From the NCBI GenBank assembly GCA_017451025.1, contig JAFSSM010000015.1:1-64000 (forward strand): a stretch of DNA of 64,000 bases, written 5' to 3'. The stretch's first letter is position 1. Each line of letters starts with the position of its first letter. Made by a program: the position numbers and the translations under genes. A model generated the notes under the pieces. That model had not been told where the DNA came from. It saw only the letters and a list, made by a program, of their open reading frames with translations, and searched no databases. Shown here piece after piece: positions 1 through 64,000 of this stretch. This DNA comes from Synergistaceae bacterium. GTDB lineage: Bacteria; Synergistota; Synergistia; Synergistales; Aminobacteriaceae.

Positions 1-55
1 ACATCATTGTCCTGCGGAGGCGGAACCTCTCCGGCTTCGGTCTCGGTATACTCAT
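1..55 (-). CDS. citE: Citrate lyase beta subunit, N-terminal fragment
   Basis: Only the first 18 codons lie in the window. The ATG overlaps the citD stop codon by one base (TAATG). The visible residues MSIPRPKPERFRLRRTMM end in the RLRRTMM stretch typical of the start of CitE, the citryl-CoA lyase subunit, which continues as a VPGNNP-type loop in the family. CitE cleaves the citryl thioester held on CitD into oxaloacetate and acetyl-thioester in the cytoplasm. The identification rests on this short motif plus the position directly behind citD; the rest of the gene is off the left edge. Confidence 0.8.
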   Translation of the reverse strand, partial: MSIPRPKPERFRLRRTMM

Positions 56-363
56 TAGCGAATCACTCCTCCCCAGTCAAACTTGCCGTCCATGTCGATA
101 CCGCATCCCCTGTAGAATGCGCATTCGACGCGGGCTTTGATGGTGCAATCGAGTGCACCGTGATCGTTGACGATGACCTTAGCGTTTTTCACGCCGAGCC
201 TGTCGAGCGAGGCCAAGACCTGCTCTTTAATCTGGCGGCCATACTGGTTGAGAACGGAGCTTTCGAGGGACAAATCGATTCCGCCGCTCGTCGTGGGTTC
301 AAGCGTAATCATGACGTCGCTTGACTCGAGAGTTCCGGCGGTTCCTACCGCTTTTAACTCCAT
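55..363 (-). CDS. citD: Citrate lyase acyl carrier protein (gamma subunit)
   Basis: This 102-residue protein has the CitD pattern: GTLESSD near residue 10, where the serine carries the phosphoribosyl-dephospho-CoA prosthetic group, then SSVLNQYGRQI and GALDCTIKARVE. CitD carries the acetyl/citryl thioester during cleavage of citrate to oxaloacetate and acetate. The start at 363 is chosen over the longer frame (381) because GGAGGTG lies about 10 bases upstream of this ATG. It overlaps citE, so a citDEF operon running off the left edge is expected. With tctABC nearby this makes an uptake-plus-cleavage route for citrate. Length matches the family. Confidence 0.93.
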   Translation of the reverse strand: MELKAVGTAGTLESSDVMITLEPTTSGGIDLSLESSVLNQYGRQIKEQVLASLDRLGVKNAKVIVNDHGALDCTIKARVECAFYRGCGIDMDGKFDWGGVIR

Positions 364-390
364 TTGAACAAACACCTCCAAGCTAAATAT

Positions 391-422
391 TTGTTTCGGG
401 AAATAATTGTTTTGGGAAATAA
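391..422. repeat. Tandem 16-bp direct repeat upstream of citD
   Basis: Two adjacent copies of TTGTTTCGGGAAATAA (391-406) and TTGTTTTGGGAAATAA (407-422), differing at one base. They sit in the AT-rich gap 30-60 bases upstream of the citD start, where a regulator of the citrate lyase operon could bind. A regulatory role is inference from position only. Confidence 0.5.
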
Positions 423-493
423 TTTAAATTAATTCTATCACAGTATGAATGTAAATTTTTAATAAAAATCGGAATATTAATTTCATTAATTAG

Positions 494-527
494 TATTACT
501 GCGGAGTAAGTATTACTGCGGAGTAAG
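494..527. repeat. Tandem 17-bp perfect direct repeat
   Basis: TATTACTGCGGAGTAAG occurs twice back to back at 494-510 and 511-527, and the first bases recur at 528. Within each copy TTACT and AGTAA are inverted around GCGG, so each unit can form a small hairpin or a dyad binding site. It lies just upstream of the frameshifted zinc-ribbon gene. Nothing else recognisable is in the 171-base gap 382-552. Confidence 0.6.
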
Positions 528-552
528 TATTATATTATTATCCTAAATAAAG

Positions 553-1085
553 ATGTGTTTACCTGTGAATTGTGAGAGTTGCGGTGCACCGTTACAGGCA
601 AATGTTGAAAAGTGCCCATATTGCGGTGCGATTGTTGAGTCTGAGGTGGAAAAGCTCAAGAGATTTGGAAAGCTCCCCAAAATTAAGCGTGTGTCTTTGG
701 CATTTACAATACTAATCACCCCACTTAGTTGGGGTTTGTATGGTATGTATTGGATTTTTACACGAAAAAAAACATTGAACAGTCTTGCAGAAGAAAAAGT
801 TGCTGAGGCTGTAATTTGGGCTTATGTAGCTGCATATATTCTTATTTCGCGCCTGTGTTTATATCGTATATAGCCGCGTTTGCAAGCGTTGGGATATGGA
901 TTTACATGAAGTTTCAAATTAGGACTATATTGCGAACTTATGCTTTGAAATACCTTGACAAAAATACTGTCATGGAATCTATTGCTCCATCAGGTGTGTG
1001 TGTATTTTTCTTCGGAATTATATACCTTCAGTATCACATCAATAAAATGATCGACATGGGACTTTTCGATCCAGAAGTTCTGTAG
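553..1085 (+). pseudogene. Frameshifted zinc-ribbon membrane protein
   Basis: The first frame (553-873) starts with a double zinc knuckle, CESCGAPLQ and CPYCGAIV, followed by a hydrophobic segment around ITPLSWGLYGMYWIF. It stops just after VAAYILIS. The continuation, FAPVFISYIAAFASVGIW to YHINKMIDMGLFDPEVL, is in another frame (from about 840 to 1085). Read together they give about 176 residues with a zinc ribbon and three to four membrane segments, a layout seen in DUF4234-like small membrane proteins. The shift lies at about 835-850, with no recognisable slippery site, so an indel or a sequencing error is likelier than programmed frameshifting. The gene is more AT-rich than its surroundings. 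Function unknown. Confidence 0.65.
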
Positions 1086-1094
1086 AAAGAAATT

Positions 1095-1131
1095 CTCCCC
1101 TTCAGCTTACGGCTAAAGGGGAGTTTTTTTT
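1095..1131 (+). terminator. Intrinsic terminator after the zinc-ribbon gene
   Basis: CTCCCCTTCAGC pairs with GCTAAAGGGGAG around a short loop (1095-1123), followed by a run of eight T (1124-1131). It overlaps the 3' end of the convergent tctA gene. Confidence 0.85.
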
Positions 1132-2623
1132 ATGCTTCTTTTTTCTTGAACAATGACGACACAATCGGCCACAGCAATAACACTATGCTGATTACCATTA
1201 ATGTCCCGGCAACAGGACGTGAGAACATCGCAATCACATTTGCGCGTGAAATGGTATAGGCTCTGCTGAAGTTCCCTTCGCAGATAACTCCGAGCACCAG
1301 GCCCAGAATTAACGCCGCGCTGTTGAAGTGGCAGGCCGAAATCACCAGCCCGATAACTCCTGCGATTGCCATAATCTTAACGTCGGCTATGCTCATGTTC
1401 GTTGCGTACGACCCAATAATCGCCAGCATAATAATTATGGGGCCAAGATACGAATACGGCACCGCAAGAATCTGGGCAAACACCTTCGCAATACCGATTG
1501 CGACAACGACCATCAAGATATTAGTTACGACCATCGACGCAAACGTTGCGCTGAGATATTGCGGCTGATTCACCAAAAGCAACGGCCCTAACTGAACTCC
1601 CTTCAACACCAGAGCACTCATCATGACTGCTGCGGCATTCCCTCCCGGAATACCCAGCGACAACAGCGGCACCATCGCTCCGCCGGTCGCGGCATTATTC
1701 GCGGTCTCAGAAGCGGCTACTCCGTCAATAATTCCCGTCCCGAACTTTTCGGGGTGCTTGGAGAGTTTGGTTTCGGTCGAATAGCACAGGAAGGAAGCTA
1801 TTGTTGCCCCCGCTCCCGGCAAAATTCCGATTATTGTACCAATTACCGAGCAGCGGGCTAACAGCCACTTGATGCCCCACCATTCTTTGAACGACGGCAT
1901 CTTCGTGTTGACGCTTGCATTGCTCTCGTCGCTGGTGAGTTTGTCGCGCTTCTTGGTCTGCTTGAGGACCTCACTAACCGCGAAAATTCCGATTAGGACG
2001 GGTATCATTTCGAGACCGGCGATAAGTTCACTGCTCCCGAAGGTTAATCTCTGGACCGCGTACATCGGGTCTTGGCCGACACACGCCAGCAATAGCCCGA
2101 GAAGTCCGGAAATCAGGGTCCGCAGAATATTCTTGCTGTCGAGGCACGTCAAAATAGACAAGCCCATAAACGTAACAGCGAATAGGTCTGACGGGCTGAA
2201 GGACAACGCGGCCTGCGTGAGCTGCGGTGAAAGAGTGAGCATTGCCAGAGCAGACACAAGCCCGCCGATAGCCGAAGAACCCAAAGCTATACCGAGAGCT
2301 TTACCTGCCTCGCCTCTCTGAGCCATAGGGTAGCCGTCAAAAGTTGTAGGAGCACTCGACGGAACGCCAGGTATCTTGAAGAGGATAGCCGTGATGCTTC
2401 CGCCCGTAATCGATGAGCAGTAAACAGCGACGAGGAACACAATCGCGGGAATTGGAGCCATCGAGTATGTGAAGGGCAGGCCGAGAGCGACAGCCATAGT
2501 TGCGCTGACACCGGGCAGTGCTCCGAAAATGGTACCGACGACGATTGCGAACACGACCATCATGAATGTGTAGGGGTCAAGAAGTACGCTGAAACCGTTA
2601 GTGAATAATTCCCATGTAGTCAT
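1130..2623 (-). CDS. tctA: Tripartite tricarboxylate transporter, large permease subunit
   Basis: A 497-residue polytopic protein of the TctA family. The N-terminal repeat contains GALPGVSATMAVALGLPFTY and the second half has the matching GILPGAGATIASFLCY motif, the two signature loops of the family. GEAGKALGIALGSS and SLGIPGGNAAAVM are also typical. TctA is the 12-helix membrane carrier of the TTT system, which uses a periplasmic binding protein (TctC) and an ion gradient to import citrate or other carboxylates. It is last in tctC-tctB-tctA, 16 bases behind tctB. Neighbouring citrate lyase genes make citrate a sensible substrate, but TctC paralogues bind many carboxylates. Length is typical. 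Confidence 0.93.
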   Translation of the reverse strand: MTTWELFTNGFSVLLDPYTFMMVVFAIVVGTIFGALPGVSATMAVALGLPFTYSMAPIPAIVFLVAVYCSSITGGSITAILFKIPGVPSSAPTTFDGYPMAQRGEAGKALGIALGSSAIGGLVSALAMLTLSPQLTQAALSFSPSDLFAVTFMGLSILTCLDSKNILRTLISGLLGLLLACVGQDPMYAVQRLTFGSSELIAGLEMIPVLIGIFAVSEVLKQTKKRDKLTSDESNASVNTKMPSFKEWWGIKWLLARCSVIGTIIGILPGAGATIASFLCYSTETKLSKHPEKFGTGIIDGVAASETANNAATGGAMVPLLSLGIPGGNAAAVMMSALVLKGVQLGPLLLVNQPQYLSATFASMVVTNILMVVVAIGIAKVFAQILAVPYSYLGPIIIMLAIIGSYATNMSIADVKIMAIAGVIGLVISACHFNSAALILGLVLGVICEGNFSRAYTISRANVIAMFSRPVAGTLMVISIVLLLWPIVSSLFKKKEA

Positions 2624-2639
2624 AATCTTTAGCCCCCTT

Positions 2640-3170
2640 CTACATTATTGCTGATTTAACCGACGCAACGATGCTCTCAACGTACAGCGAGAAGTTGCGC
2701 AGTTCCGGGATTGTGCCGCGCGGAAGGTTCACCGACAAGAGGACGCTGAAGACGACGTAAAGCACCAGAGTAACCAGCACGGAGAAGACAGCGAGCCTGA
2801 AGACGTGGGTCTGCCCGAGCAGTAATCCATAGAGGAAGAGCACGAGCACACAAGTAACCATATAGCCTAGGGGTTCGAGGACGAAGCTGGCGGCTAAGAC
2901 GAGTGCAATTCCGATAACGAGCCTTGCCCTTATGCTCAGGAGTGCATCGAGCTTGAAGTCAGGGTTATTCTTGTTTTTGCGGATAATGTTAATGATGTTG
3001 ATTGCGATGCAGACCAGCAGAAGAACGATTATCACTTTCGGCCAAACGTCTGGCTTAAGGGTGTAGGGATTTCTAGCTGTTCTGTCAGGGATTGGGGCTT
3101 CCAGAACGTTGAAGCAATAAGCGTAGAGGAGGCCGAGCCACAAAAGAATATTGCAGATTAATTCGAACAC
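2640..3170 (-). CDS. tctB: Tripartite tricarboxylate transporter, small permease subunit
   Basis: This 176-residue protein has four predicted membrane helices (about residues 5-22, 45-62, 85-110 and 118-145) and sits between tctC and tctA, as expected for TctB. Sequence is weakly conserved in this family; the pattern of an initial helix, a hydrophilic loop (RTARNPYTLKPDVWPKV) and three helices is the main evidence. It starts with GTG, with AAGGAG upstream. TctB is needed with TctA to form the membrane part of the symporter. Confidence 0.85.
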   Translation of the reverse strand: MFELICNILLWLGLLYAYCFNVLEAPIPDRTARNPYTLKPDVWPKVIIVLLLVCIAINIINIIRKNKNNPDFKLDALLSIRARLVIGIALVLAASFVLEPLGYMVTCVLVLFLYGLLLGQTHVFRLAVFSVLVTLVLYVVFSVLLSVNLPRGTIPELRNFSLYVESIVASVKSAIM

Positions 3171-3193
3171 AGTATATTTCTCCTTAAGAAATT

Positions 3194-3238
3194 ACCCCCC
3201 TTTTTCTTCCCCCCTAAGTTAGGGGGATTGAGGGGGGT
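3194..3238 (-). terminator. Hairpin between tctC and tctB
   Basis: An inner stem CCCCCTAA/TTAGGGGG (about 3210-3226) is enclosed by an outer stem ACCCCCC/GGGGGGT (3194-3200 with 3232-3238). On the minus-strand transcript it lies directly behind the tctC stop. The T-rich stretch is weak, so it may be a partial terminator or a 3' end stabiliser that keeps the binding protein more abundant than the permease. Confidence 0.6.
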
Positions 3239-3248
3239 GCTTCTGTAT

Positions 3249-4238
3249 TTACTTTGCGTAGTAATCTTTCTTCATGACGCCCTCAGCCTTGAGGTAATCG
3301 GTGAGGAGCTTGTAGTCATTTTCGCAGTCAGCCGCATACTCAGCAGGCCCGGCAAATCCAGGACGTTCGTCATAGCATCCCTGAACTAGGAACGCCTGCC
3401 ACTGAGGATCTTTCGCTGCCTGTTCAATCGCCGCAACGAGTGCATCGATTGCTTCCTGAGGAGTGCCTTTCTTTGCGAAAATACCCCTAGCCGGTCCGAG
3501 CACCGAGTTAATCCCCAGCTCAACCGAGCACTCAACATTAGGGTATCTCTTCATTCTGTTTTCAGCGAGAGTAAGCAGAGGCACAACATCACCTGCCGCG
3601 ATAAGTCCCTCTATTTCGTCGGTGCCGGTAACCATAATATCGATATGGCCGCCTACGAGAGCGGAGTTCATCTCACTGCCTGAAGGGTAGGACACATCCA
3701 GGATGTCCAGTCCTTCGAGTGCCTGCTTCAGTGATGCGCCGTCGAGACCTGTGCTTGTGAGCATACCTACGCTCACCTCGAAGGGATTTTTGGTTACGTA
3801 GTCCCTCATCTCGGAGAAGGACTTGTAGCCTTTTCTGTCCATAGCTTTCTTTGACGCAGTGATGACGTTAATTGCATGGACTAAGCGCGCTACAGGGATA
3901 AACTCTTCCTTGAAGTTCATTGAGGTTGTGCCCTGAATGTCCTGCATGAAGAGGGACTGAGTCCCCAGCATGAAGGTGTAGCCGTCTGCGGGCTGTTTGT
4001 AGACGTACTCGACAGCGGTAACGCCATTTCCGCCAGTAACGTTGACTACTTCGACTTCCTGGCCAAGAATGGGCTTAAGGAGGGTAGCCATCGGTCTGAT
4101 GGTAGAGTCAGCACCGCCGCCGACGCCCCAAGGGCAGACGATGGAGATTTTGCGTTCAAACTTCCACTCAGCGGAAGCGAACGAGGCAAAGCACCCTACG
4201 AGGCAAAGTGCCAAGAGTGCACACAGAAATTTTTTCAT
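3249..4238 (-). CDS. tctC: Tripartite tricarboxylate transporter, periplasmic binding protein
   Basis: A 329-residue Bug/TctC-type receptor. Residues 1 to about 23 form a Sec signal peptide (MKKFLCALLALCLVGCFASF, cleavage after ASA). The mature start KISIVCPWGVGGGADSTIRP is the carboxylate-binding loop characteristic of the family, followed by GGNGVTAVEYVYKQPADGYT. The protein captures the substrate in the periplasm and delivers it to TctAB. The start at 4238 replaces the longer frame beginning at 4298 because a GGGAGG box lies just upstream and the signal peptide then begins properly. It is the first gene of tctCBA and is divergent from the rpe-like gene. Confidence 0.92.
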   Translation of the reverse strand: MKKFLCALLALCLVGCFASFASAEWKFERKISIVCPWGVGGGADSTIRPMATLLKPILGQEVEVVNVTGGNGVTAVEYVYKQPADGYTFMLGTQSLFMQDIQGTTSMNFKEEFIPVARLVHAINVITASKKAMDRKGYKSFSEMRDYVTKNPFEVSVGMLTSTGLDGASLKQALEGLDILDVSYPSGSEMNSALVGGHIDIMVTGTDEIEGLIAAGDVVPLLTLAENRMKRYPNVECSVELGINSVLGPARGIFAKKGTPQEAIDALVAAIEQAAKDPQWQAFLVQGCYDERPGFAGPAEYAADCENDYKLLTDYLKAEGVMKKDYYAK

Positions 4239-4316
4239 GATAAAGCCTCCCTGAAAAAAATAGATATTGTGTAAAATTGGGTGCGTTGATTTTATCACGA
4301 AAGAAGGTATATCTTA

Positions 4317-5000
4317 ATGGAGTTTTCCGCATCAATGATGTGTGCAGATTTCGGCAATCTCCATGACGAAGTGAGATCTCTGGATGAAGCGGGCATCGAC
4401 AAATATCACATAGACATAATGGACGGAATGTTTGTGCCGAATTTAGGTATGGGGCTTCAGGACATCAAGTGTATACGTTCCCTAACGTCCAAGCCGATAG
4501 AGGCGCACCTTATGGTCTGCAAGGTGAACAGCTACATTGACATTCTGGCGGGTGCCGGTGTCAACACGATATTCATTCACCCGGAGGCAGATTATCACCC
4601 GTTCACGACCCTTCAGCGCATAATAGACTTGGGCATGACCCCCGGGATAGTGATAGACCCCGGGACATCAGTAGAGACCGTGCGAGAACTCTTCAACGTC
4701 AGCAAGAACATCCTGGTTATGGCGGTAACACCAGGATTTGCGGGTCAGAGCTACCTTCCGTACGTAGCAGGAAAGATACGGGAGCTTCTGGCCTTGAAGC
4801 ATCGCTATGGATTAAGCATATTTTGGGACGGTTCATGCACTCTCGACAAGATAGCCGAGTTCTCACCGATGGGAGTGGATGGTTTTGTTCTTGGGACAAA
4901 CATTCTCTTCAAGCGTAAAACAACTAGGGGGGGGGGGGGCTATTTTTCGCGGATAAGTGAAGCGAGAAATGCCGCCCACAATTCGGAGGTTTCGATATGA
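4317..5000 (+). CDS. Ribulose-phosphate 3-epimerase family protein
   Basis: A 227-residue (beta/alpha)8 protein of the Rpe family. FSASMMCADFGNLHDEV, YHIDIMDGMFVPNLGMG (catalytic Asp and metal-binding His/Asp), EAHLMV, MAVTPGFAGQSY and FWDGSC carry the active-site positions. The genuine Rpe uses DGGI in the last motif; here it is DGSC, so this is an Rpe-like paralogue rather than the housekeeping enzyme. It overlaps the next gene by ATGA and starts a cassette with an IspD/TarI-like gene and an NAD-dependent epimerase. Such trios make a CDP-activated pentose or pentitol for surface polymers (inference). The C-terminus is odd: a G13 run (4927-4939) encodes GGGG about 20 residues before the stop. 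Confidence 0.85.
   Translation: MEFSASMMCADFGNLHDEVRSLDEAGIDKYHIDIMDGMFVPNLGMGLQDIKCIRSLTSKPIEAHLMVCKVNSYIDILAGAGVNTIFIHPEADYHPFTTLQRIIDLGMTPGIVIDPGTSVETVRELFNVSKNILVMAVTPGFAGQSYLPYVAGKIRELLALKHRYGLSIFWDGSCTLDKIAEFSPMGVDGFVLGTNILFKRKTTRGGGGYFSRISEARNAAHNSEVSI
4927..4939 (+). repeat. Homopolymeric G13 tract inside the rpe-like gene
   Basis: Thirteen consecutive G residues encode the end of the TTRGGGG segment. Tracts of this length slip readily during replication. With the present 13 bases the frame runs to the ATGA junction with the next gene; a gain or loss would change the last 20 or so residues and uncouple the junction. Confidence 0.9.
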
Positions 5001-5713
5001 ACTGCGCAGTAATTTTCGCGGGAGGCATCGGTTCACGAATGCACACCCAAACGCCCAAGCAGTTCCTCTAAGTTCTCAGCAAGCCCGTAATTATCCACAC
5101 GCTCGAGCAATTCCAGAAGCACACCCAAATTCACATAATAAGCCTGGTCTGCCTCGAAGAACGCATCCCCGAAATGCACAGCCTGGTCGAACGTTACGCG
5201 CTGGACAAGGTGAAATTCATAGTGCCAGGTGCCAAAACAGGCCAGCAGTCAATCTACAACGGACTATGTGCCTTGCAGAAGACGGCATCCCCAAGAGATA
5301 TAGTCCTCATTAACGACGGAGTAAGGCCATTTGTCTCGCAGGAAATAATCACCCGCTGTATCGAGTGCACGGAGCAATACGGTTCAGCGATAACAGCGGC
5401 TCCGGTTCCGGACACAATCGGAATTGTTGAGGACACGCGCGAAATCTCGGGAATACCAGACCGTAAAAAGTGTTATGCACTGAAAGCACCGCAAGGTTTC
5501 CGACTTGGTGATATTATTGACGCACACAACAAGGCCATTCGGGAAAATAATTACCGTTTCACAAATTCAGCAGAACTCTTCAGGAATTACGGCGGAAGGA
5601 TATACGCGGTGATAGACGAGGGAGTGAACTTCAAGATAACATCACCTGCCGACCTGGAGCTGATGCGGTTAATAATGCCGAAATGGCAGAAAGGGGAGAA
5701 ACTAACGGAGTGA
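4997..5713 (+). pseudogene. IspD/TarI-family cytidylyltransferase with in-frame TAA
   Basis: From the ATG at 4997 the reading frame gives MNCAVIFAGGIGSRMHTQ then TPKQFL, the nucleotide-binding N-terminus of the IspD/TarI family. A TAA follows at 5069-5071. The same frame then continues to 5713 with KPVIIHTLE, PGAKTGQQSIYNGL, NDGVRPFVS and ALKAPQGF, all family motifs. The enzyme would transfer CMP from CTP to a sugar or pentitol phosphate. The stop sits where family members have FLxLxxKP; one base change from a GAA, CAA, AAA, TAC or TAT codon would explain it. An internal start at 5174 would lack the CTP-binding loop. It is either a real nonsense mutation or a sequencing error; the rest is intact. 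Confidence 0.8.
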
Positions 5714-6744
5714 ATGAGATATTGCGCGAGGACATGGAGAGAATATGTGCCTCACGTTTCATCAACTGGGAGAAGTTCCGCAACAAAACTATCCTCATCA
5801 CTGGAGCGACGGGATTAATCGGCTTCAACCTGGTCAATGCCTTATCGTACGCATCAGATAAATTCGGACTTGGCCTGAAGATAATTGCAGTAGTCCGGGA
5901 CATCGTGAAGGCGAGGCAGATGCTGCCAGAGATTGAGTTTGTGGTGTCAGACGTGGAGAAGCTCAGGGAAATAGACGGCCCGATAGATTACGTAGTGCAC
6001 GGGGCATCCCCGACGGCCAGCAAATATTTTCTGACGCACCCTGTCGAGACGATAACGACATCCCTTGCCGGCACAATAAACATGCTCAGAATTGCGCGAG
6101 CAAAGGACGTTTCAGGATTTGTGTACCTGTCGAGCATGGAGGCTTACGGACACATCGGGGAGGAACGTCTTCTGACAGAGGATGACTTGGGATATATTGA
6201 CCCTCTAAATCCCCGAAATTGTTACCCTGAGAGCAAGAGGATGTGTGAAGCGATGTGTGGTGCATATACTCATGAATACGAAGTGCCAGCGAAAATTGCG
6301 CGTCTGGTAATGACCATAGGGCCGGGCCTTCCCTACGCTGACGCAAGGGTATGTGCGGATTTCATTCGCTGTGTGATTGAGAAACGTGATATAGTGCTGA
6401 AGACCACCGGCCTCACAAAACGCTGTTATCTCTACACTGCGGACGCGGTAACTGCGATTCTGGCTATCCTGCTTAAGGGAGAGCCCGGGCACGTCTACAA
6501 CGCCGCGAACCCAGAAACATATTGTTCTGTGCGTGAAATGGCGGAGATGCTGTCCCGCGAAGTGTCATGCGGACGAAGCGACGTGAAACTGGACCTGAGC
6601 CTCGACGCATCAATGTACCCTCCTCCGCGTTTCCTGAAGCTGGACGTGAGTGCTCTAAAATCTTTAGGCTGGGTACCATCTCTAAATTTGAGGGATATGT
6701 ACATCCGAACGATAGATTACATGCTAAAATTTTGCAATCACTAA
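5710..6744 (+). CDS. NAD-dependent epimerase/dehydratase (extended SDR)
   Basis: Extended short-chain dehydrogenase of about 344 residues. The Rossmann glycine motif GATGLIG lies near residue 30, VHGASPTASKYF matches the substrate-contact loop of the UDP-glucuronate decarboxylase-like branch, the catalytic serine is in YLSSMEAYG and the YxxxK motif is YPESK. It would act on a nucleotide sugar in the cytoplasm. I place the start at GTG 5710, overlapping the stop of the preceding gene as GTGA with GGGGAG upstream; a longer frame from 5683 has no ribosome-binding site. As the third gene of the cassette it probably modifies or makes the activated sugar. The exact substrate cannot be read from the sequence. 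Confidence 0.85.
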   Translation: MNEILREDMERICASRFINWEKFRNKTILITGATGLIGFNLVNALSYASDKFGLGLKIIAVVRDIVKARQMLPEIEFVVSDVEKLREIDGPIDYVVHGASPTASKYFLTHPVETITTSLAGTINMLRIARAKDVSGFVYLSSMEAYGHIGEERLLTEDDLGYIDPLNPRNCYPESKRMCEAMCGAYTHEYEVPAKIARLVMTIGPGLPYADARVCADFIRCVIEKRDIVLKTTGLTKRCYLYTADAVTAILAILLKGEPGHVYNAANPETYCSVREMAEMLSREVSCGRSDVKLDLSLDASMYPPPRFLKLDVSALKSLGWVPSLNLRDMYIRTIDYMLKFCNH

Positions 6745-6768
6745 TTTGTGAAGGGAGAAAATAAAACA

Positions 6769-7515
6769 ATGGATTTCATGAGTCTTCTGGGCTCTATGGT
6801 TCAGGGCAATATGTCATCATCACGCGCATCAACCTCCAGGATGTCCAACGCAGGAAGCGGCATTCAGGACTTGCTGGGTTCACTGATGGGAGCGGGCCAG
6901 ACCGTCAAGGACAAAGTAGGCGGCGATAATCTGGCGGCTGGAGGGATCGGAGCACTTCTCGGTGCCCTGATGGGCGGTTCCGAGAGCACGACAGCCAACA
7001 CACTTGGCGGCGGAATGATGGGGCTTCTCGGAATGATGGCGTATAAAGCCCTGCGCGGTTCACTGGGCGGAAATTCTGCGGGAACGGCGGCACAGACCGC
7101 AACACCACAAACCTACACCCAGCCTTCAGCACAACAGCAGGCTAACGACGCGGAGATAATAATTACGGCGATGCTCGACGCGGCAAAAGCAGACGGCCAA
7201 GTTGACGCGGACGAGTTCCAGAGAATCACCAGCAGTCTCAAGCAAAACGGACTTGGTCAGGACGGAATGAACTACGTCATCCAGAAACTGCAGGGGCCTA
7301 TGGAGACAGCAAAGATAGTCGCCGCAGTCAAGGGCAGGCCGGAACTTGCGGCAGAGGTATATTCCGCTTCACTGATGGCAATTAACGTCGACACGGATGC
7401 AGAGCGTAAATATTTGACCAAGCTCGGCAAAGCTATGGGACTGAGCACTCAGGTCATGAGCAACATCGAGCAGCTCACTTCTGGCAAAGCCGGAAGCCAG
7501 GATTTCGCCTGCTAA
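6769..7515 (+). CDS. DUF533 / TerB-like tellurite-resistance-fold protein
   Basis: A 248-residue protein in two parts. Residues 1 to about 125 are low-complexity and rich in Gly, Met, Ser and Ala, with repeated GALLGALMGG-type blocks. Residues 130-245 form a helical TerB-like domain with ITAMLDAAKADGQVDADEF, an acidic loop typical of this fold. This is the YebE/DUF533 architecture, whose function is unknown. The start at 6769 follows AAGGGAG at good spacing; the upstream GTG frame start is not used. It is a single gene, ending tail-to-tail with the XRE regulator, the two stop codons overlapping. Confidence 0.82.
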   Translation: MDFMSLLGSMVQGNMSSSRASTSRMSNAGSGIQDLLGSLMGAGQTVKDKVGGDNLAAGGIGALLGALMGGSESTTANTLGGGMMGLLGMMAYKALRGSLGGNSAGTAAQTATPQTYTQPSAQQQANDAEIIITAMLDAAKADGQVDADEFQRITSSLKQNGLGQDGMNYVIQKLQGPMETAKIVAAVKGRPELAAEVYSASLMAINVDTDAERKYLTKLGKAMGLSTQVMSNIEQLTSGKAGSQDFAC

Positions 7516-7895
7516 TTTGTTGAGTCAGACTGTTCTTTCTTGCGGTTCATCATGTTTTCGATGAGCTTCTGGAAAAGTTCATAACCTTTTTCTGTGGGGG
7601 GAAGCTCAATTCTTGTGCCTTCCCCTTCATATACCAGCATTCCGCCGCTCGCCTCGTGAAATGGTGTCAACATGCTTATCCTGCCAGGTTTTGCATCTTC
7701 GCCTTCCTTGATGATTTCGTCAGGAGAAATCTTCAGGAGATTAGCCAGCTCCATAATTCTAGTGCCGGTAGGGGCAGTTTCTCCGGATTCCCACCTTCTC
7801 AGCGTAGCAATCGATACCCCCAATTTGTCAGCAAGTTCAATTTGAGTGAGGCCCGCTTTTTTCCTCTGCAGCCTCAGATTAGCAGCAAGTGCCAT
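7512..7895 (-). CDS. XRE-family helix-turn-helix regulator
   Basis: A 127-residue DNA-binding protein. The N-terminal Cro/CI-type HTH is clear: LRLQRKKAGLTQIELADKLG, then SIATLRRWESGETAPTG. The C-terminal 60 residues hold a conserved-looking block (GGMLVYEGEGTRIELPPTE) of unknown role. The start at 7895 is preferred because AAAGGAAG lies about 11 bases upstream; an ATG at 7919 has no such site. It stands alone, convergent with the DUF533 gene and divergent from birA. Target genes are unknown. Confidence 0.88.
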   Translation of the reverse strand: MALAANLRLQRKKAGLTQIELADKLGVSIATLRRWESGETAPTGTRIMELANLLKISPDEIIKEGEDAKPGRISMLTPFHEASGGMLVYEGEGTRIELPPTEKGYELFQKLIENMMNRKKEQSDSTN

Positions 7896-7979
7896 TTTTC
7901 TGCACACTTCCTTTAGCATAAAAGATATGGATAGCTGAATTATAACCGTCTATATGATTTTTCTGCAAGCAATATATCA

Positions 7980-8011
7980 TTGTCAACCCGTATTAACTTT
8001 TTGGTTTACAG
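7980..8011 (+). promoter_or_regulatory. BirA operator of the birA-bioY operon
   Basis: TTGTCAACC (7980-7988), a 14-base spacer and GGTTTACAG (8003-8011) match the known BirA box, an inverted TTGTNAACC/GGTTNACAA pair. BirA dimers loaded with biotinyl-AMP bind such sites. The right half overlaps the likely -35 element, so binding would block transcription of birA and bioY. Confidence 0.88.
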
Positions 8012-8033
8012 TCCAGAGAGAAAGTGCTATAAA
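8005..8033 (+). promoter_or_regulatory. Promoter of birA-bioY
   Basis: TTTACA (8005-8010), 17 bases, then TATAAA (8028-8033) preceded by TG one base before it (extended -10). The expected start point near 8040 is only about five bases before the birA ATG at 8045, so the transcript would be leaderless; no Shine-Dalgarno sequence is visible before that ATG. Confidence 0.7.
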
Positions 8034-8044
8034 TATTTCCCATC

Positions 8045-9025
8045 ATGAAGACAAAATTATTACGCTACTTAGAAGCCAGACGAGGAGAGTTTGTCTCCGG
8101 TGAATCTCTTGCCGAAAAGTTAGGGGTAACGCGTTCAGCTGTGTGGAAAGCTATAGCTTCGTTGAGGAAGGAGGGGCACATAATCGATGCCGCAACGAAC
8201 AAGGGCTATAAGCTGATGAGTGAAAGTGATACCCTCACAGAGGAAGGGATACGCCAGAACTTGAGGGAGGGTTCACGTGTAAGGAGGATAATCTGCCTCG
8301 ACGAAGTAGACTCCACGAATAATTACGCGAAACGCCTTGCCCTCACAGGGGCGGAACACGGAACGCTTGTAGTTGCTGACCGTCAGACAGCAGGACGTGG
8401 AAGATACGGCCACACGTTCGAGTCGCCAGCTGGGACCGGGCTGTACATGTCGCTGATACTCAAGCCAAAAGTTGACGCAGAACGTTTCCAGATGATAACG
8501 ATAGCTGATGCAGTGGCTGTGTGTCTTGGAGTTGAACACCTTTATCCTGAAGCTCAAAGGGAATTGGGCATAAAGTGGGTGAACGATATTTTCTTCAGGG
8601 GAAGGAAAATTGCGGGAATACTCACCGAAGCAGTAACCGGCTTTGAGAGCGGGGAGATAGAGAGCGTCGTTACGGGAATAGGTATCAATGTATCGACGAA
8701 GAATTTTTCTGCAGAAACAGCAGGGTCAATTTTTTGTGAGGGGGAATGTCCGTTCAGGCGGGATAAGCTGTGCGCTCTAGTAGCTGACGGAGTGATGGAT
8801 TTTGCTGAGGATTTGGGCACACCTGCCCTCATCAACACTTACCGAGAACGTTCAATCCTGACGGGCCAGGACATAACCTACATGAAGAACGAGGCCAAGT
8901 GTACAGGCCATGTTGAGGGAATTGACGATACTGGCGGGCTTGTGATTCAGAACGAGGCGGGCAAACTCGAAACGCTTCGAAGCGGCGAGGTCTTCATGGT
9001 AAGAACGGAGGAAAAGACTTCATGA
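8045..9025 (+). CDS. birA: Biotin--protein ligase and biotin operon repressor
   Basis: A 326-residue class II BirA. Residues 1-60 form a winged helix-turn-helix (LAEKLGVTRSAVWKAIASLR). The central ligase domain has the biotinyl-AMP loop as GRGRYGHTF, preceded by VDSTNNYAKRLA, and KWVNDIFFRGRKIAGILTE holds the catalytic lysine region. A small C-terminal SH3-like domain ends the protein. It attaches biotin to carboxylase or decarboxylase carrier domains and represses biotin genes when biotin is plentiful. The operator upstream shows autoregulation. It overlaps bioY by ATGA, and no biotin synthesis genes are seen here, so the cell may rely on uptake. Confidence 0.95.
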   Translation: MKTKLLRYLEARRGEFVSGESLAEKLGVTRSAVWKAIASLRKEGHIIDAATNKGYKLMSESDTLTEEGIRQNLREGSRVRRIICLDEVDSTNNYAKRLALTGAEHGTLVVADRQTAGRGRYGHTFESPAGTGLYMSLILKPKVDAERFQMITIADAVAVCLGVEHLYPEAQRELGIKWVNDIFFRGRKIAGILTEAVTGFESGEIESVVTGIGINVSTKNFSAETAGSIFCEGECPFRRDKLCALVADGVMDFAEDLGTPALINTYRERSILTGQDITYMKNEAKCTGHVEGIDDTGGLVIQNEAGKLETLRSGEVFMVRTEEKTS

Positions 9026-9561
9026 CCACAACGAAACAACTGACACTTTGCGCATTATTCGCGGCACTAATCGCGATAGGAACGCACATCAAGATACCGA
9101 CCCCGCTTCTGCCCTTGACCCTTCAGACGCTTTTTGTGGTTCTGTCCGGTCTGGTGCTTGGCCGAAAACTAGGAGCGGTGAGCGTGTGCGTGTATGCTGC
9201 CGCAGGAATAATCGGTATCCCTGTATTCACCGGCTCAGTGATGAATCCCACATTCGGGTATATTTTGGGGTTTATTCCTGGAGCGTGGCTTGCGGGATAT
9301 ATTGCCGAAAAATTCAGGCCGTGCTATTGGACGTGGGTGTTCGGAGCGATTGCGGGAATAGCTGTGATTTATGCGCTAGGGATTCCGTACTACTATGTTA
9401 TGTCGAAATATTATCTGGGCAATGAACTAGGAGCTAAGACATTGCTGATGTACTTTGTACTTATGCCGTTACCTGGAGACATCGTGAAGAGTTTGTGTGC
9501 GGGGTTAATCGTGCAGAGGCTTGCGTTATTTTTCCCCGACAATTTCACGTGGAAGAGGTAG
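9022..9561 (+). CDS. bioY: Biotin transporter substrate-binding subunit
   Basis: This 179-residue membrane protein of the BioY family has about six hydrophobic segments and the family signatures IPLPLTLQTLFVVLSGLVLG-like (here LLPLTLQTLFVVLSGLVLG), GIPVFTG, PTFGYILGFIPGAWLAGYIA and the C-terminal FVLMPLPGDIVKSLCAGLI. BioY is the S component of ECF biotin transporters and can work alone or with shared EcfAAT. No ECF ATPase or T subunit is in this window. It overlaps birA by four bases, so it is under the BirA operator. A decayed copy follows directly. Confidence 0.94.
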   Translation: MTTTKQLTLCALFAALIAIGTHIKIPTPLLPLTLQTLFVVLSGLVLGRKLGAVSVCVYAAAGIIGIPVFTGSVMNPTFGYILGFIPGAWLAGYIAEKFRPCYWTWVFGAIAGIAVIYALGIPYYYVMSKYYLGNELGAKTLLMYFVLMPLPGDIVKSLCAGLIVQRLALFFPDNFTWKR

Positions 9562-9567
9562 AACGCC

Positions 9568-9805
9568 GTGAAGAATACGAAAAATCTTGTGCTTTGCGCA
9601 CTATTCGCGGAGCTAATCGCGAGCGGTGAGTGTTTGCGTGTATGTTATTGCAGGAGCTTGGACCGCCGGATATATTGCCGAAAAATTCAGGCCGTGCTAT
9701 TTGACGTGGCTTGCCGCCGGTGCACTGATTAAGTGCTTTGCGGCCGGATTGATTGTGCAGAGATTGGCTGTCTTGTTCCCTGATTCTTTCACCTGGAAAC
9801 GCTAA
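9568..9805 (+). pseudogene. Decayed tandem copy of bioY
   Basis: From GTG 9568 the sequence repeats the start of bioY (KNTKNLVLCALFAELIA against TTKQLTLCALFAALIA). It then jumps to the SVCVY region, to GAWxAGYIAEKFRPCY and to the end LIVQRLAxLFPDxFTWKR. Three internal blocks of the intact gene are missing, and the first join shifts the frame. A reading frame of 59 residues from GTG 9626 to 9805 joins the last three blocks but lacks the transporter core. It is a duplication followed by deletions. Confidence 0.88.
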
Positions 9806-9836
9806 AAAATTACCCCCCTCACTTTTGCAGGGGGGC
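9804..9836 (-). terminator. Terminator of the TPR-ParA operon
   Basis: On the minus strand GCCCCCCTGCAAAAGTGAGGGGGG forms a six-to-seven-pair stem, followed by TAATTTTTT. It lies directly behind the ParA-type gene and also faces the bioY remnant. Confidence 0.75.
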
Positions 9837-9846
9837 TTCTCACCGT

Positions 9847-11268
9847 TTATTCATACGTGATGAACACTTCAGCAGACCCTTCATACTCGTCCATCTTGAG
9901 CACGCACCTCATCGGGTCAATTATCTGGTCAGAATAAGCGACAGGCCAGAACGAATCCCTTTCGTCATTGAGCACGTAGAACTTGTAGCGTTCCTTGTCG
10001 CAATCCTCGAAGTCGTCCCGCAATGTTCCCGCGTCAATTTCACCGCGAGAAATATCGTTTACGTTGCCGAGAATCTGCCGCCACATAGCCCTGTGTTTTT
10101 CCGGCAGCATCCCAAGAACTGACTGCTTGATGCCCTCCTCGTAATCACCGAGTGTTTTTTGGGTGTACTGTACCGGCGGTTTGGGCTGTTCGGGTTCTTC
10201 AGGAACAGGTACAGGGGGTTCCGGAGCTTCCTGAAGTGCCGCGGCGATGTCCTCAGGTGCAATTTCCAGCTCAGGCTCTATTTCCGGTGCCTTCTCAAGC
10301 TCCACAGGCTCCGGCTCTGGAGTTTCCTGCGGAGTTATTGCTTCTGGTTCCGGTTCTGGAATTTCTGGCGGAATTACAGGCTCAGGCTCGGGGTCCGGCT
10401 CGGGAATCGTCGCAATGGGTTCCGGCTCGGGTGTCTTTATGGCTCTGCGGACCGGTTCACGCTTCGGCACATCATGGGTTTCTATTTTTGCGCTTGACGG
10501 TGCACGGCCTGACGATAACTTGCCCAAAAGTTCCTGTGCGGCATCATGATAACACTCTGCTCCTTTGGACTTCGGCGAGTACTCGAATATCGACATCCCC
10601 ATACTCGACGCTTCAACCAGGCTCACGTTCTGCCGTATGCAGTTCCGGAAAAGCACATCCCCGAAAGATTTTCCGACTTCCTCGAAGACCTGGCGCACTA
10701 TTGAGAGTCTCGGGTTGTAGTTGGTCATCAGGATACCGCATATCTCCAGCTTCGGGTTTAACCTCTCGCGCAGAACAGGCATAGCATCACTGAGCAGGCG
10801 AAGCCCGAACAGGCTGTAGAACCCTCCGTCCATCGGGACAATGATTTTGTCGCTGGCACAGAGGACATTCCGCGTAAAAACTCCCAATTGAGGAGGGCTG
10901 TCCAGAAGGATGAAGTCGTATCTGTCCGGCTCAACCTGTTTGAGAGCATCGCGCAATGCCTCGTTGCTGTTGACGGGGCTTTGGTTGTTGAGTTCCGCCA
11001 TCGCGAGGTTCAGACAGCTCGGAATGATGTCTACGTTCTCCTTCCGGCGGATAATGTCATCCCACGATGCTCCGCCGCTCAACAAATCAAAGACCTGTGC
11101 TTCTGTCTCCGAAGGAGTTACCCCGAAACCTGCGCTTAAGTTGCTTTGCGGGTCCATGTCAACGACAGCAACTTTGCGGCCCATTTTTGCGAGAGCTACA
11201 GCGATGTTCTGGCAGGCTGTAGTTTTCCCGACTCCTCCTTTGAGGTTGCAGAATCCTATTGTTATCAC
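9847..11268 (-). CDS. ParA-family ATPase with long Pro/Glu linker and extra C-terminal domain
   Basis: A 473-residue protein. Residues 1-250 are a complete ParA/Soj ATPase: deviant Walker A KGGVGKTT (about 10-17), DMDPQSNLS, Walker B FILLDSPP. A linker of about 110 residues follows, made of PEPEP-type repeats. The last 100 residues, from TQKTLGDYEEGIK to the end, form a globular domain I do not recognise. ParA ATPases position DNA or protein cargo on the nucleoid. No parB or parS is nearby; instead the gene follows a secreted TPR protein with a one-base gap. This points to an orphan ParA, perhaps of the kind that places envelope or motility machinery, rather than the chromosome-segregation copy. 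Confidence 0.85.
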   Translation of the reverse strand: MITIGFCNLKGGVGKTTACQNIAVALAKMGRKVAVVDMDPQSNLSAGFGVTPSETEAQVFDLLSGGASWDDIIRRKENVDIIPSCLNLAMAELNNQSPVNSNEALRDALKQVEPDRYDFILLDSPPQLGVFTRNVLCASDKIIVPMDGGFYSLFGLRLLSDAMPVLRERLNPKLEICGILMTNYNPRLSIVRQVFEEVGKSFGDVLFRNCIRQNVSLVEASSMGMSIFEYSPKSKGAECYHDAAQELLGKLSSGRAPSSAKIETHDVPKREPVRRAIKTPEPEPIATIPEPDPEPEPVIPPEIPEPEPEAITPQETPEPEPVELEKAPEIEPELEIAPEDIAAALQEAPEPPVPVPEEPEQPKPPVQYTQKTLGDYEEGIKQSVLGMLPEKHRAMWRQILGNVNDISRGEIDAGTLRDDFEDCDKERYKFYVLNDERDSFWPVAYSDQIIDPMRCVLKMDEYEGSAEVFITYE

Positions 11269-11269
11269 G

Positions 11270-13123
11270 CTAATTCCCCTGCCTTTTGATGAATGCTTCG
11301 ACTTCTGCGTTTTTATGCGTCTTCAGGCTTTCGCGGTAAAGGTCCAGTGCTTCCTTTACCTTGCCGGCCTTGTAGAGTGCATTGGCTTCGGTTATCTGCC
11401 TGTTCGCGGCATTTACTGCATCACGTTCTTTGATGAGAGCGTCGAGTTTCGCGACCCATCTCTTCATTTCGTCGGACGGGGCGATATTCTGGGCTTTTCT
11501 GTAGAGAGCGGCGGCCTCGTCAAGTTCTCCCTGAGCGTAAAGTGAATCTGCGGCCTGAATCATTTTCTGTGCATCAATTCTTGTGCCTATCCCGAAATCC
11601 TCCGGCCCTCTAATCACCGTATCAGGAGCGAGCCTGACGTTTCGGCTGAGCTGTCGGATTCTCTGGTTCGCTGTGTCGTTCTCCCACACCTTCATGCTCT
11701 CGTAATAGCGTTTAAGTGCTTCCTGATTCTGGTTGCGCCTCTGCAGGTCCTGGCCTTCACGGTTAAGGGCGTTGGCCTGGCGTTCACGCCTCGATATTAC
11801 GCTCTGCAGTTCCTCTATGTGCTGGCGGAGAGTTGCGTCGGGGTTGCTCTGCACGCTCGCCGCATAATGGTTAAGTGCCTCCTGCAACTTGCCCTCACGC
11901 TCAAGAGTATTGCCCTCGCCCGCATACCTGTCTGCGTCGGCAATAAGGGTGAGTCTGTTGCGTATTCTCTCCATTCTGTCCAGGACGGCATCGCTCGAAA
12001 CTAGGGCAATGCTCCGTGCATAATAGTCCAGAGCATCCTCGTACATGTTCTCGTTGTCGTAGGCACTTGCTGTGTCGCGAAGCCAATTCGCCTGCTGCTG
12101 AAGAAGTCTCTGCTCATTCACTTTGTGCTCGGCTTCGGAAATTTCCTCCGCGCCGCTGTCGATAGGCCAGATAACTTGAGCCGCGCGCAAATTCTTCAAC
12201 GCATCTTCGTAGAGCTGCCGGTTCTCGAGATTCTCTGCGTCCTCGCGGAGTTTCAGTGCCTTCGTGTAACGCGCATAGTTCGTTGACATTGCCCGCAGGC
12301 CTTCAGCAATTTCATTGTCTCTGGGCGACAACAGCGATGCTCTGCCCGCAAGTTCTACGGCCTCCGAATAATTCCTGCTCTCCCACAGAGCTTGAGACCT
12401 CTGCCAGTTCTGCCACGCCTCGCGCTCGCTCGCCGAGTCCTCGTACGTCGAAACAGGAAGGGTAATGTTCACCTTGCTTGCTCCGCTCCCGAGACGTACA
12501 CCGTTAGCGTTGAAGGCAGTAACTGCAATTTCGCTTTCGCCTGTACTTCCGCGCCTGATGAATATATCGTCGTTATCCTGGCTCATCAGTGCAGTAGCCG
12601 CGTCGCTCTCCCACTTGAACGTGTGTTTTCCCTTGAAGTTCGGGGCAAGGGATGCACGTAATTTTATCGGGGTATTTGCCATCAAAATATCAGGGCTTAG
12701 CACGTAGTTCGAGCGTTTTGAAGCATCCCACAAGGTAAGCGGTTTTTCCACAACAACAGCGACATTCACGGTGAACTCCTGCGGAGTAATGAGGGACTCT
12801 GTGCTGGAAATTACGTTGCCTTCCCTGTCAATGAACGACGCAATGACTCTGATGGGCTGAGTGTCGAGCGGGGTGAAGGCACATTCGCGTCCGCCTGCCC
12901 TGAGTGAAATTCTGTCTGGGTTCTGGCCTGCCGTCGGGCTGACCGACCATTCGACGGAACCTCCTGACGGAATGCCGGATGCATCGACTGTGATTACTGT
13001 CTGTTCGCCGACGTGTGCTTCACCGTTTGCGATAATTCTGGGGGAAGCGGCGAGAACCGGCGGAGCAAAGTAAAGTAAGAGAGTGAGCAGGAGTACGTGC
13101 TTGTTAAAAGGTTTTATGCGCAT
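11270..13123 (-). CDS. Exported TPR-repeat protein
   Basis: A 617-residue protein with a signal peptide (MRIKPFNKHVLLLTLLLYF, cleavage near VLAAS). Residues about 28-230 hold one or two beta-rich, Ig-like segments (GEAHVGEQTVITVDASGIPSGG). From about 235 to the end are helical pairs with the TPR spacing, such as NYSEAVELAGRASLLSP, QLYEDALKNLRAAQVIWP, ENMYEDALDYYARSIALVS, GKLQEALNHYAASVQSNP and GELDEAAALYRKAQNIAP; I count about eight units. TPR stacks are protein-binding scaffolds. The chosen ATG follows AGGAGG; a TTG one codon earlier is possible. It is in an operon with the ParA-type gene, yet one protein is exported and the other cytoplasmic, so a shared complex would have to be indirect. 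Confidence 0.82.
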   Translation of the reverse strand: MRIKPFNKHVLLLTLLLYFAPPVLAASPRIIANGEAHVGEQTVITVDASGIPSGGSVEWSVSPTAGQNPDRISLRAGGRECAFTPLDTQPIRVIASFIDREGNVISSTESLITPQEFTVNVAVVVEKPLTLWDASKRSNYVLSPDILMANTPIKLRASLAPNFKGKHTFKWESDAATALMSQDNDDIFIRRGSTGESEIAVTAFNANGVRLGSGASKVNITLPVSTYEDSASEREAWQNWQRSQALWESRNYSEAVELAGRASLLSPRDNEIAEGLRAMSTNYARYTKALKLREDAENLENRQLYEDALKNLRAAQVIWPIDSGAEEISEAEHKVNEQRLLQQQANWLRDTASAYDNENMYEDALDYYARSIALVSSDAVLDRMERIRNRLTLIADADRYAGEGNTLEREGKLQEALNHYAASVQSNPDATLRQHIEELQSVISRRERQANALNREGQDLQRRNQNQEALKRYYESMKVWENDTANQRIRQLSRNVRLAPDTVIRGPEDFGIGTRIDAQKMIQAADSLYAQGELDEAAALYRKAQNIAPSDEMKRWVAKLDALIKERDAVNAANRQITEANALYKAGKVKEALDLYRESLKTHKNAEVEAFIKRQGN

Positions 13124-13202
13124 CAAGAAAATTTCCTCCTTCGAGAATAAGTAAGTGTGTGAATTTTTGTGTATAGTTTGTGATGTGATTATACCCTAAA
13201 AC

Positions 13203-13230
13203 TTCAAGCCTGTACCTGCGATGCTATAAT
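13203..13230 (+). promoter_or_regulatory. Promoter upstream of the heptamer-repeat ORF
   Basis: TATAAT at 13225-13230 is preceded by TGC, an extended -10, with a poor -35 (TTCAAG, 13203-13208) 16 bases upstream. The transcript would start near 13237 and cover the 44-codon leader ORF and the O-acetyltransferase genes. Confidence 0.65.
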
Positions 13231-13276
13231 ACCTTTCGTATTTCACAAAAACTTTTTCGCAAAGGAGCTTGACGTA

Positions 13277-13411
13277 ATGATTCTGCACGTGTATAATCGC
13301 ACATCGCACATCGCACATCGCACATCGCACATCGCACATCGCACATCGCCTAACTATGCCCTTCTGACAGCAAGCATATCTTCTCCTCGTGAACGGGGGG
13401 AAGTGCAGTGA
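13277..13411 (+). CDS. Small leader ORF containing a 7-bp repeat
   Basis: A 44-codon frame begins at ATG 13277 with AAAGGAG nine bases upstream, and ends at TGA 13409-13411, which overlaps the GTG start of the next gene as GTGA. Its middle is the translated heptamer repeat (RTSHIAH units). The frame has no other stop, whereas the other two frames close right after the repeat (TAA at 13351, TGA at 13365). Because the unit is 7 bp, each gain or loss of a unit changes the frame, so only one repeat number in three keeps this frame open to the overlap. The peptide itself need have no function. Small size and lack of known homologues keep the confidence moderate. Confidence 0.55.
   Translation: MILHVYNRTSHIAHRTSHIAHRTSPNYALLTASISSPRERGEVQ
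13296..13350 (+). repeat. Seven-copy tandem heptamer (ATCGCAC)n
   Basis: Seven perfect copies of ATCGCAC run from 13296 to 13344, with a partial eighth (ATCGCC) to 13350. It is a short-unit tandem array of the kind that changes length by slippage. It starts at a second TATAAT-like sequence (13292-13297) and lies inside the leader ORF in front of the MBOAT gene. Confidence 0.95.
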
Positions 13412-14757
13412 GTTTCAGTTCCTACGAGTTCATCTTCCTGTTTCTCCCGATAACCCTAACGATATTCTTTACCCTTCCCGCAAAATTAGCCTCTATATGG
13501 CTCATAATTGCCTCTCTGTTCTTCTACGGGACGTTGAACCTGCAATCACTACCTCTTCTCATCATTTCAGTCATCGTGAATTATGTTTTGTCGCTCAGAG
13601 TTTCGCGCTCAAGAGTGGTGCTGATTCTTGGCCTGGCCTTCAACTTCGGACTGCTCGCCTGCTTCAAGCTCATTGACGCTCTGCCTCTGGGAATATCCTT
13701 CTGGACGTTCACGCAGAGTGCATACCTTGTTGACGTGTACAGGGGCGGTTCGGGAGCGTCCGGGCTTGCAGAATACGGCAGGCATGTTACGTTTTTCGGG
13801 TGCATAACTTCGGGGCCGATTGCCCGTTTCAACGAGACATGCCCTAAATTCACAGCAGACTATGACGCAATTGCCAGAGGATTGACGCTGTTTGTGCTTG
13901 GCCTGTTCAAGAAGGCAGCTATAGCTGACGGTCTGGCCAAGACGGTTAATGTGCTTTTTGCGGCATCGGGAATTTTGACGTTCTTTGAGGCATGGCTTGC
14001 AGGTGTGGGTTACGCAATGCAGCTGTACTTCGATTTTTCGGGCTATAGCGATATGGCAATCGGAATAGGCTTAATGTTCGGAATGAGTTTGCCGCAAAAT
14101 TTCGCCTCGCCGTATAAATCCCTGAGCATTATAGATTTCTGGAGACGCTGGCACATGAGTCTGGGTGCGTGGGTGAGGGATTACCTGTACATTCCGCTTG
14201 GAGGGAGCAGGTGCGGAGAGCTGAAACGTACCCGCAACGTTATGCTGGCGATGCTATTTACGGGATTGTGGCACGGATTGGGCTGGACGTTCGTGGTGTG
14301 GGGGGCAGTGCATGGAGTCCTGCTTGCGGTAAATCACTGGTGGCGGAAACATGGCGTGAAGATTCCCGTGATTGTGTCGTGGGTGATGACGTTCGCAGCT
14401 GTGGTGATGTTGTGGGTGATGTTCCGTGCTGAAAGCCTGAACGAAGCAGGGAAGATATTTGCGTCGATGGTTGATTTGCGGAATATTGCCCTGCCTGCAA
14501 AACTTAGCGGGTATTTGGGATTTCTGGAGAACTGGGGAATATCTTTCGTGAAGTTCGTTCCGCTTGAGGGAGGGTTCTTCAAGAACAGCCTGTATGTCTT
14601 TGCGCTGATGCTCTGGACGTTATTTGCACCCAACACTCAGCAGGTTATGGCAGGCTTCCGGCCAAGTGCAAAGTGGGTTGTTGTTGTGGCGGTACTTGCA
14701 GTGATGGCGTTCTGGAACTTCTCGGGAATATCCGATTTCCTGTACTTCAGGTTCTGA
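13408..14757 (+). CDS. MBOAT-family O-acyltransferase (AlgI-like)
   Basis: A 449-residue polytopic membrane protein of the AlgI/DltB family with about ten hydrophobic segments. YFDFSGYSDMAIGIGLMFG, the RRWHMSLGAWVRDYLYIPLG motif and the conserved histidine segment LWHGLGWTFVVWGAVHG are diagnostic. Such proteins pass an acetyl group across the cytoplasmic membrane for O-acetylation of exported polysaccharide, with an SGNH partner, which is encoded next. It starts with GTG 13408 after GGGGGAAG and overlaps the repeat-containing leader ORF by four bases. It is about 50-70 residues shorter than AlgI, mainly at the N-terminus. Which polymer is acetylated is not evident; no alginate genes are present. 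Confidence 0.9.
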   Translation: MSFSSYEFIFLFLPITLTIFFTLPAKLASIWLIIASLFFYGTLNLQSLPLLIISVIVNYVLSLRVSRSRVVLILGLAFNFGLLACFKLIDALPLGISFWTFTQSAYLVDVYRGGSGASGLAEYGRHVTFFGCITSGPIARFNETCPKFTADYDAIARGLTLFVLGLFKKAAIADGLAKTVNVLFAASGILTFFEAWLAGVGYAMQLYFDFSGYSDMAIGIGLMFGMSLPQNFASPYKSLSIIDFWRRWHMSLGAWVRDYLYIPLGGSRCGELKRTRNVMLAMLFTGLWHGLGWTFVVWGAVHGVLLAVNHWWRKHGVKIPVIVSWVMTFAAVVMLWVMFRAESLNEAGKIFASMVDLRNIALPAKLSGYLGFLENWGISFVKFVPLEGGFFKNSLYVFALMLWTLFAPNTQQVMAGFRPSAKWVVVVAVLAVMAFWNFSGISDFLYFRF

Positions 14758-14772
14758 GAGGAGGAATTAACC

Positions 14773-15834
14773 TTGAGCACAAGAAAATATGTGTTTAGCG
14801 TTACGCTGGTTATGTATGCATTTATGGCGGTTAATCTTGTACTGTGGTATGGACTTACCCGTGAAGTTTTCGGCATGAAGGACATGAACCGAATGGGCGG
14901 CACAAAGACACCCGAAGCCCTGACAGGAAACGTCAGCTACACAAAACATCACACCGAACTTGCAGAATATATCGCCTCAGGCAGGCACGAATCGTTTGAT
15001 GTTCTGACACTCGGCGACTCCTTCTCGAACGGCAAGAATAATTATCAGGACTACCTGGTAAATCGTTACGGCCTGAGGGTCATTAACGTCCGCATAAAGT
15101 ATCATTGCCTTGAGGACCTGTACATGCTGCTTAATGCGGGAATCGTCGATGAGATTAGTCCTAGAGTTGTGATTCTGGAGAGTGTTGAACGCAGTGTGCA
15201 GGGCAGGCTCGGCATGGAGAGCAAATTTTCTCAGGACACAGACCGCAAAACAATAATCAACGTTTTGCTGAATCAGGCAGACAAATCCCCGAAAATTTCA
15301 ACAGCATCAGCAGGAATATTTGAACCGGTTTTAGTCAAATGGAATATTACGTTTCTCTTCAACAGGCTGTACCGCTTTCTGCACCCCGAACAACTCAGCC
15401 CCGAAGTCTACATCACGAAACTTGACCGCCCCTTCTTCACCAATCCAGGCCACGAAAATACACTCATGCATTACTGGGAAGACCTCGAATACCTCAAAAA
15501 CCCTCTCAATGCTGAAATGGTCAACCAGAATCTCAACAACGCCGCCCGTCTCCTCAAAGCTAAGGGCATAAAGTTAATCTTCTTCGCCGCCGCAGACAAA
15601 TACGACCTCTATTACCCCTACCTCACAGACAAGAAAGGCCGCCCCGAAAATCCCTTCTTCAAAGAAATGCGCGAAGTTCAGGGAAAAGAGTATGTGTTCG
15701 TTGACGCAATGAGTGTTCTGCGTGAAGCTCTGGCCAGAGGTGAACAAGATGTTTATTGGATGGGCGATACTCATTGGAGCTGGAAGGGAATCAAAATTGT
15801 CTGCGATGAAATGGTGAAACACATTATCCCGTAA
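14773..15834 (+). CDS. SGNH-type acetyltransferase partner (AlgJ/AlgX-like)
   Basis: A 353-residue protein starting at TTG 14773 (GAGGAGGAAT upstream). An N-terminal hydrophobic segment (about residues 8-27) anchors it or acts as a signal. The catalytic features are the nucleophile block VLTLGDSFSNG near residue 80 and the C-terminal DTHWSWKG motif, which supplies the Asp/His pair, as in AlgJ/AlgX/DHHW proteins. It would take acetyl groups supplied by the MBOAT protein and place them on a polysaccharide in the periplasm. Sixteen bases separate the two genes, and together they make a standard two-protein O-acetylation module. Substrate unknown. Confidence 0.87.
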   Translation: MSTRKYVFSVTLVMYAFMAVNLVLWYGLTREVFGMKDMNRMGGTKTPEALTGNVSYTKHHTELAEYIASGRHESFDVLTLGDSFSNGKNNYQDYLVNRYGLRVINVRIKYHCLEDLYMLLNAGIVDEISPRVVILESVERSVQGRLGMESKFSQDTDRKTIINVLLNQADKSPKISTASAGIFEPVLVKWNITFLFNRLYRFLHPEQLSPEVYITKLDRPFFTNPGHENTLMHYWEDLEYLKNPLNAEMVNQNLNNAARLLKAKGIKLIFFAAADKYDLYYPYLTDKKGRPENPFFKEMREVQGKEYVFVDAMSVLREALARGEQDVYWMGDTHWSWKGIKIVCDEMVKHIIP

Positions 15835-15842
15835 TGCATTCG

Positions 15843-15872
15843 TTGAATTAGTAATGAGAAATACGGTAAAAT
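15843..15872 (+). promoter_or_regulatory. Probable glgB promoter
   Basis: TTGAAT (15843-15848), 18 bases, TAAAAT (15867-15872). The start site would be about 40 bases before the glgB ATG, which has AAGGAGG upstream. Confidence 0.5.
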
Positions 15873-15920
15873 CTATGCACCCAATCAATTCACATTTTTC
15901 ATAAGGAGGCAGATTGTTTT

Positions 15921-17861
15921 ATGGCCGGTTCAATACGTCATGGCGTATCTCCCTTGAGCGACTATGACATATTCTTATTCAAGCAGGGAACGCATTACCA
16001 TCTTTACGAGAAAATGGGAGCACAGAAATTCACCGACCCCGCTGACAATGCAGAAGGAGTAGCTTTCTCCGTGTGGGCACCCAATGCGCAGGCGGTCAGC
16101 GTCGTCGGAAACTTCAACGGCTGGAACCCCGAAGCACACCCTCTCGCGGCACGCTGGGACGGCTCAGGAATCTGGGAGGGCTTCGTGCCCGGAATCGAGA
16201 AGTGGGAGCTGTACAAGTTCCACATCAGAAATTCGCACGGCGAGATCAAGGAAAAGATGGACCCGTTCTCCCGCGCGTTCGAGCTTCCGCCAAGAACTTC
16301 GTCGATCGTTCACTGGCCAGATTACCAGTGGGGCGACGGCGAGTGGCTCGCACACAGGGGCGAGAAGATGAACCTGTCCGCACCCCTCAGTGTCTACGAG
16401 GTACATATGGGTTCGTGGCGCAGGCATTGGGACGACGGACTGTCGCTGTCTTACCGCGAAATGGCCGAAGAACTGCCCGGCTACTGCGAGGATATGGGCT
16501 TCAACGCCGTAGAGTTCCTGCCGTTGATGGAGCACCCGTTCTATGGCTCGTGGGGCTATCAGACGCTCGGATACTTTGCCCCGACAGCAAGATACGGCAC
16601 TCCCGAAGACTTGATGTACCTCATCGACTCACTCCACAAGAAAAATATCGCAGTAATCCTCGACTTCGTTCCTAGCCATTTCCCGACTGACGACTTCGGA
16701 CTTGCCCGCTACGACGGCACAGCGTTATACGAGCACGAAGACCCCCGCAAGGGCTATCATCCTGACTGGGGAAGCTACATCTTCAACTACGGACGCAACG
16801 AAGTACGCAGTTACCTCATCTCCAGTGCGGCGTTCTGGGTTGACCAGTTCCACGCGGACGGACTGAGGATTGATGCAGTAGCATCGATGCTCTATCTGGA
16901 CTACTCCCGCAAAAATGGCGAATGGGTCCCCAACATCTACGGAGGCCGCGAGAATCTGGAAGCAATATCCCTGTTGCGCGACATGAACAGCGAACTTTTC
17001 GGCAGGTTCGGGACGATTCAGACTGTCGCCGAAGAGTCCACAGACTGGCCGATGGTTACGCGCCCGGTGTTCTTGGGAGGCTTGGGCTTCGGCATGAAGT
17101 GGAATATGGGCTGGATGCATGACACCCTCGACTACATGAGCCTTGAGCCGATTTACAGGAGCTACCACCAGAATCAGCTGACCTTCTCAATCTGGTATGC
17201 CTTCAGCGAAAACTTCATGCTTCCTCTCTCGCACGATGAGGTTGTTCACGGCAAAGGAAGCCTCATCAACAAGATGAGCGGCGACTGGTGGCAGAAGAGG
17301 GCAAACTTGAGGCTGCTCTACGGCTACATGTGGGCACATCCCGGCAAAAAGTTATTGTTCATGGGCGGCGAGTTTGCACAGGGCCTCGAGTGGAACCACG
17401 ACTCCGCGCTTGAGTGGCACCTTCTCCAGAAGGACGATTTTCGCGGGATTCAGGACTGGGTGCGCGACCTCAACAACGCCTACAAGAAGTATCCTCCGTT
17501 CTATGAGCTGGACTTCACGCCCGAAGGCTTCAGGTGGGTTGACTGTTCAGACTGGCAGCAGAGCATTATCGTGTGGCTGAGGAAGGGCAAGAGCGACGAC
17601 GAGTATGTACTCTGCGCCGCGAACTTCACGCCCGTACCGAGATACGGCTACCGTGTCGGCGTTCCTCGTTCGGGATTCTGGAAGGAAATCCTCAACAGCG
17701 ACGCTCCGAAGTACGGCGGAGGCGGTCTCGGAAACTGCGGAGGCATGGAGGCCGAAATGGTAGGGTGCAGCAATATGCCTTACTCACTGATGCTGACGCT
17801 TCCTCCGCTGGGAATTGTGATGTTCCACTTCAGCACAAAGCAGGAGAACGAACAGGAATAG
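15921..17861 (+). CDS. glgB: 1,4-alpha-glucan branching enzyme
   Basis: A 646-residue GH13 branching enzyme. An N-terminal CBM48 domain (VWAPNAQAVSVVGNFNGW, about 48-65) precedes the catalytic barrel. The conserved regions are DFVPSHF, DGLRIDAVASMLYLDY (nucleophile Asp), TVAEESTDWP (acid/base Glu) and LPLSHDEVVHGKGSL (transition-state Asp). It makes the alpha-1,6 branches of glycogen in the cytoplasm. Length matches the family. It stands alone, with its own promoter and terminator; no glgA, glgC or glgP is in the window. The codon composition is more GC-biased than that of nearby genes, in line with high expression. Confidence 0.96.
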   Translation: MAGSIRHGVSPLSDYDIFLFKQGTHYHLYEKMGAQKFTDPADNAEGVAFSVWAPNAQAVSVVGNFNGWNPEAHPLAARWDGSGIWEGFVPGIEKWELYKFHIRNSHGEIKEKMDPFSRAFELPPRTSSIVHWPDYQWGDGEWLAHRGEKMNLSAPLSVYEVHMGSWRRHWDDGLSLSYREMAEELPGYCEDMGFNAVEFLPLMEHPFYGSWGYQTLGYFAPTARYGTPEDLMYLIDSLHKKNIAVILDFVPSHFPTDDFGLARYDGTALYEHEDPRKGYHPDWGSYIFNYGRNEVRSYLISSAAFWVDQFHADGLRIDAVASMLYLDYSRKNGEWVPNIYGGRENLEAISLLRDMNSELFGRFGTIQTVAEESTDWPMVTRPVFLGGLGFGMKWNMGWMHDTLDYMSLEPIYRSYHQNQLTFSIWYAFSENFMLPLSHDEVVHGKGSLINKMSGDWWQKRANLRLLYGYMWAHPGKKLLFMGGEFAQGLEWNHDSALEWHLLQKDDFRGIQDWVRDLNNAYKKYPPFYELDFTPEGFRWVDCSDWQQSIIVWLRKGKSDDEYVLCAANFTPVPRYGYRVGVPRSGFWKEILNSDAPKYGGGGLGNCGGMEAEMVGCSNMPYSLMLTLPPLGIVMFHFSTKQENEQE

Positions 17862-17879
17862 GACATATTCCATCAGACA

Positions 17880-17910
17880 CTCCCCCCTTGAAGTATTGAG
17901 GGGGGAATTT
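17880..17910 (+). terminator. Terminator after glgB
   Basis: TCCCCCC and GGGGGGA pair around a loop of about 12 bases, followed by AATTT. The T tract is short, so termination may be partial. Confidence 0.6.
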
Positions 17911-17981
17911 CTGTATGAGGCCACGAAAACACGATTAAGTCAATCGGTACCACAAATCACGACAAATCACCCGCCTAAGTC

Positions 17982-17987
17982 TATAAT
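17982..17987 (+). promoter_or_regulatory. Possible -10 element of the efflux operon
   Basis: A perfect TATAAT lies 30 bases before the membrane-fusion-protein ATG. No convincing -35 is seen at 16-18 bases upstream. The gene itself has AAGGAG at good spacing. Confidence 0.4.
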
Positions 17988-18016
17988 CACCCGAAAATTC
18001 ACAAGGAGCTGACCAC

Positions 18017-19171
18017 ATGAAACATTTTCTCAAAATATTAACCGGCATTCTCGTTATTGCTGGAGTATGCTACGGCCTTAACACCTTACGCGAAAAACAA
18101 GCACCAGAACCAGAACCCGAAATAGTCCGCCCGGTCCGCACAATCAGGCTTCAGGGCGGAGAAGATTCATTCAGGCGCAGGTACTTCGGAACTGTTCAGG
18201 GAGGGAAACGCGCAGATTTATCGTTCAGGGTCTCGGGCACTCTACGGAAGATTAACGTCGATAAGGGAGCATCGGTGAAGAGGGGTGCACTCTTGGCCAC
18301 ACTTGACCCGCGAGACTTCAACACCAGAATATCCCAAGCTCAAAGTGCACTGTCTCAGGCTCAGGCCCAGCACAAAAACGCTGAGGCAGACTTCAAGCGC
18401 TACGAGAACCTCTATAAGCAGAAGGTTATAGCCCGTGCGCAGTATGACACATACAAGACGCAGGTCGACGTAACGCAATCCGCAGTGAACTCCGCGCAGG
18501 CAAACCTGAAGAGTGCACGCGATGCCCTCAAAGATACGGAACTTCGTGCACCGTTTGACGGAGTCATCGCCGACAGGAAGGCCGAAAATTTCCAGGACAT
18601 CACGGCCAAGCAGACAATATTCAGCCTTCAGGACTTGAACAGCCTGGAGATTGTGTTCAACATTCCGGATAACGACATTCTGATTGCGCCCATAACCAAA
18701 GTAAGAAACCTGCAGGACCTCAAGAATCAGGCTGACCAGTTCACCATAAACGCGGCGTTCGACGCAATACCCGACCGAACATTTCCGTTGAGCATTAAAG
18801 AGGTTGCTACGCAGGCCACAGCCGCAAACACTTACCCTGTTACGGCGACAATGCCCAAGCAGGACGGTATACGCATTCTGCCGGGAATGTCCGTTACTGT
18901 TGAGGTGGACTTTGCGGGAGAAGGAACAGCACACGAAGACGCTGGCGGTTATTCTGTGCCGTCAACAGCCATACTCAACGATGGAGGCAGCAATTATGTG
19001 TGGAGGTTCGCGGTCGGTCAGGTGTCGCGCGTTCCTGTGAAAGTCGGGCAGATGCACAATGACGGCACTGTGGAGATTGAGGGTGCGACTCTGAGCGGCG
19101 GAGATGTGATCGTTACGGCGGGAGTGTATTTCCTGCACGAAGGCCAGCGTGTGAGACTTCTGGAGGACTAA
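18017..19171 (+). CDS. RND efflux membrane-fusion (periplasmic adaptor) subunit
   Basis: A 384-residue HlyD/AcrA-type adaptor. Residues 1-25 form a membrane anchor or signal. FRVSGTLRKINVDKGASVKRG and ELRAPFDGVIADRKAE are the two halves of the lipoyl-like domain, with an alpha-helical hairpin between them (about 100-165) rich in AQ repeats such as AQSALSQAQAQHKNAEADF. Beta-barrel and membrane-proximal domains follow (GIRILPGMSVTVEVDF). It bridges the inner-membrane pump to an outer-membrane channel, which is not encoded here. It is the first gene of a three-gene operon; the next gene begins two bases after the stop. Confidence 0.92.
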   Translation: MKHFLKILTGILVIAGVCYGLNTLREKQAPEPEPEIVRPVRTIRLQGGEDSFRRRYFGTVQGGKRADLSFRVSGTLRKINVDKGASVKRGALLATLDPRDFNTRISQAQSALSQAQAQHKNAEADFKRYENLYKQKVIARAQYDTYKTQVDVTQSAVNSAQANLKSARDALKDTELRAPFDGVIADRKAENFQDITAKQTIFSLQDLNSLEIVFNIPDNDILIAPITKVRNLQDLKNQADQFTINAAFDAIPDRTFPLSIKEVATQATAANTYPVTATMPKQDGIRILPGMSVTVEVDFAGEGTAHEDAGGYSVPSTAILNDGGSNYVWRFAVGQVSRVPVKVGQMHNDGTVEIEGATLSGGDVIVTAGVYFLHEGQRVRLLED

Positions 19172-19173
19172 TC

Positions 19174-19938
19174 ATGATTCTGTATTTCTCTGCAACGGGC
19201 AACAGCAAATATTGCGCCGAATACATATCCTCACGCACCAGCGACGAAATTATCTCCTTAAACGACATGATGAAGACCGGAGTCTGTTCCGTGAACTGCG
19301 AAGGAGCGGAACGGTTAGGAATTGTTGCTCCGGTGTATGACTGGGACTTGGCCTACGCGGTCAGTGAGTTTCTGGAGAGGGTGAGCTTCGAGAATTTGCC
19401 GGACACGTGCTACGTCTACGGAGTGTTCACCTGCGGGAGCAACGGCGGACGTGCGGACGAAACCCTGCGTGATATTCTCGGTCGTAAGGGTATCACCCTA
19501 AACGCAGCATTCACCGTAAGTATGCCGGATAATTACGTGCTGATGTTCAGGACAGCAAGTCCGGATCGCAAAGCCGAACACCTCGCCAAAGCGGACGATA
19601 CACTTTCGGAGTTTGCGGAGGACATCGCGGCGAAGAAAGATGTGCAGAAGATGACACGCAAGCCGTCTAGATTCTTCGTGCGGCTCATCCGAAAATTCTT
19701 CATGCCGTCCCAGCGAAAGGTTAAGGGCTTCAGCGTCAACGATAACTGCATAGGCTGCGGGCTGTGCGAGCAGGTATGCCCTATGAACATTATCACCCTG
19801 AAGGACAAGCGGCCCGTGTGGACTCGCGATGAGTGCGCTTGCTGTTTGGGATGCCTTCACCGCTGTCCGAAGCAGGCCATCAATCGCGGCAAGTCGGCCA
19901 AGAACGGCAGATACATTAACCCGAACGTGAAACTGTGA
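19174..19938 (+). CDS. EFR1-type flavodoxin/ferredoxin fusion protein
   Basis: A 254-residue redox protein. The N-terminus, ILYFSATGNSKYCAEYI, is an FMN-binding flavodoxin loop. The C-terminal 70 residues hold two [4Fe-4S] motifs, CIGCGLCEQVCP and CACCLGCLHRCP. This is the EFR1-family arrangement common in anaerobes; electron donors and acceptors are generally unknown. Its place is unusual: it is in the same direction between the adaptor (two bases before) and the RND pump (start 11 bases after), so the three are almost certainly cotranscribed. Whether it has a role in efflux is unknown. I see no signal peptide; it should be cytoplasmic. Confidence 0.9.
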   Translation: MILYFSATGNSKYCAEYISSRTSDEIISLNDMMKTGVCSVNCEGAERLGIVAPVYDWDLAYAVSEFLERVSFENLPDTCYVYGVFTCGSNGGRADETLRDILGRKGITLNAAFTVSMPDNYVLMFRTASPDRKAEHLAKADDTLSEFAEDIAAKKDVQKMTRKPSRFFVRLIRKFFMPSQRKVKGFSVNDNCIGCGLCEQVCPMNIITLKDKRPVWTRDECACCLGCLHRCPKQAINRGKSAKNGRYINPNVKL

Positions 19939-19948
19939 GGTGATAAGT

Positions 19949-22900
19949 ATGGACATAGCAAGAGCCAGCATACAGCGTTACAGGGTCGTAATATTCATCT
20001 GCCTGCTTACGCTGATAGGTGGGGTCGGGGCATATTTCCAGATAGGGAAGCTCGAAGACCCTTCCTTCACCATCAAAACCGCCGTAGTCTCCGCAGTGTA
20101 TCCGGGAGCGAGCGCATACGAGGTAGAACAGGAAGTAACTTCACGCCTTGAGGACGCAATCCAGGCAATGGGCGAAATCAAGCATATACGTTCGCGTTCA
20201 ACGCCCGGCCTCGCGATAATCTACGTGGACATTAAGGACGAATACACCAGCAAGGAACTTCCGCAGATATGGGACAAGCTCCGCCAGAAGGTCAACGACG
20301 AACAGGTATATATGCCTTCAGGAGTTACCACACTCATCAACAACGACTTCGGTGAAGTTTACGGCCAGTACTACGCACTAGTAGGGGACGGCTACACAAT
20401 GAAGGAGCTGTACGATTACGCGGACTTCCTCAAGAAAAACCTTGTGCTTGTCGATGAGGTAGCCAGCGTAAAGATTCTCGGCGAGCAGACTGAAGCCGTG
20501 TACATTGAGTTTTCAGCGTCTAGGATGTCAGCACTCGGCCTTTCACCCCTTACAGTTTTTGCGGCACTGACACAGCAGAACACTCTTTCGGCACTCGGCA
20601 ATATAACTCTCGGCGACAGGTACATACGCATTTCACCGACAGGAGCAATTCTCACTGTTGAGGACATCGGCGACCTCGTGATAGGGAGTTCCGGCGGAAA
20701 TCTTACCCGTCTTCGTGAGGTAGCTACGGTTAGACGGGACTACGTAGAACCTCAGAGCTTCAAGATGAAGTTCAACAACAGGCCGGCACTCGCAATAGGC
20801 ATCTCTACGGTTGAGGGCGGAAACGTCGTGAATATGGGGCGCGCTGTCTCAAAGAGGCTCAAGGAGTTAGAGGCTTTCCGTCCCGTCGGAATTGAGCTGA
20901 ACGAAATATACATGCAGTCCGACCAGGTTATCAAGTCCACAAATGACTTCATCATCAACCTAATCGAGAGCCTCGCAATCGTAGTAGGAGTGCTGTTAAT
21001 CTTCATGGGCCTGCGTTCGGGGTTAATCATCGGGCTTGTGCTGTTAATCACTGTTGCGGGTACGTTCCTCATCATGAACAGCACAGGAATAACCCTGCAG
21101 ATAGTTTCTCTTGCGGCACTGATTATTGCGCTGGGTTCTCTAGTCGATAACGGGATAGTTGTAGCTGAGGGTATGCTCGTCGGCACGGAGCGCGGAATGT
21201 CCATTGAGGACGCGGCTTCTGATTCGGTGAACGGCTCAATATGGGCAATGCTGGGGGGTACGTTCATTGCGGTGCTGGCGTTCGCACCTATAGGGTTATC
21301 GAAGGCACAGGCGGGCGAATTTTTGAGCACAATGTTTCAGGTCGTCGCAATCTCAATGATGCTGAGCTGGTTTGCCGCGCTGATTGCCGCACCTGCACTC
21401 GGAAAAGTAATGCTGAAGCCCTCGAAGCAGGAAGGAGACCCTTACGACAGCTTCTTATTCAGAATGTACAGGGCAATTCTTGAAGGATGCCTGCATCACC
21501 GAACGCTGACCGTTATAGCCACTGTAGGCATGTTTGCGGTCTCAATGGTGATATTCTCGCACATGGAAACATCATTCTTCCCTGACGCTGAGACCGTGTA
21601 CTACAACGTGGAACTCTGGAGCCAGCAGGGCACATCGTTAGCCGGGCAGGAGAGAGCAACGCAGGAACTCGTGGACTACATAAGCTCACAGCCGGAAGTG
21701 AAGAACGTTACGCAGTTCATCGGCGGAGGAGGCTTGAGGTTCATGCTGACGTATTCGCCCCCCGAGAGCAACACTGCATTTTCACAGCTCATGGTTGAGA
21801 TGAAGGACGCGAAAGACACGCGCTCGATGCTCCTGAAGACTCAGAGCTACATTGAAGAGCACATGCCGGGACATGACGGGCACTGCAAGCTGTTTGCACG
21901 CGGAAGCGGAATGTCCGAGAAGATAGGAGTCAGGTTCTACGGTGAAGATATTGACGTTTTGCGCAGGCTTACAGCACAGGCACTCGAGGTAATGGAGAAG
22001 GATCCTTCGTCGCAGTTCCTGCGCACGGACTGGAGGGAGAGAGTAGAGGTCATACGTCCCCAAATCCTGAAGGACCAGATGCAGAGTTTGGGGCTTGGCC
22101 GTCCGTTAATCAACACAGCAATTCAGATAGCTACTACAGGCGCAACAATCGGGTCATTCAGGGATGGCGATAAATCCCTTGCGATATACGCCGCCTTCAC
22201 ACCCGAAGAACGGAATAACATTGCGATGTTGAGTTCACTTCCTGTGTGGTCGCCGACAATCAACAAGACTGTTCCGCTCGGTACGGTGTTCACGAATCTG
22301 GAGACATCGTTTGAGGACGACATAATCATTCACCGTGACAGGAGCCGAATGATGACGGCCATGAGCGAGATCAAGCTGGGCACTAACGCCGATGCAATGC
22401 TCGCAAGGATAAAGCCGAAGATTGAGGCAATAAGGCTTCCGCTGGGTTACACTCTGGAATTTGGCGGACAGATGGAACTTTCGAACGAATCTATGGCGGG
22501 AATGGCTGTAGCTTTTCCTCCGGCAATATTAATCATGTTCATCATCATGATATTCCTGTTCAACGGCTTCCGGCAGACGGTTATAATCTTCCTGTCCCTG
22601 CCGTTAATCCTGATAGGTGTAGTTCTGGGCTTGTGGGTTATGCGTATGGACGTGAGCTTCCTGGCAATTGTTGGTCTGCTGTCCCTCGTGGGAATGCTGG
22701 CCAAGAACTCGATAGTCCTGCTCGACCAGGTGAGTGCTGATTTTGCAGCCGGGCGCGACAAGTATGAAGCTATCGTTGAGGACGGAATATCACGCCTTCG
22801 CCCTGTGGCTATGTCTGCACTTACTACGGTTCTGGGAATGATTCCGTTAATCTGGGATGTAATGTTCGGGCCTATGGCTGTTACGATTATGGCAGGATTG

Positions 22901-22999
22901 ACGGTGAGCACGATACTGACTCTGTTAGTGATTCCGGTGCTGACGGCGATAGCGTACCGAGTTCCGTGTCCTGAGCCTGACTCTGAAGACGAAGAATAA
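19949..22999 (+). CDS. RND-family efflux pump (AcrB/MexB-like)
   Basis: A protein of about 1016 residues with the RND plan: one N-terminal helix, a large periplasmic loop, helices 2-7, a second periplasmic loop and helices 8-12. Motifs include VYPGASAYEVEQEVTSRLE (porter domain), LVDNGIVVAEGM in helix 4, where LVDN replaces the LVDDA proton-relay pair of AcrB, and LVGMLAKNSIVLLDQ in helix 10 with the conserved lysine. It would expel drugs, lipids or other toxic compounds using the proton gradient. The start at ATG 19949 follows GAGGTGAT; a GTG at 19940 is less likely. The closest relatives are the shorter AcrB/MMPL-like pumps paired with HlyD adaptors. Confidence 0.93.
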   Translation: MDIARASIQRYRVVIFICLLTLIGGVGAYFQIGKLEDPSFTIKTAVVSAVYPGASAYEVEQEVTSRLEDAIQAMGEIKHIRSRSTPGLAIIYVDIKDEYTSKELPQIWDKLRQKVNDEQVYMPSGVTTLINNDFGEVYGQYYALVGDGYTMKELYDYADFLKKNLVLVDEVASVKILGEQTEAVYIEFSASRMSALGLSPLTVFAALTQQNTLSALGNITLGDRYIRISPTGAILTVEDIGDLVIGSSGGNLTRLREVATVRRDYVEPQSFKMKFNNRPALAIGISTVEGGNVVNMGRAVSKRLKELEAFRPVGIELNEIYMQSDQVIKSTNDFIINLIESLAIVVGVLLIFMGLRSGLIIGLVLLITVAGTFLIMNSTGITLQIVSLAALIIALGSLVDNGIVVAEGMLVGTERGMSIEDAASDSVNGSIWAMLGGTFIAVLAFAPIGLSKAQAGEFLSTMFQVVAISMMLSWFAALIAAPALGKVMLKPSKQEGDPYDSFLFRMYRAILEGCLHHRTLTVIATVGMFAVSMVIFSHMETSFFPDAETVYYNVELWSQQGTSLAGQERATQELVDYISSQPEVKNVTQFIGGGGLRFMLTYSPPESNTAFSQLMVEMKDAKDTRSMLLKTQSYIEEHMPGHDGHCKLFARGSGMSEKIGVRFYGEDIDVLRRLTAQALEVMEKDPSSQFLRTDWRERVEVIRPQILKDQMQSLGLGRPLINTAIQIATTGATIGSFRDGDKSLAIYAAFTPEERNNIAMLSSLPVWSPTINKTVPLGTVFTNLETSFEDDIIIHRDRSRMMTAMSEIKLGTNADAMLARIKPKIEAIRLPLGYTLEFGGQMELSNESMAGMAVAFPPAILIMFIIMIFLFNGFRQTVIIFLSLPLILIGVVLGLWVMRMDVSFLAIVGLLSLVGMLAKNSIVLLDQVSADFAAGRDKYEAIVEDGISRLRPVAMSALTTVLGMIPLIWDVMFGPMAVTIMAGLTVSTILTLLVIPVLTAIAYRVPCPEPDSEDEE

Positions 23000-23003
23000 C
23001 CCG

Positions 23004-23039
23004 CAAAAAAACAGGGGGACTCCGTGAAGAATCTCCCTG
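23004..23039 (-). terminator. Terminator of the M13 peptidase operon
   Basis: On the minus strand GCAGGGAGA and TCCCCCTG pair across a short loop and are followed by a run of seven T (plus-strand A run at 23005-23011). It closes the long minus-strand gene series and lies between convergent genes. Confidence 0.75.
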
Positions 23040-23054
23040 CATCTTTCCTGAAAG

Positions 23055-25154
23055 CTACCAGACTTCCAGCTCCTTAATCTTCTCAGGCGATAAATACATT
23101 CTGTCTCCGCTCTCTGTCCCGTAAGTCTCGTGAAACTCCTCGAACAGCTGAACGATTGCATTAGCTCTCAAATAATTTAGCGGATGCACGTCTGCCTGTA
23201 TCAGATAACTAATCCCCTCAAGAGTAGCTACACGTTTCCATTTCGAAGCACAAACCTCAAAGAATTTCTCGTAGTCAAATCCTTCCGTCTTGGCTGCCAT
23301 GTTCAGGATAACTTTCAAGGCAGCAATATCCGCAATGGTCTCGGTCTGAGTGTAGCTGCCGTTCCACTTTGTGCCGTCCTCAAGAATCGTAATGCTGTTT
23401 GCGTGGTCAATGATCCTTGCAACTCTCGCGCTGAACGCCGCAAAATCCTCATCAGTCCACCAGCTGGAAAGATTCCCGTCCTTGTCGTACAGTGCTCCGT
23501 TCGGGTCAAATGCGTGTGAAATCTCATGTCCGATGAAAGTTCCTATTCCGCCGAGATTCTCTTCACGTGAGGCATCAGGTTTGTAGAAATCTCCGCTGAG
23601 TATCCCCGCAAGTATATTGATAGAGTTCTCTAAGGAATTATAGTAAGCGTTAACCTGATGGACTTTCTCGTCAGCCCATATATTACGGTCAACTCTGGTA
23701 TTCAGGACACTCGAATAACATTCATAGTTGAACATGTTGATTTTCTCGATAGCAGATACCAGAGTCTCGCCTTCTGATACAGTCCCGATATTCAGGTTGT
23801 TGATTGTGTCGGAGTCCGAATATTTGTCAGGATAAGCTACGTTGATTTTCATTGCGTCAAGTTTCTCGACGGCTTTTGCTCTGGTTGCTTCACTGAGCCA
23901 TTCCTCACCCTGCAGCATTATTCTGTACTCAGCTATGATGTCCTGAATAATCTCTGTAATATCCTGTTTCGTCTCACTGCTGACAAACTTATTCACGAAA
24001 ATTCTTGTGAGAGGCTTGGGAAGCATGTCATTCACAAAGGTGAAGGCACTTTCTGTGTCTGGTGCGTTCTCAGTAATTCCGTTTTGTTCGTTGCTTATCT
24101 TCATAGCCTCACGGTATGCTGCTTCATCAGATCTGCTGATATAGCCGTCTGCAACAGTACGAAGTATCAGATATGCCTTAATGTCCTCAAGGCTGGAGGC
24201 AGTGTAAAGCGCGTTCATGCCTTCGAGCCACTTCGGCAGTATAAGATTCAGGCGGTCCGAGACCAAATCCGCAGAGATCAGCATATCAGCGATAGGAAAC
24301 ACAGGCGACATACTGCGGAGCTGGTCATACGTTACCGGGTTGTTCTGAGCTGCTCTATTTTCGGGCAGCCGGGATTCTTCACGCGTCATGATGTATTCCG
24401 CTATAGCCTTCTCGAAGTTATATGCACGATCCATGATTGCCTGAGCTTCCGACTCGGAACATCCCACTCTCTGGAGCATGTAGGACGCTTTAGCATCGTT
24501 TGCCTTCTTCGCCCTTGCGCCGTTCTCGGTGAGGGATTTGTATTCTTCGGAGTCTTCGAGCCGCAATGCTGTAGGAGATATGTAGAGACAGTAATATTCG
24601 GAGTCATTCATGTCCGCCATAACGTTTACCTCGAACAGTGAAGGCCTATTCTTAGCGTTTACGTCTTTGCTTGCGAGATATGCTGTAAGTTCGTCAATTG
24701 AGTTCAGGGAGCTGATAACGGTGAAAGCATTTTGCGCTGCCTTTACGCCTTCGGAATTTCTAGCGTCCCAGTCGAGCCATAAGGCATATAGATTCCTGAC
24801 GAGGTCGGCATCATGTCCTTGCAGGGAGGAATCACTCATCAGAGCGATTAAGTTTGCCTGTATGCTGTCGTCGATTTCAGAGAATCCTGATGTCTCGATG
24901 TTTCCGGGCTTGAGTGCAGCACTGGTTATCCAGTCGTGGTTTGTCCAGACGTAAAAGTCTTCTTGCGGTGAAGGTCTGTAGCTTTCGGGGACGCGCCCGA
25001 TGATGTTGGAGTTCACCCACGGGTATTCTGCGAAAGTGAACTGCTCGGATTCCTGCCCGGAGTCCAAAGAGCTGGTATAGCTTCCGCATCCTCCTGCTGT
25101 GAATGCCGCAAATATTGCCAGTATCGCGGCGGCCAAAAATATTTTGTGTTTCAT
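23055..25154 (-). CDS. M13-family (neprilysin-like) zinc metallopeptidase, lipoprotein
   Basis: A 699-residue peptidase. The N-terminal signal ends at a lipobox-like FTAGGC, so it is probably a lipoprotein facing the periplasm. The M13_N helical domain spans about residues 50-430. The catalytic domain has GHEISHAFDPNGALYD (the HExxH zinc site) and ETIADIAALK, where the Glu is the third ligand and the Asp helps catalysis. The C-terminal MYLSPEKIKELEVW resembles the family end, which normally has a CxxW tetrapeptide; here only the Trp remains. It degrades oligopeptides, fitting an amino-acid-using life style. It is the last gene of the minus-strand run, 11 bases behind the HD gene. Confidence 0.93.
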   Translation of the reverse strand: MKHKIFLAAAILAIFAAFTAGGCGSYTSSLDSGQESEQFTFAEYPWVNSNIIGRVPESYRPSPQEDFYVWTNHDWITSAALKPGNIETSGFSEIDDSIQANLIALMSDSSLQGHDADLVRNLYALWLDWDARNSEGVKAAQNAFTVISSLNSIDELTAYLASKDVNAKNRPSLFEVNVMADMNDSEYYCLYISPTALRLEDSEEYKSLTENGARAKKANDAKASYMLQRVGCSESEAQAIMDRAYNFEKAIAEYIMTREESRLPENRAAQNNPVTYDQLRSMSPVFPIADMLISADLVSDRLNLILPKWLEGMNALYTASSLEDIKAYLILRTVADGYISRSDEAAYREAMKISNEQNGITENAPDTESAFTFVNDMLPKPLTRIFVNKFVSSETKQDITEIIQDIIAEYRIMLQGEEWLSEATRAKAVEKLDAMKINVAYPDKYSDSDTINNLNIGTVSEGETLVSAIEKINMFNYECYSSVLNTRVDRNIWADEKVHQVNAYYNSLENSINILAGILSGDFYKPDASREENLGGIGTFIGHEISHAFDPNGALYDKDGNLSSWWTDEDFAAFSARVARIIDHANSITILEDGTKWNGSYTQTETIADIAALKVILNMAAKTEGFDYEKFFEVCASKWKRVATLEGISYLIQADVHPLNYLRANAIVQLFEEFHETYGTESGDRMYLSPEKIKELEVW

Positions 25155-25165
25155 AAAATTTCCTC

Positions 25166-25603
25166 CTAGTCTTGAAGTACACGCAGAGCTTCCAGATATT
25201 TATTGCTGCGTTTTCGGGCGGACTCTACCAGACTTTCAGCGCACATGTCAAACCGTGATATGTCAAGGTTATGCGCAAGGTCTGCCCTTTTCACCTTACG
25301 CGCTATCGGGTTCTGCGCAACCCTCCTCACGTACTCGAAGTAGTCCGTACCCTCCTGATGGGTCAGCAGCTTCACCGCCTCCACAACTTCGCGCGGAAAT
25401 TCCCTCTCCAGAACTTCGGGCGAAAGCTCCGTATCTTCAAGAGTGTCATGCAGAAGCGCAGCGCAGGCCGAAAATTCATCGTCCATCTGTTCCGCAACAT
25501 GAAGAACGTGAACTATATACGGCCTGCCCGCCTTGTCTTTCTGTCCGTGATGGTATTCATAAGCAAGGTCAATCGCCTTGTTCGTCAGGGGAGTGTAGAT
25601 CAT
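25166..25603 (-). CDS. HD-domain phosphohydrolase (SpoT/Mesh1-like)
   Basis: A 145-residue single-domain protein of the RelA/SpoT HD family. YIVHVLHVAEQM, ACAALLHDTLEDTE (the HD and ED motifs) and KRADLAHNLD are the metal- and nucleotide-binding blocks. Small proteins of this kind hydrolyse (p)ppGpp or related nucleotides such as NADPH in the cytoplasm. It lacks the synthetase, TGS and ACT domains of full SpoT. It overlaps the upstream small membrane protein by ATGA. The exact substrate cannot be told from sequence. Confidence 0.88.
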   Translation of the reverse strand: MIYTPLTNKAIDLAYEYHHGQKDKAGRPYIVHVLHVAEQMDDEFSACAALLHDTLEDTELSPEVLEREFPREVVEAVKLLTHQEGTDYFEYVRRVAQNPIARKVKRADLAHNLDISRFDMCAESLVESARKRSNKYLEALRVLQD

Positions 25604-25845
25604 TCCGACTTCAGTGCTTCAGCTTTGCGCGTCAATTGCTTCACCCTGTGAGTCGCAAACCTCGCAAACTTCATCAGCCACAGCAGAAAACAATCAACTA
25701 CTCCCTTGAAGAAATCAATGTGCACCCAACTCAACAGCAGTCCAACAAGCGCAAGCAGCACTCCGACAGGAATACCTACAGTTCCCACAACGCCAACAAT
25801 TAGAAGCCAGATTACGGCCTCCGCTCCAACAGCAAACTTCCTCAT
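25600..25845 (-). CDS. Small two-helix membrane protein
   Basis: An 81-residue protein with a long hydrophobic stretch near the N-terminus (EAVIWLLIVGVVGTVGIPVG and LLALVGLLLSW, probably two helices) and a second segment around FLLWLMKF, ending in a basic tail (HRVKQLTRKAEALKSE). I do not recognise a family. It is real by context: the stop overlaps the HD gene start by four bases, and it begins two bases behind the solute-binding-like gene. Function unknown. Confidence 0.7.
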   Translation of the reverse strand: MRKFAVGAEAVIWLLIVGVVGTVGIPVGVLLALVGLLLSWVHIDFFKGVVDCFLLWLMKFARFATHRVKQLTRKAEALKSE

Positions 25846-25847
25846 GA

Positions 25848-27044
25848 TTACTCTACCTCCCTATAAGCAAGTCCCTTCGTGTTCACCGTGTCCACAAACA
25901 GGTAATCCCTGTCCCGAACTTCCACTATGTACGCATCACGTTCCGCCGGGCGGTGCTGGTTTGCCGCAATATTAAGCACCTGATTCCCGAACGGTATCTG
26001 CTGTACACGAGCTAAATTCGCCAATAACTGGCCGCGCGGCATATTGTCCACAGGCTGGGGCATCATCTCCACTCCGCGCTTCAGCCACTCGCACAGAGCT
26101 ATTGCTTTTCCGGCGTGTACGGTGTCATCAATTGCCATTGCACGCGTTCTCCACAAATTCCGCTTCGTCTCGAGAAATCCTCCCTGCGACGAAAGCAGCA
26201 CGTTCTGATCCGCAAACACCATTCCTCTGCAGGATAAATACGTGCTGTCCGGAGCTGTGCAGTTCCACAACCGCCAGTTAGACCGCAGGCGCATAAAGTT
26301 ACGCCAAATTTCCCGCGCCCCCATGCTTCCCATAAACGAGATTACTATTCCGGCCTGCTCACCCTCGAAACTCTCGATCTCCTCTGATAGCATAAAGTAC
26401 GTGTCCTTCACGCTGGCATCAGCCCAGTACGGCATCGGCATAAATCCCGCCTTGTCCATCAGGTCATAGCATATCTTCGCCTCACGCTCCTGATTCACCG
26501 TGAAACGACTCGCCGCAAGCGCAATACGTTTCTTCTTGTCGTAAATCCTCTTTGCGTACTCCGTGAATGCCGCAACCCGATAATCCCTGTACATGTCAAG
26601 CGCAAAGACGTTCGCAAGAGGACGGCCTCCCCTGTCGATTAACACGCTCTCTCCGCCCGCGAGCATCAGAGGCACATCACGGCCCGCCATACGTTCAACC
26701 AGAACACGGTCAAGCTCTGGAAGTCCGGCAAAGCTCATCACCGCAATAACATCACGGTCGTAATTAAGGCTATAGGCTCGGAAAGAAGATATATCGCCAG
26801 AAATTTCCGCCCTGAGAAAATGCACGTCATGACCGCCAACTCCCGAACTGCTCTCGCCGATTTCACGCTCGCACCACGCAAGCGCAGTCTTTATCGATTT
26901 GCCCGGTTCGGTCTCCCATCCGCCTGAAGGGGGGATAACAAGAACGTTCCACACCCAGCTGTGAGCTTGGGCGCAGAACGCCGAGTTATCTTCCGAAATC
27001 ATCAGGCATAAAACCGTCGCGATTACCGCAATAATTTTACGCAT
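25848..27044 (-). CDS. Periplasmic solute-binding-like protein (DUF3798-like)
   Basis: A 398-residue exported protein. The signal peptide is MRKIIAVIATVLCLMI to about ASP/FCAQA. The body has the alternating pattern of a type 1 periplasmic-binding fold, as in VIAVMSFAGLPELDRVL, MAGRDVPLMLAGG, YDKKKRIALAASRFT and EQAGIVISFMGSMGAREIW. No permease or ATPase lies next to it, so it may be a sensor or an orphan receptor. DUF3798-like lipoproteins with such a fold are known in Synergistota and Firmicutes; that assignment is tentative. It is flanked by an OmpH-like gene and a small membrane protein in the same run. Confidence 0.65.
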   Translation of the reverse strand: MRKIIAVIATVLCLMISEDNSAFCAQAHSWVWNVLVIPPSGGWETEPGKSIKTALAWCEREIGESSSGVGGHDVHFLRAEISGDISSFRAYSLNYDRDVIAVMSFAGLPELDRVLVERMAGRDVPLMLAGGESVLIDRGGRPLANVFALDMYRDYRVAAFTEYAKRIYDKKKRIALAASRFTVNQEREAKICYDLMDKAGFMPMPYWADASVKDTYFMLSEEIESFEGEQAGIVISFMGSMGAREIWRNFMRLRSNWRLWNCTAPDSTYLSCRGMVFADQNVLLSSQGGFLETKRNLWRTRAMAIDDTVHAGKAIALCEWLKRGVEMMPQPVDNMPRGQLLANLARVQQIPFGNQVLNIAANQHRPAERDAYIVEVRDRDYLFVDTVNTKGLAYREVE

Positions 27045-27065
27045 CTGATTTTTGTGTGAGTGTAC

Positions 27066-27524
27066 TTATTTCTTCTTGGCTAACTGCTGGATAACGTCCT
27101 GAGTAATGTCTACTCCGCCGATAAGCACCACAAATTTATCCAGCACAAGCGTTAATTTCTTGCGCACCGCCACTTCACGCACTGCCTGCTCGCAATCCTG
27201 GTATATCGGGGCCATCAGCTTCTGCTCCTCCTGCGCAAGCTCCATACGCTTTGACTGCACAGCCTGAGCCTTCTTCGCCGTGTCGCTTTCCTTATCTGCG
27301 GCGGCTTTGGCTTCGTTTTCCTTCTGGCGGGCTATGTTCGCCAACTGCTGGCGTACCTGCGCAAGTCTGGGATGATTATTCAGAATTTCTCCCCTGTCTA
27401 CAATGCCTACACTGTCTGTTGTCGCCGCTGGAGCCGCTGCTTTCTTGGCCTGTGCCGCAAATGCCGAAGTACTTACGCACAGAACACTTACTGCCAATAC
27501 GAGAATTAATGCCTTCTTCATCAT
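27066..27524 (-). CDS. OmpH/Skp-family periplasmic chaperone
   Basis: This protein of about 152 residues has a signal peptide (MMKKALILVLAVSVLCVSTS to AFAAQA), then the OmpH start VGIVDRGEILNNHPRLAQVR, a long coiled coil (RQQLANIARQKENEAKAAAD) and the closing LTLVLDKFVVLIGGVDITQD, all typical. Skp-like trimers hold unfolded outer-membrane proteins in the periplasm, which is evidence for a diderm envelope. The start at 27524 follows AAGGAGG about 12 bases upstream; the frame open to 27590 gives no sensible signal. Normally OmpH neighbours bamA and lpxD; here it does not. Confidence 0.9.
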   Translation of the reverse strand: MMKKALILVLAVSVLCVSTSAFAAQAKKAAAPAATTDSVGIVDRGEILNNHPRLAQVRQQLANIARQKENEAKAAADKESDTAKKAQAVQSKRMELAQEEQKLMAPIYQDCEQAVREVAVRKKLTLVLDKFVVLIGGVDITQDVIQQLAKKK

Positions 27525-27617
27525 CAGAATAAAATTCCTCCTTGTGTAATAAACGCCTGAAAATTTTTTGTGTTGCATTCTAACATTCACTGTTTGCTTG
27601 CAAAAACGTAAAGATTA

Positions 27618-28082
27618 CTAATTAGCACGTGAGATTATCTTTCTGGTTTCCAGTATCTTCATCAACGGAATACCTACAAGCCAGCACGCCCCGGCCTCTC
27701 CAAGCCCGACATACAGGCACGTCGCCATCAACGGGGCCTCAATCATCACGTGAAGCATCACTCCGATAATTGCCATGTTCGAGATTACCGGCCACAACGA
27801 CGCAACGTAAATATTTCCGGACTTGCGTGAAAGTATTGCGGCTATGAGTGTTGCGAGCGAACCGAACACCATATCCGGCAGTCCAAACCCCCCGAAGAAA
27901 TTTGCGAATACACATCCGGCAAAAAGTCCGGGTATCGCTTCTGGCAGGTAGAACGGCAGAAGAGTTAGTGCCTCTGAGACCCGGAACTGCACAGGCCCGT
28001 ACGAAATCGGAGCAAGCCCTATCGTCAACACTGCATAGAGCGCACCGATTAATGCTCCGCGTGAAAGTTTTGTTGTGTTAAT
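27618..28082 (-). CDS. queT: QueT family transporter (queuosine precursor uptake), probable ATT start
   Basis: A polytopic protein with the QueT signatures GALYAVLTIGLAPISYGPVQ, FRVSEALTLLPFY and GLFAGCVFANFFGG. QueT is the substrate-binding unit of an ECF transporter for queuine or preQ1. The first ATG/GTG-type codon in frame (GTG 28031) would delete the conserved N-terminal helix. Upstream the frame continues as INTTKLSRGALIGALYAV to ATT 28082, nine bases behind AGGAG and just after the priA stop; an in-frame TGA closes it before that. I therefore propose an ATT start, giving 154 residues, the family length. Tgt at 55591-56727 would use the imported base. Confidence 0.8.
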   Translation of the reverse strand: MNTTKLSRGALIGALYAVLTIGLAPISYGPVQFRVSEALTLLPFYLPEAIPGLFAGCVFANFFGGFGLPDMVFGSLATLIAAILSRKSGNIYVASLWPVISNMAIIGVMLHVMIEAPLMATCLYVGLGEAGACWLVGIPLMKILETRKIISRAN

Positions 28083-28084
28083 CG

Positions 28085-29809
28085 CTATTCACTCCTGACT
28101 GTGATATTAAGCATCCTGTGATGCGGTTCAAGCAGCTTCGCAATTTCGTCCAGACTGTTCGTGTTCACGCAAAGGGGCTGTGATTCGTCGCCGGAGTCCA
28201 TCACGAAAAAGCCTTCTTCCTCCAGAATGTCTCTCACTAAAATTCTTTCGCGCGATATTTTACCCCCGCAGTCAAGCTCTATCATATATCCGCTCGGAGG
28301 CATCCCGAACTCCTCCCTGACTTTCAGCTCGTCGGCAAGGAATTTTTCCCAGCCATGAAGAAGGAACTCACACAGTTTGCGGCCTTCTTTGCGGGCCTGT
28401 ACCAGTAATTTGCGTTCACCTGAAGACTTTATCCCGGCGTAAAGACTTCTGTACAGCATGGAGAACACACGGAAACGAGTATCATATCCTCCTGCACTGA
28501 GTTCTGCATCAATGTCCAGCCACGCCACAAGCGAAGGCTTCACGCTCTCCAAAAGTTCAAGCCCCTTGTGTCCTGAGAGGATAAGCCCCTTCATTCTGGA
28601 CTTATCCGCGCCGTCAACATACAGCCTCACTTTCGGGTAATACATGCTCACAATTTTTGCGAGTGCCTCAATTCCGGGACGCTTTCCCCTCAACCCCTCG
28701 TGATTACATTCCGGGCATTTCGCAGGGAGTTCACGCAAAGCCCCGCACACTCGGCATTTCAGCATTTCTCCGTCGTTGATACTCCGCATGATATTTCCGC
28801 ACTTGTCGCAGACCAGAATATGCCCGCACTTCGGACAAAATACCTCCATTGCCTCGCCCTGCCTGCCCAAAATCCACAGCACATTATGCCCGCTCACCAG
28901 TTCCTTGTACGTACGCCGGATAAGTGAGAACGTCAGGGGGATATTCCCGTCAATTCCGGCGGCTTTCTCCTTGCGGGAAGTGTACATGTCCGCAATAACG
29001 ATGCTGTTCCGGTCGGGCTTAGCAGTCATCACGGGGTGCGAACGCATAAACGTCTTCAGCGATGGCATTCTTCCGCAAAGAACAAGCTCTGAGCCGAGAA
29101 ACGTTGCGCGTCTTCCTGCGAGACTACGTGCAGAAATTCTCAGTCCGTAGGGCAGGAAATAGCCGCTGCTCGCCTCGTCCTCAATGATTATCCTTTCGGG
29201 ACTCAGCGGCGCAAAAACTGCTCCTGCACTGCCGATTACTATCCGGCACTTCTTGCTGTTTACTTCCTCCCATTCTTCAGGTGAACGCCACAAAATTGCA
29301 TCCTGCCTCAATTTCGCAGGAAGAGTCAAGTAAAAATCTGAGGCGGCCTCACGCGAGGAAAACAGCATCAATGTGCGTTCGGGCTTTTCTAGCTCAGACA
29401 AACAAAAATTAACCCGCTCGGCATCAAACGGGTTAAAGTTATGTACCTCGCTGAACTTTTGGGAGTGATTGAGAGTTTCGGGAGGTGCTTCCAGTTTTTC
29501 GCCCATCCAGAATTTACGGGGCAGAACTGCTCGCAGCGACACACTAATTCCGCACATGCAGACATTCGCTGACCACCTGGCCAAGTCCCACAGGTCGGGG
29601 TCAATCATCATGCGCTCGTCTATCACCCCGGCTATCGGCTTCTCGTCCCCAACTTCACGCTCTGACGGTCCTAGGACTATTCCTGCATGAAGGGATTTCT
29701 GCACCTCGACGATTACCCGGACACCCTCCGGGATTTCCGCGCCGGTGCTGTAGGTCAGATCGTCTAGGGCCATTTCGGGAACTGCTACGTCAACCAGCAA
29801 GAACAGCAC
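28085..29809 (-). CDS. priA: PriA-like protein lacking helicase motifs
   Basis: A 574-residue PriA homologue. The N-terminal DNA-binding domain is recognisable (VDVAVPEMALDDLTYSTG), and the zinc region at about 320-365 keeps eight cysteines (CPKCGHILVCDKCG, CRVCG, CPECN). The helicase motifs are gone: the Walker A region reads RTLMLFSSREAAS instead of GxTGSGKTE, the DEEH box reads EDEAS, and the QVAGRAGR motif VI is absent. PriA restarts stalled forks; proteins without the ATPase motifs, as known in Actinobacteria, are thought to load the primosome without unwinding. Length is about 150 residues below E. coli PriA. It overlaps the coaBC end by 20 bases. Confidence 0.87.
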   Translation of the reverse strand: MLFLLVDVAVPEMALDDLTYSTGAEIPEGVRVIVEVQKSLHAGIVLGPSEREVGDEKPIAGVIDERMMIDPDLWDLARWSANVCMCGISVSLRAVLPRKFWMGEKLEAPPETLNHSQKFSEVHNFNPFDAERVNFCLSELEKPERTLMLFSSREAASDFYLTLPAKLRQDAILWRSPEEWEEVNSKKCRIVIGSAGAVFAPLSPERIIIEDEASSGYFLPYGLRISARSLAGRRATFLGSELVLCGRMPSLKTFMRSHPVMTAKPDRNSIVIADMYTSRKEKAAGIDGNIPLTFSLIRRTYKELVSGHNVLWILGRQGEAMEVFCPKCGHILVCDKCGNIMRSINDGEMLKCRVCGALRELPAKCPECNHEGLRGKRPGIEALAKIVSMYYPKVRLYVDGADKSRMKGLILSGHKGLELLESVKPSLVAWLDIDAELSAGGYDTRFRVFSMLYRSLYAGIKSSGERKLLVQARKEGRKLCEFLLHGWEKFLADELKVREEFGMPPSGYMIELDCGGKISRERILVRDILEEEGFFVMDSGDESQPLCVNTNSLDEIAKLLEPHHRMLNITVRSE

Positions 29810-30986
29810 TCCATACGTCGAACGCTATATCCTCTTTGAGGCCGCTGAAACTCTGCGTCCCTGAACTGGAAATCAGATGCAGGGTGTTAGTGTCCGTCCT
29901 GAAACCTGATCCTTCAGCCAGAACGTCATTTGCCAGAATATAGTCGAGATTTTTGCGCGCTAACTTTTCGCGGGCGTGAAGAACAACGTCGTCCGTCTCC
30001 GCCGCAAAACCGATAAGCACTTGGCCGTCGTGCTTCAGCTTCCCGGCTTCCGCCGCTATGTCCGGGTTCTGCACAAGAGAAAGCGTTAATTCATCACTGC
30101 CCTCACGCTTCAGCTTATGCGCAGAGTAATCCTTCACACGATAATCACCAACTGCGGCGGCCTTCACCACGTAATCAGCCCAGTCAAGATTTTTGCGCAC
30201 AGCCTCCAGCATTTCCACAGCTGTAGTTACTCCCTCAACCTTGAGACCATCGCAAAAACTGTATGCCTCCACAGGCCCGGAAATTACACGGACTTCTGCT
30301 CCTCTGTACCAGGCAGAGCGCGCCATCGCAAACCCCATTTTCCCGCTGGAAGGGTTCGAGATGTAGCGCACAGGGTCAATGTATTCGTGGGTCGGTCCTG
30401 CGGTAACGAGCACATGCTTTCCATTCATGTCGTGGACGCACAATGCCCGGAATATCTCGTGCATAATTTCCTCCGGCTCTGGCATTCGGCCCTTGCCCGA
30501 AACTCCGCAGGCTAAATCCCCGTCCTCAGGGTCAGCAACAAAAATTCCCCTGCGCTTAAGAATCGCGATATTCTCCTGAACTGCGGGATTGGAGTACATG
30601 CGCTCGTTCATCGCAGGAAACACCAGAACAGGACACGATGCCGCCAGAGCCGCAGAGGTGAGCAGGTTATCCGCTATTCCTTGTGCAATTTTCGCGAGAG
30701 TGTTTGCCGTGCAGGGAGCTATCACGAAAACTTCTGCCCAGTCCGTCAGCCTGATGTGGGGGATAGCTGCGTCAAAATTATCGTCAGTCCAGATTTTGCG
30801 GCCCGACAGAGTCTCTAGCGTCATCGGTGCAACAAAATTCTTGGCCGAAGAAGTCATGATAACTTCGGCCTCACACTTAGCCTTCGTGATTTTGCGCAAA
30901 AGATACGGCAGCTTATACGCCGCTATTCCGCCGCTTATCCCCAAAAGTATACGGCGGTTATGCTTCCACTCCGGCATTTGCGGCAT
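29790..30986 (-). CDS. coaBC: Bifunctional phosphopantothenoylcysteine decarboxylase/synthase
   Basis: Makes 4'-phosphopantetheine from phosphopantothenate and cysteine for coenzyme A. The CoaC half has RRILLGISGGIAAYKLPYLL (FMN site), the active-site PAMNERMY loop and the substrate clamp CGVSGKGRMP. The CoaB half has VLVTAGPTHEYIDPVRYISN and LIGFAAETDD. The start is uncertain: ATG 30986 or 30977 both lie inside the 3' end of rpoZ, and the frame is open to 31064. I chose 30986 (398 residues, the usual length), with GAGGAGG about 16 bases upstream and a small GGGCACAAGCCC hairpin between. Confidence 0.93.
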   Translation of the reverse strand: MPQMPEWKHNRRILLGISGGIAAYKLPYLLRKITKAKCEAEVIMTSSAKNFVAPMTLETLSGRKIWTDDNFDAAIPHIRLTDWAEVFVIAPCTANTLAKIAQGIADNLLTSAALAASCPVLVFPAMNERMYSNPAVQENIAILKRRGIFVADPEDGDLACGVSGKGRMPEPEEIMHEIFRALCVHDMNGKHVLVTAGPTHEYIDPVRYISNPSSGKMGFAMARSAWYRGAEVRVISGPVEAYSFCDGLKVEGVTTAVEMLEAVRKNLDWADYVVKAAAVGDYRVKDYSAHKLKREGSDELTLSLVQNPDIAAEAGKLKHDGQVLIGFAAETDDVVLHAREKLARKNLDYILANDVLAEGSGFRTDTNTLHLISSSGTQSFSGLKEDIAFDVWSAVLAG

Positions 30987-31176
30987 TAACAGGGCTTGTG
31001 CCCTCCTCGATTTCGTGCAGAACGTTCGAGATGTAGCGTTCGTTGGTGGGAGCACTCTTCTCAAATGATGCTTCCTCGCTCTCGCGCCGGGCCTCAGCGG
31101 CTATCTTCGCCGTAATCTCGTACTTGTTATCCGTTCCGCATTTCTGTGCTAACCATTCCAAATCGTAGAACTTCAT
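30958..31176 (-). CDS. rpoZ: RNA polymerase omega subunit
   Basis: A 72-residue protein with the omega pattern DNKYEITAKIAAEARR followed by a variable loop and ISNVLHEIEEG. Omega helps assemble the beta' subunit. The position before coaBC and priA is the conserved rpoZ-coaBC-priA order. The ATG is preceded by a GGAGGG box, 14 bases behind the TerD stop. The C-terminal tail overlaps the coaBC start. Confidence 0.88.
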   Translation of the reverse strand: MKFYDLEWLAQKCGTDNKYEITAKIAAEARRESEEASFEKSAPTNERYISNVLHEIEEGTSPVNAANAGVEA

Positions 31177-31190
31177 TCACATTCCCTCCT

Positions 31191-31802
31191 CTACATAAAC
31201 TTACGGGAAAGTTCCGTTATGCTGTTGTCCGTAGTAGGCTGGCCTATCGCGTTAAACCTCCACTGACCGTTGCGGGAATATATCTCACCGAAGACCATTG
31301 CGGTCATTCCGTCGTAATTCTCCGAGAGATTATAGCGGCAAAGCTCCTCGTGAGTATCGTTGTCGCATATCCTGATGAATGCATTGCGGATTATCCCGAA
31401 GTGCTGGCCTCTTTCCTTCGACTTGTAGATGTTCACCACGAAAATTATCTTGTCGCAGCTGCCCGGCAATTTATCGAGGTCAACGTATATCTCCTCGTCG
31501 TCGCCTTCGCCTGCTCCGGTGAGGTTATCGCCCATGTGCTTAATAGCTCCGGAACTGTGCGTCAGGTTGCCGAAATATACTACGTCGTCGCTGTCTGTCA
31601 GCCTGCCGTTTCTGCACACAAACACCGAAGCATCGCAGTCAATGTTGTGCGTCTTCTTTCCGCCGAAAAGTCCCGACAAGAAACCTCCGCCTCCGGACTT
31701 TTCCGCCTCGTCCCAGCCTAAGCCCACCATTACGTGGCGCAATGTACTTCCGTCTGACTTCCTAAGGTCTACCTTCTGTCCCTTCTGCAAATTCACAGCC
31801 AT
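31191..31802 (-). CDS. TerD-family protein, second copy
   Basis: A 203-residue TerD-domain protein: VNLQKGQKVDLRK at the start, VGLGWDE, then [30 protein letters not shown] and NAFIRICD, the calcium-binding pattern of the family. It carries an insertion of about 15 glycine-rich residues (SGGGGFLSGLFGGKK) after VGLGWDEAEK that the other copy lacks. TerD proteins are linked to tellurite, phage and membrane stress responses; biochemistry is poorly known. It follows the AIM24 gene in a TerD-AIM24-TerD set. Confidence 0.92.
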   Translation of the reverse strand: MAVNLQKGQKVDLRKSDGSTLRHVMVGLGWDEAEKSGGGGFLSGLFGGKKTHNIDCDASVFVCRNGRLTDSDDVVYFGNLTHSSGAIKHMGDNLTGAGEGDDEEIYVDLDKLPGSCDKIIFVVNIYKSKERGQHFGIIRNAFIRICDNDTHEELCRYNLSENYDGMTAMVFGEIYSRNGQWRFNAIGQPTTDNSITELSRKFM

Positions 31803-31819
31803 AATCTACATCTCTCCTT

Positions 31820-32503
31820 TTAGCGCGGGCCTATCATTCCCTTGAGCCACGCTGAAAATGAATCGGGGTTGCGCGTCTGAATTAACACTGTGCCCGGCCC
31901 TCTGAACCTGCACACCAGACTCTCGCCGCTCGTTACACTCGAAAACCATCCGGACGAAGCCTTCTCGATCTTGTAGTTCATGTAGTCCGGCCAAGCCACA
32001 AGATGACCGTTGTCGATGATTACTTCCTCGCCGTCCGCAAGCTCTATCGGGTGAATTGCCCCGAAACTGGACAGAAACACAATTCCCTTGCCGCGAACGT
32101 TCAGCACGAACAGCCCCTCTCCGGAAAAGAAGCCCTGACTCAAATTCTGCATAGCTGTATCCATCTCTACGCTTTCCTCTGAGGCAAGAAATCCGTCCTT
32201 CTGCACCCGCAGACCATAAGTTCCGTCGAGCACAACGTCAACTATTCCGCCCGGTGCGCTGTGGCCAAGAAGAACACTGCCCGGCCCGCGTGAAGCCGTT
32301 ATCCTCTGGAAAAAGAAGCTCTCGCCAGTCAGGAACTTACGCGCAAGCCCGCCAAGAAATCCACCGTCTCCCATTGAACCGGATACGTCAAGATTCGCGG
32401 ACATTGCGACCATCGCATCACTCTCCGCCTTGAGGGACTCGCCGCGCGACAGATCGCACCTGACTACGGGGAAAGCGTCCTGATGGAGTATCTCGTACCT
32501 CAT
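31820..32503 (-). CDS. AIM24 / TIGR00266 family protein
   Basis: A protein of 227 residues starting at ATG 32503, which overlaps the TerD stop as ATGA. Motifs are [49 protein letters not shown] and [20 protein letters not shown]. The fold is a repeated beta-helix-like AIM24 domain. These proteins occur with TerD proteins in stress operons, where they may sit on membranes. The gene pairing here repeats that known association. Confidence 0.88.
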
Positions 32504-33075
32504 ACGTTCACGCCGAAGTTGAGGCACAACGCACGAAGGCCTCCCTTGAAGCCGGAGCCGATTGCGTTGAACTTCCACTCGCCTGCGTTGCGGTAAAGCT
32601 CCGCGACAACTACCGCAGTCTCTATCGAAAAATCCTCGCCCAAGTCATAGCGGATAAGGTCAACTCCCTTTGCGTCGTCCGCTACGTGAATGAATGCGTT
32701 GGAGACTTGGCCGAAATTCTGTTTGCGCTCCTCTGCCTCGTGAATGGTAACCGTGAAGTCTATCTTGTCTATGCCCGCAGGAACTGATGACAGATCTACG
32801 CGGATAACTTCGTCGTCGCCCTCGCCTGCTCCTGTCCTGTTGTCGCCCATGTGCTGAACTGAACCGGAACTATGTTTAGGGTTGTTGTAGAACACGAAAT
32901 CTGCATCACTCGTTACTTTTCCGTTTGGACCAAGCAGAAACGCAGCAGCGTCAAGGTCAAACGCAGCCTGCCCGTCGTATTTGTTGATGTCCCAGCCCAA
33001 ACCGATTAACAGTTTTGAGAGGCCGGGATTGCCTTTTGTGAGGTCAACCTTCTGGCCTTTTGAGAGACTTATCAT
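32500..33075 (-). CDS. TerD-family protein, first copy
   Basis: A 191-residue protein: [76 protein letters not shown] and [11 protein letters not shown]. The acidic residues bind calcium in studied members. ATG 33075 is preceded by AGGAGG; the frame open to 33153 is not used. It is the first gene of the long minus-strand series and has its own extended -10 promoter in the 100-base gap to the divergent transporter gene. Confidence 0.93.
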
Positions 33076-33106
33076 AATTTGTAATACCTCCTGAGGAATT
33101 TTTGCC

Positions 33107-33115
33107 ATTATACCA
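33107..33115 (-). promoter_or_regulatory. Extended -10 promoter of the terD series
   Basis: On the minus strand TGGTATAAT lies 32 bases before the terD ATG, giving a leader of about 25 bases that starts just before the AGGAGG box. No good -35 is visible. The plus-strand gene in this divergent gap has only a weak TATACT (33130-33135). Confidence 0.5.
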
Positions 33116-33174
33116 AGAATAAAAAGCTGTATACTGTTAAACTCAATACCCATTCATGAATAGAGGTGTCTTTA

Positions 33175-36100
33175 ATGCACAAAAGATTTTACCCTGCTGC
33201 TCTGATGCTCTGCCTGATGATGTGCAGTGTAGTGTTTGCCGGAGAACGCTTCACTTCCTTAGAGCAGCTCAATAACCCTAACTGCACAGTAGGTCTAGAC
33301 TCGGGCAGTGCGGCCTCTCTGCTTCTCGCTAAGATTATGCCTGAAGCAAAAAAGGCTTACTTCAACGACAGCCCGACCGCGTATCTCGCTGTGAAGCAGG
33401 GAAAAATTGACGCATATGCTTTCGACCGCCTGCAAATGGAGAACGCAATAGCTGAAGGACTCTCGGGTGTAAGGCTGCTTCCCGAAAATATCGGCGAAGG
33501 AACGAAAATAGCTGTCGGAATCTCCAGAGCCTCAAAGATTGACGGTCTGAAAGGGAAAATCAATCAGTTCATCTCGGAAGTGAAGGCTGACGGAACATTT
33601 CGGGACATGTATCGCCGCTGGGCTATTGGCAAAAACCGCACAATGCCGGATATTCCGTCAGTAACAGGCTCCGGCCTGAAACTCAGGGTAGGCACTACGG
33701 GATTAGTGATGCCTCACAGCTATTATGAGGGCGACAAACTCACCGGACTTGACGTTGAGCTGGCTAAACGCTTCGCTAAGTGGCTCGGTGCTGAGCTGGA
33801 GTTAAGGCTCTACGATTACGGCGGTCTGGTTGCGGCGGCAAGCACCGGAGAAATTGACTGCATAATGGCTAATCTCAACATTACCGCAGAACGCGCAGAG
33901 AAGATTGATTTTTCTGATGTGCTGTATACCGAAGAGGTGGCTATTATGGTGAAGGATGAAGCACCAGCCGCAAAAACTGAGGGCTATTCGTCAGTCCTTG
34001 AGTATGACGGAAAGCGCATAGGGGTCTGCACGGGCAATGTTCACGCAGAAATCGTGAAGGAAGTTCTTCCGTCCGCAGAGCTGTCCTATTTCGATGGCAT
34101 TGCTAACATGGTTAATGCCCTGACTTCAGGAAAAATTGACGCAATAGTTCTGGATGACTCGATTATTAAGGAATTGGAGCGCGAAAGTCCATCACTCAAG
34201 CATTTAGACGAATACCTGCAGACTTTCGACAATGCATTTATCTTCACCAAATCCACCAGAGGCGAGAATTTGCGCAGCGAACTCAACGAATTTATACGCT
34301 CCCTGAGATCTGACGGAACGCTCGAAAAACTTAATGAGCTTTGGGCGGGCAATGACGAAACCGTGAAGACACTTCCTGACTACGAGAATTACCCCGACAC
34401 GAACGGCGTAATCAGCATTGCGCTGGATAATGAGACCCCTCCGTTCGCGTACGTCAAGAACAATAGGGTAATCGGCTACGATGTCGATATTATTGTGCGT
34501 TTTTGCAAAGCCAAAGGTTACAGGCCCCAAATATCCAGTATGAATTTTGCGGCAGTGATTCCGGCTGTACAGTCAGGCAAATGTGATCTCGGCATAGGCG
34601 CAATCACTATCACACCTGAACGTGCGGAGAGCGTGAATTTCTCGGAGCCTGTATACACCGGCGGAGCGATGATGCTGGTCAAAAAATCTACCGAAGAGCC
34701 AGGCTCTCCCGCGAAATACAGCAAGATTTCTGACCTCAACGGAAAACGCATCGGCGTACAGACCGGCGTAGAGGAATGGACAGACGTTATCCGCCGCCAG
34801 CTCCCAGACTCTAAGATAATCTACTACAACACGTTTGCAGATCTCACGGCGGCACTAAAGAGCGGAAAGATTGACGCTTTCCCTTGCGACAGCCCCGTGA
34901 TGGACCTGATTGTTGCGCAGAATAACTATGTTGCTTCACTTGGTGAAATGCTTGAAGAGAGTTTTGATGTAGCTGTGGCCTTCCCAAAGAACGCGAAGGG
35001 GGAAAAGCTCAAACCTCAGTGGGACGAGTTCATTACTTCCATAAAGAAAGAAGGAAAATTAGACGCTCTCGTTCAGAAGTGGACAGGCCCCGACGACAAC
35101 GCCAAGACTATGTTGAACTACTCTTCGCTTCCTGCGACGAATGGGAAGCTGGTCATGGCAACTGAGGGAGAATATCCGCCCTTCAACTACTACAGCGGCA
35201 GGAAGATGATAGGGTTTGAGGTTGAGCTTGCGGCACTATTTGCGGAAAAGTACGGTTACGCCCTCGAAGTTAAAGCTATGTCGTATGAAGGGATATTTGC
35301 TGCAGTACAGTCAGGCAGATGTGATTTTGCGCTGTCTGCCCTGTCCCCGCAAGCGGAACACGCAGAAATGATGCTGTTCTCCGTGCCGTATTATGCATGT
35401 TCAACGCGAATGGCAGTGCTCGCCAAAAACTTGCTGCCCTCTCCTGCTCCAGAAAAGCGCGCGAGGTTCACGAAAATTAGCGACTTGGCCGGGAAAAGAA
35501 TAGCCGTCCTCACCGGAACAACTCACCCGCAAATCGCAAAGCAGTATGTTCCGACAGGGGAGCTTGTGTACTTCGACAACGCGCCGGACACTTTTACGGC
35601 ACTGAAGATGAGTAAGGTTGATGCAATCTGCACGAGTATTCCAATTGCAAAAATGGCTATGGCTGAAGATGACAGCTTTGCGTTCTTTGGCGAACAGCTC
35701 ACTCACATAGAATGCGCTCCGATATTCGCTAAGACTGAGACAGGACGCAAGCTCCGCGAACAGTTCAGCGACTTCCTTAAAGCACAGTGGGATAACGGCA
35801 CGATTCAGGAGATGGACTCCCTGTGGTTCGAACAGGACGAGAGCAAGCGGATACTCAAGGACTATTCACAGCTTCCTTCACCTAACGGAGTCCTGAAGAT
35901 GGCCGCCGAAATATCGCTCCCTCCGTTCATCTACGTTAAGGACAACAAGATTACGGGCTATGACGTTGATACAGCGGTGCGGTTCTGTGAGGAATACGGT
36001 TACGGGCTGGAAATTGTGCCGATGAACTTTTCGGGGATAATTCCTTCCATCGTGTCAGGAAAATGTGATTTCGGCATGGGCGGAATTACCCGTACAGCTG

Positions 36101-39100
36101 AACGTGAAGAGAGCGTGTTATTTTCGTACCCCAACGCCAGGGGCGGAAATGCTTTTGTCGTGAAGAAGTCGGACATTCAGCCACAGACTAAGCCTCAAAA
36201 AATATCTTCCGCTAGGTTCACGGGCATTCAGGATTTGGCGGGCAAACGCATCGGAGTAACCGTAGGGACAACTAACGCACAGACTGCCTCTAAGTTTGTC
36301 CCGGACGCGGAAATAGTCTACTTCGACAGCAGACCTGATGCACTAATCGCCATAAAGCAGGGGAAAATCGATGCTATATGCATGGGACAGAACACGGCGC
36401 GCTTCCTTCTTCTGGAAAATGAAGACCTCGCTATTCTGGGCAAGCCTATGGTTACTACGGATACTGCTCCAATTTTTCCTAAGACCGAAGAAGGACGCAA
36501 ACTTTGCGGCCAATTCAGCGAGTTCGCCAAAGCCCAGAGGGATAACGGCTTTATTCAGGAGCTGGACGCAATATGGTTCGGCCCCGATGACAGCAAGAGG
36601 ACAGCTAAGGATTACGCGAGCCTCCCGGCACCGAACGGCATCCTCAAAATGGCAACGGATACTGCGGCAGCTCCCTTTGCCTACATGAAGGACAGCAAAA
36701 TTGTCGGCTATGAGGTTGATTTCGCCGTGAAGTTCTGTGAAACGTACGGGTATGGTCTAGAAATTGTGCCGATGAGCTTCGGTGCGATTATTCCTGCCGT
36801 GATGTCGGGGAAGTGCGACTTTGGAGCATGTACGCTCTCAATTACGCCTGAGAGGGCAGAAAGCGTGTTGTTCTCCGCTCCAAACGGCATAAGCGGTGAG
36901 GTTATGGTCGTCAGGAAGGCAGACATAGAATCAGGGTTAGCCCCTCAGTCTTCCGCTAGGTTCTCAAAGATTAATGACTTGGCCGGAAAACGAATCGGTG
37001 TCCAGACAGGCACAACAAATGACAAGGCCGCCGCAAAGGCCATCCCTGATGTGAGGATAGATTACTTCGAGAGCTTTGCGGATATTCTTGTGGCTCTCAG
37101 GCTTGGGAAAATTGACGCGGCATGTCTGGCTCTCAACGCCGCAAGATTTGCCCTGCTCTCCAATGAAGACCTTGTTGTGCTGGATAAGCCTTTAGCGGAG
37201 TTAGACGCTGCTCCGATTTTCGCGAAGACCGAAGAGGGGCGTAAACTCTGCGATAAGTTCAACGACTTCATCAAAGCTCAGTGGGATAACGGGACGTTCC
37301 AGAGGATGGACACTGTGTGGTTCGGCAAGGACGAGAGCAAACGCACAGTGAAGGACTACTCTAACCTTCCTGCTACGAATGGTACGCTGAAGATGGCTGT
37401 GGATACCACGCTTGCACCTTTCGCATACGTCAAGGACAACAGAATTGTGGGCTACGAGGTCGAAATGGCGGTGAAGTTCTGCGAGGAAAATGGTTACGGG
37501 CTTGAAGTTGTGCCGATGAATTTCGGTGCGCTGATACCCGCCGTGAAGTCCGGGAAATGCGACTTTGCGTCCTGCACCATCGCCATAACTCAGGAGAGGG
37601 CAGAACAGGTACTCTTCGGGTCTCCCAACGCCAAGACGGGGAACGTTATAGTTGTGAGGAAGTCAGACACACAGCCGCAGCAAATATCTTCCGCGAGGTT
37701 CACGAACATTGACGAGCTGGCCGGAAAGAAAATCGGTGTTCAAACCGGAACAACCAACGCACAGATTGTCGCGAAGAACATCCCGACAGCAAAGGCAGAA
37801 TACTTCGAGTCACTGCCCGACGCACTGATCGCCCTCAGAACCGGCAAGATTGAGGCTATATGCTGCTCGATTTTTGCGGCAAGGTACATGATGCTGGAAA
37901 ATGACAACATCACCTACATTAACCACATGCTGACTGACGTAGAACTTGCACCTATATTCACGTCGTCTGACAAGGGACGCAAACTCAGCGAAGAATACGG
38001 CGAGTTCATGAGGGCACTTTGGGCTGACGGGACTGTAACAGAGATTGACTCACTGTGGCTTGGCCGTGATGAAGCCAGCAAGGTAACCGAAGACTACACG
38101 AAACTTCCTGCACCCAACGGAACGCTCAAGATGGCGGTTGACCCTTCGGCTATACCCTTCACCTACATGAAGGACAACAGGATTACCGGCTACGATATTG
38201 ATCTGGCTGTGAGGTTCTGCAAGGCCAAAGGCTACGGCTTGGAGATTGTGCCTATGGCGTTTGCGGCGATAGTTCCTGCGGTGATGTCAGGCAAGTGCGA
38301 TTTCTCCTGCTGCATGATCTACACGCCCGAACGCGCACAAAGCGTACTCTACTCACCGACACCGAACGCAAAATCCGGCAACGTTATTGTTGTCATGAAG
38401 GCCCGTCCGGTGAGGAGAGGGAGAGGCAAGCACTCTTCACTTGCGGACATGGCCGGCCGTACAGTCGGTATTATCTTGGGAGCCAATCATGACACTTTCG
38501 CTTCCGCAAAGATACCTGACGTAAAGATTGAGTACTTCCAGGATCTCAGCACTATAACCCTCGCTCTGCAGAACGGAAAAATTGACGCTTTCGCCAATAC
38601 CCTGCCTACAGCAATATACATGACGCATGAGCGCAAGGACATTTCCTACATACCCGAGCCGCTGGAAATCACAAACACTTATTCAGCGTTTACCAACTCT
38701 GAAAGGGGCCGTGAAATCTGCGCGGAATATTCCGAGTTCCTGCAATCCCTGTGGGACAACGGGACGATTGAGCAGCTGGCGGAAAAATGGATTTACGGTG
38801 AGGATGAATCGTTGCGAACGCTGGAGGACTATTCTGCACTGCCTGCTACTAACGGCACCCTTAAGATGGCAATAGACACAGGACGTATGCCGTTTGCTTA
38901 TGTCAAGGATAACAGGATTATCGGCTATGACATAGAGCTTGCAACAATGTTCTGCAAGGCTAAAGGTTATGGGCTTGAAGTCTACGCTATGGATTTCGCC
39001 GGGATTCTTGGCTCAATCAAAACAGGGAAATGCGATTTGACCGGCAGCATAACACGTACAGAAGAACGCGCAGAAACTATGTTGTTCTCGCCAGTTCCGA

Positions 39101-39924
39101 ACGCAGAAACTCCGATAGTCCTTATTGTGATGAAGGAGGCACCTCAAGCCGTATCGTCGATAGCCCGCCCGTCTTCTGATGCTGCGGAGACGACAAATGA
39201 GCCGTCATTCCTCGATGACCTTGCGGCCAGCTTCAACAGGACGTTCATCCGAGAGGAAAGATGGAGGCTGTTCGCTGAAGGCATCGTCAACACGATGATT
39301 ATTACGGTGCTATCCATCATATGCGGTACTGTTTTAGGCTTCGTCGTCTATCTCTTCTGCAGGGGCGGTAACCCAATCGCTAACTTAATCACGAGATTCT
39401 TCGTGTGGCTCATTCAGGGTATGCCGATGGTGGTGCTCTTAATGATTCTGTACTACATTATCTTCGGCAAAGTAGACATAAGTGGAATTTGGGTAGCTGT
39501 TATTGCGTTCAGCCTGACTTTCGGGGCTGGTGTCTACGGAATGCTGCTCTCAGGAGTAAAAGCTCTCGACAAAGGACAGACCGAAGCGGCGTATGCACTG
39601 GGCTTCTCGGACAGAAGGACATTCTTCACGGTGATACTTCCACAAGCCGCACTGCACTTCATGCCCGCGTATAAGGCAGAAGTTGTTGCGCTCATCAAGG
39701 CTACGGCAATTGTGGGCTATATCGCTGTGCAGGACCTTACTAAGATGGGCGACATAGTGAGGAGCAGAACTTATGAGGCATTTTTCCCGCTAATCGCTGT
39801 GGCGGTAATATACTTCGTGCTGGCCGGACTGCTTAACCTGATTGTGAACGCAATTCATAACAGGATAAGGCCGGAGAAGAGAACCAGAGATGACATATTA
39901 AGGGGGATTGATATTCATGATTAG
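33175..39924 (+). CDS. Giant amino-acid ABC permease with eight tandem binding-domain equivalents
   Basis: A 2249-residue fusion. A signal peptide (to about VVFA) leads into a half SBP_bac_3 unit (second lobe only, about 24-160). Seven full binding-protein units follow, beginning near residues 166, 409, 655, 903, 1153, 1401 and 1647, each 243-250 residues. Then comes a final first-lobe half (about 1892-1990) and a HisM/GlnP permease domain (about 2025-2235) with the EAAYALGFSDRRTF loop that docks the ATPase. Units share NGxLKMA, PPFAYVKDN, ITPERAESVLFS and LAGKRIGVQTG blocks. The Arg that binds the amino-acid carboxylate (ERA) is present in all but unit 3, which has EHA. GlnP of Lactococcus has two such domains; eight is exceptional. 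ATG 33175 has AGGTG upstream. The ATPase gene overlaps its end by eight bases. Confidence 0.93.
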   Translation: MHKRFYPAALMLCLMMCSVVFAGERFTSLEQLNNPNCTVGLDSGSAASLLLAKIMPEAKKAYFNDSPTAYLAVKQGKIDAYAFDRLQMENAIAEGLSGVRLLPENIGEGTKIAVGISRASKIDGLKGKINQFISEVKADGTFRDMYRRWAIGKNRTMPDIPSVTGSGLKLRVGTTGLVMPHSYYEGDKLTGLDVELAKRFAKWLGAELELRLYDYGGLVAAASTGEIDCIMANLNITAERAEKIDFSDVLYTEEVAIMVKDEAPAAKTEGYSSVLEYDGKRIGVCTGNVHAEIVKEVLPSAELSYFDGIANMVNALTSGKIDAIVLDDSIIKELERESPSLKHLDEYLQTFDNAFIFTKSTRGENLRSELNEFIRSLRSDGTLEKLNELWAGNDETVKTLPDYENYPDTNGVISIALDNETPPFAYVKNNRVIGYDVDIIVRFCKAKGYRPQISSMNFAAVIPAVQSGKCDLGIGAITITPERAESVNFSEPVYTGGAMMLVKKSTEEPGSPAKYSKISDLNGKRIGVQTGVEEWTDVIRRQLPDSKIIYYNTFADLTAALKSGKIDAFPCDSPVMDLIVAQNNYVASLGEMLEESFDVAVAFPKNAKGEKLKPQWDEFITSIKKEGKLDALVQKWTGPDDNAKTMLNYSSLPATNGKLVMATEGEYPPFNYYSGRKMIGFEVELAALFAEKYGYALEVKAMSYEGIFAAVQSGRCDFALSALSPQAEHAEMMLFSVPYYACSTRMAVLAKNLLPSPAPEKRARFTKISDLAGKRIAVLTGTTHPQIAKQYVPTGELVYFDNAPDTFTALKMSKVDAICTSIPIAKMAMAEDDSFAFFGEQLTHIECAPIFAKTETGRKLREQFSDFLKAQWDNGTIQEMDSLWFEQDESKRILKDYSQLPSPNGVLKMAAEISLPPFIYVKDNKITGYDVDTAVRFCEEYGYGLEIVPMNFSGIIPSIVSGKCDFGMGGITRTAEREESVLFSYPNARGGNAFVVKKSDIQPQTKPQKISSARFTGIQDLAGKRIGVTVGTTNAQTASKFVPDAEIVYFDSRPDALIAIKQGKIDAICMGQNTARFLLLENEDLAILGKPMVTTDTAPIFPKTEEGRKLCGQFSEFAKAQRDNGFIQELDAIWFGPDDSKRTAKDYASLPAPNGILKMATDTAAAPFAYMKDSKIVGYEVDFAVKFCETYGYGLEIVPMSFGAIIPAVMSGKCDFGACTLSITPERAESVLFSAPNGISGEVMVVRKADIESGLAPQSSARFSKINDLAGKRIGVQTGTTNDKAAAKAIPDVRIDYFESFADILVALRLGKIDAACLALNAARFALLSNEDLVVLDKPLAELDAAPIFAKTEEGRKLCDKFNDFIKAQWDNGTFQRMDTVWFGKDESKRTVKDYSNLPATNGTLKMAVDTTLAPFAYVKDNRIVGYEVEMAVKFCEENGYGLEVVPMNFGALIPAVKSGKCDFASCTIAITQERAEQVLFGSPNAKTGNVIVVRKSDTQPQQISSARFTNIDELAGKKIGVQTGTTNAQIVAKNIPTAKAEYFESLPDALIALRTGKIEAICCSIFAARYMMLENDNITYINHMLTDVELAPIFTSSDKGRKLSEEYGEFMRALWADGTVTEIDSLWLGRDEASKVTEDYTKLPAPNGTLKMAVDPSAIPFTYMKDNRITGYDIDLAVRFCKAKGYGLEIVPMAFAAIVPAVMSGKCDFSCCMIYTPERAQSVLYSPTPNAKSGNVIVVMKARPVRRGRGKHSSLADMAGRTVGIILGANHDTFASAKIPDVKIEYFQDLSTITLALQNGKIDAFANTLPTAIYMTHERKDISYIPEPLEITNTYSAFTNSERGREICAEYSEFLQSLWDNGTIEQLAEKWIYGEDESLRTLEDYSALPATNGTLKMAIDTGRMPFAYVKDNRIIGYDIELATMFCKAKGYGLEVYAMDFAGILGSIKTGKCDLTGSITRTEERAETMLFSPVPNAETPIVLIVMKEAPQAVSSIARPSSDAAETTNEPSFLDDLAASFNRTFIREERWRLFAEGIVNTMIITVLSIICGTVLGFVVYLFCRGGNPIANLITRFFVWLIQGMPMVVLLMILYYIIFGKVDISGIWVAVIAFSLTFGAGVYGMLLSGVKALDKGQTEAAYALGFSDRRTFFTVILPQAALHFMPAYKAEVVALIKATAIVGYIAVQDLTKMGDIVRSRTYEAFFPLIAVAVIYFVLAGLLNLIVNAIHNRIRPEKRTRDDILRGIDIHD

Positions 39925-40981
39925 GCTTGAACACGTCAGGAAAGTTTACCCGAACGTTACGCCGCTTTCTGACGTAAGCGCGGAGATTCATGACGGAGAT
40001 GTTATCTCAGTAATCGGGCCGTCGGGAACAGGCAAGAGCACATTGTTGCGGTGCATCAACCTTCTTGAACGTCCGGACGGCGGAAGAATTTTCCTTGATG
40101 ATGCGGAAATCACTGCGCCGAAATGCGATGTGCCCAAGATACGCCAGAAAATGGGTATGGTCTTCCAGTCGTTTAACCTGTTCGGACATCTCACGGTGAT
40201 TGAGAACATAATGCTGGCTCCCGTGAAATTGAAGGGTGCATCAAGGCAGGAAGCCTTCGATGAGGGAATGGCACTCCTTCGTCAAGTCGGACTAGGCGAA
40301 AAGATGTTGAATTACCCTCACGAACTCTCCGGAGGCCAGAAGCAGAGAATCGCAATTGCCCGCGCACTCGCGATGAACCCCGACGTTATTCTGCTCGATG
40401 AGCCGACAAGTGCACTTGACCCGACGATGGTCGGAGAAGTTCAGGCGGTAATCAGGGACTTGGCCAAGTCCGGAAAGACCATGATGATCGTTACGCACGA
40501 GATGAACTTTGCGCGGACAGTCAGCAGCCGAGTCTTTTACATGGACGAAGGCGGAATCTATGAGGACGGAAGCCCTGAGCAGATTTTCGGTTCTCCCAAG
40601 CGCGACAAGACCAGAAGGTTCATTCAGCACTTGAAGGTGCTGGAGCTTGCGATTGAGAGCAGGGACTATGATTTTCCGGGCATGGTGTCAGCGATTGAGA
40701 ATTATTGCAGGAAAAATCTCGTTGCTCCTCACACCTGCAACAGGATTCAGCTGGCGTTTGAGGAGCTTGTACAGCAGATATTGCGTCCCGAACTTGGTAT
40801 CAGCATCGTAATGGAGTATTCGGAGTCAGAAGGCAGTGTAGTAATTGATGTGCGGAACAACGGCCTCACTAAGAATCCTCTTGAAGGAGCTGATGAGCTG
40901 TCTAGTGCTGTGCTGAGAGGAGCTGTCTCGGAGATAAATTACTCTGAAGACTCGGGAGTGCTGAAGCTGATTATACGTTAG
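39917..40981 (+). CDS. Amino-acid ABC transporter ATPase with GHKL-like C-terminal extension
   Basis: A 354-residue protein. Residues 1-240 are a GlnQ/HisP-type ATPase with Walker A GPSGTGKST, Q-loop MVFQSFNLF, signature LSGGQKQR, Walker B VILLDEPTSALDP and switch VTHEM. The last 105 residues are extra: NRIQLAFEELVQQIL and VVIDVRNNG resemble the N-box and G1 box of HATPase_c_2 anti-sigma-type kinases, though the match is weak. It powers the adjacent giant permease. Start 39917 has AAGGGGGA upstream and overlaps the permease stop; the TTG at 39908 is less likely. The extension might bind a nucleotide or a partner and tune transport (inference). Confidence 0.92.
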   Translation: MIRLEHVRKVYPNVTPLSDVSAEIHDGDVISVIGPSGTGKSTLLRCINLLERPDGGRIFLDDAEITAPKCDVPKIRQKMGMVFQSFNLFGHLTVIENIMLAPVKLKGASRQEAFDEGMALLRQVGLGEKMLNYPHELSGGQKQRIAIARALAMNPDVILLDEPTSALDPTMVGEVQAVIRDLAKSGKTMMIVTHEMNFARTVSSRVFYMDEGGIYEDGSPEQIFGSPKRDKTRRFIQHLKVLELAIESRDYDFPGMVSAIENYCRKNLVAPHTCNRIQLAFEELVQQILRPELGISIVMEYSESEGSVVIDVRNNGLTKNPLEGADELSSAVLRGAVSEINYSEDSGVLKLIIR

Positions 40982-40994
40982 CACTAACTAAATT

Positions 40995-41035
40995 ATCCCC
41001 CTGACTCGTTTTGAGCCGGGGGGATTTATTTTTTG
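40995..41035 (+). terminator. Terminator of the amino-acid transporter operon
   Basis: ATCCCCC and GGGGGGAT pair, with an inner CTC/GAG stem closing a TTTT loop, followed by TTTATTTTTT. Its inverse could also serve the convergent RraA gene. Confidence 0.85.
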
Positions 41036-41043
41036 TGAACAGG

Positions 41044-41694
41044 CTAAATGTTCTTGAGCTTCTCGATGAGTTCCGTGAAACCGTAAATCTCCAGCGTAGT
41101 TTTTCCGGCCTTGAGCTGTTCAACGATGTGCGCTTCCTTCTCGAACTTGGCCAGAGCCGCCGCAAAAACTTCGTCCTCATCCTCGCGCGGCACAACCACA
41201 ACACCGTCGCAGTCTCCCGCAACAATATCACCCGGCCTCACGAGAACTCCTCCGCACAGCACAGGCACATTCACTTCACCAAGAGATTTTTTGACCGTGC
41301 CGGAAGGGTTGAACGCCTTGACGAACATCGGGAAACCCATAGCCTTTATGTCCTGAGAGTCCCTGCATGATCCATCGAGAATCACTCCAGCGATTCCCCT
41401 GACCTGGCACGCGAGAGCCATAATGTCCCCGAAGTGCCCTGCCTCTGTGTAACCGTGAACGTCCAGAACCAGAACATCCCCTGCATTTGCGGCGTAGATT
41501 GCCTGATGAAGTGCCAGGTTGTCGCCGGGATAACACCGTGCTGTTACTGCGCGGCCAAATACATGGCTTGCGGGGTCAATGGGCTTGATTGAGGAGTGCA
41601 TTACTCCCTGACGCGGAGCATTGTTGTTGTTGTCGGCAATGTTGCCCGTCGGAAGTTTTGAGAGTTCGGCGACTCTTTCTGCTGTAAGTTCCAT
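41044..41694 (-). CDS. RraA-family aldolase/decarboxylase, copy A
   Basis: A 216-residue RraA/HMG-aldolase-type protein. LPTGNIADNNNNA, GRAVTARCYPGDNLALHQAI, GHFGDIMALACQ and GVILDGSCRDSQDI carry the metal- and substrate-binding positions; the RDxxD-type stretch (CRDSQD) is the catalytic centre of 4-hydroxy-4-methyl-2-oxoglutarate aldolase/oxaloacetate decarboxylase. True RraA, the RNase E inhibitor, is related but differs in this pattern. The enzyme would release pyruvate from a hydroxy-oxo acid. It lies 15 bases behind a GltS-type gene, in an alternating series with a second pair. Confidence 0.88.
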   Translation of the reverse strand: MELTAERVAELSKLPTGNIADNNNNAPRQGVMHSSIKPIDPASHVFGRAVTARCYPGDNLALHQAIYAANAGDVLVLDVHGYTEAGHFGDIMALACQVRGIAGVILDGSCRDSQDIKAMGFPMFVKAFNPSGTVKKSLGEVNVPVLCGGVLVRPGDIVAGDCDGVVVVPREDEDEVFAAALAKFEKEAHIVEQLKAGKTTLEIYGFTELIEKLKNI

Positions 41695-41709
41695 TGTGAT
41701 TATTCCTCC

Positions 41710-42891
41710 TTAGCTTAACCAGTTAATGAACAGGGTAATGATTATCGGGTTCATGATGTTGATGAAGATTACCGTTACTACGGGAAGCACAAACCACGCT
41801 GTAGGTGCAGGGCCGTTCTTCTCAATGATAGCAGACATGTTTGCAACTGCGTTAGGTGTCTGTCCGAGACCTACCCCGCAATGTCCCGCCGCCATTACTG
41901 CCGCATCATAATCCTTGCCCGTAGTCCTGAACGTAACGAAATATGCCCAAAGTGCCATCACTATAGCTTGCGACAACAGAATAACTATCATCGGAAGAGC
42001 AAGTGCTACAAGCCGGTTAATGTTCAGGGACATCAACGCCATCGACAGAAACAGATTCAAGGCTGTGTTGCTGATAACGTCAAGCTCATTCATGCGCAGG
42101 TCCTTGTGGAAAGCATCGGCTATGTTCCTGATTAACGCACCGCCGAACAGACAGCCCACGTAGTACGGGAAATTGAGTCCTGTGAGCAGAAGGAGCTTCG
42201 AGATGTACGAGCCGATGAATGCTGCGAACAGCATCAATAATACGCTGTCGAAGAATTTGCGCTCGATGAGAGGGAATGTCTCTGACTTCTCCGTATCTTG
42301 AGATGCTGAAGCTGTGCTCTTGAGGCTGTACTTGCTGATTAGACGCTCTGCAACCGGCCCGCCGGTTATGCTCCCGAGAAGAAGCCCGAAGGTTGCCGCC
42401 GCAACTCCTACTGTTGTGCCGTCGAGTGCTCCTGCGGCTTCGAGCGTGGGACCGAATGACGCGCCTGAACCTACGCCGCCGGACATCGAGATAGACCCCA
42501 TCGCGACACCCAAGAGTTTATGCAGTCCGAAAGCTCCGGCCAAGACAACGCCGACTATATTCTGCACGAACAGGAAGATTACTGCACCGATTGCTAATTT
42601 TGCGCCGAGTTTGCCGCTCTTCCTGAGAATTGCGAAACTGCACGTGAAGCCTGTACCCGTGAAGAAAATGTTCATGAAGAAGTCCTGAAGCACTCCGTTC
42701 ATTTTGACGGTGAAGTAGTTTCCGCGAACTCCTGCAAAGATTATGAGGCTGCAGATTATTCCGCCGATTACGGGAGCAGGGATAAAATACTTCTGGAAGA
42801 ATTTCACCTTGCTCTTGATGTAACGGCCAAGTACGAACACCAGCACCGCAAGCCCGACTGTCTGGATAACGTCAAGCTGAATCGTAATCAT
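41710..42891 (-). CDS. gltS: Sodium/glutamate symporter (GltS family)
   Basis: A 393-residue carrier with 10-12 hydrophobic segments. SMSGGVGSGASFGPTLEAAG, FVLGRYIKSKVKFFQKYFIP and GHCGVGLGQTPNAVANM match the GltS reentrant-loop signatures GHGT and GxTPTA-like. It imports glutamate or another dicarboxylate with sodium. The ORF is one base from the second RraA gene upstream and 15 from the first. The symbol is by family; the substrate here may be an organic acid handled by the neighbouring aldolases. Confidence 0.9.
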   Translation of the reverse strand: MITIQLDVIQTVGLAVLVFVLGRYIKSKVKFFQKYFIPAPVIGGIICSLIIFAGVRGNYFTVKMNGVLQDFFMNIFFTGTGFTCSFAILRKSGKLGAKLAIGAVIFLFVQNIVGVVLAGAFGLHKLLGVAMGSISMSGGVGSGASFGPTLEAAGALDGTTVGVAAATFGLLLGSITGGPVAERLISKYSLKSTASASQDTEKSETFPLIERKFFDSVLLMLFAAFIGSYISKLLLLTGLNFPYYVGCLFGGALIRNIADAFHKDLRMNELDVISNTALNLFLSMALMSLNINRLVALALPMIVILLSQAIVMALWAYFVTFRTTGKDYDAAVMAAGHCGVGLGQTPNAVANMSAIIEKNGPAPTAWFVLPVVTVIFINIMNPIIITLFINWLS

Positions 42892-42892
42892 G

Positions 42893-43564
42893 TTATGCCT
42901 CCGGCGTTTGAAGGGTATGGTAGCCCGTGAGCCTTCTGGCTTCCTTTAGGGGCATTCCGGCCCTGACGTGAGCAAGTATCTGCTGTTCTACCTTCTCGAT
43001 GTTCAGAGCAACTTCCAGAACCTCGCTTACCCTCTCGAACGGTACAACAATCACTCCTGTGTTGTCCCCGCAGACCAGATCTCCCGGGTTCACCTGAATC
43101 CCTGCGATGCTCACGGGGCAGTTGGTGCGGTCGACAAATACCCTGTCTTTCCCCGTAACCATGTATGTACCTTTCGTGAAGATGGGGTACTTCAGCTCAC
43201 GGATAACGTTAATATCACGGCAGACCCCGTCAATTACCGTCCCTGCTATTCCGTGCTGGGAGGCATAGATTGACATGATGTCGCCCCACACTGTGCAGTC
43301 ATCGCGTCCGTTATTGTCGAGCACCGCAACTTCTCCGGGAAGAATGTCGTCTATGAAGTCGCCTACTGTGCCCTTAGTCGTTCCGTTGGGCATGTAGTGA
43401 ACCGTGAAAGCCTGTCCGCATAAATATGTGTCAGGGACTACCGCCTTGATGTGATAGAGTGCTCCGAAAATCCTGAGCTTATCCATTGCGTCAGAGATTG
43501 ACGGGACATCAAGCCTCTTGTATTCCGCTATAATTTCCGGTGCTAACGTTCTCTCTGCTAACAT
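42893..43564 (-). CDS. RraA-family aldolase/decarboxylase, copy B
   Basis: A 223-residue protein with the same plan as copy A: LDVPSISDAMDKL, GQAFTVHYMPNGTTKGTVGD, WGDIMSIYASQHG, GVCRDINVIRELKYPIF. The catalytic CRD is kept. The pairwise identity with copy A looks low, so they probably have different substrates. It sits directly between the two GltS-type genes (one base to gltS, 12 to the next). A role in cleaving 4-carbon or 6-carbon hydroxy-oxo acids is inferred from the family. Confidence 0.87.
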   Translation of the reverse strand: MLAERTLAPEIIAEYKRLDVPSISDAMDKLRIFGALYHIKAVVPDTYLCGQAFTVHYMPNGTTKGTVGDFIDDILPGEVAVLDNNGRDDCTVWGDIMSIYASQHGIAGTVIDGVCRDINVIRELKYPIFTKGTYMVTGKDRVFVDRTNCPVSIAGIQVNPGDLVCGDNTGVIVVPFERVSEVLEVALNIEKVEQQILAHVRAGMPLKEARRLTGYHTLQTPEA

Positions 43565-43576
43565 AATTATTCCTCC

Positions 43577-44899
43577 CTAGAAAATTTTTCTGTGCGTGTT
43601 CATGAACAACAAGCCTATTCCGTAACATACGGCCATCAATCCCGCGCCAAAACCCAGCAGCATCATCGTACCGTTCTCAAGCACAGCAAGCTCAGGACCG
43701 ACAGCTATCATTCCAACCCATATGGGCATGAACAGGAACAGCCCCATTCCTCCGGCATCACCCGCACAGCTCTCCGTCTTGGGGTCAATGCACCGCAGAA
43801 GCGTTAATCCTGTTGCCGCGTTGCCTATGCACTGCCCGAACACAACAACCATCTTCTCGAACCACTGCTCTCTGCAAATCTTCGCGCTCATGTACACATA
43901 CAGGAACGTCAATATCGCGAGCATAAGCACACAGTAAATAGTTATCGGGATGATGAACGAGACCATTGCACTCACGCTGATTGTCCCAACGGCTGACACA
44001 ATCAGGTATTCCAGACAGAAACCGCTGATGTTGGAGCAGGTCTTCTTGTCGACGTAAACATCTGCTCCGGTCCTGCACATGATCGGCCAGATTATTATTG
44101 CGCCGATTATTCCCAGCACCAGGTCATTAACATTCTTGAAGTAGGGGGAGATGTAGGTTATCCCTGCAAGCCTGAGTACATATCCCAGCATTATGCACAG
44201 CGAGATGAAGAACATCTGCAGGGCTATAGCGTTTATTCCGGCTGTCGAGGTCTTCACTGTGCCGATTGGGGTCTGCTTCTCTACAGGCATAGGCCCTCCG
44301 TAATAATCCGGCGGCAATTTCTCGGGCTTGTCGACAAACTCACAATAGCCTTTGCGTATTCCCCAGTTCAGCAGGGGCATTCCGATTGTGAGAGCGGCAA
44401 CGAGTCCCACAGTTGCGATTACCATCGATATACCCATGAAGTCAGGGTAACCCTTCTCCGTGAAGATTGCGGACGCGCTTCCTGCGGCACCATGTCCTGC
44501 GAAGAAGGAGTATATTGCGCTTATTCCCCAGTTAGGCGGCATGTTGGTCCAGACTTTGGAGAGCAGTGCACCGATGCCCACACCGAAGAATAACTGCGCT
44601 CCGTATGTCCCTGCGGCAACAAGAGTGTAATCCATGTATGAACGTGCTCTCTTGCTGTCAAATTTTGTCCCGAACACAAGGCAGGTCAATATTATGATGA
44701 TTAGGAAGTTGGGGTACTTGCCTATCATGGGGGATATGGGAACAATGTTAAGGACTTGAGGTCCGCAAATAAGGAGCATTATTCCGCCGACGACTGATGA
44801 GGGCATGAATATTCTCTGAAGAACCGGGAACTTCTCGCGCACAAACCAGCCTAATCCAAGAAAAATATTGAGTATCATGAAGTCTAACAGCAGGTTCAT
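43577..44899 (-). CDS. GltS-like carrier, longer paralogue
   Basis: A 440-residue membrane carrier related to GltS: FMPSSVVGGIMLL, FFAGHGAAGSASAIFTEKG (the GHG loop) and FGQCIGNAATGLTLLRCIDP (second loop). It is longer and more divergent than the other GltS here and carries a cytoplasmic loop of about 30 residues (DKPEKLPPDYYGGPMPVEKQ). It is the first gene of the four-gene minus-strand set, divergent from a LysR regulator that probably controls it. Substrate unknown. Confidence 0.85.
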   Translation of the reverse strand: MNLLLDFMILNIFLGLGWFVREKFPVLQRIFMPSSVVGGIMLLICGPQVLNIVPISPMIGKYPNFLIIIILTCLVFGTKFDSKRARSYMDYTLVAAGTYGAQLFFGVGIGALLSKVWTNMPPNWGISAIYSFFAGHGAAGSASAIFTEKGYPDFMGISMVIATVGLVAALTIGMPLLNWGIRKGYCEFVDKPEKLPPDYYGGPMPVEKQTPIGTVKTSTAGINAIALQMFFISLCIMLGYVLRLAGITYISPYFKNVNDLVLGIIGAIIIWPIMCRTGADVYVDKKTCSNISGFCLEYLIVSAVGTISVSAMVSFIIPITIYCVLMLAILTFLYVYMSAKICREQWFEKMVVVFGQCIGNAATGLTLLRCIDPKTESCAGDAGGMGLFLFMPIWVGMIAVGPELAVLENGTMMLLGFGAGLMAVCYGIGLLFMNTHRKIF

Positions 44900-44952
44900 T
44901 GATGACTGCCTCCATTATGATCCAAATTTTCCTTCGCGCGTCGGAATGCGTG

Positions 44953-45004
44953 TATAATATCAGTGTCTATATTTCCCGTAAAACAGATAATTAACATGAT
45001 TAAT
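44953..45004 (+). promoter_or_regulatory. Divergent control region with LysR-type palindrome
   Basis: TATAAT occurs at 44953-44958 and an interrupted palindrome ATTAACATGATTAAT at 44990-45004, a T-N11-A-type site as LysR proteins use. It lies 38 bases before the LysR ATG (45043) and about 90 before the GltS-like gene. The operator call is based on symmetry and position. Confidence 0.45.
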
Positions 45005-45042
45005 ATTTGCTGAACAGATTATTTCAGGCTGGGAGTGAGAGC

Positions 45043-45966
45043 ATGACCTATGAGCAAATCGAAGCCTTCATCGCGATAATGACCTACGGCACGATAACAA
45101 GTGCCTCTAACTTTCTGCACGTCTCGCAGTCAACGGTGTCATCACGTATCCAAATGCTGGAGGACGAATTAGGTGCAACCCTCCTCGTCAGGCACAAAGG
45201 ACACAGAAATATTGAGCTTACCCCTCACGGCCAAGCCTTCCTGCCGTTAGCATCTCAATGGTCCTCAGTCTTTCGGGACAGCAGAAACCTCAACACGTTA
45301 GCCAGCATTCAGACGCTCTCAATAGCCAGCGTTGACGCGGTGAACAATTACACGTTCGTACCACTCTTCAACCGCATAATAGACACTCAGCCAAACATAC
45401 GCCTTCAGATTCGCACGCACCATTCCGACGAAATTCACGGCCTCATATCCAACAGGACAGCAGATATTGGCTTTGTGTTCTCACGCTCGCCGTACCCCGA
45501 CATAATTTCGCGCCCGGTCTATCGTGAATTGATGTACCTGATTTGCCGTTCTGACAGCCCATATTACGACGGCATATCTCCTGAAGAGTTAGAGCCTGAT
45601 AACGAGATATATTTGCATTGGGGGCTGGACTTCCAGCAGTGGCACAACAGGTTCTTTCCCCCTGACCGTTACCCTGTAATCAGCGTCAATACCGGCTCAA
45701 TGCTTCAGCACTACCTTGACGCACCGATGAGGTGGGCAGTTGCTCCGCGCAGTGTCGTGAATGCAATAGCTCACCGCAAAAACCTGACCTGCCGCACGCT
45801 GAGCGAGCCTCCTGCGCCGCGAATATGCTACATGCTGACGAACAGGTACCCAAATTCACGGAGGGTTGAGGCAATCAGGACTTTTACGGCTGAGCTTGAG
45901 GAGTTCATAGCAGGAAATTCTGACATATGCAGGTTTGAAGAATGGATGCTAAATCATAAGGAGTGA
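45043..45966 (+). CDS. LysR-family transcriptional regulator
   Basis: A 307-residue protein. The N-terminal winged HTH is TYEQIEAFIAIMTYGTITSA and LHVSQSTVSSRIQMLEDELG. The C-terminal co-inducer domain has the two-lobe pattern (IRLQIRTHHSDEIHGLISNR, ADIGFVFSR). ATG 45043 follows GGGAG; the frame start at 45007 is not supported. It faces the GltS/RraA set and shares the gap with it, so control of that set by an organic-acid inducer is likely (inference). It overlaps or abuts the TIM-barrel gene. Confidence 0.93.
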   Translation: MTYEQIEAFIAIMTYGTITSASNFLHVSQSTVSSRIQMLEDELGATLLVRHKGHRNIELTPHGQAFLPLASQWSSVFRDSRNLNTLASIQTLSIASVDAVNNYTFVPLFNRIIDTQPNIRLQIRTHHSDEIHGLISNRTADIGFVFSRSPYPDIISRPVYRELMYLICRSDSPYYDGISPEELEPDNEIYLHWGLDFQQWHNRFFPPDRYPVISVNTGSMLQHYLDAPMRWAVAPRSVVNAIAHRKNLTCRTLSEPPAPRICYMLTNRYPNSRRVEAIRTFTAELEEFIAGNSDICRFEEWMLNHKE

Positions 45967-45971
45967 TTATT

Positions 45972-46766
45972 GTGGTGAAATTTGGGTTCTGTGTCAACCT
46001 CACGCAAGAGGCTGACAATATGGCAGGTATTACGTACGCCCCGGTTCTTGCGGAAGCAGGGTATGACTACATAGAGCTTCCTGCTGACAGGATTTCCCGT
46101 TTGTCTGAGACGGAGTATAAGCATGTATTGGCGGTACTTCAGGACTGCGTACTGCCCTGCATGGCTTGCAATAACTTTCTGCCTTCGTCGTTATGTCTGA
46201 CTGGAGAAGAGGTTACTCCAATTGCAGAAGTAAAGTCCTATCTGGAGTTTGCCTTCGAACGTATTGCATCACTAGGAGCAAAAGTCGTAGTGTTCGGGAG
46301 TCCATGGTCGAGGAACTGCCCTCCTGGATTCGATTTTGCCCGTGCAGAAGAACAAGTAGCTGACTTCCTAATAACAGCTTCAGAAATGGCTTCGGGTATA
46401 ACTATCGCCATCGAAAATAACAACAAGAGCGAGACCAACATGATGAATCTCGTTGCTGATGTTGGGAGAATGGTCAGCATAGTCGGACGCGAGAACGTCA
46501 AAATGCATTGTGATTACTATCACCTGCGTTTTGCAGGTGAGGCCCCCGAAGTACTGTATGATTTTCCAGGCCAGCTAGCCCATATACATATTGCTCGCCT
46601 GAAGAATAGAAGCTATTTCACCAGTTTGGACGGAGAAGTCCCGGAGATATACCGTTTTGCGGACGTATTGAGGAAACTGGATTACTCCGGCGGGTTAAGC
46701 ATAGAGGCTCTTGGCAAAGCAGAAGCAGCACAGAATCTCAAAATAATGAAGCAGGTATTCAGTTGA
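45972..46766 (+). CDS. Xylose-isomerase-like TIM barrel protein
   Basis: A 264-residue protein of the sugar phosphate isomerase/epimerase fold: VKFGFCVNLTQE, AGYDYIELPADRI, GAKVVVFGSPWSRNCP, ITIAIENNNKSETN (Glu ligand), VKMHCDYYHLRFAG (Asp/His ligands) and SIEALGK. It would isomerise or epimerise a small sugar or hydroxy acid using a divalent metal. The start is one of two adjacent GTG codons (45972 or 45975) with AAGGAG upstream. It is translationally close to lysR, so it belongs to the same catabolic island. Confidence 0.85.
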   Translation: MVKFGFCVNLTQEADNMAGITYAPVLAEAGYDYIELPADRISRLSETEYKHVLAVLQDCVLPCMACNNFLPSSLCLTGEEVTPIAEVKSYLEFAFERIASLGAKVVVFGSPWSRNCPPGFDFARAEEQVADFLITASEMASGITIAIENNNKSETNMMNLVADVGRMVSIVGRENVKMHCDYYHLRFAGEAPEVLYDFPGQLAHIHIARLKNRSYFTSLDGEVPEIYRFADVLRKLDYSGGLSIEALGKAEAAQNLKIMKQVFS

Positions 46767-46805
46767 AATAGTGAGAGTGAGATAATACCTGCTGAGGTGA
46801 TAATC

Positions 46806-47738
46806 ATGAATTTTCTTCGCAAGGTCAGCGAAGCATTCGGGCGGTATATGGCCGCTATCGTCGTCGTCGTTACTCTTCTTGCACTGTTCGTCCCGCAGTC
46901 GTCCCTCTGGATTCAAACAGGCTGGATTACCCCGCTCCTCATGATAATAATGTTCGGAATGGGCCTTACCCTCGACTTCAAGGATTTTGCTCTGGTCTTC
47001 ACGAAGCCCAAGTATATTTTGCTGGGATGCCTCGCTCAGTTCGTTATAATGCCCGCATTGGCTTACGGCTTGAGTGTGGCGTTTGCCCTCGATGTTGCGC
47101 TGATGGCAGGAGTTATTCTCGTCGGGACTTGTCCCGGAGGAACTAGCAGCAACGTCATTACGTACCTCTCAAAAGGTGATGTCGCGTTGAGCGTGGGCAT
47201 GACCAGCGTAAACACTCTGCTTGCTCCCTTCCTGACACCCGCAATAACTTACATGCTCCTGCGCACAACTGTACATGTAGATATTTTCGCAATGTTCATG
47301 TCCATCGTTCAGGTAGTTATTGTGCCGATAGTGCTCGGCTTCGTCATCAATAAGTTATTCGCGAAAATTACGCGTGCCCTCGTCGATGTTCTGCCTGCTG
47401 TTAGCGTAACGGCAATATGCATGATCGTTGCGTGCGTCGTCTCTCACAATGCGGCCCGCATCCTCTCGACGGGATGGCTTGTGTTCGCCGTAGTCTTCCT
47501 CCACAACATGCTGGGGTATTTCTGCGGCTTCCTGCTCGGTAAAATTCTGCGACTGGATATTCCCAAAACTAAGGCACTCTCGATTGAAGTGGGTATGCAG
47601 AACTCAGGATTAGCTACAAGCCTGGCTGGAAGTTCTTTCCCTGATTTGGCGATGGCTACAGTTCCAGGAGCAATATTCAGCGTGTGGCACAATATTTCGG
47701 GTGCATTGCTTGCCAGTGTATATAGACGCTGGGAGTAA
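46806..47738 (+). CDS. Bile acid:sodium symporter (BASS) family transporter
   Basis: A 310-residue membrane protein with about ten helices. FGMGLTLDFKDF, GVILVGTCPGGTSSNVITYL and SIEVGMQNSGLATSLA are the BASS sodium- and substrate-site motifs. Bacterial members import organic anions such as pantoate, pyruvate-like or sulfur compounds; the name reflects homology, not bile-acid use. ATG 46806 follows GAGGTGAT. It is the last gene of the LysR-TIM-BASS set. Confidence 0.9.
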   Translation: MNFLRKVSEAFGRYMAAIVVVVTLLALFVPQSSLWIQTGWITPLLMIIMFGMGLTLDFKDFALVFTKPKYILLGCLAQFVIMPALAYGLSVAFALDVALMAGVILVGTCPGGTSSNVITYLSKGDVALSVGMTSVNTLLAPFLTPAITYMLLRTTVHVDIFAMFMSIVQVVIVPIVLGFVINKLFAKITRALVDVLPAVSVTAICMIVACVVSHNAARILSTGWLVFAVVFLHNMLGYFCGFLLGKILRLDIPKTKALSIEVGMQNSGLATSLAGSSFPDLAMATVPGAIFSVWHNISGALLASVYRRWE

Positions 47739-47742
47739 AAAC

Positions 47743-47771
47743 TTGTCAGAGGAATTTTTTGCGCGTATAAT
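47743..47771 (+). promoter_or_regulatory. Promoter of the rimP-nusA-infB operon
   Basis: TTGTCA (47743-47748), 17 bases, TATAAT (47766-47771): nearly the sigma-70 consensus. Transcription would start near 47778, giving a leader of about 75 bases that contains a terminator-like hairpin. Confidence 0.8.
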
Positions 47772-47806
47772 TCAGCTAATTTCACACTAATTTATTATTA
47801 ACGTGG

Positions 47807-47839
47807 AAGGAGCGGGAACTTCAGCCCTCTCCTTTTTTT
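47807..47839 (+). terminator. Leader terminator before rimP
   Basis: GGAG-c-GGG pairs with CCC-t-CTCC around the loop AACTTCAG, followed by seven T. It lies between the strong promoter and the rimP ATG at 47854, so most transcripts must read through it. Leader terminators before rimP are known in other bacteria, where NusA feedback is a possible control. Confidence 0.75.
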
Positions 47840-47853
47840 ATTAGGATGAGTTT

Positions 47854-48345
47854 ATGGACAATAACTTTTTGCTCAGAATTGAAGAGATAGTTGCGGGTTT
47901 AGGTTATGAGTGCGTCCACGTCAGCATCAAGTCCGACTTCGGCAGGCTCAGGCTTCAGGTGTTAATAGACACTTTAGGCGGAATTAATGTTGATGACTGC
48001 GAATTAGTATCGAGACGCATAAACAGGTTTCTCGACACTTCGCCGGATCTGCCCGAACTCGACAAGGGACGCTATTACCTCGAAGTATCGTCGCCTGGTG
48101 TTGAGCGTCCGCTCTACAAGCTGGAGGACTATACCCGTTTCACAGGACGGGAAGTCCGCATCAGGCTGGCGAAACCATCAGCCGGCCGCAAGACATTTAC
48201 GGGAGAAATTCTCGGAGCTGAAGGCGAAAACGTGAAGCTGTTATGCGGAAATGAAGAGAAGCATATACCGTTTGCAGAAATAAAGGGGGCTAACTTGGTC
48301 TACAAGTTTAATGATGAACACTCTAAAGGAAGGAAGAAATCTTAA
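47854..48345 (+). CDS. rimP: Ribosome maturation factor RimP
   Basis: A 163-residue protein with the RimP signatures VDDCELVSRRINRFLD and YYLEVSSPGVERPLYK, and a C-terminal SH3-like domain (GREVRIRLAKPSAGRKTFTG). It assists 30S subunit maturation. It starts after TTAGGATG, and its final base overlaps nusA. Place at the head of rimP-nusA-infB is conserved across bacteria. Confidence 0.95.
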   Translation: MDNNFLLRIEEIVAGLGYECVHVSIKSDFGRLRLQVLIDTLGGINVDDCELVSRRINRFLDTSPDLPELDKGRYYLEVSSPGVERPLYKLEDYTRFTGREVRIRLAKPSAGRKTFTGEILGAEGENVKLLCGNEEKHIPFAEIKGANLVYKFNDEHSKGRKKS

Positions 48346-49433
48346 TGCGTTTAGGGCATGACTTCATTGGTGCACTGGATACTCTGTCAGAAAGCAGGGG
48401 GCTGGATATTAACGTCATAATCTCTACACTTGAAGCTGCTCTGTCTTCGGCTTATGGCAAGTTCCACCCTGGAGAACAGAATACAGAAATACGCATTGAC
48501 CATGAAACCGGCGAAATAACCGTTAATGAATTGCGCACAGTGGTTGATACGCTCAAGAATATTGACACAGAAATTACGCTCGAAGACGCGAAAGCCTTAA
48601 AGCCTGACGCGGCAGTTGGAGATACCATCAGGATAGAGCTTAACCCGTCGGACTTTGGGAGGATAGCGGCACAAACTGCACGGCAGGTTATCACCCAGAG
48701 GCTGAGAGATGAGGCATTGAGGGCAGAGTACAGTGCATTCGTGGATAAAGTGGGCGACATGGTAACAGGTACGGTCTTCAAGATTGACGGTGATGCTGTG
48801 ATAGTCAAGCTGACCGAAAAAGCTGATGCTGTGCTGCCTAAGAAGGAACGTATTGCAGGTGAAAAGTATTTGCCTGGTGAAGTGATGAAGTTCTACGTTC
48901 TTGAGGTCAACGAGCGTTCGCGCGGACCCAGAATAGTGTTGTCGAGGACTCACCCTGGATTGTTGAAGAGGCTGATGGAGCTGGAAATCCCCGAAATTCG
49001 TCAAGGGATTGTCGAGATACGCGCATTAGTCCGGGATGGAGGTATGCGTGCCAAAGTATCGTTAGTGAGCTTAGACCCGAACGTCGATCCTGTCGGAGCA
49101 TGTGTAGGCAACGGAGGAATACGTATTAAGGCGATAAGTTCAGCCTTGCGCGGCGAAAAAGTAGATGTGGTAGTCTTCAGCCAGGATCCATTGGTGTACA
49201 TCAAGAATGCTCTGGCACCCGCACAAGTGGCAAAAGTTGAGCCGGTGCTTGACGCAGAGAAGGCTGTTAAGGTTTACGTGTATCCTGACCAGTTATCGCT
49301 CGCAATCGGGAAGAGCGGGCAGAATGTGAGACTGGCGGCAAAGCTGACCGGGTGGAAGATAGACATAACACCGGTAGAGCCTGACAGGATGCCGACGTTA
49401 AAGGACATATTCAGCGACGTATTCCACAAATAA
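48345..49433 (+). CDS. nusA: Transcription termination/antitermination protein NusA
   Basis: A 362-residue NusA: N-terminal polymerase-binding domain (1-125), S1 domain with VGDMVTGTVFKIDGDAVIVK, then two KH domains containing RIVLSRTHPGLLKRLMELEI, VGNGGIRIKAI and LAIGKSGQNVRLAAKLTG. It lacks the C-terminal acidic repeats of proteobacterial NusA, like B. subtilis. It controls pausing and termination. The usual ylxR and ylxQ genes between nusA and infB are missing here. Confidence 0.96.
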   Translation: MRLGHDFIGALDTLSESRGLDINVIISTLEAALSSAYGKFHPGEQNTEIRIDHETGEITVNELRTVVDTLKNIDTEITLEDAKALKPDAAVGDTIRIELNPSDFGRIAAQTARQVITQRLRDEALRAEYSAFVDKVGDMVTGTVFKIDGDAVIVKLTEKADAVLPKKERIAGEKYLPGEVMKFYVLEVNERSRGPRIVLSRTHPGLLKRLMELEIPEIRQGIVEIRALVRDGGMRAKVSLVSLDPNVDPVGACVGNGGIRIKAISSALRGEKVDVVVFSQDPLVYIKNALAPAQVAKVEPVLDAEKAVKVYVYPDQLSLAIGKSGQNVRLAAKLTGWKIDITPVEPDRMPTLKDIFSDVFHK

Positions 49434-49452
49434 TAGAAAGGAGCAATGCCAT

Positions 49453-51303
49453 TTGAACAAGATTAGAATTTATGACCTGGCAAAAAAACTCGGCAAGAGC
49501 AACAAGGAATTAATAGCCATACTTCAGGAGCTTGGTGTAACAGTGAGATCACACTCAAGCTCTATTGATGAAGATATAGCGCAAACTGTAGAAAACTTGA
49601 TCTCAGAGGCTCAGAATCCCCAGAAAAACGACTCATCCTCCAAGCCTAAGAAGCCCCTTAACCAGAATACGCACAGCTCTGAACATCAGAAACAGCCTCA
49701 GCCTGAACGCAAGCCGGACCTCCCCAAGCCTCAGCCTGAACCGAAGCCCGAACAGCCGAAGCATTCTTCCGAGTCAAAGCTCCAGGATGGGAAACTTGTT
49801 GAACGTCCCCCGATTATAACGGTGATGGGCCATGTAGATCACGGCAAGACGACATTGCTGGACCGTATCAGGCACGCTTCAGTTGCGGCACACGAAGCCG
49901 GAGGCATAACACAGCACATCGGTGCTTACGTAGTGATGCATGACGGCAAGCCCATAGTGTTCCTTGACACGCCCGGGCACGAAGCATTCACGGCAATGCG
50001 GGCACGCGGAGCAGACGTTACGGACATAGTTATTCTCGTGATAGGTGCTGATGACGGAGTAATGCCCCAGACGCGCGAAGCGATTGACCACATCAAGGCC
50101 GCAGGCGTTCCGCTTGTCGTAGCTATCAACAAAATCGACAAGCAGGGAGCAAAGCCCGACAGAGTCCGCCAGCAGTTAAGCGAGCTGGGGATTTTCGTCG
50201 AGGGCTGGGGCGGAGATGTCGGAGCAGTCGAAATTTCCGCAAAGCAGGGAATTGGCGTTGACGATCTGCTTGAACGGGTATTGCTCGAAGCCGAAATGCA
50301 GGAGCTTACCGGAGACCCGAACGCTGACCCCGAAGGAGTAGTAATTGAGGCGCGGCTTGACAAGGGCAGGGGCCCGGTAGCGACGGTCATTGTGAAGGAT
50401 GGGACGTTGAAGGCCGGGGATATTGTGCTTTTCGGTACAACTTGGGGCAGGACGCGCGCACTGATTGACTGGGCCGGAAAAGGTCTCAAGAAGGCGGGGC
50501 CAAGTACCCCCGTAGAAATTCTTGGTCTGGACGGCGTGCCCAATCCCGGCGAAAAGTTCACTGTTGTGAAGTCAGAACGCGACGCACGTGCCGCAATTGC
50601 CGAGACACGCAACGCAGAACGCGAAGGTGCCTCAGAGATTAAACGTGCATCACTGGAAGACCTCTACTCCAATTTGGCGGAAGGACAGCTCCCCCACTTG
50701 AACCTTGTCGTGAAATGCGACGTTCAGGGTTCGCTCGAAGCACTCTGCGCAGTTCTGGAGAAGCTCGCCACAAATGAGGTCGCCGTCTCAATCGTACACA
50801 GAGGGGTAGGCCGCATCACCGAGAGTGATGTTATGCTCGCCTCAACGTCCGGAGCTGTAATTATCGGGTTCAACGTCAGGCCGGACGGCAACGCCAAGCG
50901 TATGGCTGAGCTTAACGGGATAGAGCTCCGCATCTACAACGTAATCTATGACGTTATCGACGACGTGAAAATGGCAATGGCGGGACTGCTCAAGCCGGTT
51001 CTGCGTGAAGACACGCTCGGCGAGGTCGAGATAAGGCAGATATTCAAAGTGCCGAAGGTCGGGAAAATCGCAGGCTCTCACGTTACGCGGGGACTGGTGC
51101 GCAGAACTGCAAGGGTGCGCTTAATCCGCGACGGTATAGTTATCTGGGACGGAAAGATTGCGTCATTGCGGCACCTCAAGGACGAAGTCCGCGAACTGAA
51201 GGCCGGAATGGACTGCGGAATAAGTTTAGAGGGTTATCAGGACTTCGAGGAAGGAGATGTTCTCGAGGTCTACGATGTTATAGAGGAGAAGCGTTCACTG
51301 TAA
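49453..51303 (+). CDS. infB: Translation initiation factor IF-2
   Basis: A 616-residue IF-2, starting at TTG 49453 with AAAGGAG upstream. IF2_N (IRIYDLAKKLGKSNKELIAI) is followed by a short linker rich in Pro, Lys, Gln and Ser (about 55-115). The GTPase domain holds GHVDHGKTT, DTPGHEAFT and NKID, then domains II-IV to KRSL. It places initiator tRNA on the 30S subunit. The linker is short compared with the 880-residue E. coli form. It joins the cupin gene by a one-base stop/start overlap (TAATG). Confidence 0.96.
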   Translation: MNKIRIYDLAKKLGKSNKELIAILQELGVTVRSHSSSIDEDIAQTVENLISEAQNPQKNDSSSKPKKPLNQNTHSSEHQKQPQPERKPDLPKPQPEPKPEQPKHSSESKLQDGKLVERPPIITVMGHVDHGKTTLLDRIRHASVAAHEAGGITQHIGAYVVMHDGKPIVFLDTPGHEAFTAMRARGADVTDIVILVIGADDGVMPQTREAIDHIKAAGVPLVVAINKIDKQGAKPDRVRQQLSELGIFVEGWGGDVGAVEISAKQGIGVDDLLERVLLEAEMQELTGDPNADPEGVVIEARLDKGRGPVATVIVKDGTLKAGDIVLFGTTWGRTRALIDWAGKGLKKAGPSTPVEILGLDGVPNPGEKFTVVKSERDARAAIAETRNAEREGASEIKRASLEDLYSNLAEGQLPHLNLVVKCDVQGSLEALCAVLEKLATNEVAVSIVHRGVGRITESDVMLASTSGAVIIGFNVRPDGNAKRMAELNGIELRIYNVIYDVIDDVKMAMAGLLKPVLREDTLGEVEIRQIFKVPKVGKIAGSHVTRGLVRRTARVRLIRDGIVIWDGKIASLRHLKDEVRELKAGMDCGISLEGYQDFEEGDVLEVYDVIEEKRSL

Positions 51304-51632
51304 TGCTGATAGATTTCAATGCACAGGACGAGAAAATCTTTGAGGGCATGAACGGCGGAACAGGAAAAGTTGCCGCAAAAATGTTCATGAACTCTTCCGG
51401 AAAAGTGATTGTGAGCAGGCTGAAGCCCGGGTCATCGATAGGACTTCACACCCAGACAACGGGCAGCGACATAAATTTTGTGGTTTCCGGTACCGGCCTG
51501 GCAATTTGCGACGGCACAGAAGAGGCTTTAACGTCCGGAGTCTGTCATTACTGCCCCAAAGGTTCAAGCCACATGATAAACAATACCGGCAGTGAAGACC
51601 TTGTGCTATACACGGTGGTGCAGGAATTATGA
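51303..51632 (+). CDS. Small cupin-domain protein
   Basis: A 109-residue single cupin. GSSIGLHTQTTGSDINFVVS is the first cupin motif with His and the later acidic residue, and CPKGSSHMINNTGSEDLVLY the second, with His. The metal pattern is partly kept. Such proteins bind small ligands or act as isomerases; no substrate can be named. It is unusual in that it sits between infB and rbfA with overlaps on both sides, so it is cotranslated with ribosome factors. Confidence 0.85.
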   Translation: MLIDFNAQDEKIFEGMNGGTGKVAAKMFMNSSGKVIVSRLKPGSSIGLHTQTTGSDINFVVSGTGLAICDGTEEALTSGVCHYCPKGSSHMINNTGSEDLVLYTVVQEL

Positions 51633-52018
51633 GCAATAATCTGCGTATGTCGCGCATAAACAAACAGCTTCAGCGTGAACTTGCACTCATTTTCGAGACG
51701 GAGATAAAGAAGTCCAGCCTCAAGGGCATAATTATTACCGGCGTGGACTGCACAAAGGATCTGCTGAAGGCCCGTGTATGGTTCACTGCGATTGACCCGA
51801 GAAAACGTCCCGGCATCTTGAAGGACTTGAACGAGGTGAAGGGTGCAGTGCGCGGACTTCTTGGCCGGACAATCAAGCTGAGGCGTGTTCCGGAACTGGA
51901 GTTTGTGATCGACACCAGCGAGGACTACGGCGCAAAGATTGACGCAATACTCGACGGACTGGGCTTCAGCTCAAATTACCGTGAGGGTAATGATTTGGAG
52001 GAAGATTATGACGAATGA
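51629..52018 (+). CDS. rbfA: Ribosome-binding factor A
   Basis: A 129-residue KH-fold protein: RMSRINKQLQRELALIFETE at the start, a central VDCTKDLLKARVWFTAID and the closing RRVPELEFVIDTSEDYGAKI, all RbfA signatures. It helps 16S 5' end maturation and cold adaptation. ATG 51629 overlaps the cupin stop by four bases, and the 3' end overlaps the DHH gene. Confidence 0.94.
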   Translation: MSNNLRMSRINKQLQRELALIFETEIKKSSLKGIIITGVDCTKDLLKARVWFTAIDPRKRPGILKDLNEVKGAVRGLLGRTIKLRRVPELEFVIDTSEDYGAKIDAILDGLGFSSNYREGNDLEEDYDE

Positions 52019-52991
52019 CGAACTTCTGAGGGCTTCGGACATGCTCAGGGCAAATCACAGCTGGCACATTTTCACGCACAGGAAGGCCGACGGTGATGCT
52101 GTAGGTTCAGCAAACGCGCTGTTCGAGGCCGGAATATCTGCGGGTCATTCCGTGAAGTGGTCAAGCCCCGACGCAAAACTCCCCATAGGATATAACTACC
52201 TCCCCTGCTTTTCCGAACACACCACAATAGAAACTCTTGATTTCCCTGACGACGGAACGCTCTATGTGTTTCTGGACTGTGCAAACCAGACACGAAGCGT
52301 ATCCGGTTTTCCGCAGACCGGCAGCACAAATTCCTTGAACATCGACCACCATGAAGATAATTCACATTACGCACAAGTAAATTGTGTTGACGGCAAGGCT
52401 TCGTCGACGTGCGAGCTGCTCTTCAGGATACTCAAGGCCGGAGAGTGGCCGCTTAGCCGTTCAATCGCAGAGAGTCTCTACACCGGGTTGTTCACGGACA
52501 CAGGGAGCTTTACCTTCTCAAACACATCGCCGCTTACCCACAACATAGCAGCAGAATTAATCGAACTCGGTGCAGAGCCGGGACACATGACCGACCTGAT
52601 TACCCAGAACAAAACCGTCTGCGGAATGGCACTGTGGGGTCGTGCGCTGTCGCGTATCGAGATGTTCGGTGAGGAAAATAAATTCGCGCTGACCAGGCTT
52701 TACGCTGAGGACTTCCGCGAAACCGGAGCTGACATGACCGAAACCGAAGGTCTGCCCGCAATGCTGATGAGTATTCGCGGCCTGAAGTTTGCTGTTACTC
52801 TGACGGAATACCCCAACGGGACAAAGCGTCTGAGTTTCCGTTCGCGTGAAGGCAGTCCGTTCGGAGCAGGAGAGATAGCGCGAGAATTTGGCGGCGGCGG
52901 GCACGAGCGGGCAGCAGGAGCGTCATTTGAGGGAAGTGTGGATGAGGCTTGCGCGAAAATGCGGGAATATCTGCTAGAGAAGAGCCGGTGA
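52008..52991 (+). CDS. nrnA: DHH-family phosphoesterase (NrnA-like)
   Basis: A 327-residue DHH/DHHA1 protein. HRKADGDAVGSANAL, LDCANQT (Asp ligand), NIDHHEDN (DHH) and LYTGLFTDTGSF form the metal centre; GGGGHERAAGASF ends the DHHA1 domain. It degrades nanoRNA and, in some bacteria, pAp or cyclic dinucleotide products. Its place between rbfA and truB is conserved in many bacteria. ATG 52008 is preceded by GGAGGAAG. Confidence 0.93.
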   Translation: MTNDELLRASDMLRANHSWHIFTHRKADGDAVGSANALFEAGISAGHSVKWSSPDAKLPIGYNYLPCFSEHTTIETLDFPDDGTLYVFLDCANQTRSVSGFPQTGSTNSLNIDHHEDNSHYAQVNCVDGKASSTCELLFRILKAGEWPLSRSIAESLYTGLFTDTGSFTFSNTSPLTHNIAAELIELGAEPGHMTDLITQNKTVCGMALWGRALSRIEMFGEENKFALTRLYAEDFRETGADMTETEGLPAMLMSIRGLKFAVTLTEYPNGTKRLSFRSREGSPFGAGEIAREFGGGGHERAAGASFEGSVDEACAKMREYLLEKSR

Positions 52992-53872
52992 TGAATTGTC
53001 TGGTCCTGGTCAATAAACCTGTAGGAGTCCGCAGTACACAATGCGTTGGTGCTGTTCGCAAGTATTTCGATGGCGCGAAGGCAGGACATGCCGGAACTCT
53101 GGACAGTACAGCGTCGGGATTGCTCGTTGTGCTGGTCGGACACGCAACACGTCTGTGCGAATACGTTATGAATCTCCCTAAGGTATATAGGGCAGTGATT
53201 CAGTTCGGGAGCGAGACGGACACGTGCGATTACTCCGGTGAAGTGATAAGCTCTGTCGGCTGGGAAAATCTCTCTGTGGAAATGGTTGCGGACTTCTTGA
53301 AGTGTTTTTCGGGCTGGAGAATGCAGACACCTCCCGCAATTTCGGCGGTGAAGGTGAACGGTCAGGCTTCGTACAAACTTGCGCGTTCGGGCCAAGTCCC
53401 GGAACTGAAAACCCGTCCCGTGTTTTTCCGGAGGATAACGCAAATCACACCGTACAGCCCCGAGACAGGCAGGCTTGAGCTGGAAATATCGTGCTCGCGC
53501 GGAACGTACATTAGGAGTCTTGCGCAGGATATTGGCCGGTTGACAGGATGCGGAGCGCACATCGCCTGGCTTGAGCGCATAAGCGTAGGTAATTTCCGTG
53601 TTAAAGATGCATCCGGCCTGGACAGTGAGGACATCAAGCCAATATCTTTAACGGAACTTGCGCATAATTTCACGCGGATAGATGTAGGTCCTGCAGATGA
53701 ACGCAGTTTCACCAACGGCATGAGCATATTGCTGAGCCATGCACTCAAAATTCACAGGGGCGTATCCCTGATGAACGGAGACTTGTGCGTTGAAGGCGAA
53801 GAGTTTATCGGGTTCGGGCGTTATGCTGGCTATGATTACGTCAGGCCGGAGGTTATAGTGCCAAAATGTTAA
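52991..53872 (+). CDS. truB: tRNA pseudouridine(55) synthase
   Basis: A 293-residue TruB. CLVLVNKPVGVRSTQCVGAV and GHAGTLDSTASGLLVVLVG hold the catalytic Asp; YRAVIQFGSETDTCDYSG, QTPPAISAVKVNGQASYKLA and SCSRGTYIRSLAQDIG are the other family blocks. It makes pseudouridine 55 in the T loop. The start overlaps the nrnA stop by one base (TGATG), and the end overlaps ribF. Confidence 0.95.
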   Translation: MNCLVLVNKPVGVRSTQCVGAVRKYFDGAKAGHAGTLDSTASGLLVVLVGHATRLCEYVMNLPKVYRAVIQFGSETDTCDYSGEVISSVGWENLSVEMVADFLKCFSGWRMQTPPAISAVKVNGQASYKLARSGQVPELKTRPVFFRRITQITPYSPETGRLELEISCSRGTYIRSLAQDIGRLTGCGAHIAWLERISVGNFRVKDASGLDSEDIKPISLTELAHNFTRIDVGPADERSFTNGMSILLSHALKIHRGVSLMNGDLCVEGEEFIGFGRYAGYDYVRPEVIVPKC

Positions 53873-54813
53873 TCACGATTGGAGCATTTGACGGTTTTCA
53901 CAAGGGACATGCAGAACTTCTCAGGCTTTGCCGTGAAAATGCTGACGGTGATAACTGGGGCGTAATCTCGTTTGAACCGCACCCGGCAGAATACATGCAC
54001 AAGTTAAGCCGTACACTGTTCACGCTGAGGGAACGCGAACTTATCCGTCTGGTTATGGCCGTACCGAACATGTACTTTCTCAGCTTCACCGAAGCACTGA
54101 AGAATCTTGCTCCCTATGAGTTTTGGCAGATGGTACGTGAGAGATTTTGCGTTGACGGCCTGGTGATGGGAAGCGATTTCCATTTCGGGCTGAACAGGGC
54201 AGGAAATGCGGAGTATCTTTCGCGTCTTGCTAATCACGACGGCCTGAGCAAAATAGTGATAGCTGAAGTTGTGGATAAGGCCGAATACTCCAGCTCGAAA
54301 GTTCGTGAAATGGTGGAGGCAGGCAATGTAGAGAGGGCACACGAAATTCTGGGCTATCCGTTCTTTATGCTGTGCGGTGTGAAGCACGGTTTCGGGCGCG
54401 GACGAAAAATGTCCTTCCCGACAGCGAATATAGACATTGCCGGCAGAAAGTTTGTGCATCCCGCAGAAGGAGTATATGCCTGTGCGGTAATCGTTGACGG
54501 CAGGATATTAGCAGGGGCGGCTTCGCTGGGGAATAATCCTACGTTCGGGGATGTTGGGGATGTGCGTTGCGAGGTGCATATTCCCGGCTACAAGGGAGAA
54601 CTTTACGGTCATGAACTGCCTGTGTTTTTTCTTGGCCGTGTGAGGAGTATGCGCAAGTTTGCCTCGCAGGAAGAGCTTGCTGCACAGATAAATATGGACA
54701 TTGAGGCTTGCGATAAGGTATTTGCATCACAGAGCAAAGACCCTGTGCTGAAAGAATTTGCGGCACTTTATGAAGCAAGAGACTTGACTTCGGAGGTAAT
54801 AAGGCTGGTATAA
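53866..54813 (+). CDS. ribF: Riboflavin kinase/FAD synthetase
   Basis: A 315-residue bifunctional protein. The N-terminal adenylyltransferase has GAFDGFHKGHAELLR (HxGH-type nucleotide loop) and SSSKVREMVEAGNVERA. The C-terminal kinase begins at KHGFGRGRKMSFPTANID. It converts riboflavin to FMN and FAD. Order truB-ribF is conserved. ATG 53866 follows GGAGG about 13 bases upstream. Confidence 0.94.
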   Translation: MLITIGAFDGFHKGHAELLRLCRENADGDNWGVISFEPHPAEYMHKLSRTLFTLRERELIRLVMAVPNMYFLSFTEALKNLAPYEFWQMVRERFCVDGLVMGSDFHFGLNRAGNAEYLSRLANHDGLSKIVIAEVVDKAEYSSSKVREMVEAGNVERAHEILGYPFFMLCGVKHGFGRGRKMSFPTANIDIAGRKFVHPAEGVYACAVIVDGRILAGAASLGNNPTFGDVGDVRCEVHIPGYKGELYGHELPVFFLGRVRSMRKFASQEELAAQINMDIEACDKVFASQSKDPVLKEFAALYEARDLTSEVIRLV

Positions 54814-54815
54814 CC

Positions 54816-57676
<2,861 letters not shown>

Positions 57677-57739
57677 CCGGCAAAGCGGGTTATGTATAAT
57701 AAGGCGGATAACGATTCAGAAGGAGTGTAAAGCATAAGA

Positions 57740-59506
57740 ATGATCTGGATAATTTTGGCCCTGACTCTCGGAGCGTCAATCACATCAATAATTCATGGAG
57801 TGTTTATGCTGTTCGGTTCACTCTCAATCACTGGTGCGGCGATACCCGGCATACCGTCGACGATGCTGGCAGTTCTGCCGGTAATATCGGCGATATTTGC
57901 GCTGATAGGCGGGATAATCGCGTTCAACCAAAGCAAATGGGGAGCATTGTTTTTGTTCATAGCGATGGGGCTTTGTGCTCCGTCTCGGGATACATGGCTA
58001 TACGGCGGGCTTTACTTTTTTGCCGGGCTGTGCTGTTTTTTCCTGAGGGCACGTTCGAACGATGATTACACGGAACTCTACGATGAGTACGACGAATCAG
58101 AACAGGAAGCCCCATATGACTACGATAACGGAGAGCAGGATTTCTACTATGACCCTGCAGCTGCTCAGATACAGATACCCGATCCGGACTTGAGACCTGC
58201 GGAGGGCGAAATCACAGCAAGCACACCACAGCCCAACAATGAACCGCCGAAACTGCGCCGCCGAATGTCGAAGTCATGTCCGGAATGCGGAGCGGTGGTG
58301 TCGCGTGATGCGTTTTATTGTCCGACGTGCGGAGCCAAGTTATTCGTAGTATCAGACGAACAGGATATAGGCGGAATGAATGCGCCGGTCCTGGAACACG
58401 CGCCTTTGGACAATGGAGATGACATCCAGAGCGTGAACGAACAGTTATTTGCTCTGCCTGAGGACGAGCGATTTGTTGATGACGTGAATTTTGCAGGAAA
58501 TGACGAGGAAGATATGCCATCAGAGCAGGAAGCAATGAATTATCGAGCGGCGGTGAGGCCGGGAAATCAGGAGGCAGTTATGGCAGTAAAGCGTAAGAGT
58601 ATAAACGTAGCGGCTCGTGATGCAGCTGCGAGTTATGCAGAGTTTTCGAAATACGCAAACAGGGGCAAGAAGCGCAGGAAGTCATTCGGCAGGAAGATAT
58701 TGAGTATGCTGCTGCTTGTTGGTGCAGTAGGCGGAGCGTTGTACTTCCTTCTTGGTCTGAGGAAACTTCCGCCTGGAGAATTGCCGCCAATAGCGAGACC
58801 TGAGGTAGTGCCAGCGTCTACGAACGAACAGCCCAAGCAGGAGAGCCGTCCTGCGCAGACAGAGACGATAGCCGAGCCGGGGGACATAGCCATATCGGAT
58901 AACACTCTGCCGAGTTTCTCGCCCGAGCGCACCCCCAAGAACGGAGCGATAATCGGCAGTAACGTCAATGTACGTTCAGATCACACGACCAATTCGAGCC
59001 GTGTAACGCGGTTAAGTGTCGGGACGCGCGTAGAAGTAATCGGCACGTTCAACGTAACATCAGGGCAGTATTCCGGTATCTGGTACAACATCAGGACTGG
59101 AGGCAAAGACGGATGGGTGTATGGCCGTTACCTTCAGCCGTTAGGGTCAGGACTTCCTGCGGGATATTCCAGCGCATTGCTGAAATCTTTCGGGAGCACC
59201 AAGAGCCAGTTAATCGAGGCACTTGGCCAGCCCAGCAGGAGCACAAGTTCCAGTCTTGAGTGGCAGGGTCTTACTGCTACGGTGAAGGGTGAGGACATCA
59301 CGCGAATACGTCTGAATAATGCGAGCAGAGAGCTTCAGAACGGCCTCAAGGTTGGAATGAGCCAGACAGCACTGCTTCAGGTTATGGGTTATCCTTCGAG
59401 CGTGAACGGAAGGACGCTGAACTACAACGAGAACGGCAAGACCGGGCTAAGTGTTCAGCTGGACAAGAACAGCTCAATCAGCACGATAACTATCAACGAG
59501 CTGTAG
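57740..59506 (+). CDS. Membrane protein with zinc ribbon, SH3 and BamE-like repeats
   Basis: A 588-residue mosaic. Residues 1-95 contain four hydrophobic segments. An acidic Tyr/Asp-rich linker follows, then a zinc ribbon (CPECGAVVSRDAFYCPTCGA, about 175-195), a further linker and a transmembrane helix (SMLLLVGAVGGALYFLLG, about 330). After that come an SH3b domain (NGAIIGSNVNVRSDHTTNSS to GKDGWVYGRYLQPLG) and two repeats resembling SmpA/BamE folds (TKSQLIEALGQPSRS and MSQTALLQVMGYPSS). SH3b domains bind peptidoglycan or peptides, so the C-terminus should be outside the inner membrane and the ribbon inside. No known function. AAGGAG lies 15 bases before the ATG. Confidence 0.78.
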   Translation: MIWIILALTLGASITSIIHGVFMLFGSLSITGAAIPGIPSTMLAVLPVISAIFALIGGIIAFNQSKWGALFLFIAMGLCAPSRDTWLYGGLYFFAGLCCFFLRARSNDDYTELYDEYDESEQEAPYDYDNGEQDFYYDPAAAQIQIPDPDLRPAEGEITASTPQPNNEPPKLRRRMSKSCPECGAVVSRDAFYCPTCGAKLFVVSDEQDIGGMNAPVLEHAPLDNGDDIQSVNEQLFALPEDERFVDDVNFAGNDEEDMPSEQEAMNYRAAVRPGNQEAVMAVKRKSINVAARDAAASYAEFSKYANRGKKRRKSFGRKILSMLLLVGAVGGALYFLLGLRKLPPGELPPIARPEVVPASTNEQPKQESRPAQTETIAEPGDIAISDNTLPSFSPERTPKNGAIIGSNVNVRSDHTTNSSRVTRLSVGTRVEVIGTFNVTSGQYSGIWYNIRTGGKDGWVYGRYLQPLGSGLPAGYSSALLKSFGSTKSQLIEALGQPSRSTSSSLEWQGLTATVKGEDITRIRLNNASRELQNGLKVGMSQTALLQVMGYPSSVNGRTLNYNENGKTGLSVQLDKNSSISTITINEL

Positions 59507-59528
59507 CTGGATTTTTGCGGAAAAGAAA

Positions 59529-59560
59529 GTCCCCCCTGAAAGTTAGGGGGGCTATTTTTT
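59529..59560 (+). terminator. Terminator after the zinc-ribbon/SH3 gene
   Basis: AGTCCCCCCT and AGGGGGGCT pair around GAAAGTT and are followed by ATTTTTT. It is 23 bases behind the stop codon. Confidence 0.9.
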
Positions 59561-59573
59561 GTGTAAAAAAAAA

Positions 59574-59596
59574 CTCCTCCCGTTGATTGGGAGGAG
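59574..59596 (-). terminator. Terminator of the exported Lys/Ala-tail gene
   Basis: CTCCTCCC and GGGAGGAG pair around GTTGATT; on the minus strand a run of nine T follows (plus-strand A run at 59565-59573). Confidence 0.9.
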
Positions 59597-59615
59597 CAGT
59601 GATTACCGCCAAAAA

Positions 59616-60179
59616 CTACTTCTTCTTCGCGCGTACTACCCTCTTTGCAGGAACAGTCGCGCTCTTCTTCGCTGTGGAAGCAGTCGCCTTCTTCGCTGTC
59701 GTTGTAGCCGCAGGTGCCTTGCCTACCGCAAGCGCAGCTCCCTTGTACACCGCATGTGCCGAACCTACCGCCGCCACTGACGAAAACGTCTTATCATCGC
59801 CCTCGTACTCCGTTCCGTGAAGCAGATTCCCGAGCATGTCATAGTGCCTGAGATACGTCATCGCAAACTGCTTACCGTCGGGTGTGTACTCGTAGCCGTA
59901 TTCCGTGAAATACAGACTGCCCGCTACTTCAGGTGAAAGCCCGAACTTCGACATAAGGAGCTCAATCGTCTCATTCTTGATCGTCGTGTTCGTGTAATAC
60001 TTCCTCGAAATGGCGTAGGGGATTCCTGCCGAATCCTTGCCGTAATCCAGAAGGTACCACTGCATTTTGTTCTTGTCCTGGCCGAGATTCTTCTGCTTGG
60101 CCGAATCCCACGCAAATACTGGTGATGATAGTGCTGCTAACAGCCCAAGAAGCAGGGCACACGCTACAAATTTCTTCAT
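59616..60179 (-). CDS. Exported protein with basic Ala/Lys tail
   Basis: A 187-residue protein. A signal peptide (MKKFVACALLLGLLAALSSP, cleavage near VFA) precedes a domain of about 105 residues with QWYLLDYGKDSAGIPYAISR and YGYEYTPDGKQFAMTYLRHYD. The last 40 residues are a lysine/alanine/threonine tail ending RVVRAKKK, which could bind nucleic acid or acidic polymers. I do not recognise a family. ATG 60179 gives a normal signal peptide. It has its own terminator and stands alone on this strand with the NAGPA gene behind. Confidence 0.72.
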   Translation of the reverse strand: MKKFVACALLLGLLAALSSPVFAWDSAKQKNLGQDKNKMQWYLLDYGKDSAGIPYAISRKYYTNTTIKNETIELLMSKFGLSPEVAGSLYFTEYGYEYTPDGKQFAMTYLRHYDMLGNLLHGTEYEGDDKTFSSVAAVGSAHAVYKGAALAVGKAPAATTTAKKATASTAKKSATVPAKRVVRAKKK

Positions 60180-60237
60180 GACTATACGCACAGCCTTTCT
60201 CTGCTGAAAATTTGAGTGCTATTCTATCACAGATTTG

Positions 60238-61677
60238 TTATCGCGCTATTGCACCAAGCCCATAACTTATTCTGCGTTCATACCCGTCTGACGGAATATT
60301 GTAGATTCTCCCGTCAACTATCAGCTCCGTTGAGCCGCCTCCGTCGAGATTCAGTGCATGTGTTACACGCTGAGAACGCATAATCTCCGTCAATTCGTTT
60401 ATCGTCGCTCCGGATGAATGCATCCCGTTACGTCCGTCCACTATCATGAACACCCATTGCCCCGAGTCATTCACACCTACAGCAGATCTAGGATGACGTG
60501 CCGCCGTGAACGCGCTCTTGAAGTCCTCCTCAGATTGTGCGGGTATACCGTTCTCAAGGAGCATGGGCCCGGCCTGAATCACGTTGCTCATCTCGTACAC
60601 CGAATAATCATCGTCAGTGATTAACCCGAACGCTGCCTCGTCGTTGTCGTCCCAGCCCAAAGCACCGCGTCCCTCGTAGACTTCACCGAAATCACGTCCT
60701 CCGACCTTCAGCGCACCAATCGGGTAACCTCCGCTTTTAGTTACGGCGAAGAAGCCCGCGTTAATCGCTACGCCGGTGTTATTTTGCGAGACTATGCGCG
60801 ACAGTGTGGAGAGGTCTTGAGGGCCGTTGCGCGAAGCCACAGGAAGAATTTTCCAGTATGACGGGTCAATCGTAACCATCACCCAGAAACGCGGGACTAT
60901 TCTCGTTTTGGGGTTAGTTACTGCGGGAATGAGCTTATACTTGATTTTGCGGAAGTTCAGGAACGCGATAAACCTTCTGGCCTGGTTAAAATCTTCCAGC
61001 TTGCCGGTTCTGACACCTGAACTATTGCCTGAACCTGTGATGCCTGCCTCGATGTTCTGGGACTTCAGGAGATTCTTGATGTTATTGGCCATTTCGCGGT
61101 TAATTCCGTAGGCGTGAACCCGCCACGAAGGAATCCCGCTCGGCACTCCTTCACGGTGAATGTACACTCTGACCCCGTCAAGAGGATTGCGTATCATGTT
61201 TAGGGTGAGGCTTTTGCTGGCCTGTACCATTTTTGACATGAGGGCGTTGTAGTCTTGTGCGGACAGATTAGCGGATGGGTTGAATGTGCCAGTTTTGGCG
61301 AACAACTGGGGATTCATGTTCGAGGCCACAACTAGACAGCCTTTCTCGAAACTGGCGAGTTTGCCGTCGTCGCTAAAACCTGTAGGGTAATCGCTGAGCA
61401 GTTCTGCCTCAAAAGTCAGGCCAAGACTCTGAATGCACCACCTGAGAGCTTCGAGCCTGGTAACCGGAGCGTCGAGTTTGTCCACGTCATCAGTAACGTA
61501 ACCTGTCCTGAGGACGAAACCGCCGGGATCATCGTACTCTGCTTCCGGTGAACTGCTCCAGTCGATTCCGCGAGCATCAAGCAGTCCTGACAGGAAGGCA
61601 TATTTTGTTACGGCCTCTGATGCTGAGACAGGCAGAAGCAGAAGCAGAAGCAAGCATATACGTCTGAAATTTCTCAT
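60238..61677 (-). CDS. Exported phosphodiester glycosidase (NAGPA/DUF2233) family protein
   Basis: A 479-residue protein with a signal peptide (MRNFRRICLLLLLLLPVSAS, Leu codons forming a short repeat at 61625-61650). The region at about 195-255 (YGINREMANNIKNLLKSQNI and NQARRFIAFLNFRKIKY) resembles a SPOR-like domain. The C-terminal catalytic domain has GVAINAGFFAVTKSGGYPIG, HPRSAVGVNDSGQWVFMIVD and THALNLDGGGSTELIVDG, the NAGPA blocks. Family members remove N-acetylglucosamine-1-phosphate-type caps from glycopolymers. It likely acts on cell-envelope polymers in the periplasm. Confidence 0.85.
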   Translation of the reverse strand: MRNFRRICLLLLLLLPVSASEAVTKYAFLSGLLDARGIDWSSSPEAEYDDPGGFVLRTGYVTDDVDKLDAPVTRLEALRWCIQSLGLTFEAELLSDYPTGFSDDGKLASFEKGCLVVASNMNPQLFAKTGTFNPSANLSAQDYNALMSKMVQASKSLTLNMIRNPLDGVRVYIHREGVPSGIPSWRVHAYGINREMANNIKNLLKSQNIEAGITGSGNSSGVRTGKLEDFNQARRFIAFLNFRKIKYKLIPAVTNPKTRIVPRFWVMVTIDPSYWKILPVASRNGPQDLSTLSRIVSQNNTGVAINAGFFAVTKSGGYPIGALKVGGRDFGEVYEGRGALGWDDNDEAAFGLITDDDYSVYEMSNVIQAGPMLLENGIPAQSEEDFKSAFTAARHPRSAVGVNDSGQWVFMIVDGRNGMHSSGATINELTEIMRSQRVTHALNLDGGGSTELIVDGRIYNIPSDGYERRISYGLGAIAR

Positions 61678-61713
61678 AATGATAAAAACCTCGCAATCAA
61701 TTTTTATGAAACC

Positions 61714-61722
61714 TGCTATAAT
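61714..61722 (+). promoter_or_regulatory. Extended -10 promoter of the structured RNA
   Basis: TGCTATAAT, with the predicted start point 7-8 bases downstream (61729-61731), exactly where the RNA rod begins. The -35 region (around 61692-61697) is poor. Confidence 0.7.
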
Positions 61723-61729
61723 TTACCAC

Positions 61730-61865
61730 ATGCCCCTGCGGTATTCGTGATAATGATTAAGTTCTGAGCCAACACTCGTTTACGCTAGGCTAATGCCACA
61801 GACTTCATGTCTTATTAGGGACGGGTCAGAACACTCATTACACGGTACTCGCGGAGGCATTTTTT
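61730..61865 (+). ncRNA. Structured small RNA, candidate 6S RNA
   Basis: A 136-base non-coding segment that folds almost end to end. Pairings are ATGCC 61730-61734 with GGCAT 61856-61860, CGTG 61746-61749 with CACG 61841-61844, TAATGA 61751-61756 with TCATTA 61835-61840, GTTCTGA 61761-61767 with TCAGAAC 61826-61832, then an open asymmetric bubble. A terminal hairpin follows, with CTAAT 61790-61794 pairing ATTAG 61814-61818 and AGAC/GTCT around TTCAT. Six T follow (61860-61865). A promoter with an extended -10 ends just before it. A long rod with a bubble and the CCCTGCGGTATTCG start resemble 6S RNA, which binds RNA polymerase. The 6S assignment is tentative: the RNA is short for the family. 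SRP RNA is excluded by the lack of its GGAA loop. Confidence 0.7.
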
Positions 61866-61868
61866 GTG

Positions 61869-62639
61869 TTATATCAATCCTAAATGTCTGCAGGCTTCCA
61901 GTATTCCGCCGTCGTCAATATCTCCGCAAACATAATCCGCAGCATTTTTCGCACACTCTGATGCATTCCCGACAGCAACACCAATCTTTGCCCGCGCAAT
62001 CATCTCAACATCATTAGGCCCGTCCCCGAACACAATCACTTCATCAAGACTTGCCTTCTCGTGAGCAATCAGTCTCTCTATGCCGTTCCATTTTGAGGAA
62101 CCTGCACATCTTGCTTCGGTGAAGGCGTGCATAAGTTCGAGGGTAATGTTTCCCGGAGGCGAGAAGAATATTCCGTGCATGGGGGTTAGAGTTTCGGGAG
62201 GAAGCATTATGTAGCAGATTATTGCAGACTTGAGGGAACTTAGGGGACGAATGCAGTCGTAACCTGCCTGAGCGTTGAAGTAATTGAAGAACGGGCTGAA
62301 GGCATCAGTTGCGTAAAGGTATTTATCGTCAATTGCGGCAGTGAGTGAGGGAAATTTTGCGGCCACTTCGCGGAAAGCGTCGAGGTGTTCAGGCGGAAAC
62401 ATTGCGCGGTGAATTTCCTGGCCGTCCGCAAAAATCTGTGCACCTCCTGAGCACACAATATGAGTTATCCCGAAATCCCGTGCGGTAGTGAACGTCAGAA
62501 AACCTCCCCGTCCCGTAGCAATTGCCGGGATGTGTCCTGCCTGACGGAGAAGCTCGATTGCTGTGCGGGTCTGAGGCGGAACGTGGGATATTCCCTTGTG
62601 GCTGATTAGTGTGTTGTCTATGTCGAAGAATACGTACAT
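61869..62639 (-). CDS. HAD-superfamily phosphatase (Cof type)
   Basis: A 256-residue HAD hydrolase: FFDIDNTLISHKG (motif I, catalytic Asp), AIATGRGGFLT (motif II), a Cof-type cap, then GSSKWNGIERLI (Lys, motif III) and VFGDGPNDVEMI (motif IV). It dephosphorylates sugar phosphates or related metabolites. ATG 62639 follows GGGAG and is four bases behind the CobU-like stop, so the two are cotranscribed. Confidence 0.92.
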   Translation of the reverse strand: MYVFFDIDNTLISHKGISHVPPQTRTAIELLRQAGHIPAIATGRGGFLTFTTARDFGITHIVCSGGAQIFADGQEIHRAMFPPEHLDAFREVAAKFPSLTAAIDDKYLYATDAFSPFFNYFNAQAGYDCIRPLSSLKSAIICYIMLPPETLTPMHGIFFSPPGNITLELMHAFTEARCAGSSKWNGIERLIAHEKASLDEVIVFGDGPNDVEMIARAKIGVAVGNASECAKNAADYVCGDIDDGGILEACRHLGLI

Positions 62640-62642
62640 CAA

Positions 62643-63002
62643 TCATTCTCCCTTCAGCCTGAGAGCGAGTCCCGCAAAGACTCTATCAACTATCTCCGCC
62701 TCACGAGCTAATGTTTGATAGAGTCTTCCGGTCTCATCCCGCCACCTGCGCGATGCTTCGTCGATAGGCACTATTCCTCCGCAAATTTCCGTGCAGATAA
62801 TCACACATTTCCTCAGCACAGAAATCCTCTCCGCAAAATAATCACAGCCCAGCCCGCGCTTAACTCCCATATGCACATTCACGACTAAGCCAGGAATTAT
62901 TGTGTCGCTAAGTTCCAAATCCGAGACATGCCGGAATTTCCCGTAAAGCCTCTCTGCATAAGCGCGTTTGCCCTGAAATTTTCCTCCGATAATCACGTGC
63001 AC
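62643..63002 (-). CDS. Shortened CobU-like nucleotide-binding protein
   Basis: A 119-residue protein. The start HVIIGGKFQGKRAYAERLYG resembles the CobU P-loop GGARSGKS but has Gln and Arg in place of the two serines. The end, GGIVPIDEASRRWRDETGRL and AGLALRLKGE, matches the C-terminal part of CobU closely. CobU is a kinase and guanylyltransferase in cobalamin assembly, about 180 residues. This form has lost about 60 residues from the middle and altered the Walker A residues, so activity is doubtful. No other cobalamin gene is in the window. GTG start. Confidence 0.72.
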   Translation of the reverse strand: MHVIIGGKFQGKRAYAERLYGKFRHVSDLELSDTIIPGLVVNVHMGVKRGLGCDYFAERISVLRKCVIICTEICGGIVPIDEASRRWRDETGRLYQTLAREAEIVDRVFAGLALRLKGE

Positions 63003-63092
63003 TCACTAATCATCCTTTCCGAACAGCAAAATAATTTCTCTTCATGCTAATATTCTCACGCAATCACAATCAAGAAAGGAATAAAGATATAC

Positions 63093-64000
63093 ATGTGGCA
63101 CGGAAGGTTTAAGCACGACACAGCAAAAATCGTTCAGGAGTTCACGCAGTCGCTTGATATAGACTGGCGAATGCATGACGCGGACATAACCGGAAGTATT
63201 GCGCACGTAAAGATGCTCGGCAAGACCGGCATTCTCTCACAGGAAGAGGCAACAAAAATCGAGGCAGGACTTGAGCAGGTACGCAGGGAGATACACGAGG
63301 GGAAATTCACGCCCTCAGAATCGCTTGAGGACGTACACATGAACATTGAGGCCCGTCTGACGGAGATTGAGCCGCTAGGGGCGAAACTGCACACAGCACG
63401 TTCACGCAACGACCAGGTAGCGACGACGACTCGGCTTTACCTGCGCACGAGGCTTGAGAAACTCCGCGAGGACATGGCCGCATTGCTCCGGACACTGACC
63501 GCCAATGCACAGAGACACATCAACGTGATAATTCCCGGCTACACGCACATGCAGCAGGCACAGCCAATCTCGATGGGGCATTACTGGCTCTCGTGGTACG
63601 AGGCATTCAGGCGCGACAACGACAGGCTCAATTTTGCCTTATCGTCAATGAGCGAGTGTCCGCTCGGTGCTGGGGCATTAGCCGGAACGACTCTGCCGAT
63701 TGACCGGGAGATGACCAGCGAACTATTAGGGTTCAAGGCTCCGACGCGCAACAGTCTGGCGAGTGTGGCGAGCAGGGGGTATATGCTGGACTATCACCAT
63801 TTTGCGAGCACGTTCATGATTCACATTTCGCGGCTGTGCACAGACCTGATAACGTGGAACACGCAGGAGTTCGCATTTATCGTGCTGCCTGATGAGTTCT
63901 GCACGGGTTCAAGCATGATGCCGCAGAAGAAGAACCCTGACGTTCTGGAGCTTGCGCGGGGAAAAACCGGGCAAGTAATCGGTAACATGATTGACCTGCT
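63093..64000 (+). CDS. argH: Argininosuccinate lyase, 5' part
   Basis: The frame from ATG 63093 (AAAGGA upstream) is open to the right edge, 302 codons of about 460. MWHGRFKHDTAKIVQEFTQS, EDVHMNIEARLTEIEP, HTARSRNDQVATTTRLYLR, GYTHMQQAQPISMGHY and GSSMMPQKKNPDVLELARGK are the ArgH/fumarase-superfamily motifs; the last is the mobile signature loop with the catalytic serine. It splits argininosuccinate to arginine and fumarate. The gene is cut by the window end. Confidence 0.96.
   Translation, partial: MWHGRFKHDTAKIVQEFTQSLDIDWRMHDADITGSIAHVKMLGKTGILSQEEATKIEAGLEQVRREIHEGKFTPSESLEDVHMNIEARLTEIEPLGAKLHTARSRNDQVATTTRLYLRTRLEKLREDMAALLRTLTANAQRHINVIIPGYTHMQQAQPISMGHYWLSWYEAFRRDNDRLNFALSSMSECPLGAGALAGTTLPIDREMTSELLGFKAPTRNSLASVASRGYMLDYHHFASTFMIHISRLCTDLITWNTQEFAFIVLPDEFCTGSSMMPQKKNPDVLELARGKTGQVIGNMIDL

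Follow-up and report, generated by a model that had tools for sequence, protein, structure and literature searches.

The window, that is the whole stretch of 64,000 nucleotides analysed here, harbours a gap of 191 bases (61678-61868) between two protein genes, and this gap contains a small RNA gene (Table 1). The divergent neighbour encodes a phosphodiester glycosidase (NAGPA), the convergent one a HAD hydrolase (Hydrolase_3). As described in the first-pass annotation, the RNA is intergenic. No coding frame spans the whole RNA (61730-61865), and a short chance ORF (61793-62017) overlaps its 3′ half and, in antisense, the HAD gene. In the whole 64-kb window, no tRNA was found and no Rfam family scored above its own cut-off.

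Table 1. Features of the RNA gene and its surroundings (positions of the window)
Feature	Position	Strand	Evidence
6S RNA gene, short form, about 132-136 nt	61730-61865	+	Rfam RF00013 match 61730-61861
Extended −10 promoter element TGCTATAAT of the 6S gene	61714-61722	+	sequence
T6 run after the closing stem, possible terminator	61860-61865	+	sequence; weak conservation
Phosphodiester glycosidase (NAGPA) gene, divergent neighbour	60238-61677	−	Pfam PF09992, E 3.1e-31
HAD (Hydrolase_3) gene, convergent neighbour	61869-62642	−	Pfam PF08282, E 9.9e-37
Closing stem (P1), 5′ strand, with internal loops	61730-61756	+	fold; covariation
Closing stem (P1), 3′ strand	61835-61860	+	fold; covariation
Helix P2, 5′ strand GUUCUGAGCC, expected pRNA template strand	61761-61770	+	genus-invariant; cross-family double changes
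Helix P2, 3′ strand GGGUCAGAAC	61823-61832	+	genus-invariant; cross-family double changes
5′ central bubble, AACACUCG genus-invariant; predicted pRNA template start C61773	61771-61787	+	invariant columns; start by analogy
Small hairpin GGC-UAAU-GCC, replaces the lost apical arm	61788-61797	+	folds; double changes in 3 sequences
Second small hairpin AGAC-...-GUCU	61800-61812	+	folds; double changes
3′ central bubble UAUUAGGGAC, expected −10-like contact	61813-61822	+	conservation; role inferred

The extended −10 element that had been noticed just upstream of the RNA start is present at a spacing of 7 bases, and among the 61 relatives examined, nearly all short copies of the gene and a majority of the long ones have TGNTATAAT at the corresponding position. 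No −35 hexamer is recognisable upstream of this element, which stands without a TTGACA partner. At the 3′ end, the six T of the proposed U tract are indeed there, but their reading as a terminator is weakened by a T run that is variable and poorly conserved among the 6S copies of relatives, and a simple scan for terminators gave no call there. Most genomes of the genus have a conserved AACCTCGC-like box about 35-45 bases ahead of the 6S start; it lies at 61680-61713 in the window and at the same place in the loci L032-L068, in the gap common with the divergent NAGPA gene, and is possibly a regulatory site. According to tblastn synteny, the NAGPA gene adjoins all 39 short copies, and the HAD gene is found near 30 of them. 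The 39 include the two shortest copies, those of genomes G025 and G036, which are thus orthologous by position, too. On the far side of the HAD gene (62643-63002), a CobU-like product of only 119 aa is encoded; its Pfam match is confined to the C-terminal part, even though the protein has a P-loop-like start.

A search with the Rfam 6S covariance model, as suggested at first pass, gave a match to the whole model. With permissive cmscan settings, RF00013 aligned to 61730-61861 over model positions 1-187 of 187 with 40.0 bits (E 1.4e-6). Rfam places its cut-off, which reflects curation and not a biological trait, at 46.4 bits, and the shortfall is probably due to the missing apical arm. Genome-wide, the locus was the sole RF00013 match (E 1.1e-6), and the 6S-Flavo model (RF01685) had no match in the same genome at E<=10. 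In other families of the order, RF00013 found loci of about 150-183 nt with 34-55 bits, and the cut-off was exceeded in 9 of 61 genomes. No scored 6S copy of the genus reached it, and faster search settings lost most of these copies, which is a practical reason for 6S RNA being overlooked in the genus. When the window RNA was used as a blastn query, 42 of the 43 genomes of the genus gave a match at 75-92% identity; the one exception has a completeness of 74%. From the 39 short copies we built a covariance model (R1), which scored 147.9 bits on the window RNA and matched 136 of 183 genomes of the order, with a single locus in each except for two in G019. Named records comprise Synergistaceae or Synergistales and ‘uncultured Fretibacterium’, mostly with goat, sheep, deer or reindeer gut as their source. 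In the literature searched, whose scope did not extend to the survey of Wehner et al., we found no specific description of a 6S RNA in Fretibacterium or Synergistetes. We are highly confident that the window gene is the 6S RNA (ssrS) gene of a Synergistales bacterium of the rumen type and that its product is shortened; this RNA would have a 6S-type action.

Folding bears out the 136-base rod that had been proposed for this place. Its minimum free energy is −49.6 kcal/mol versus −30.7 ± 3.4 kcal/mol for 200 shuffles (z −5.5), none of which was as stable. The main helices also covary. Among 39 distinct short copies, 98.7% of the cells of the consensus structure are standard pairs, and double changes occur at 8 pairs (29 cells). 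None of 500 shuffles equalled the observed pairing and double changes, and pairing falls to 36-49% when the partner strand is slid by 1-3 columns. Covarying homologues were thus found in related genomes, with compensatory changes in the closing stem (GC, AU and UA at columns 3-138 and 13-128, for example), P2 and the hairpins. Helix P2 does not vary among the short forms of the genus. In the comparison across families, UA and CG replace each other at three of its pairs through double changes (9, 19 and 21 cells), and the helix is paired in all 61 sequences save for one unpaired cell. Together with the AACACUCG bubble, it is the most conserved part of the short 6S RNA. As both are fixed in the genus, evidence for their covariation comes only from other families. 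The motif AGG(G)AC or AGGATC ahead of GGGUC is conserved in short and long forms alike. The hairpin at 61800-61812 is possibly the counterpart of the 3′-bubble hairpin of B. subtilis 6S-1. Furthermore, ACUCG of the 5′ bubble could pair with CGGGU at the 3′ edge of P2 in almost all copies, resembling the helix that forms upon central bubble collapse in B. subtilis. In single sequences this pairing mostly does not go beyond that of shuffles, and a bubble-collapse helix in Synergistales 6S RNA is a suggestion only.

What is new is the size of the 6S RNA in this genus. Forty genomes of the genus give matches to the R1 model that are 111-140 nt long. In G019 and G064, which are also members, the match spans 173-178 nt, and in all other genera of the order with a match it spans 150-191 nt. 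The segment from the bubble start to the 3′ GGGUC has a median length of 50 nt (24-53 nt) in the 39 short copies; in 24 long copies, the median is 93 nt (89-101 nt), so the ranges are disjoint. In the long copies, a substantial apical arm is predicted to fold from this segment. Most short copies form two apical hairpins of about 3-5 bp there, that of G025 has little apical structure, and that of G036 folds without an apical hairpin of its own. The unusual shortness remarked on at first pass can hence be traced to a lineage-specific loss of the apical arm. In the RpoD tree, all 13 sampled short-form genomes fall into one clade (support 96/95), with G019, G064 and the sister genera outside. Since the short-form genomes form a single clade, the simplest reading is that the arm was lost once in this lineage. 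To judge from E. coli and B. subtilis, the lost segment may have carried the ‘−35-like’ element in the long relatives.

We considered whether the arm loss followed a loss of sigma region 4, and rejected this, as sigma-A has an intact region 4 that hardly differs between short- and long-form genomes. The NAGPA gene adjoins 39 of 39 short copies versus 0 of 22 long copies, which would fit a relocation of the gene at arm loss. In the sister genome G088, however, the long 6S gene is preceded, at a distance of about 1.6 kb, by what the N-terminal sequence suggests to be the same NAGPA gene, and no such move is needed. In one family member, G107, two adjacent rpoD-like genes (G107:C30:53689-55954; L165/L168) are 66-70% identical to the query, and the branch of one of them in the RpoD tree is unusually long.

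6S RNA mimics an open promoter; it touches the polymerase through the bubble and P2, and its apical arm carries the ‘−35-like’ region. The polymerase copies a pRNA from the 5′ bubble of 6S RNA, P2 is unwound and the enzyme is freed (PMC8876501). Following this established scheme, the short 6S RNA would fold into the closing stem, P2 and an open bubble, occupy the active site of the sigma-A RNA polymerase holoenzyme as a mimic of the open promoter, and thereby block promoters when growth slows. Upon return of nutrients, the polymerase would, as in known 6S RNAs, start copying from about C61773 and produce a short pRNA, 5′-GUUGGCUCAGAAC..., that opens P2 so that the 6S RNA is released. With the ‘−35-like’ arm absent, the P2/bubble region would have to account for binding, which is also the case for the artificial 6S78 of B. 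subtilis. This engineered RNA without the arm binds the polymerase at about 1 μM instead of about 100 nM, i.e., roughly 10-fold more weakly, but in vitro it still binds, makes pRNA and is released (PMC8876501). Judging from 6S78, the short form is thus most likely a working 6S RNA that is weaker or differently tuned.

With the 6S/SsrS family (RF00013), including the 150-191 nt 6S RNAs of other Synergistales, the window RNA shares the 5′ start CCUGCGGU.UUCGUGA, the closing stem, P2 beside the bubble, the GAGCCAAC 5′ bubble, the extended −10 promoter and a stand-alone intergenic gene. It differs in the apical segment, which in its genus has shrunk from about 90 nt to 24-53 nt and forms either two small hairpins or no hairpin. 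Of the features that define a 6S RNA, we found the full-length model match, a compensated closing stem and a central bubble beside P2 with conserved sequence, but not a second apical helical arm with the ‘−35-like’ region. For this reason we file the RNA as a 6S variant by descent and not as a canonical 6S RNA. It resembles 6S78 (PMC8876501) in that short helices flank a central bubble and the ‘−35-like’ arm is lacking, although 6S78 is engineered and its closing stem is shortened as well, whereas the window form is natural and inherited and keeps the full closing stem. The short Synergistales 6S RNAs hence look like natural counterparts of the arm-less B. subtilis 6S RNAs. The 6S-Flavo RNA (RF01685; Weinberg 2010, PMC2864571) is likewise a short 6S-type RNA that ordinary 6S searches can miss; unlike the window RNA, it belongs to Bacteroidetes, and its model finds nothing here. 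Ms1 of actinobacteria has a 6S-related structure, too, but it binds core RNA polymerase (PMC9130861) and occurs in another phylum.

The first-pass annotation had left open whether the locus holds a divergent 6S RNA or a new class. A new small RNA class that is 6S-like at its ends only and does another job, such as base-pairing regulation, could account for the score under the Rfam cut-off and for a length much below that usual for 6S RNA. However, the conserved 6S elements are continuous with undisputed 6S RNAs of the same order, each genome has a single locus, and the window genome has no further 6S RNA. As the RNA matches RF00013 over its full length, has order-wide orthologues that grade continuously into above-cut-off 6S RNAs, and shows compensatory changes, only the first option stands; we dropped the new class, which appears very improbable. 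Even less credible, to the point of being negligible, is a cis element, i.e., a 5′ leader, attenuator or terminator of an adjoining gene. It would be in keeping with a distance of only 3 bases to the end of the HAD gene and with the divergent gap shared with the NAGPA gene, yet both neighbours are on the opposite strand, the downstream neighbour changes while the RNA stays, and the RNA's own promoter is conserved.

More deserving of thought, though still unlikely, is a 6S descendant whose job changed after arm loss, so that it would no longer inhibit the housekeeping holoenzyme, or would bind the core enzyme or another sigma factor. The arm that normally contacts RNA polymerase is gone (PMC8876501), and Ms1 of actinobacteria illustrates that 6S-like RNAs can switch their partner (PMC9130861). 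Against such a switch, P2 and the 5′ bubble with the predicted pRNA site are invariant in the 39 short copies, arm-less artificial RNAs still complete the 6S cycle in vitro (PMC8876501), and sigma-A region 4 is unchanged. A shortened RNA with a 6S-type action is the reading we prefer.

The short 6S RNA represents a natural repeat of a trimming that earlier was done only in the test tube, and the purpose of the apical ‘−35-like’ arm has so far been studied with engineered RNAs. Here, a natural series runs from long forms in sister genera to about 135 nt in most of the genus and then to 125 and 111 nt, which allows a comparative study of the arm with real pairs of 6S RNA and RNA polymerase. We may tentatively speculate, at somewhat less than even chances, that a naturally minimal 6S RNA lacking the ‘−35-like’ arm serves the whole genus, with 111 nt and a bare apical loop of 24 nt at its smallest. 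If so, the ‘−35-like’ contact would be dispensable in vivo, and weaker polymerase binding or an altered promoter selectivity would be expected. The novelty is tempered by 6S-Flavo, with a model length of 108 positions, as a short 6S-type RNA already known (PMC2864571); the arm-loss variant is of moderate interest for 6S and transcription specialists.

Some further 6S loci show peculiarities of their own. Genome G019 contains two slightly differing long 6S copies on separate contigs, L026 (G019:C15) and L029 (G019:C93). Both adjoin apparently the same radical-SAM-type gene, and the pair stems either from a duplication or from mixed strains in the assembly. Locus L086 (JAIENF010000647.1, 5021-5084) is filed under a Burkholderiales genome and has the genus-specific 6S pattern; it probably belongs to a contaminating Synergistales contig. 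Directly 3′ of the 6S gene at L059:1657-1750 (G020; similarly in G007), a long imperfect inverted repeat of AGGAAGTAGGAAT-like units is found, and we regard the Rfam micro-RNA matches near this locus as chance hits due to the local inverted repeat.
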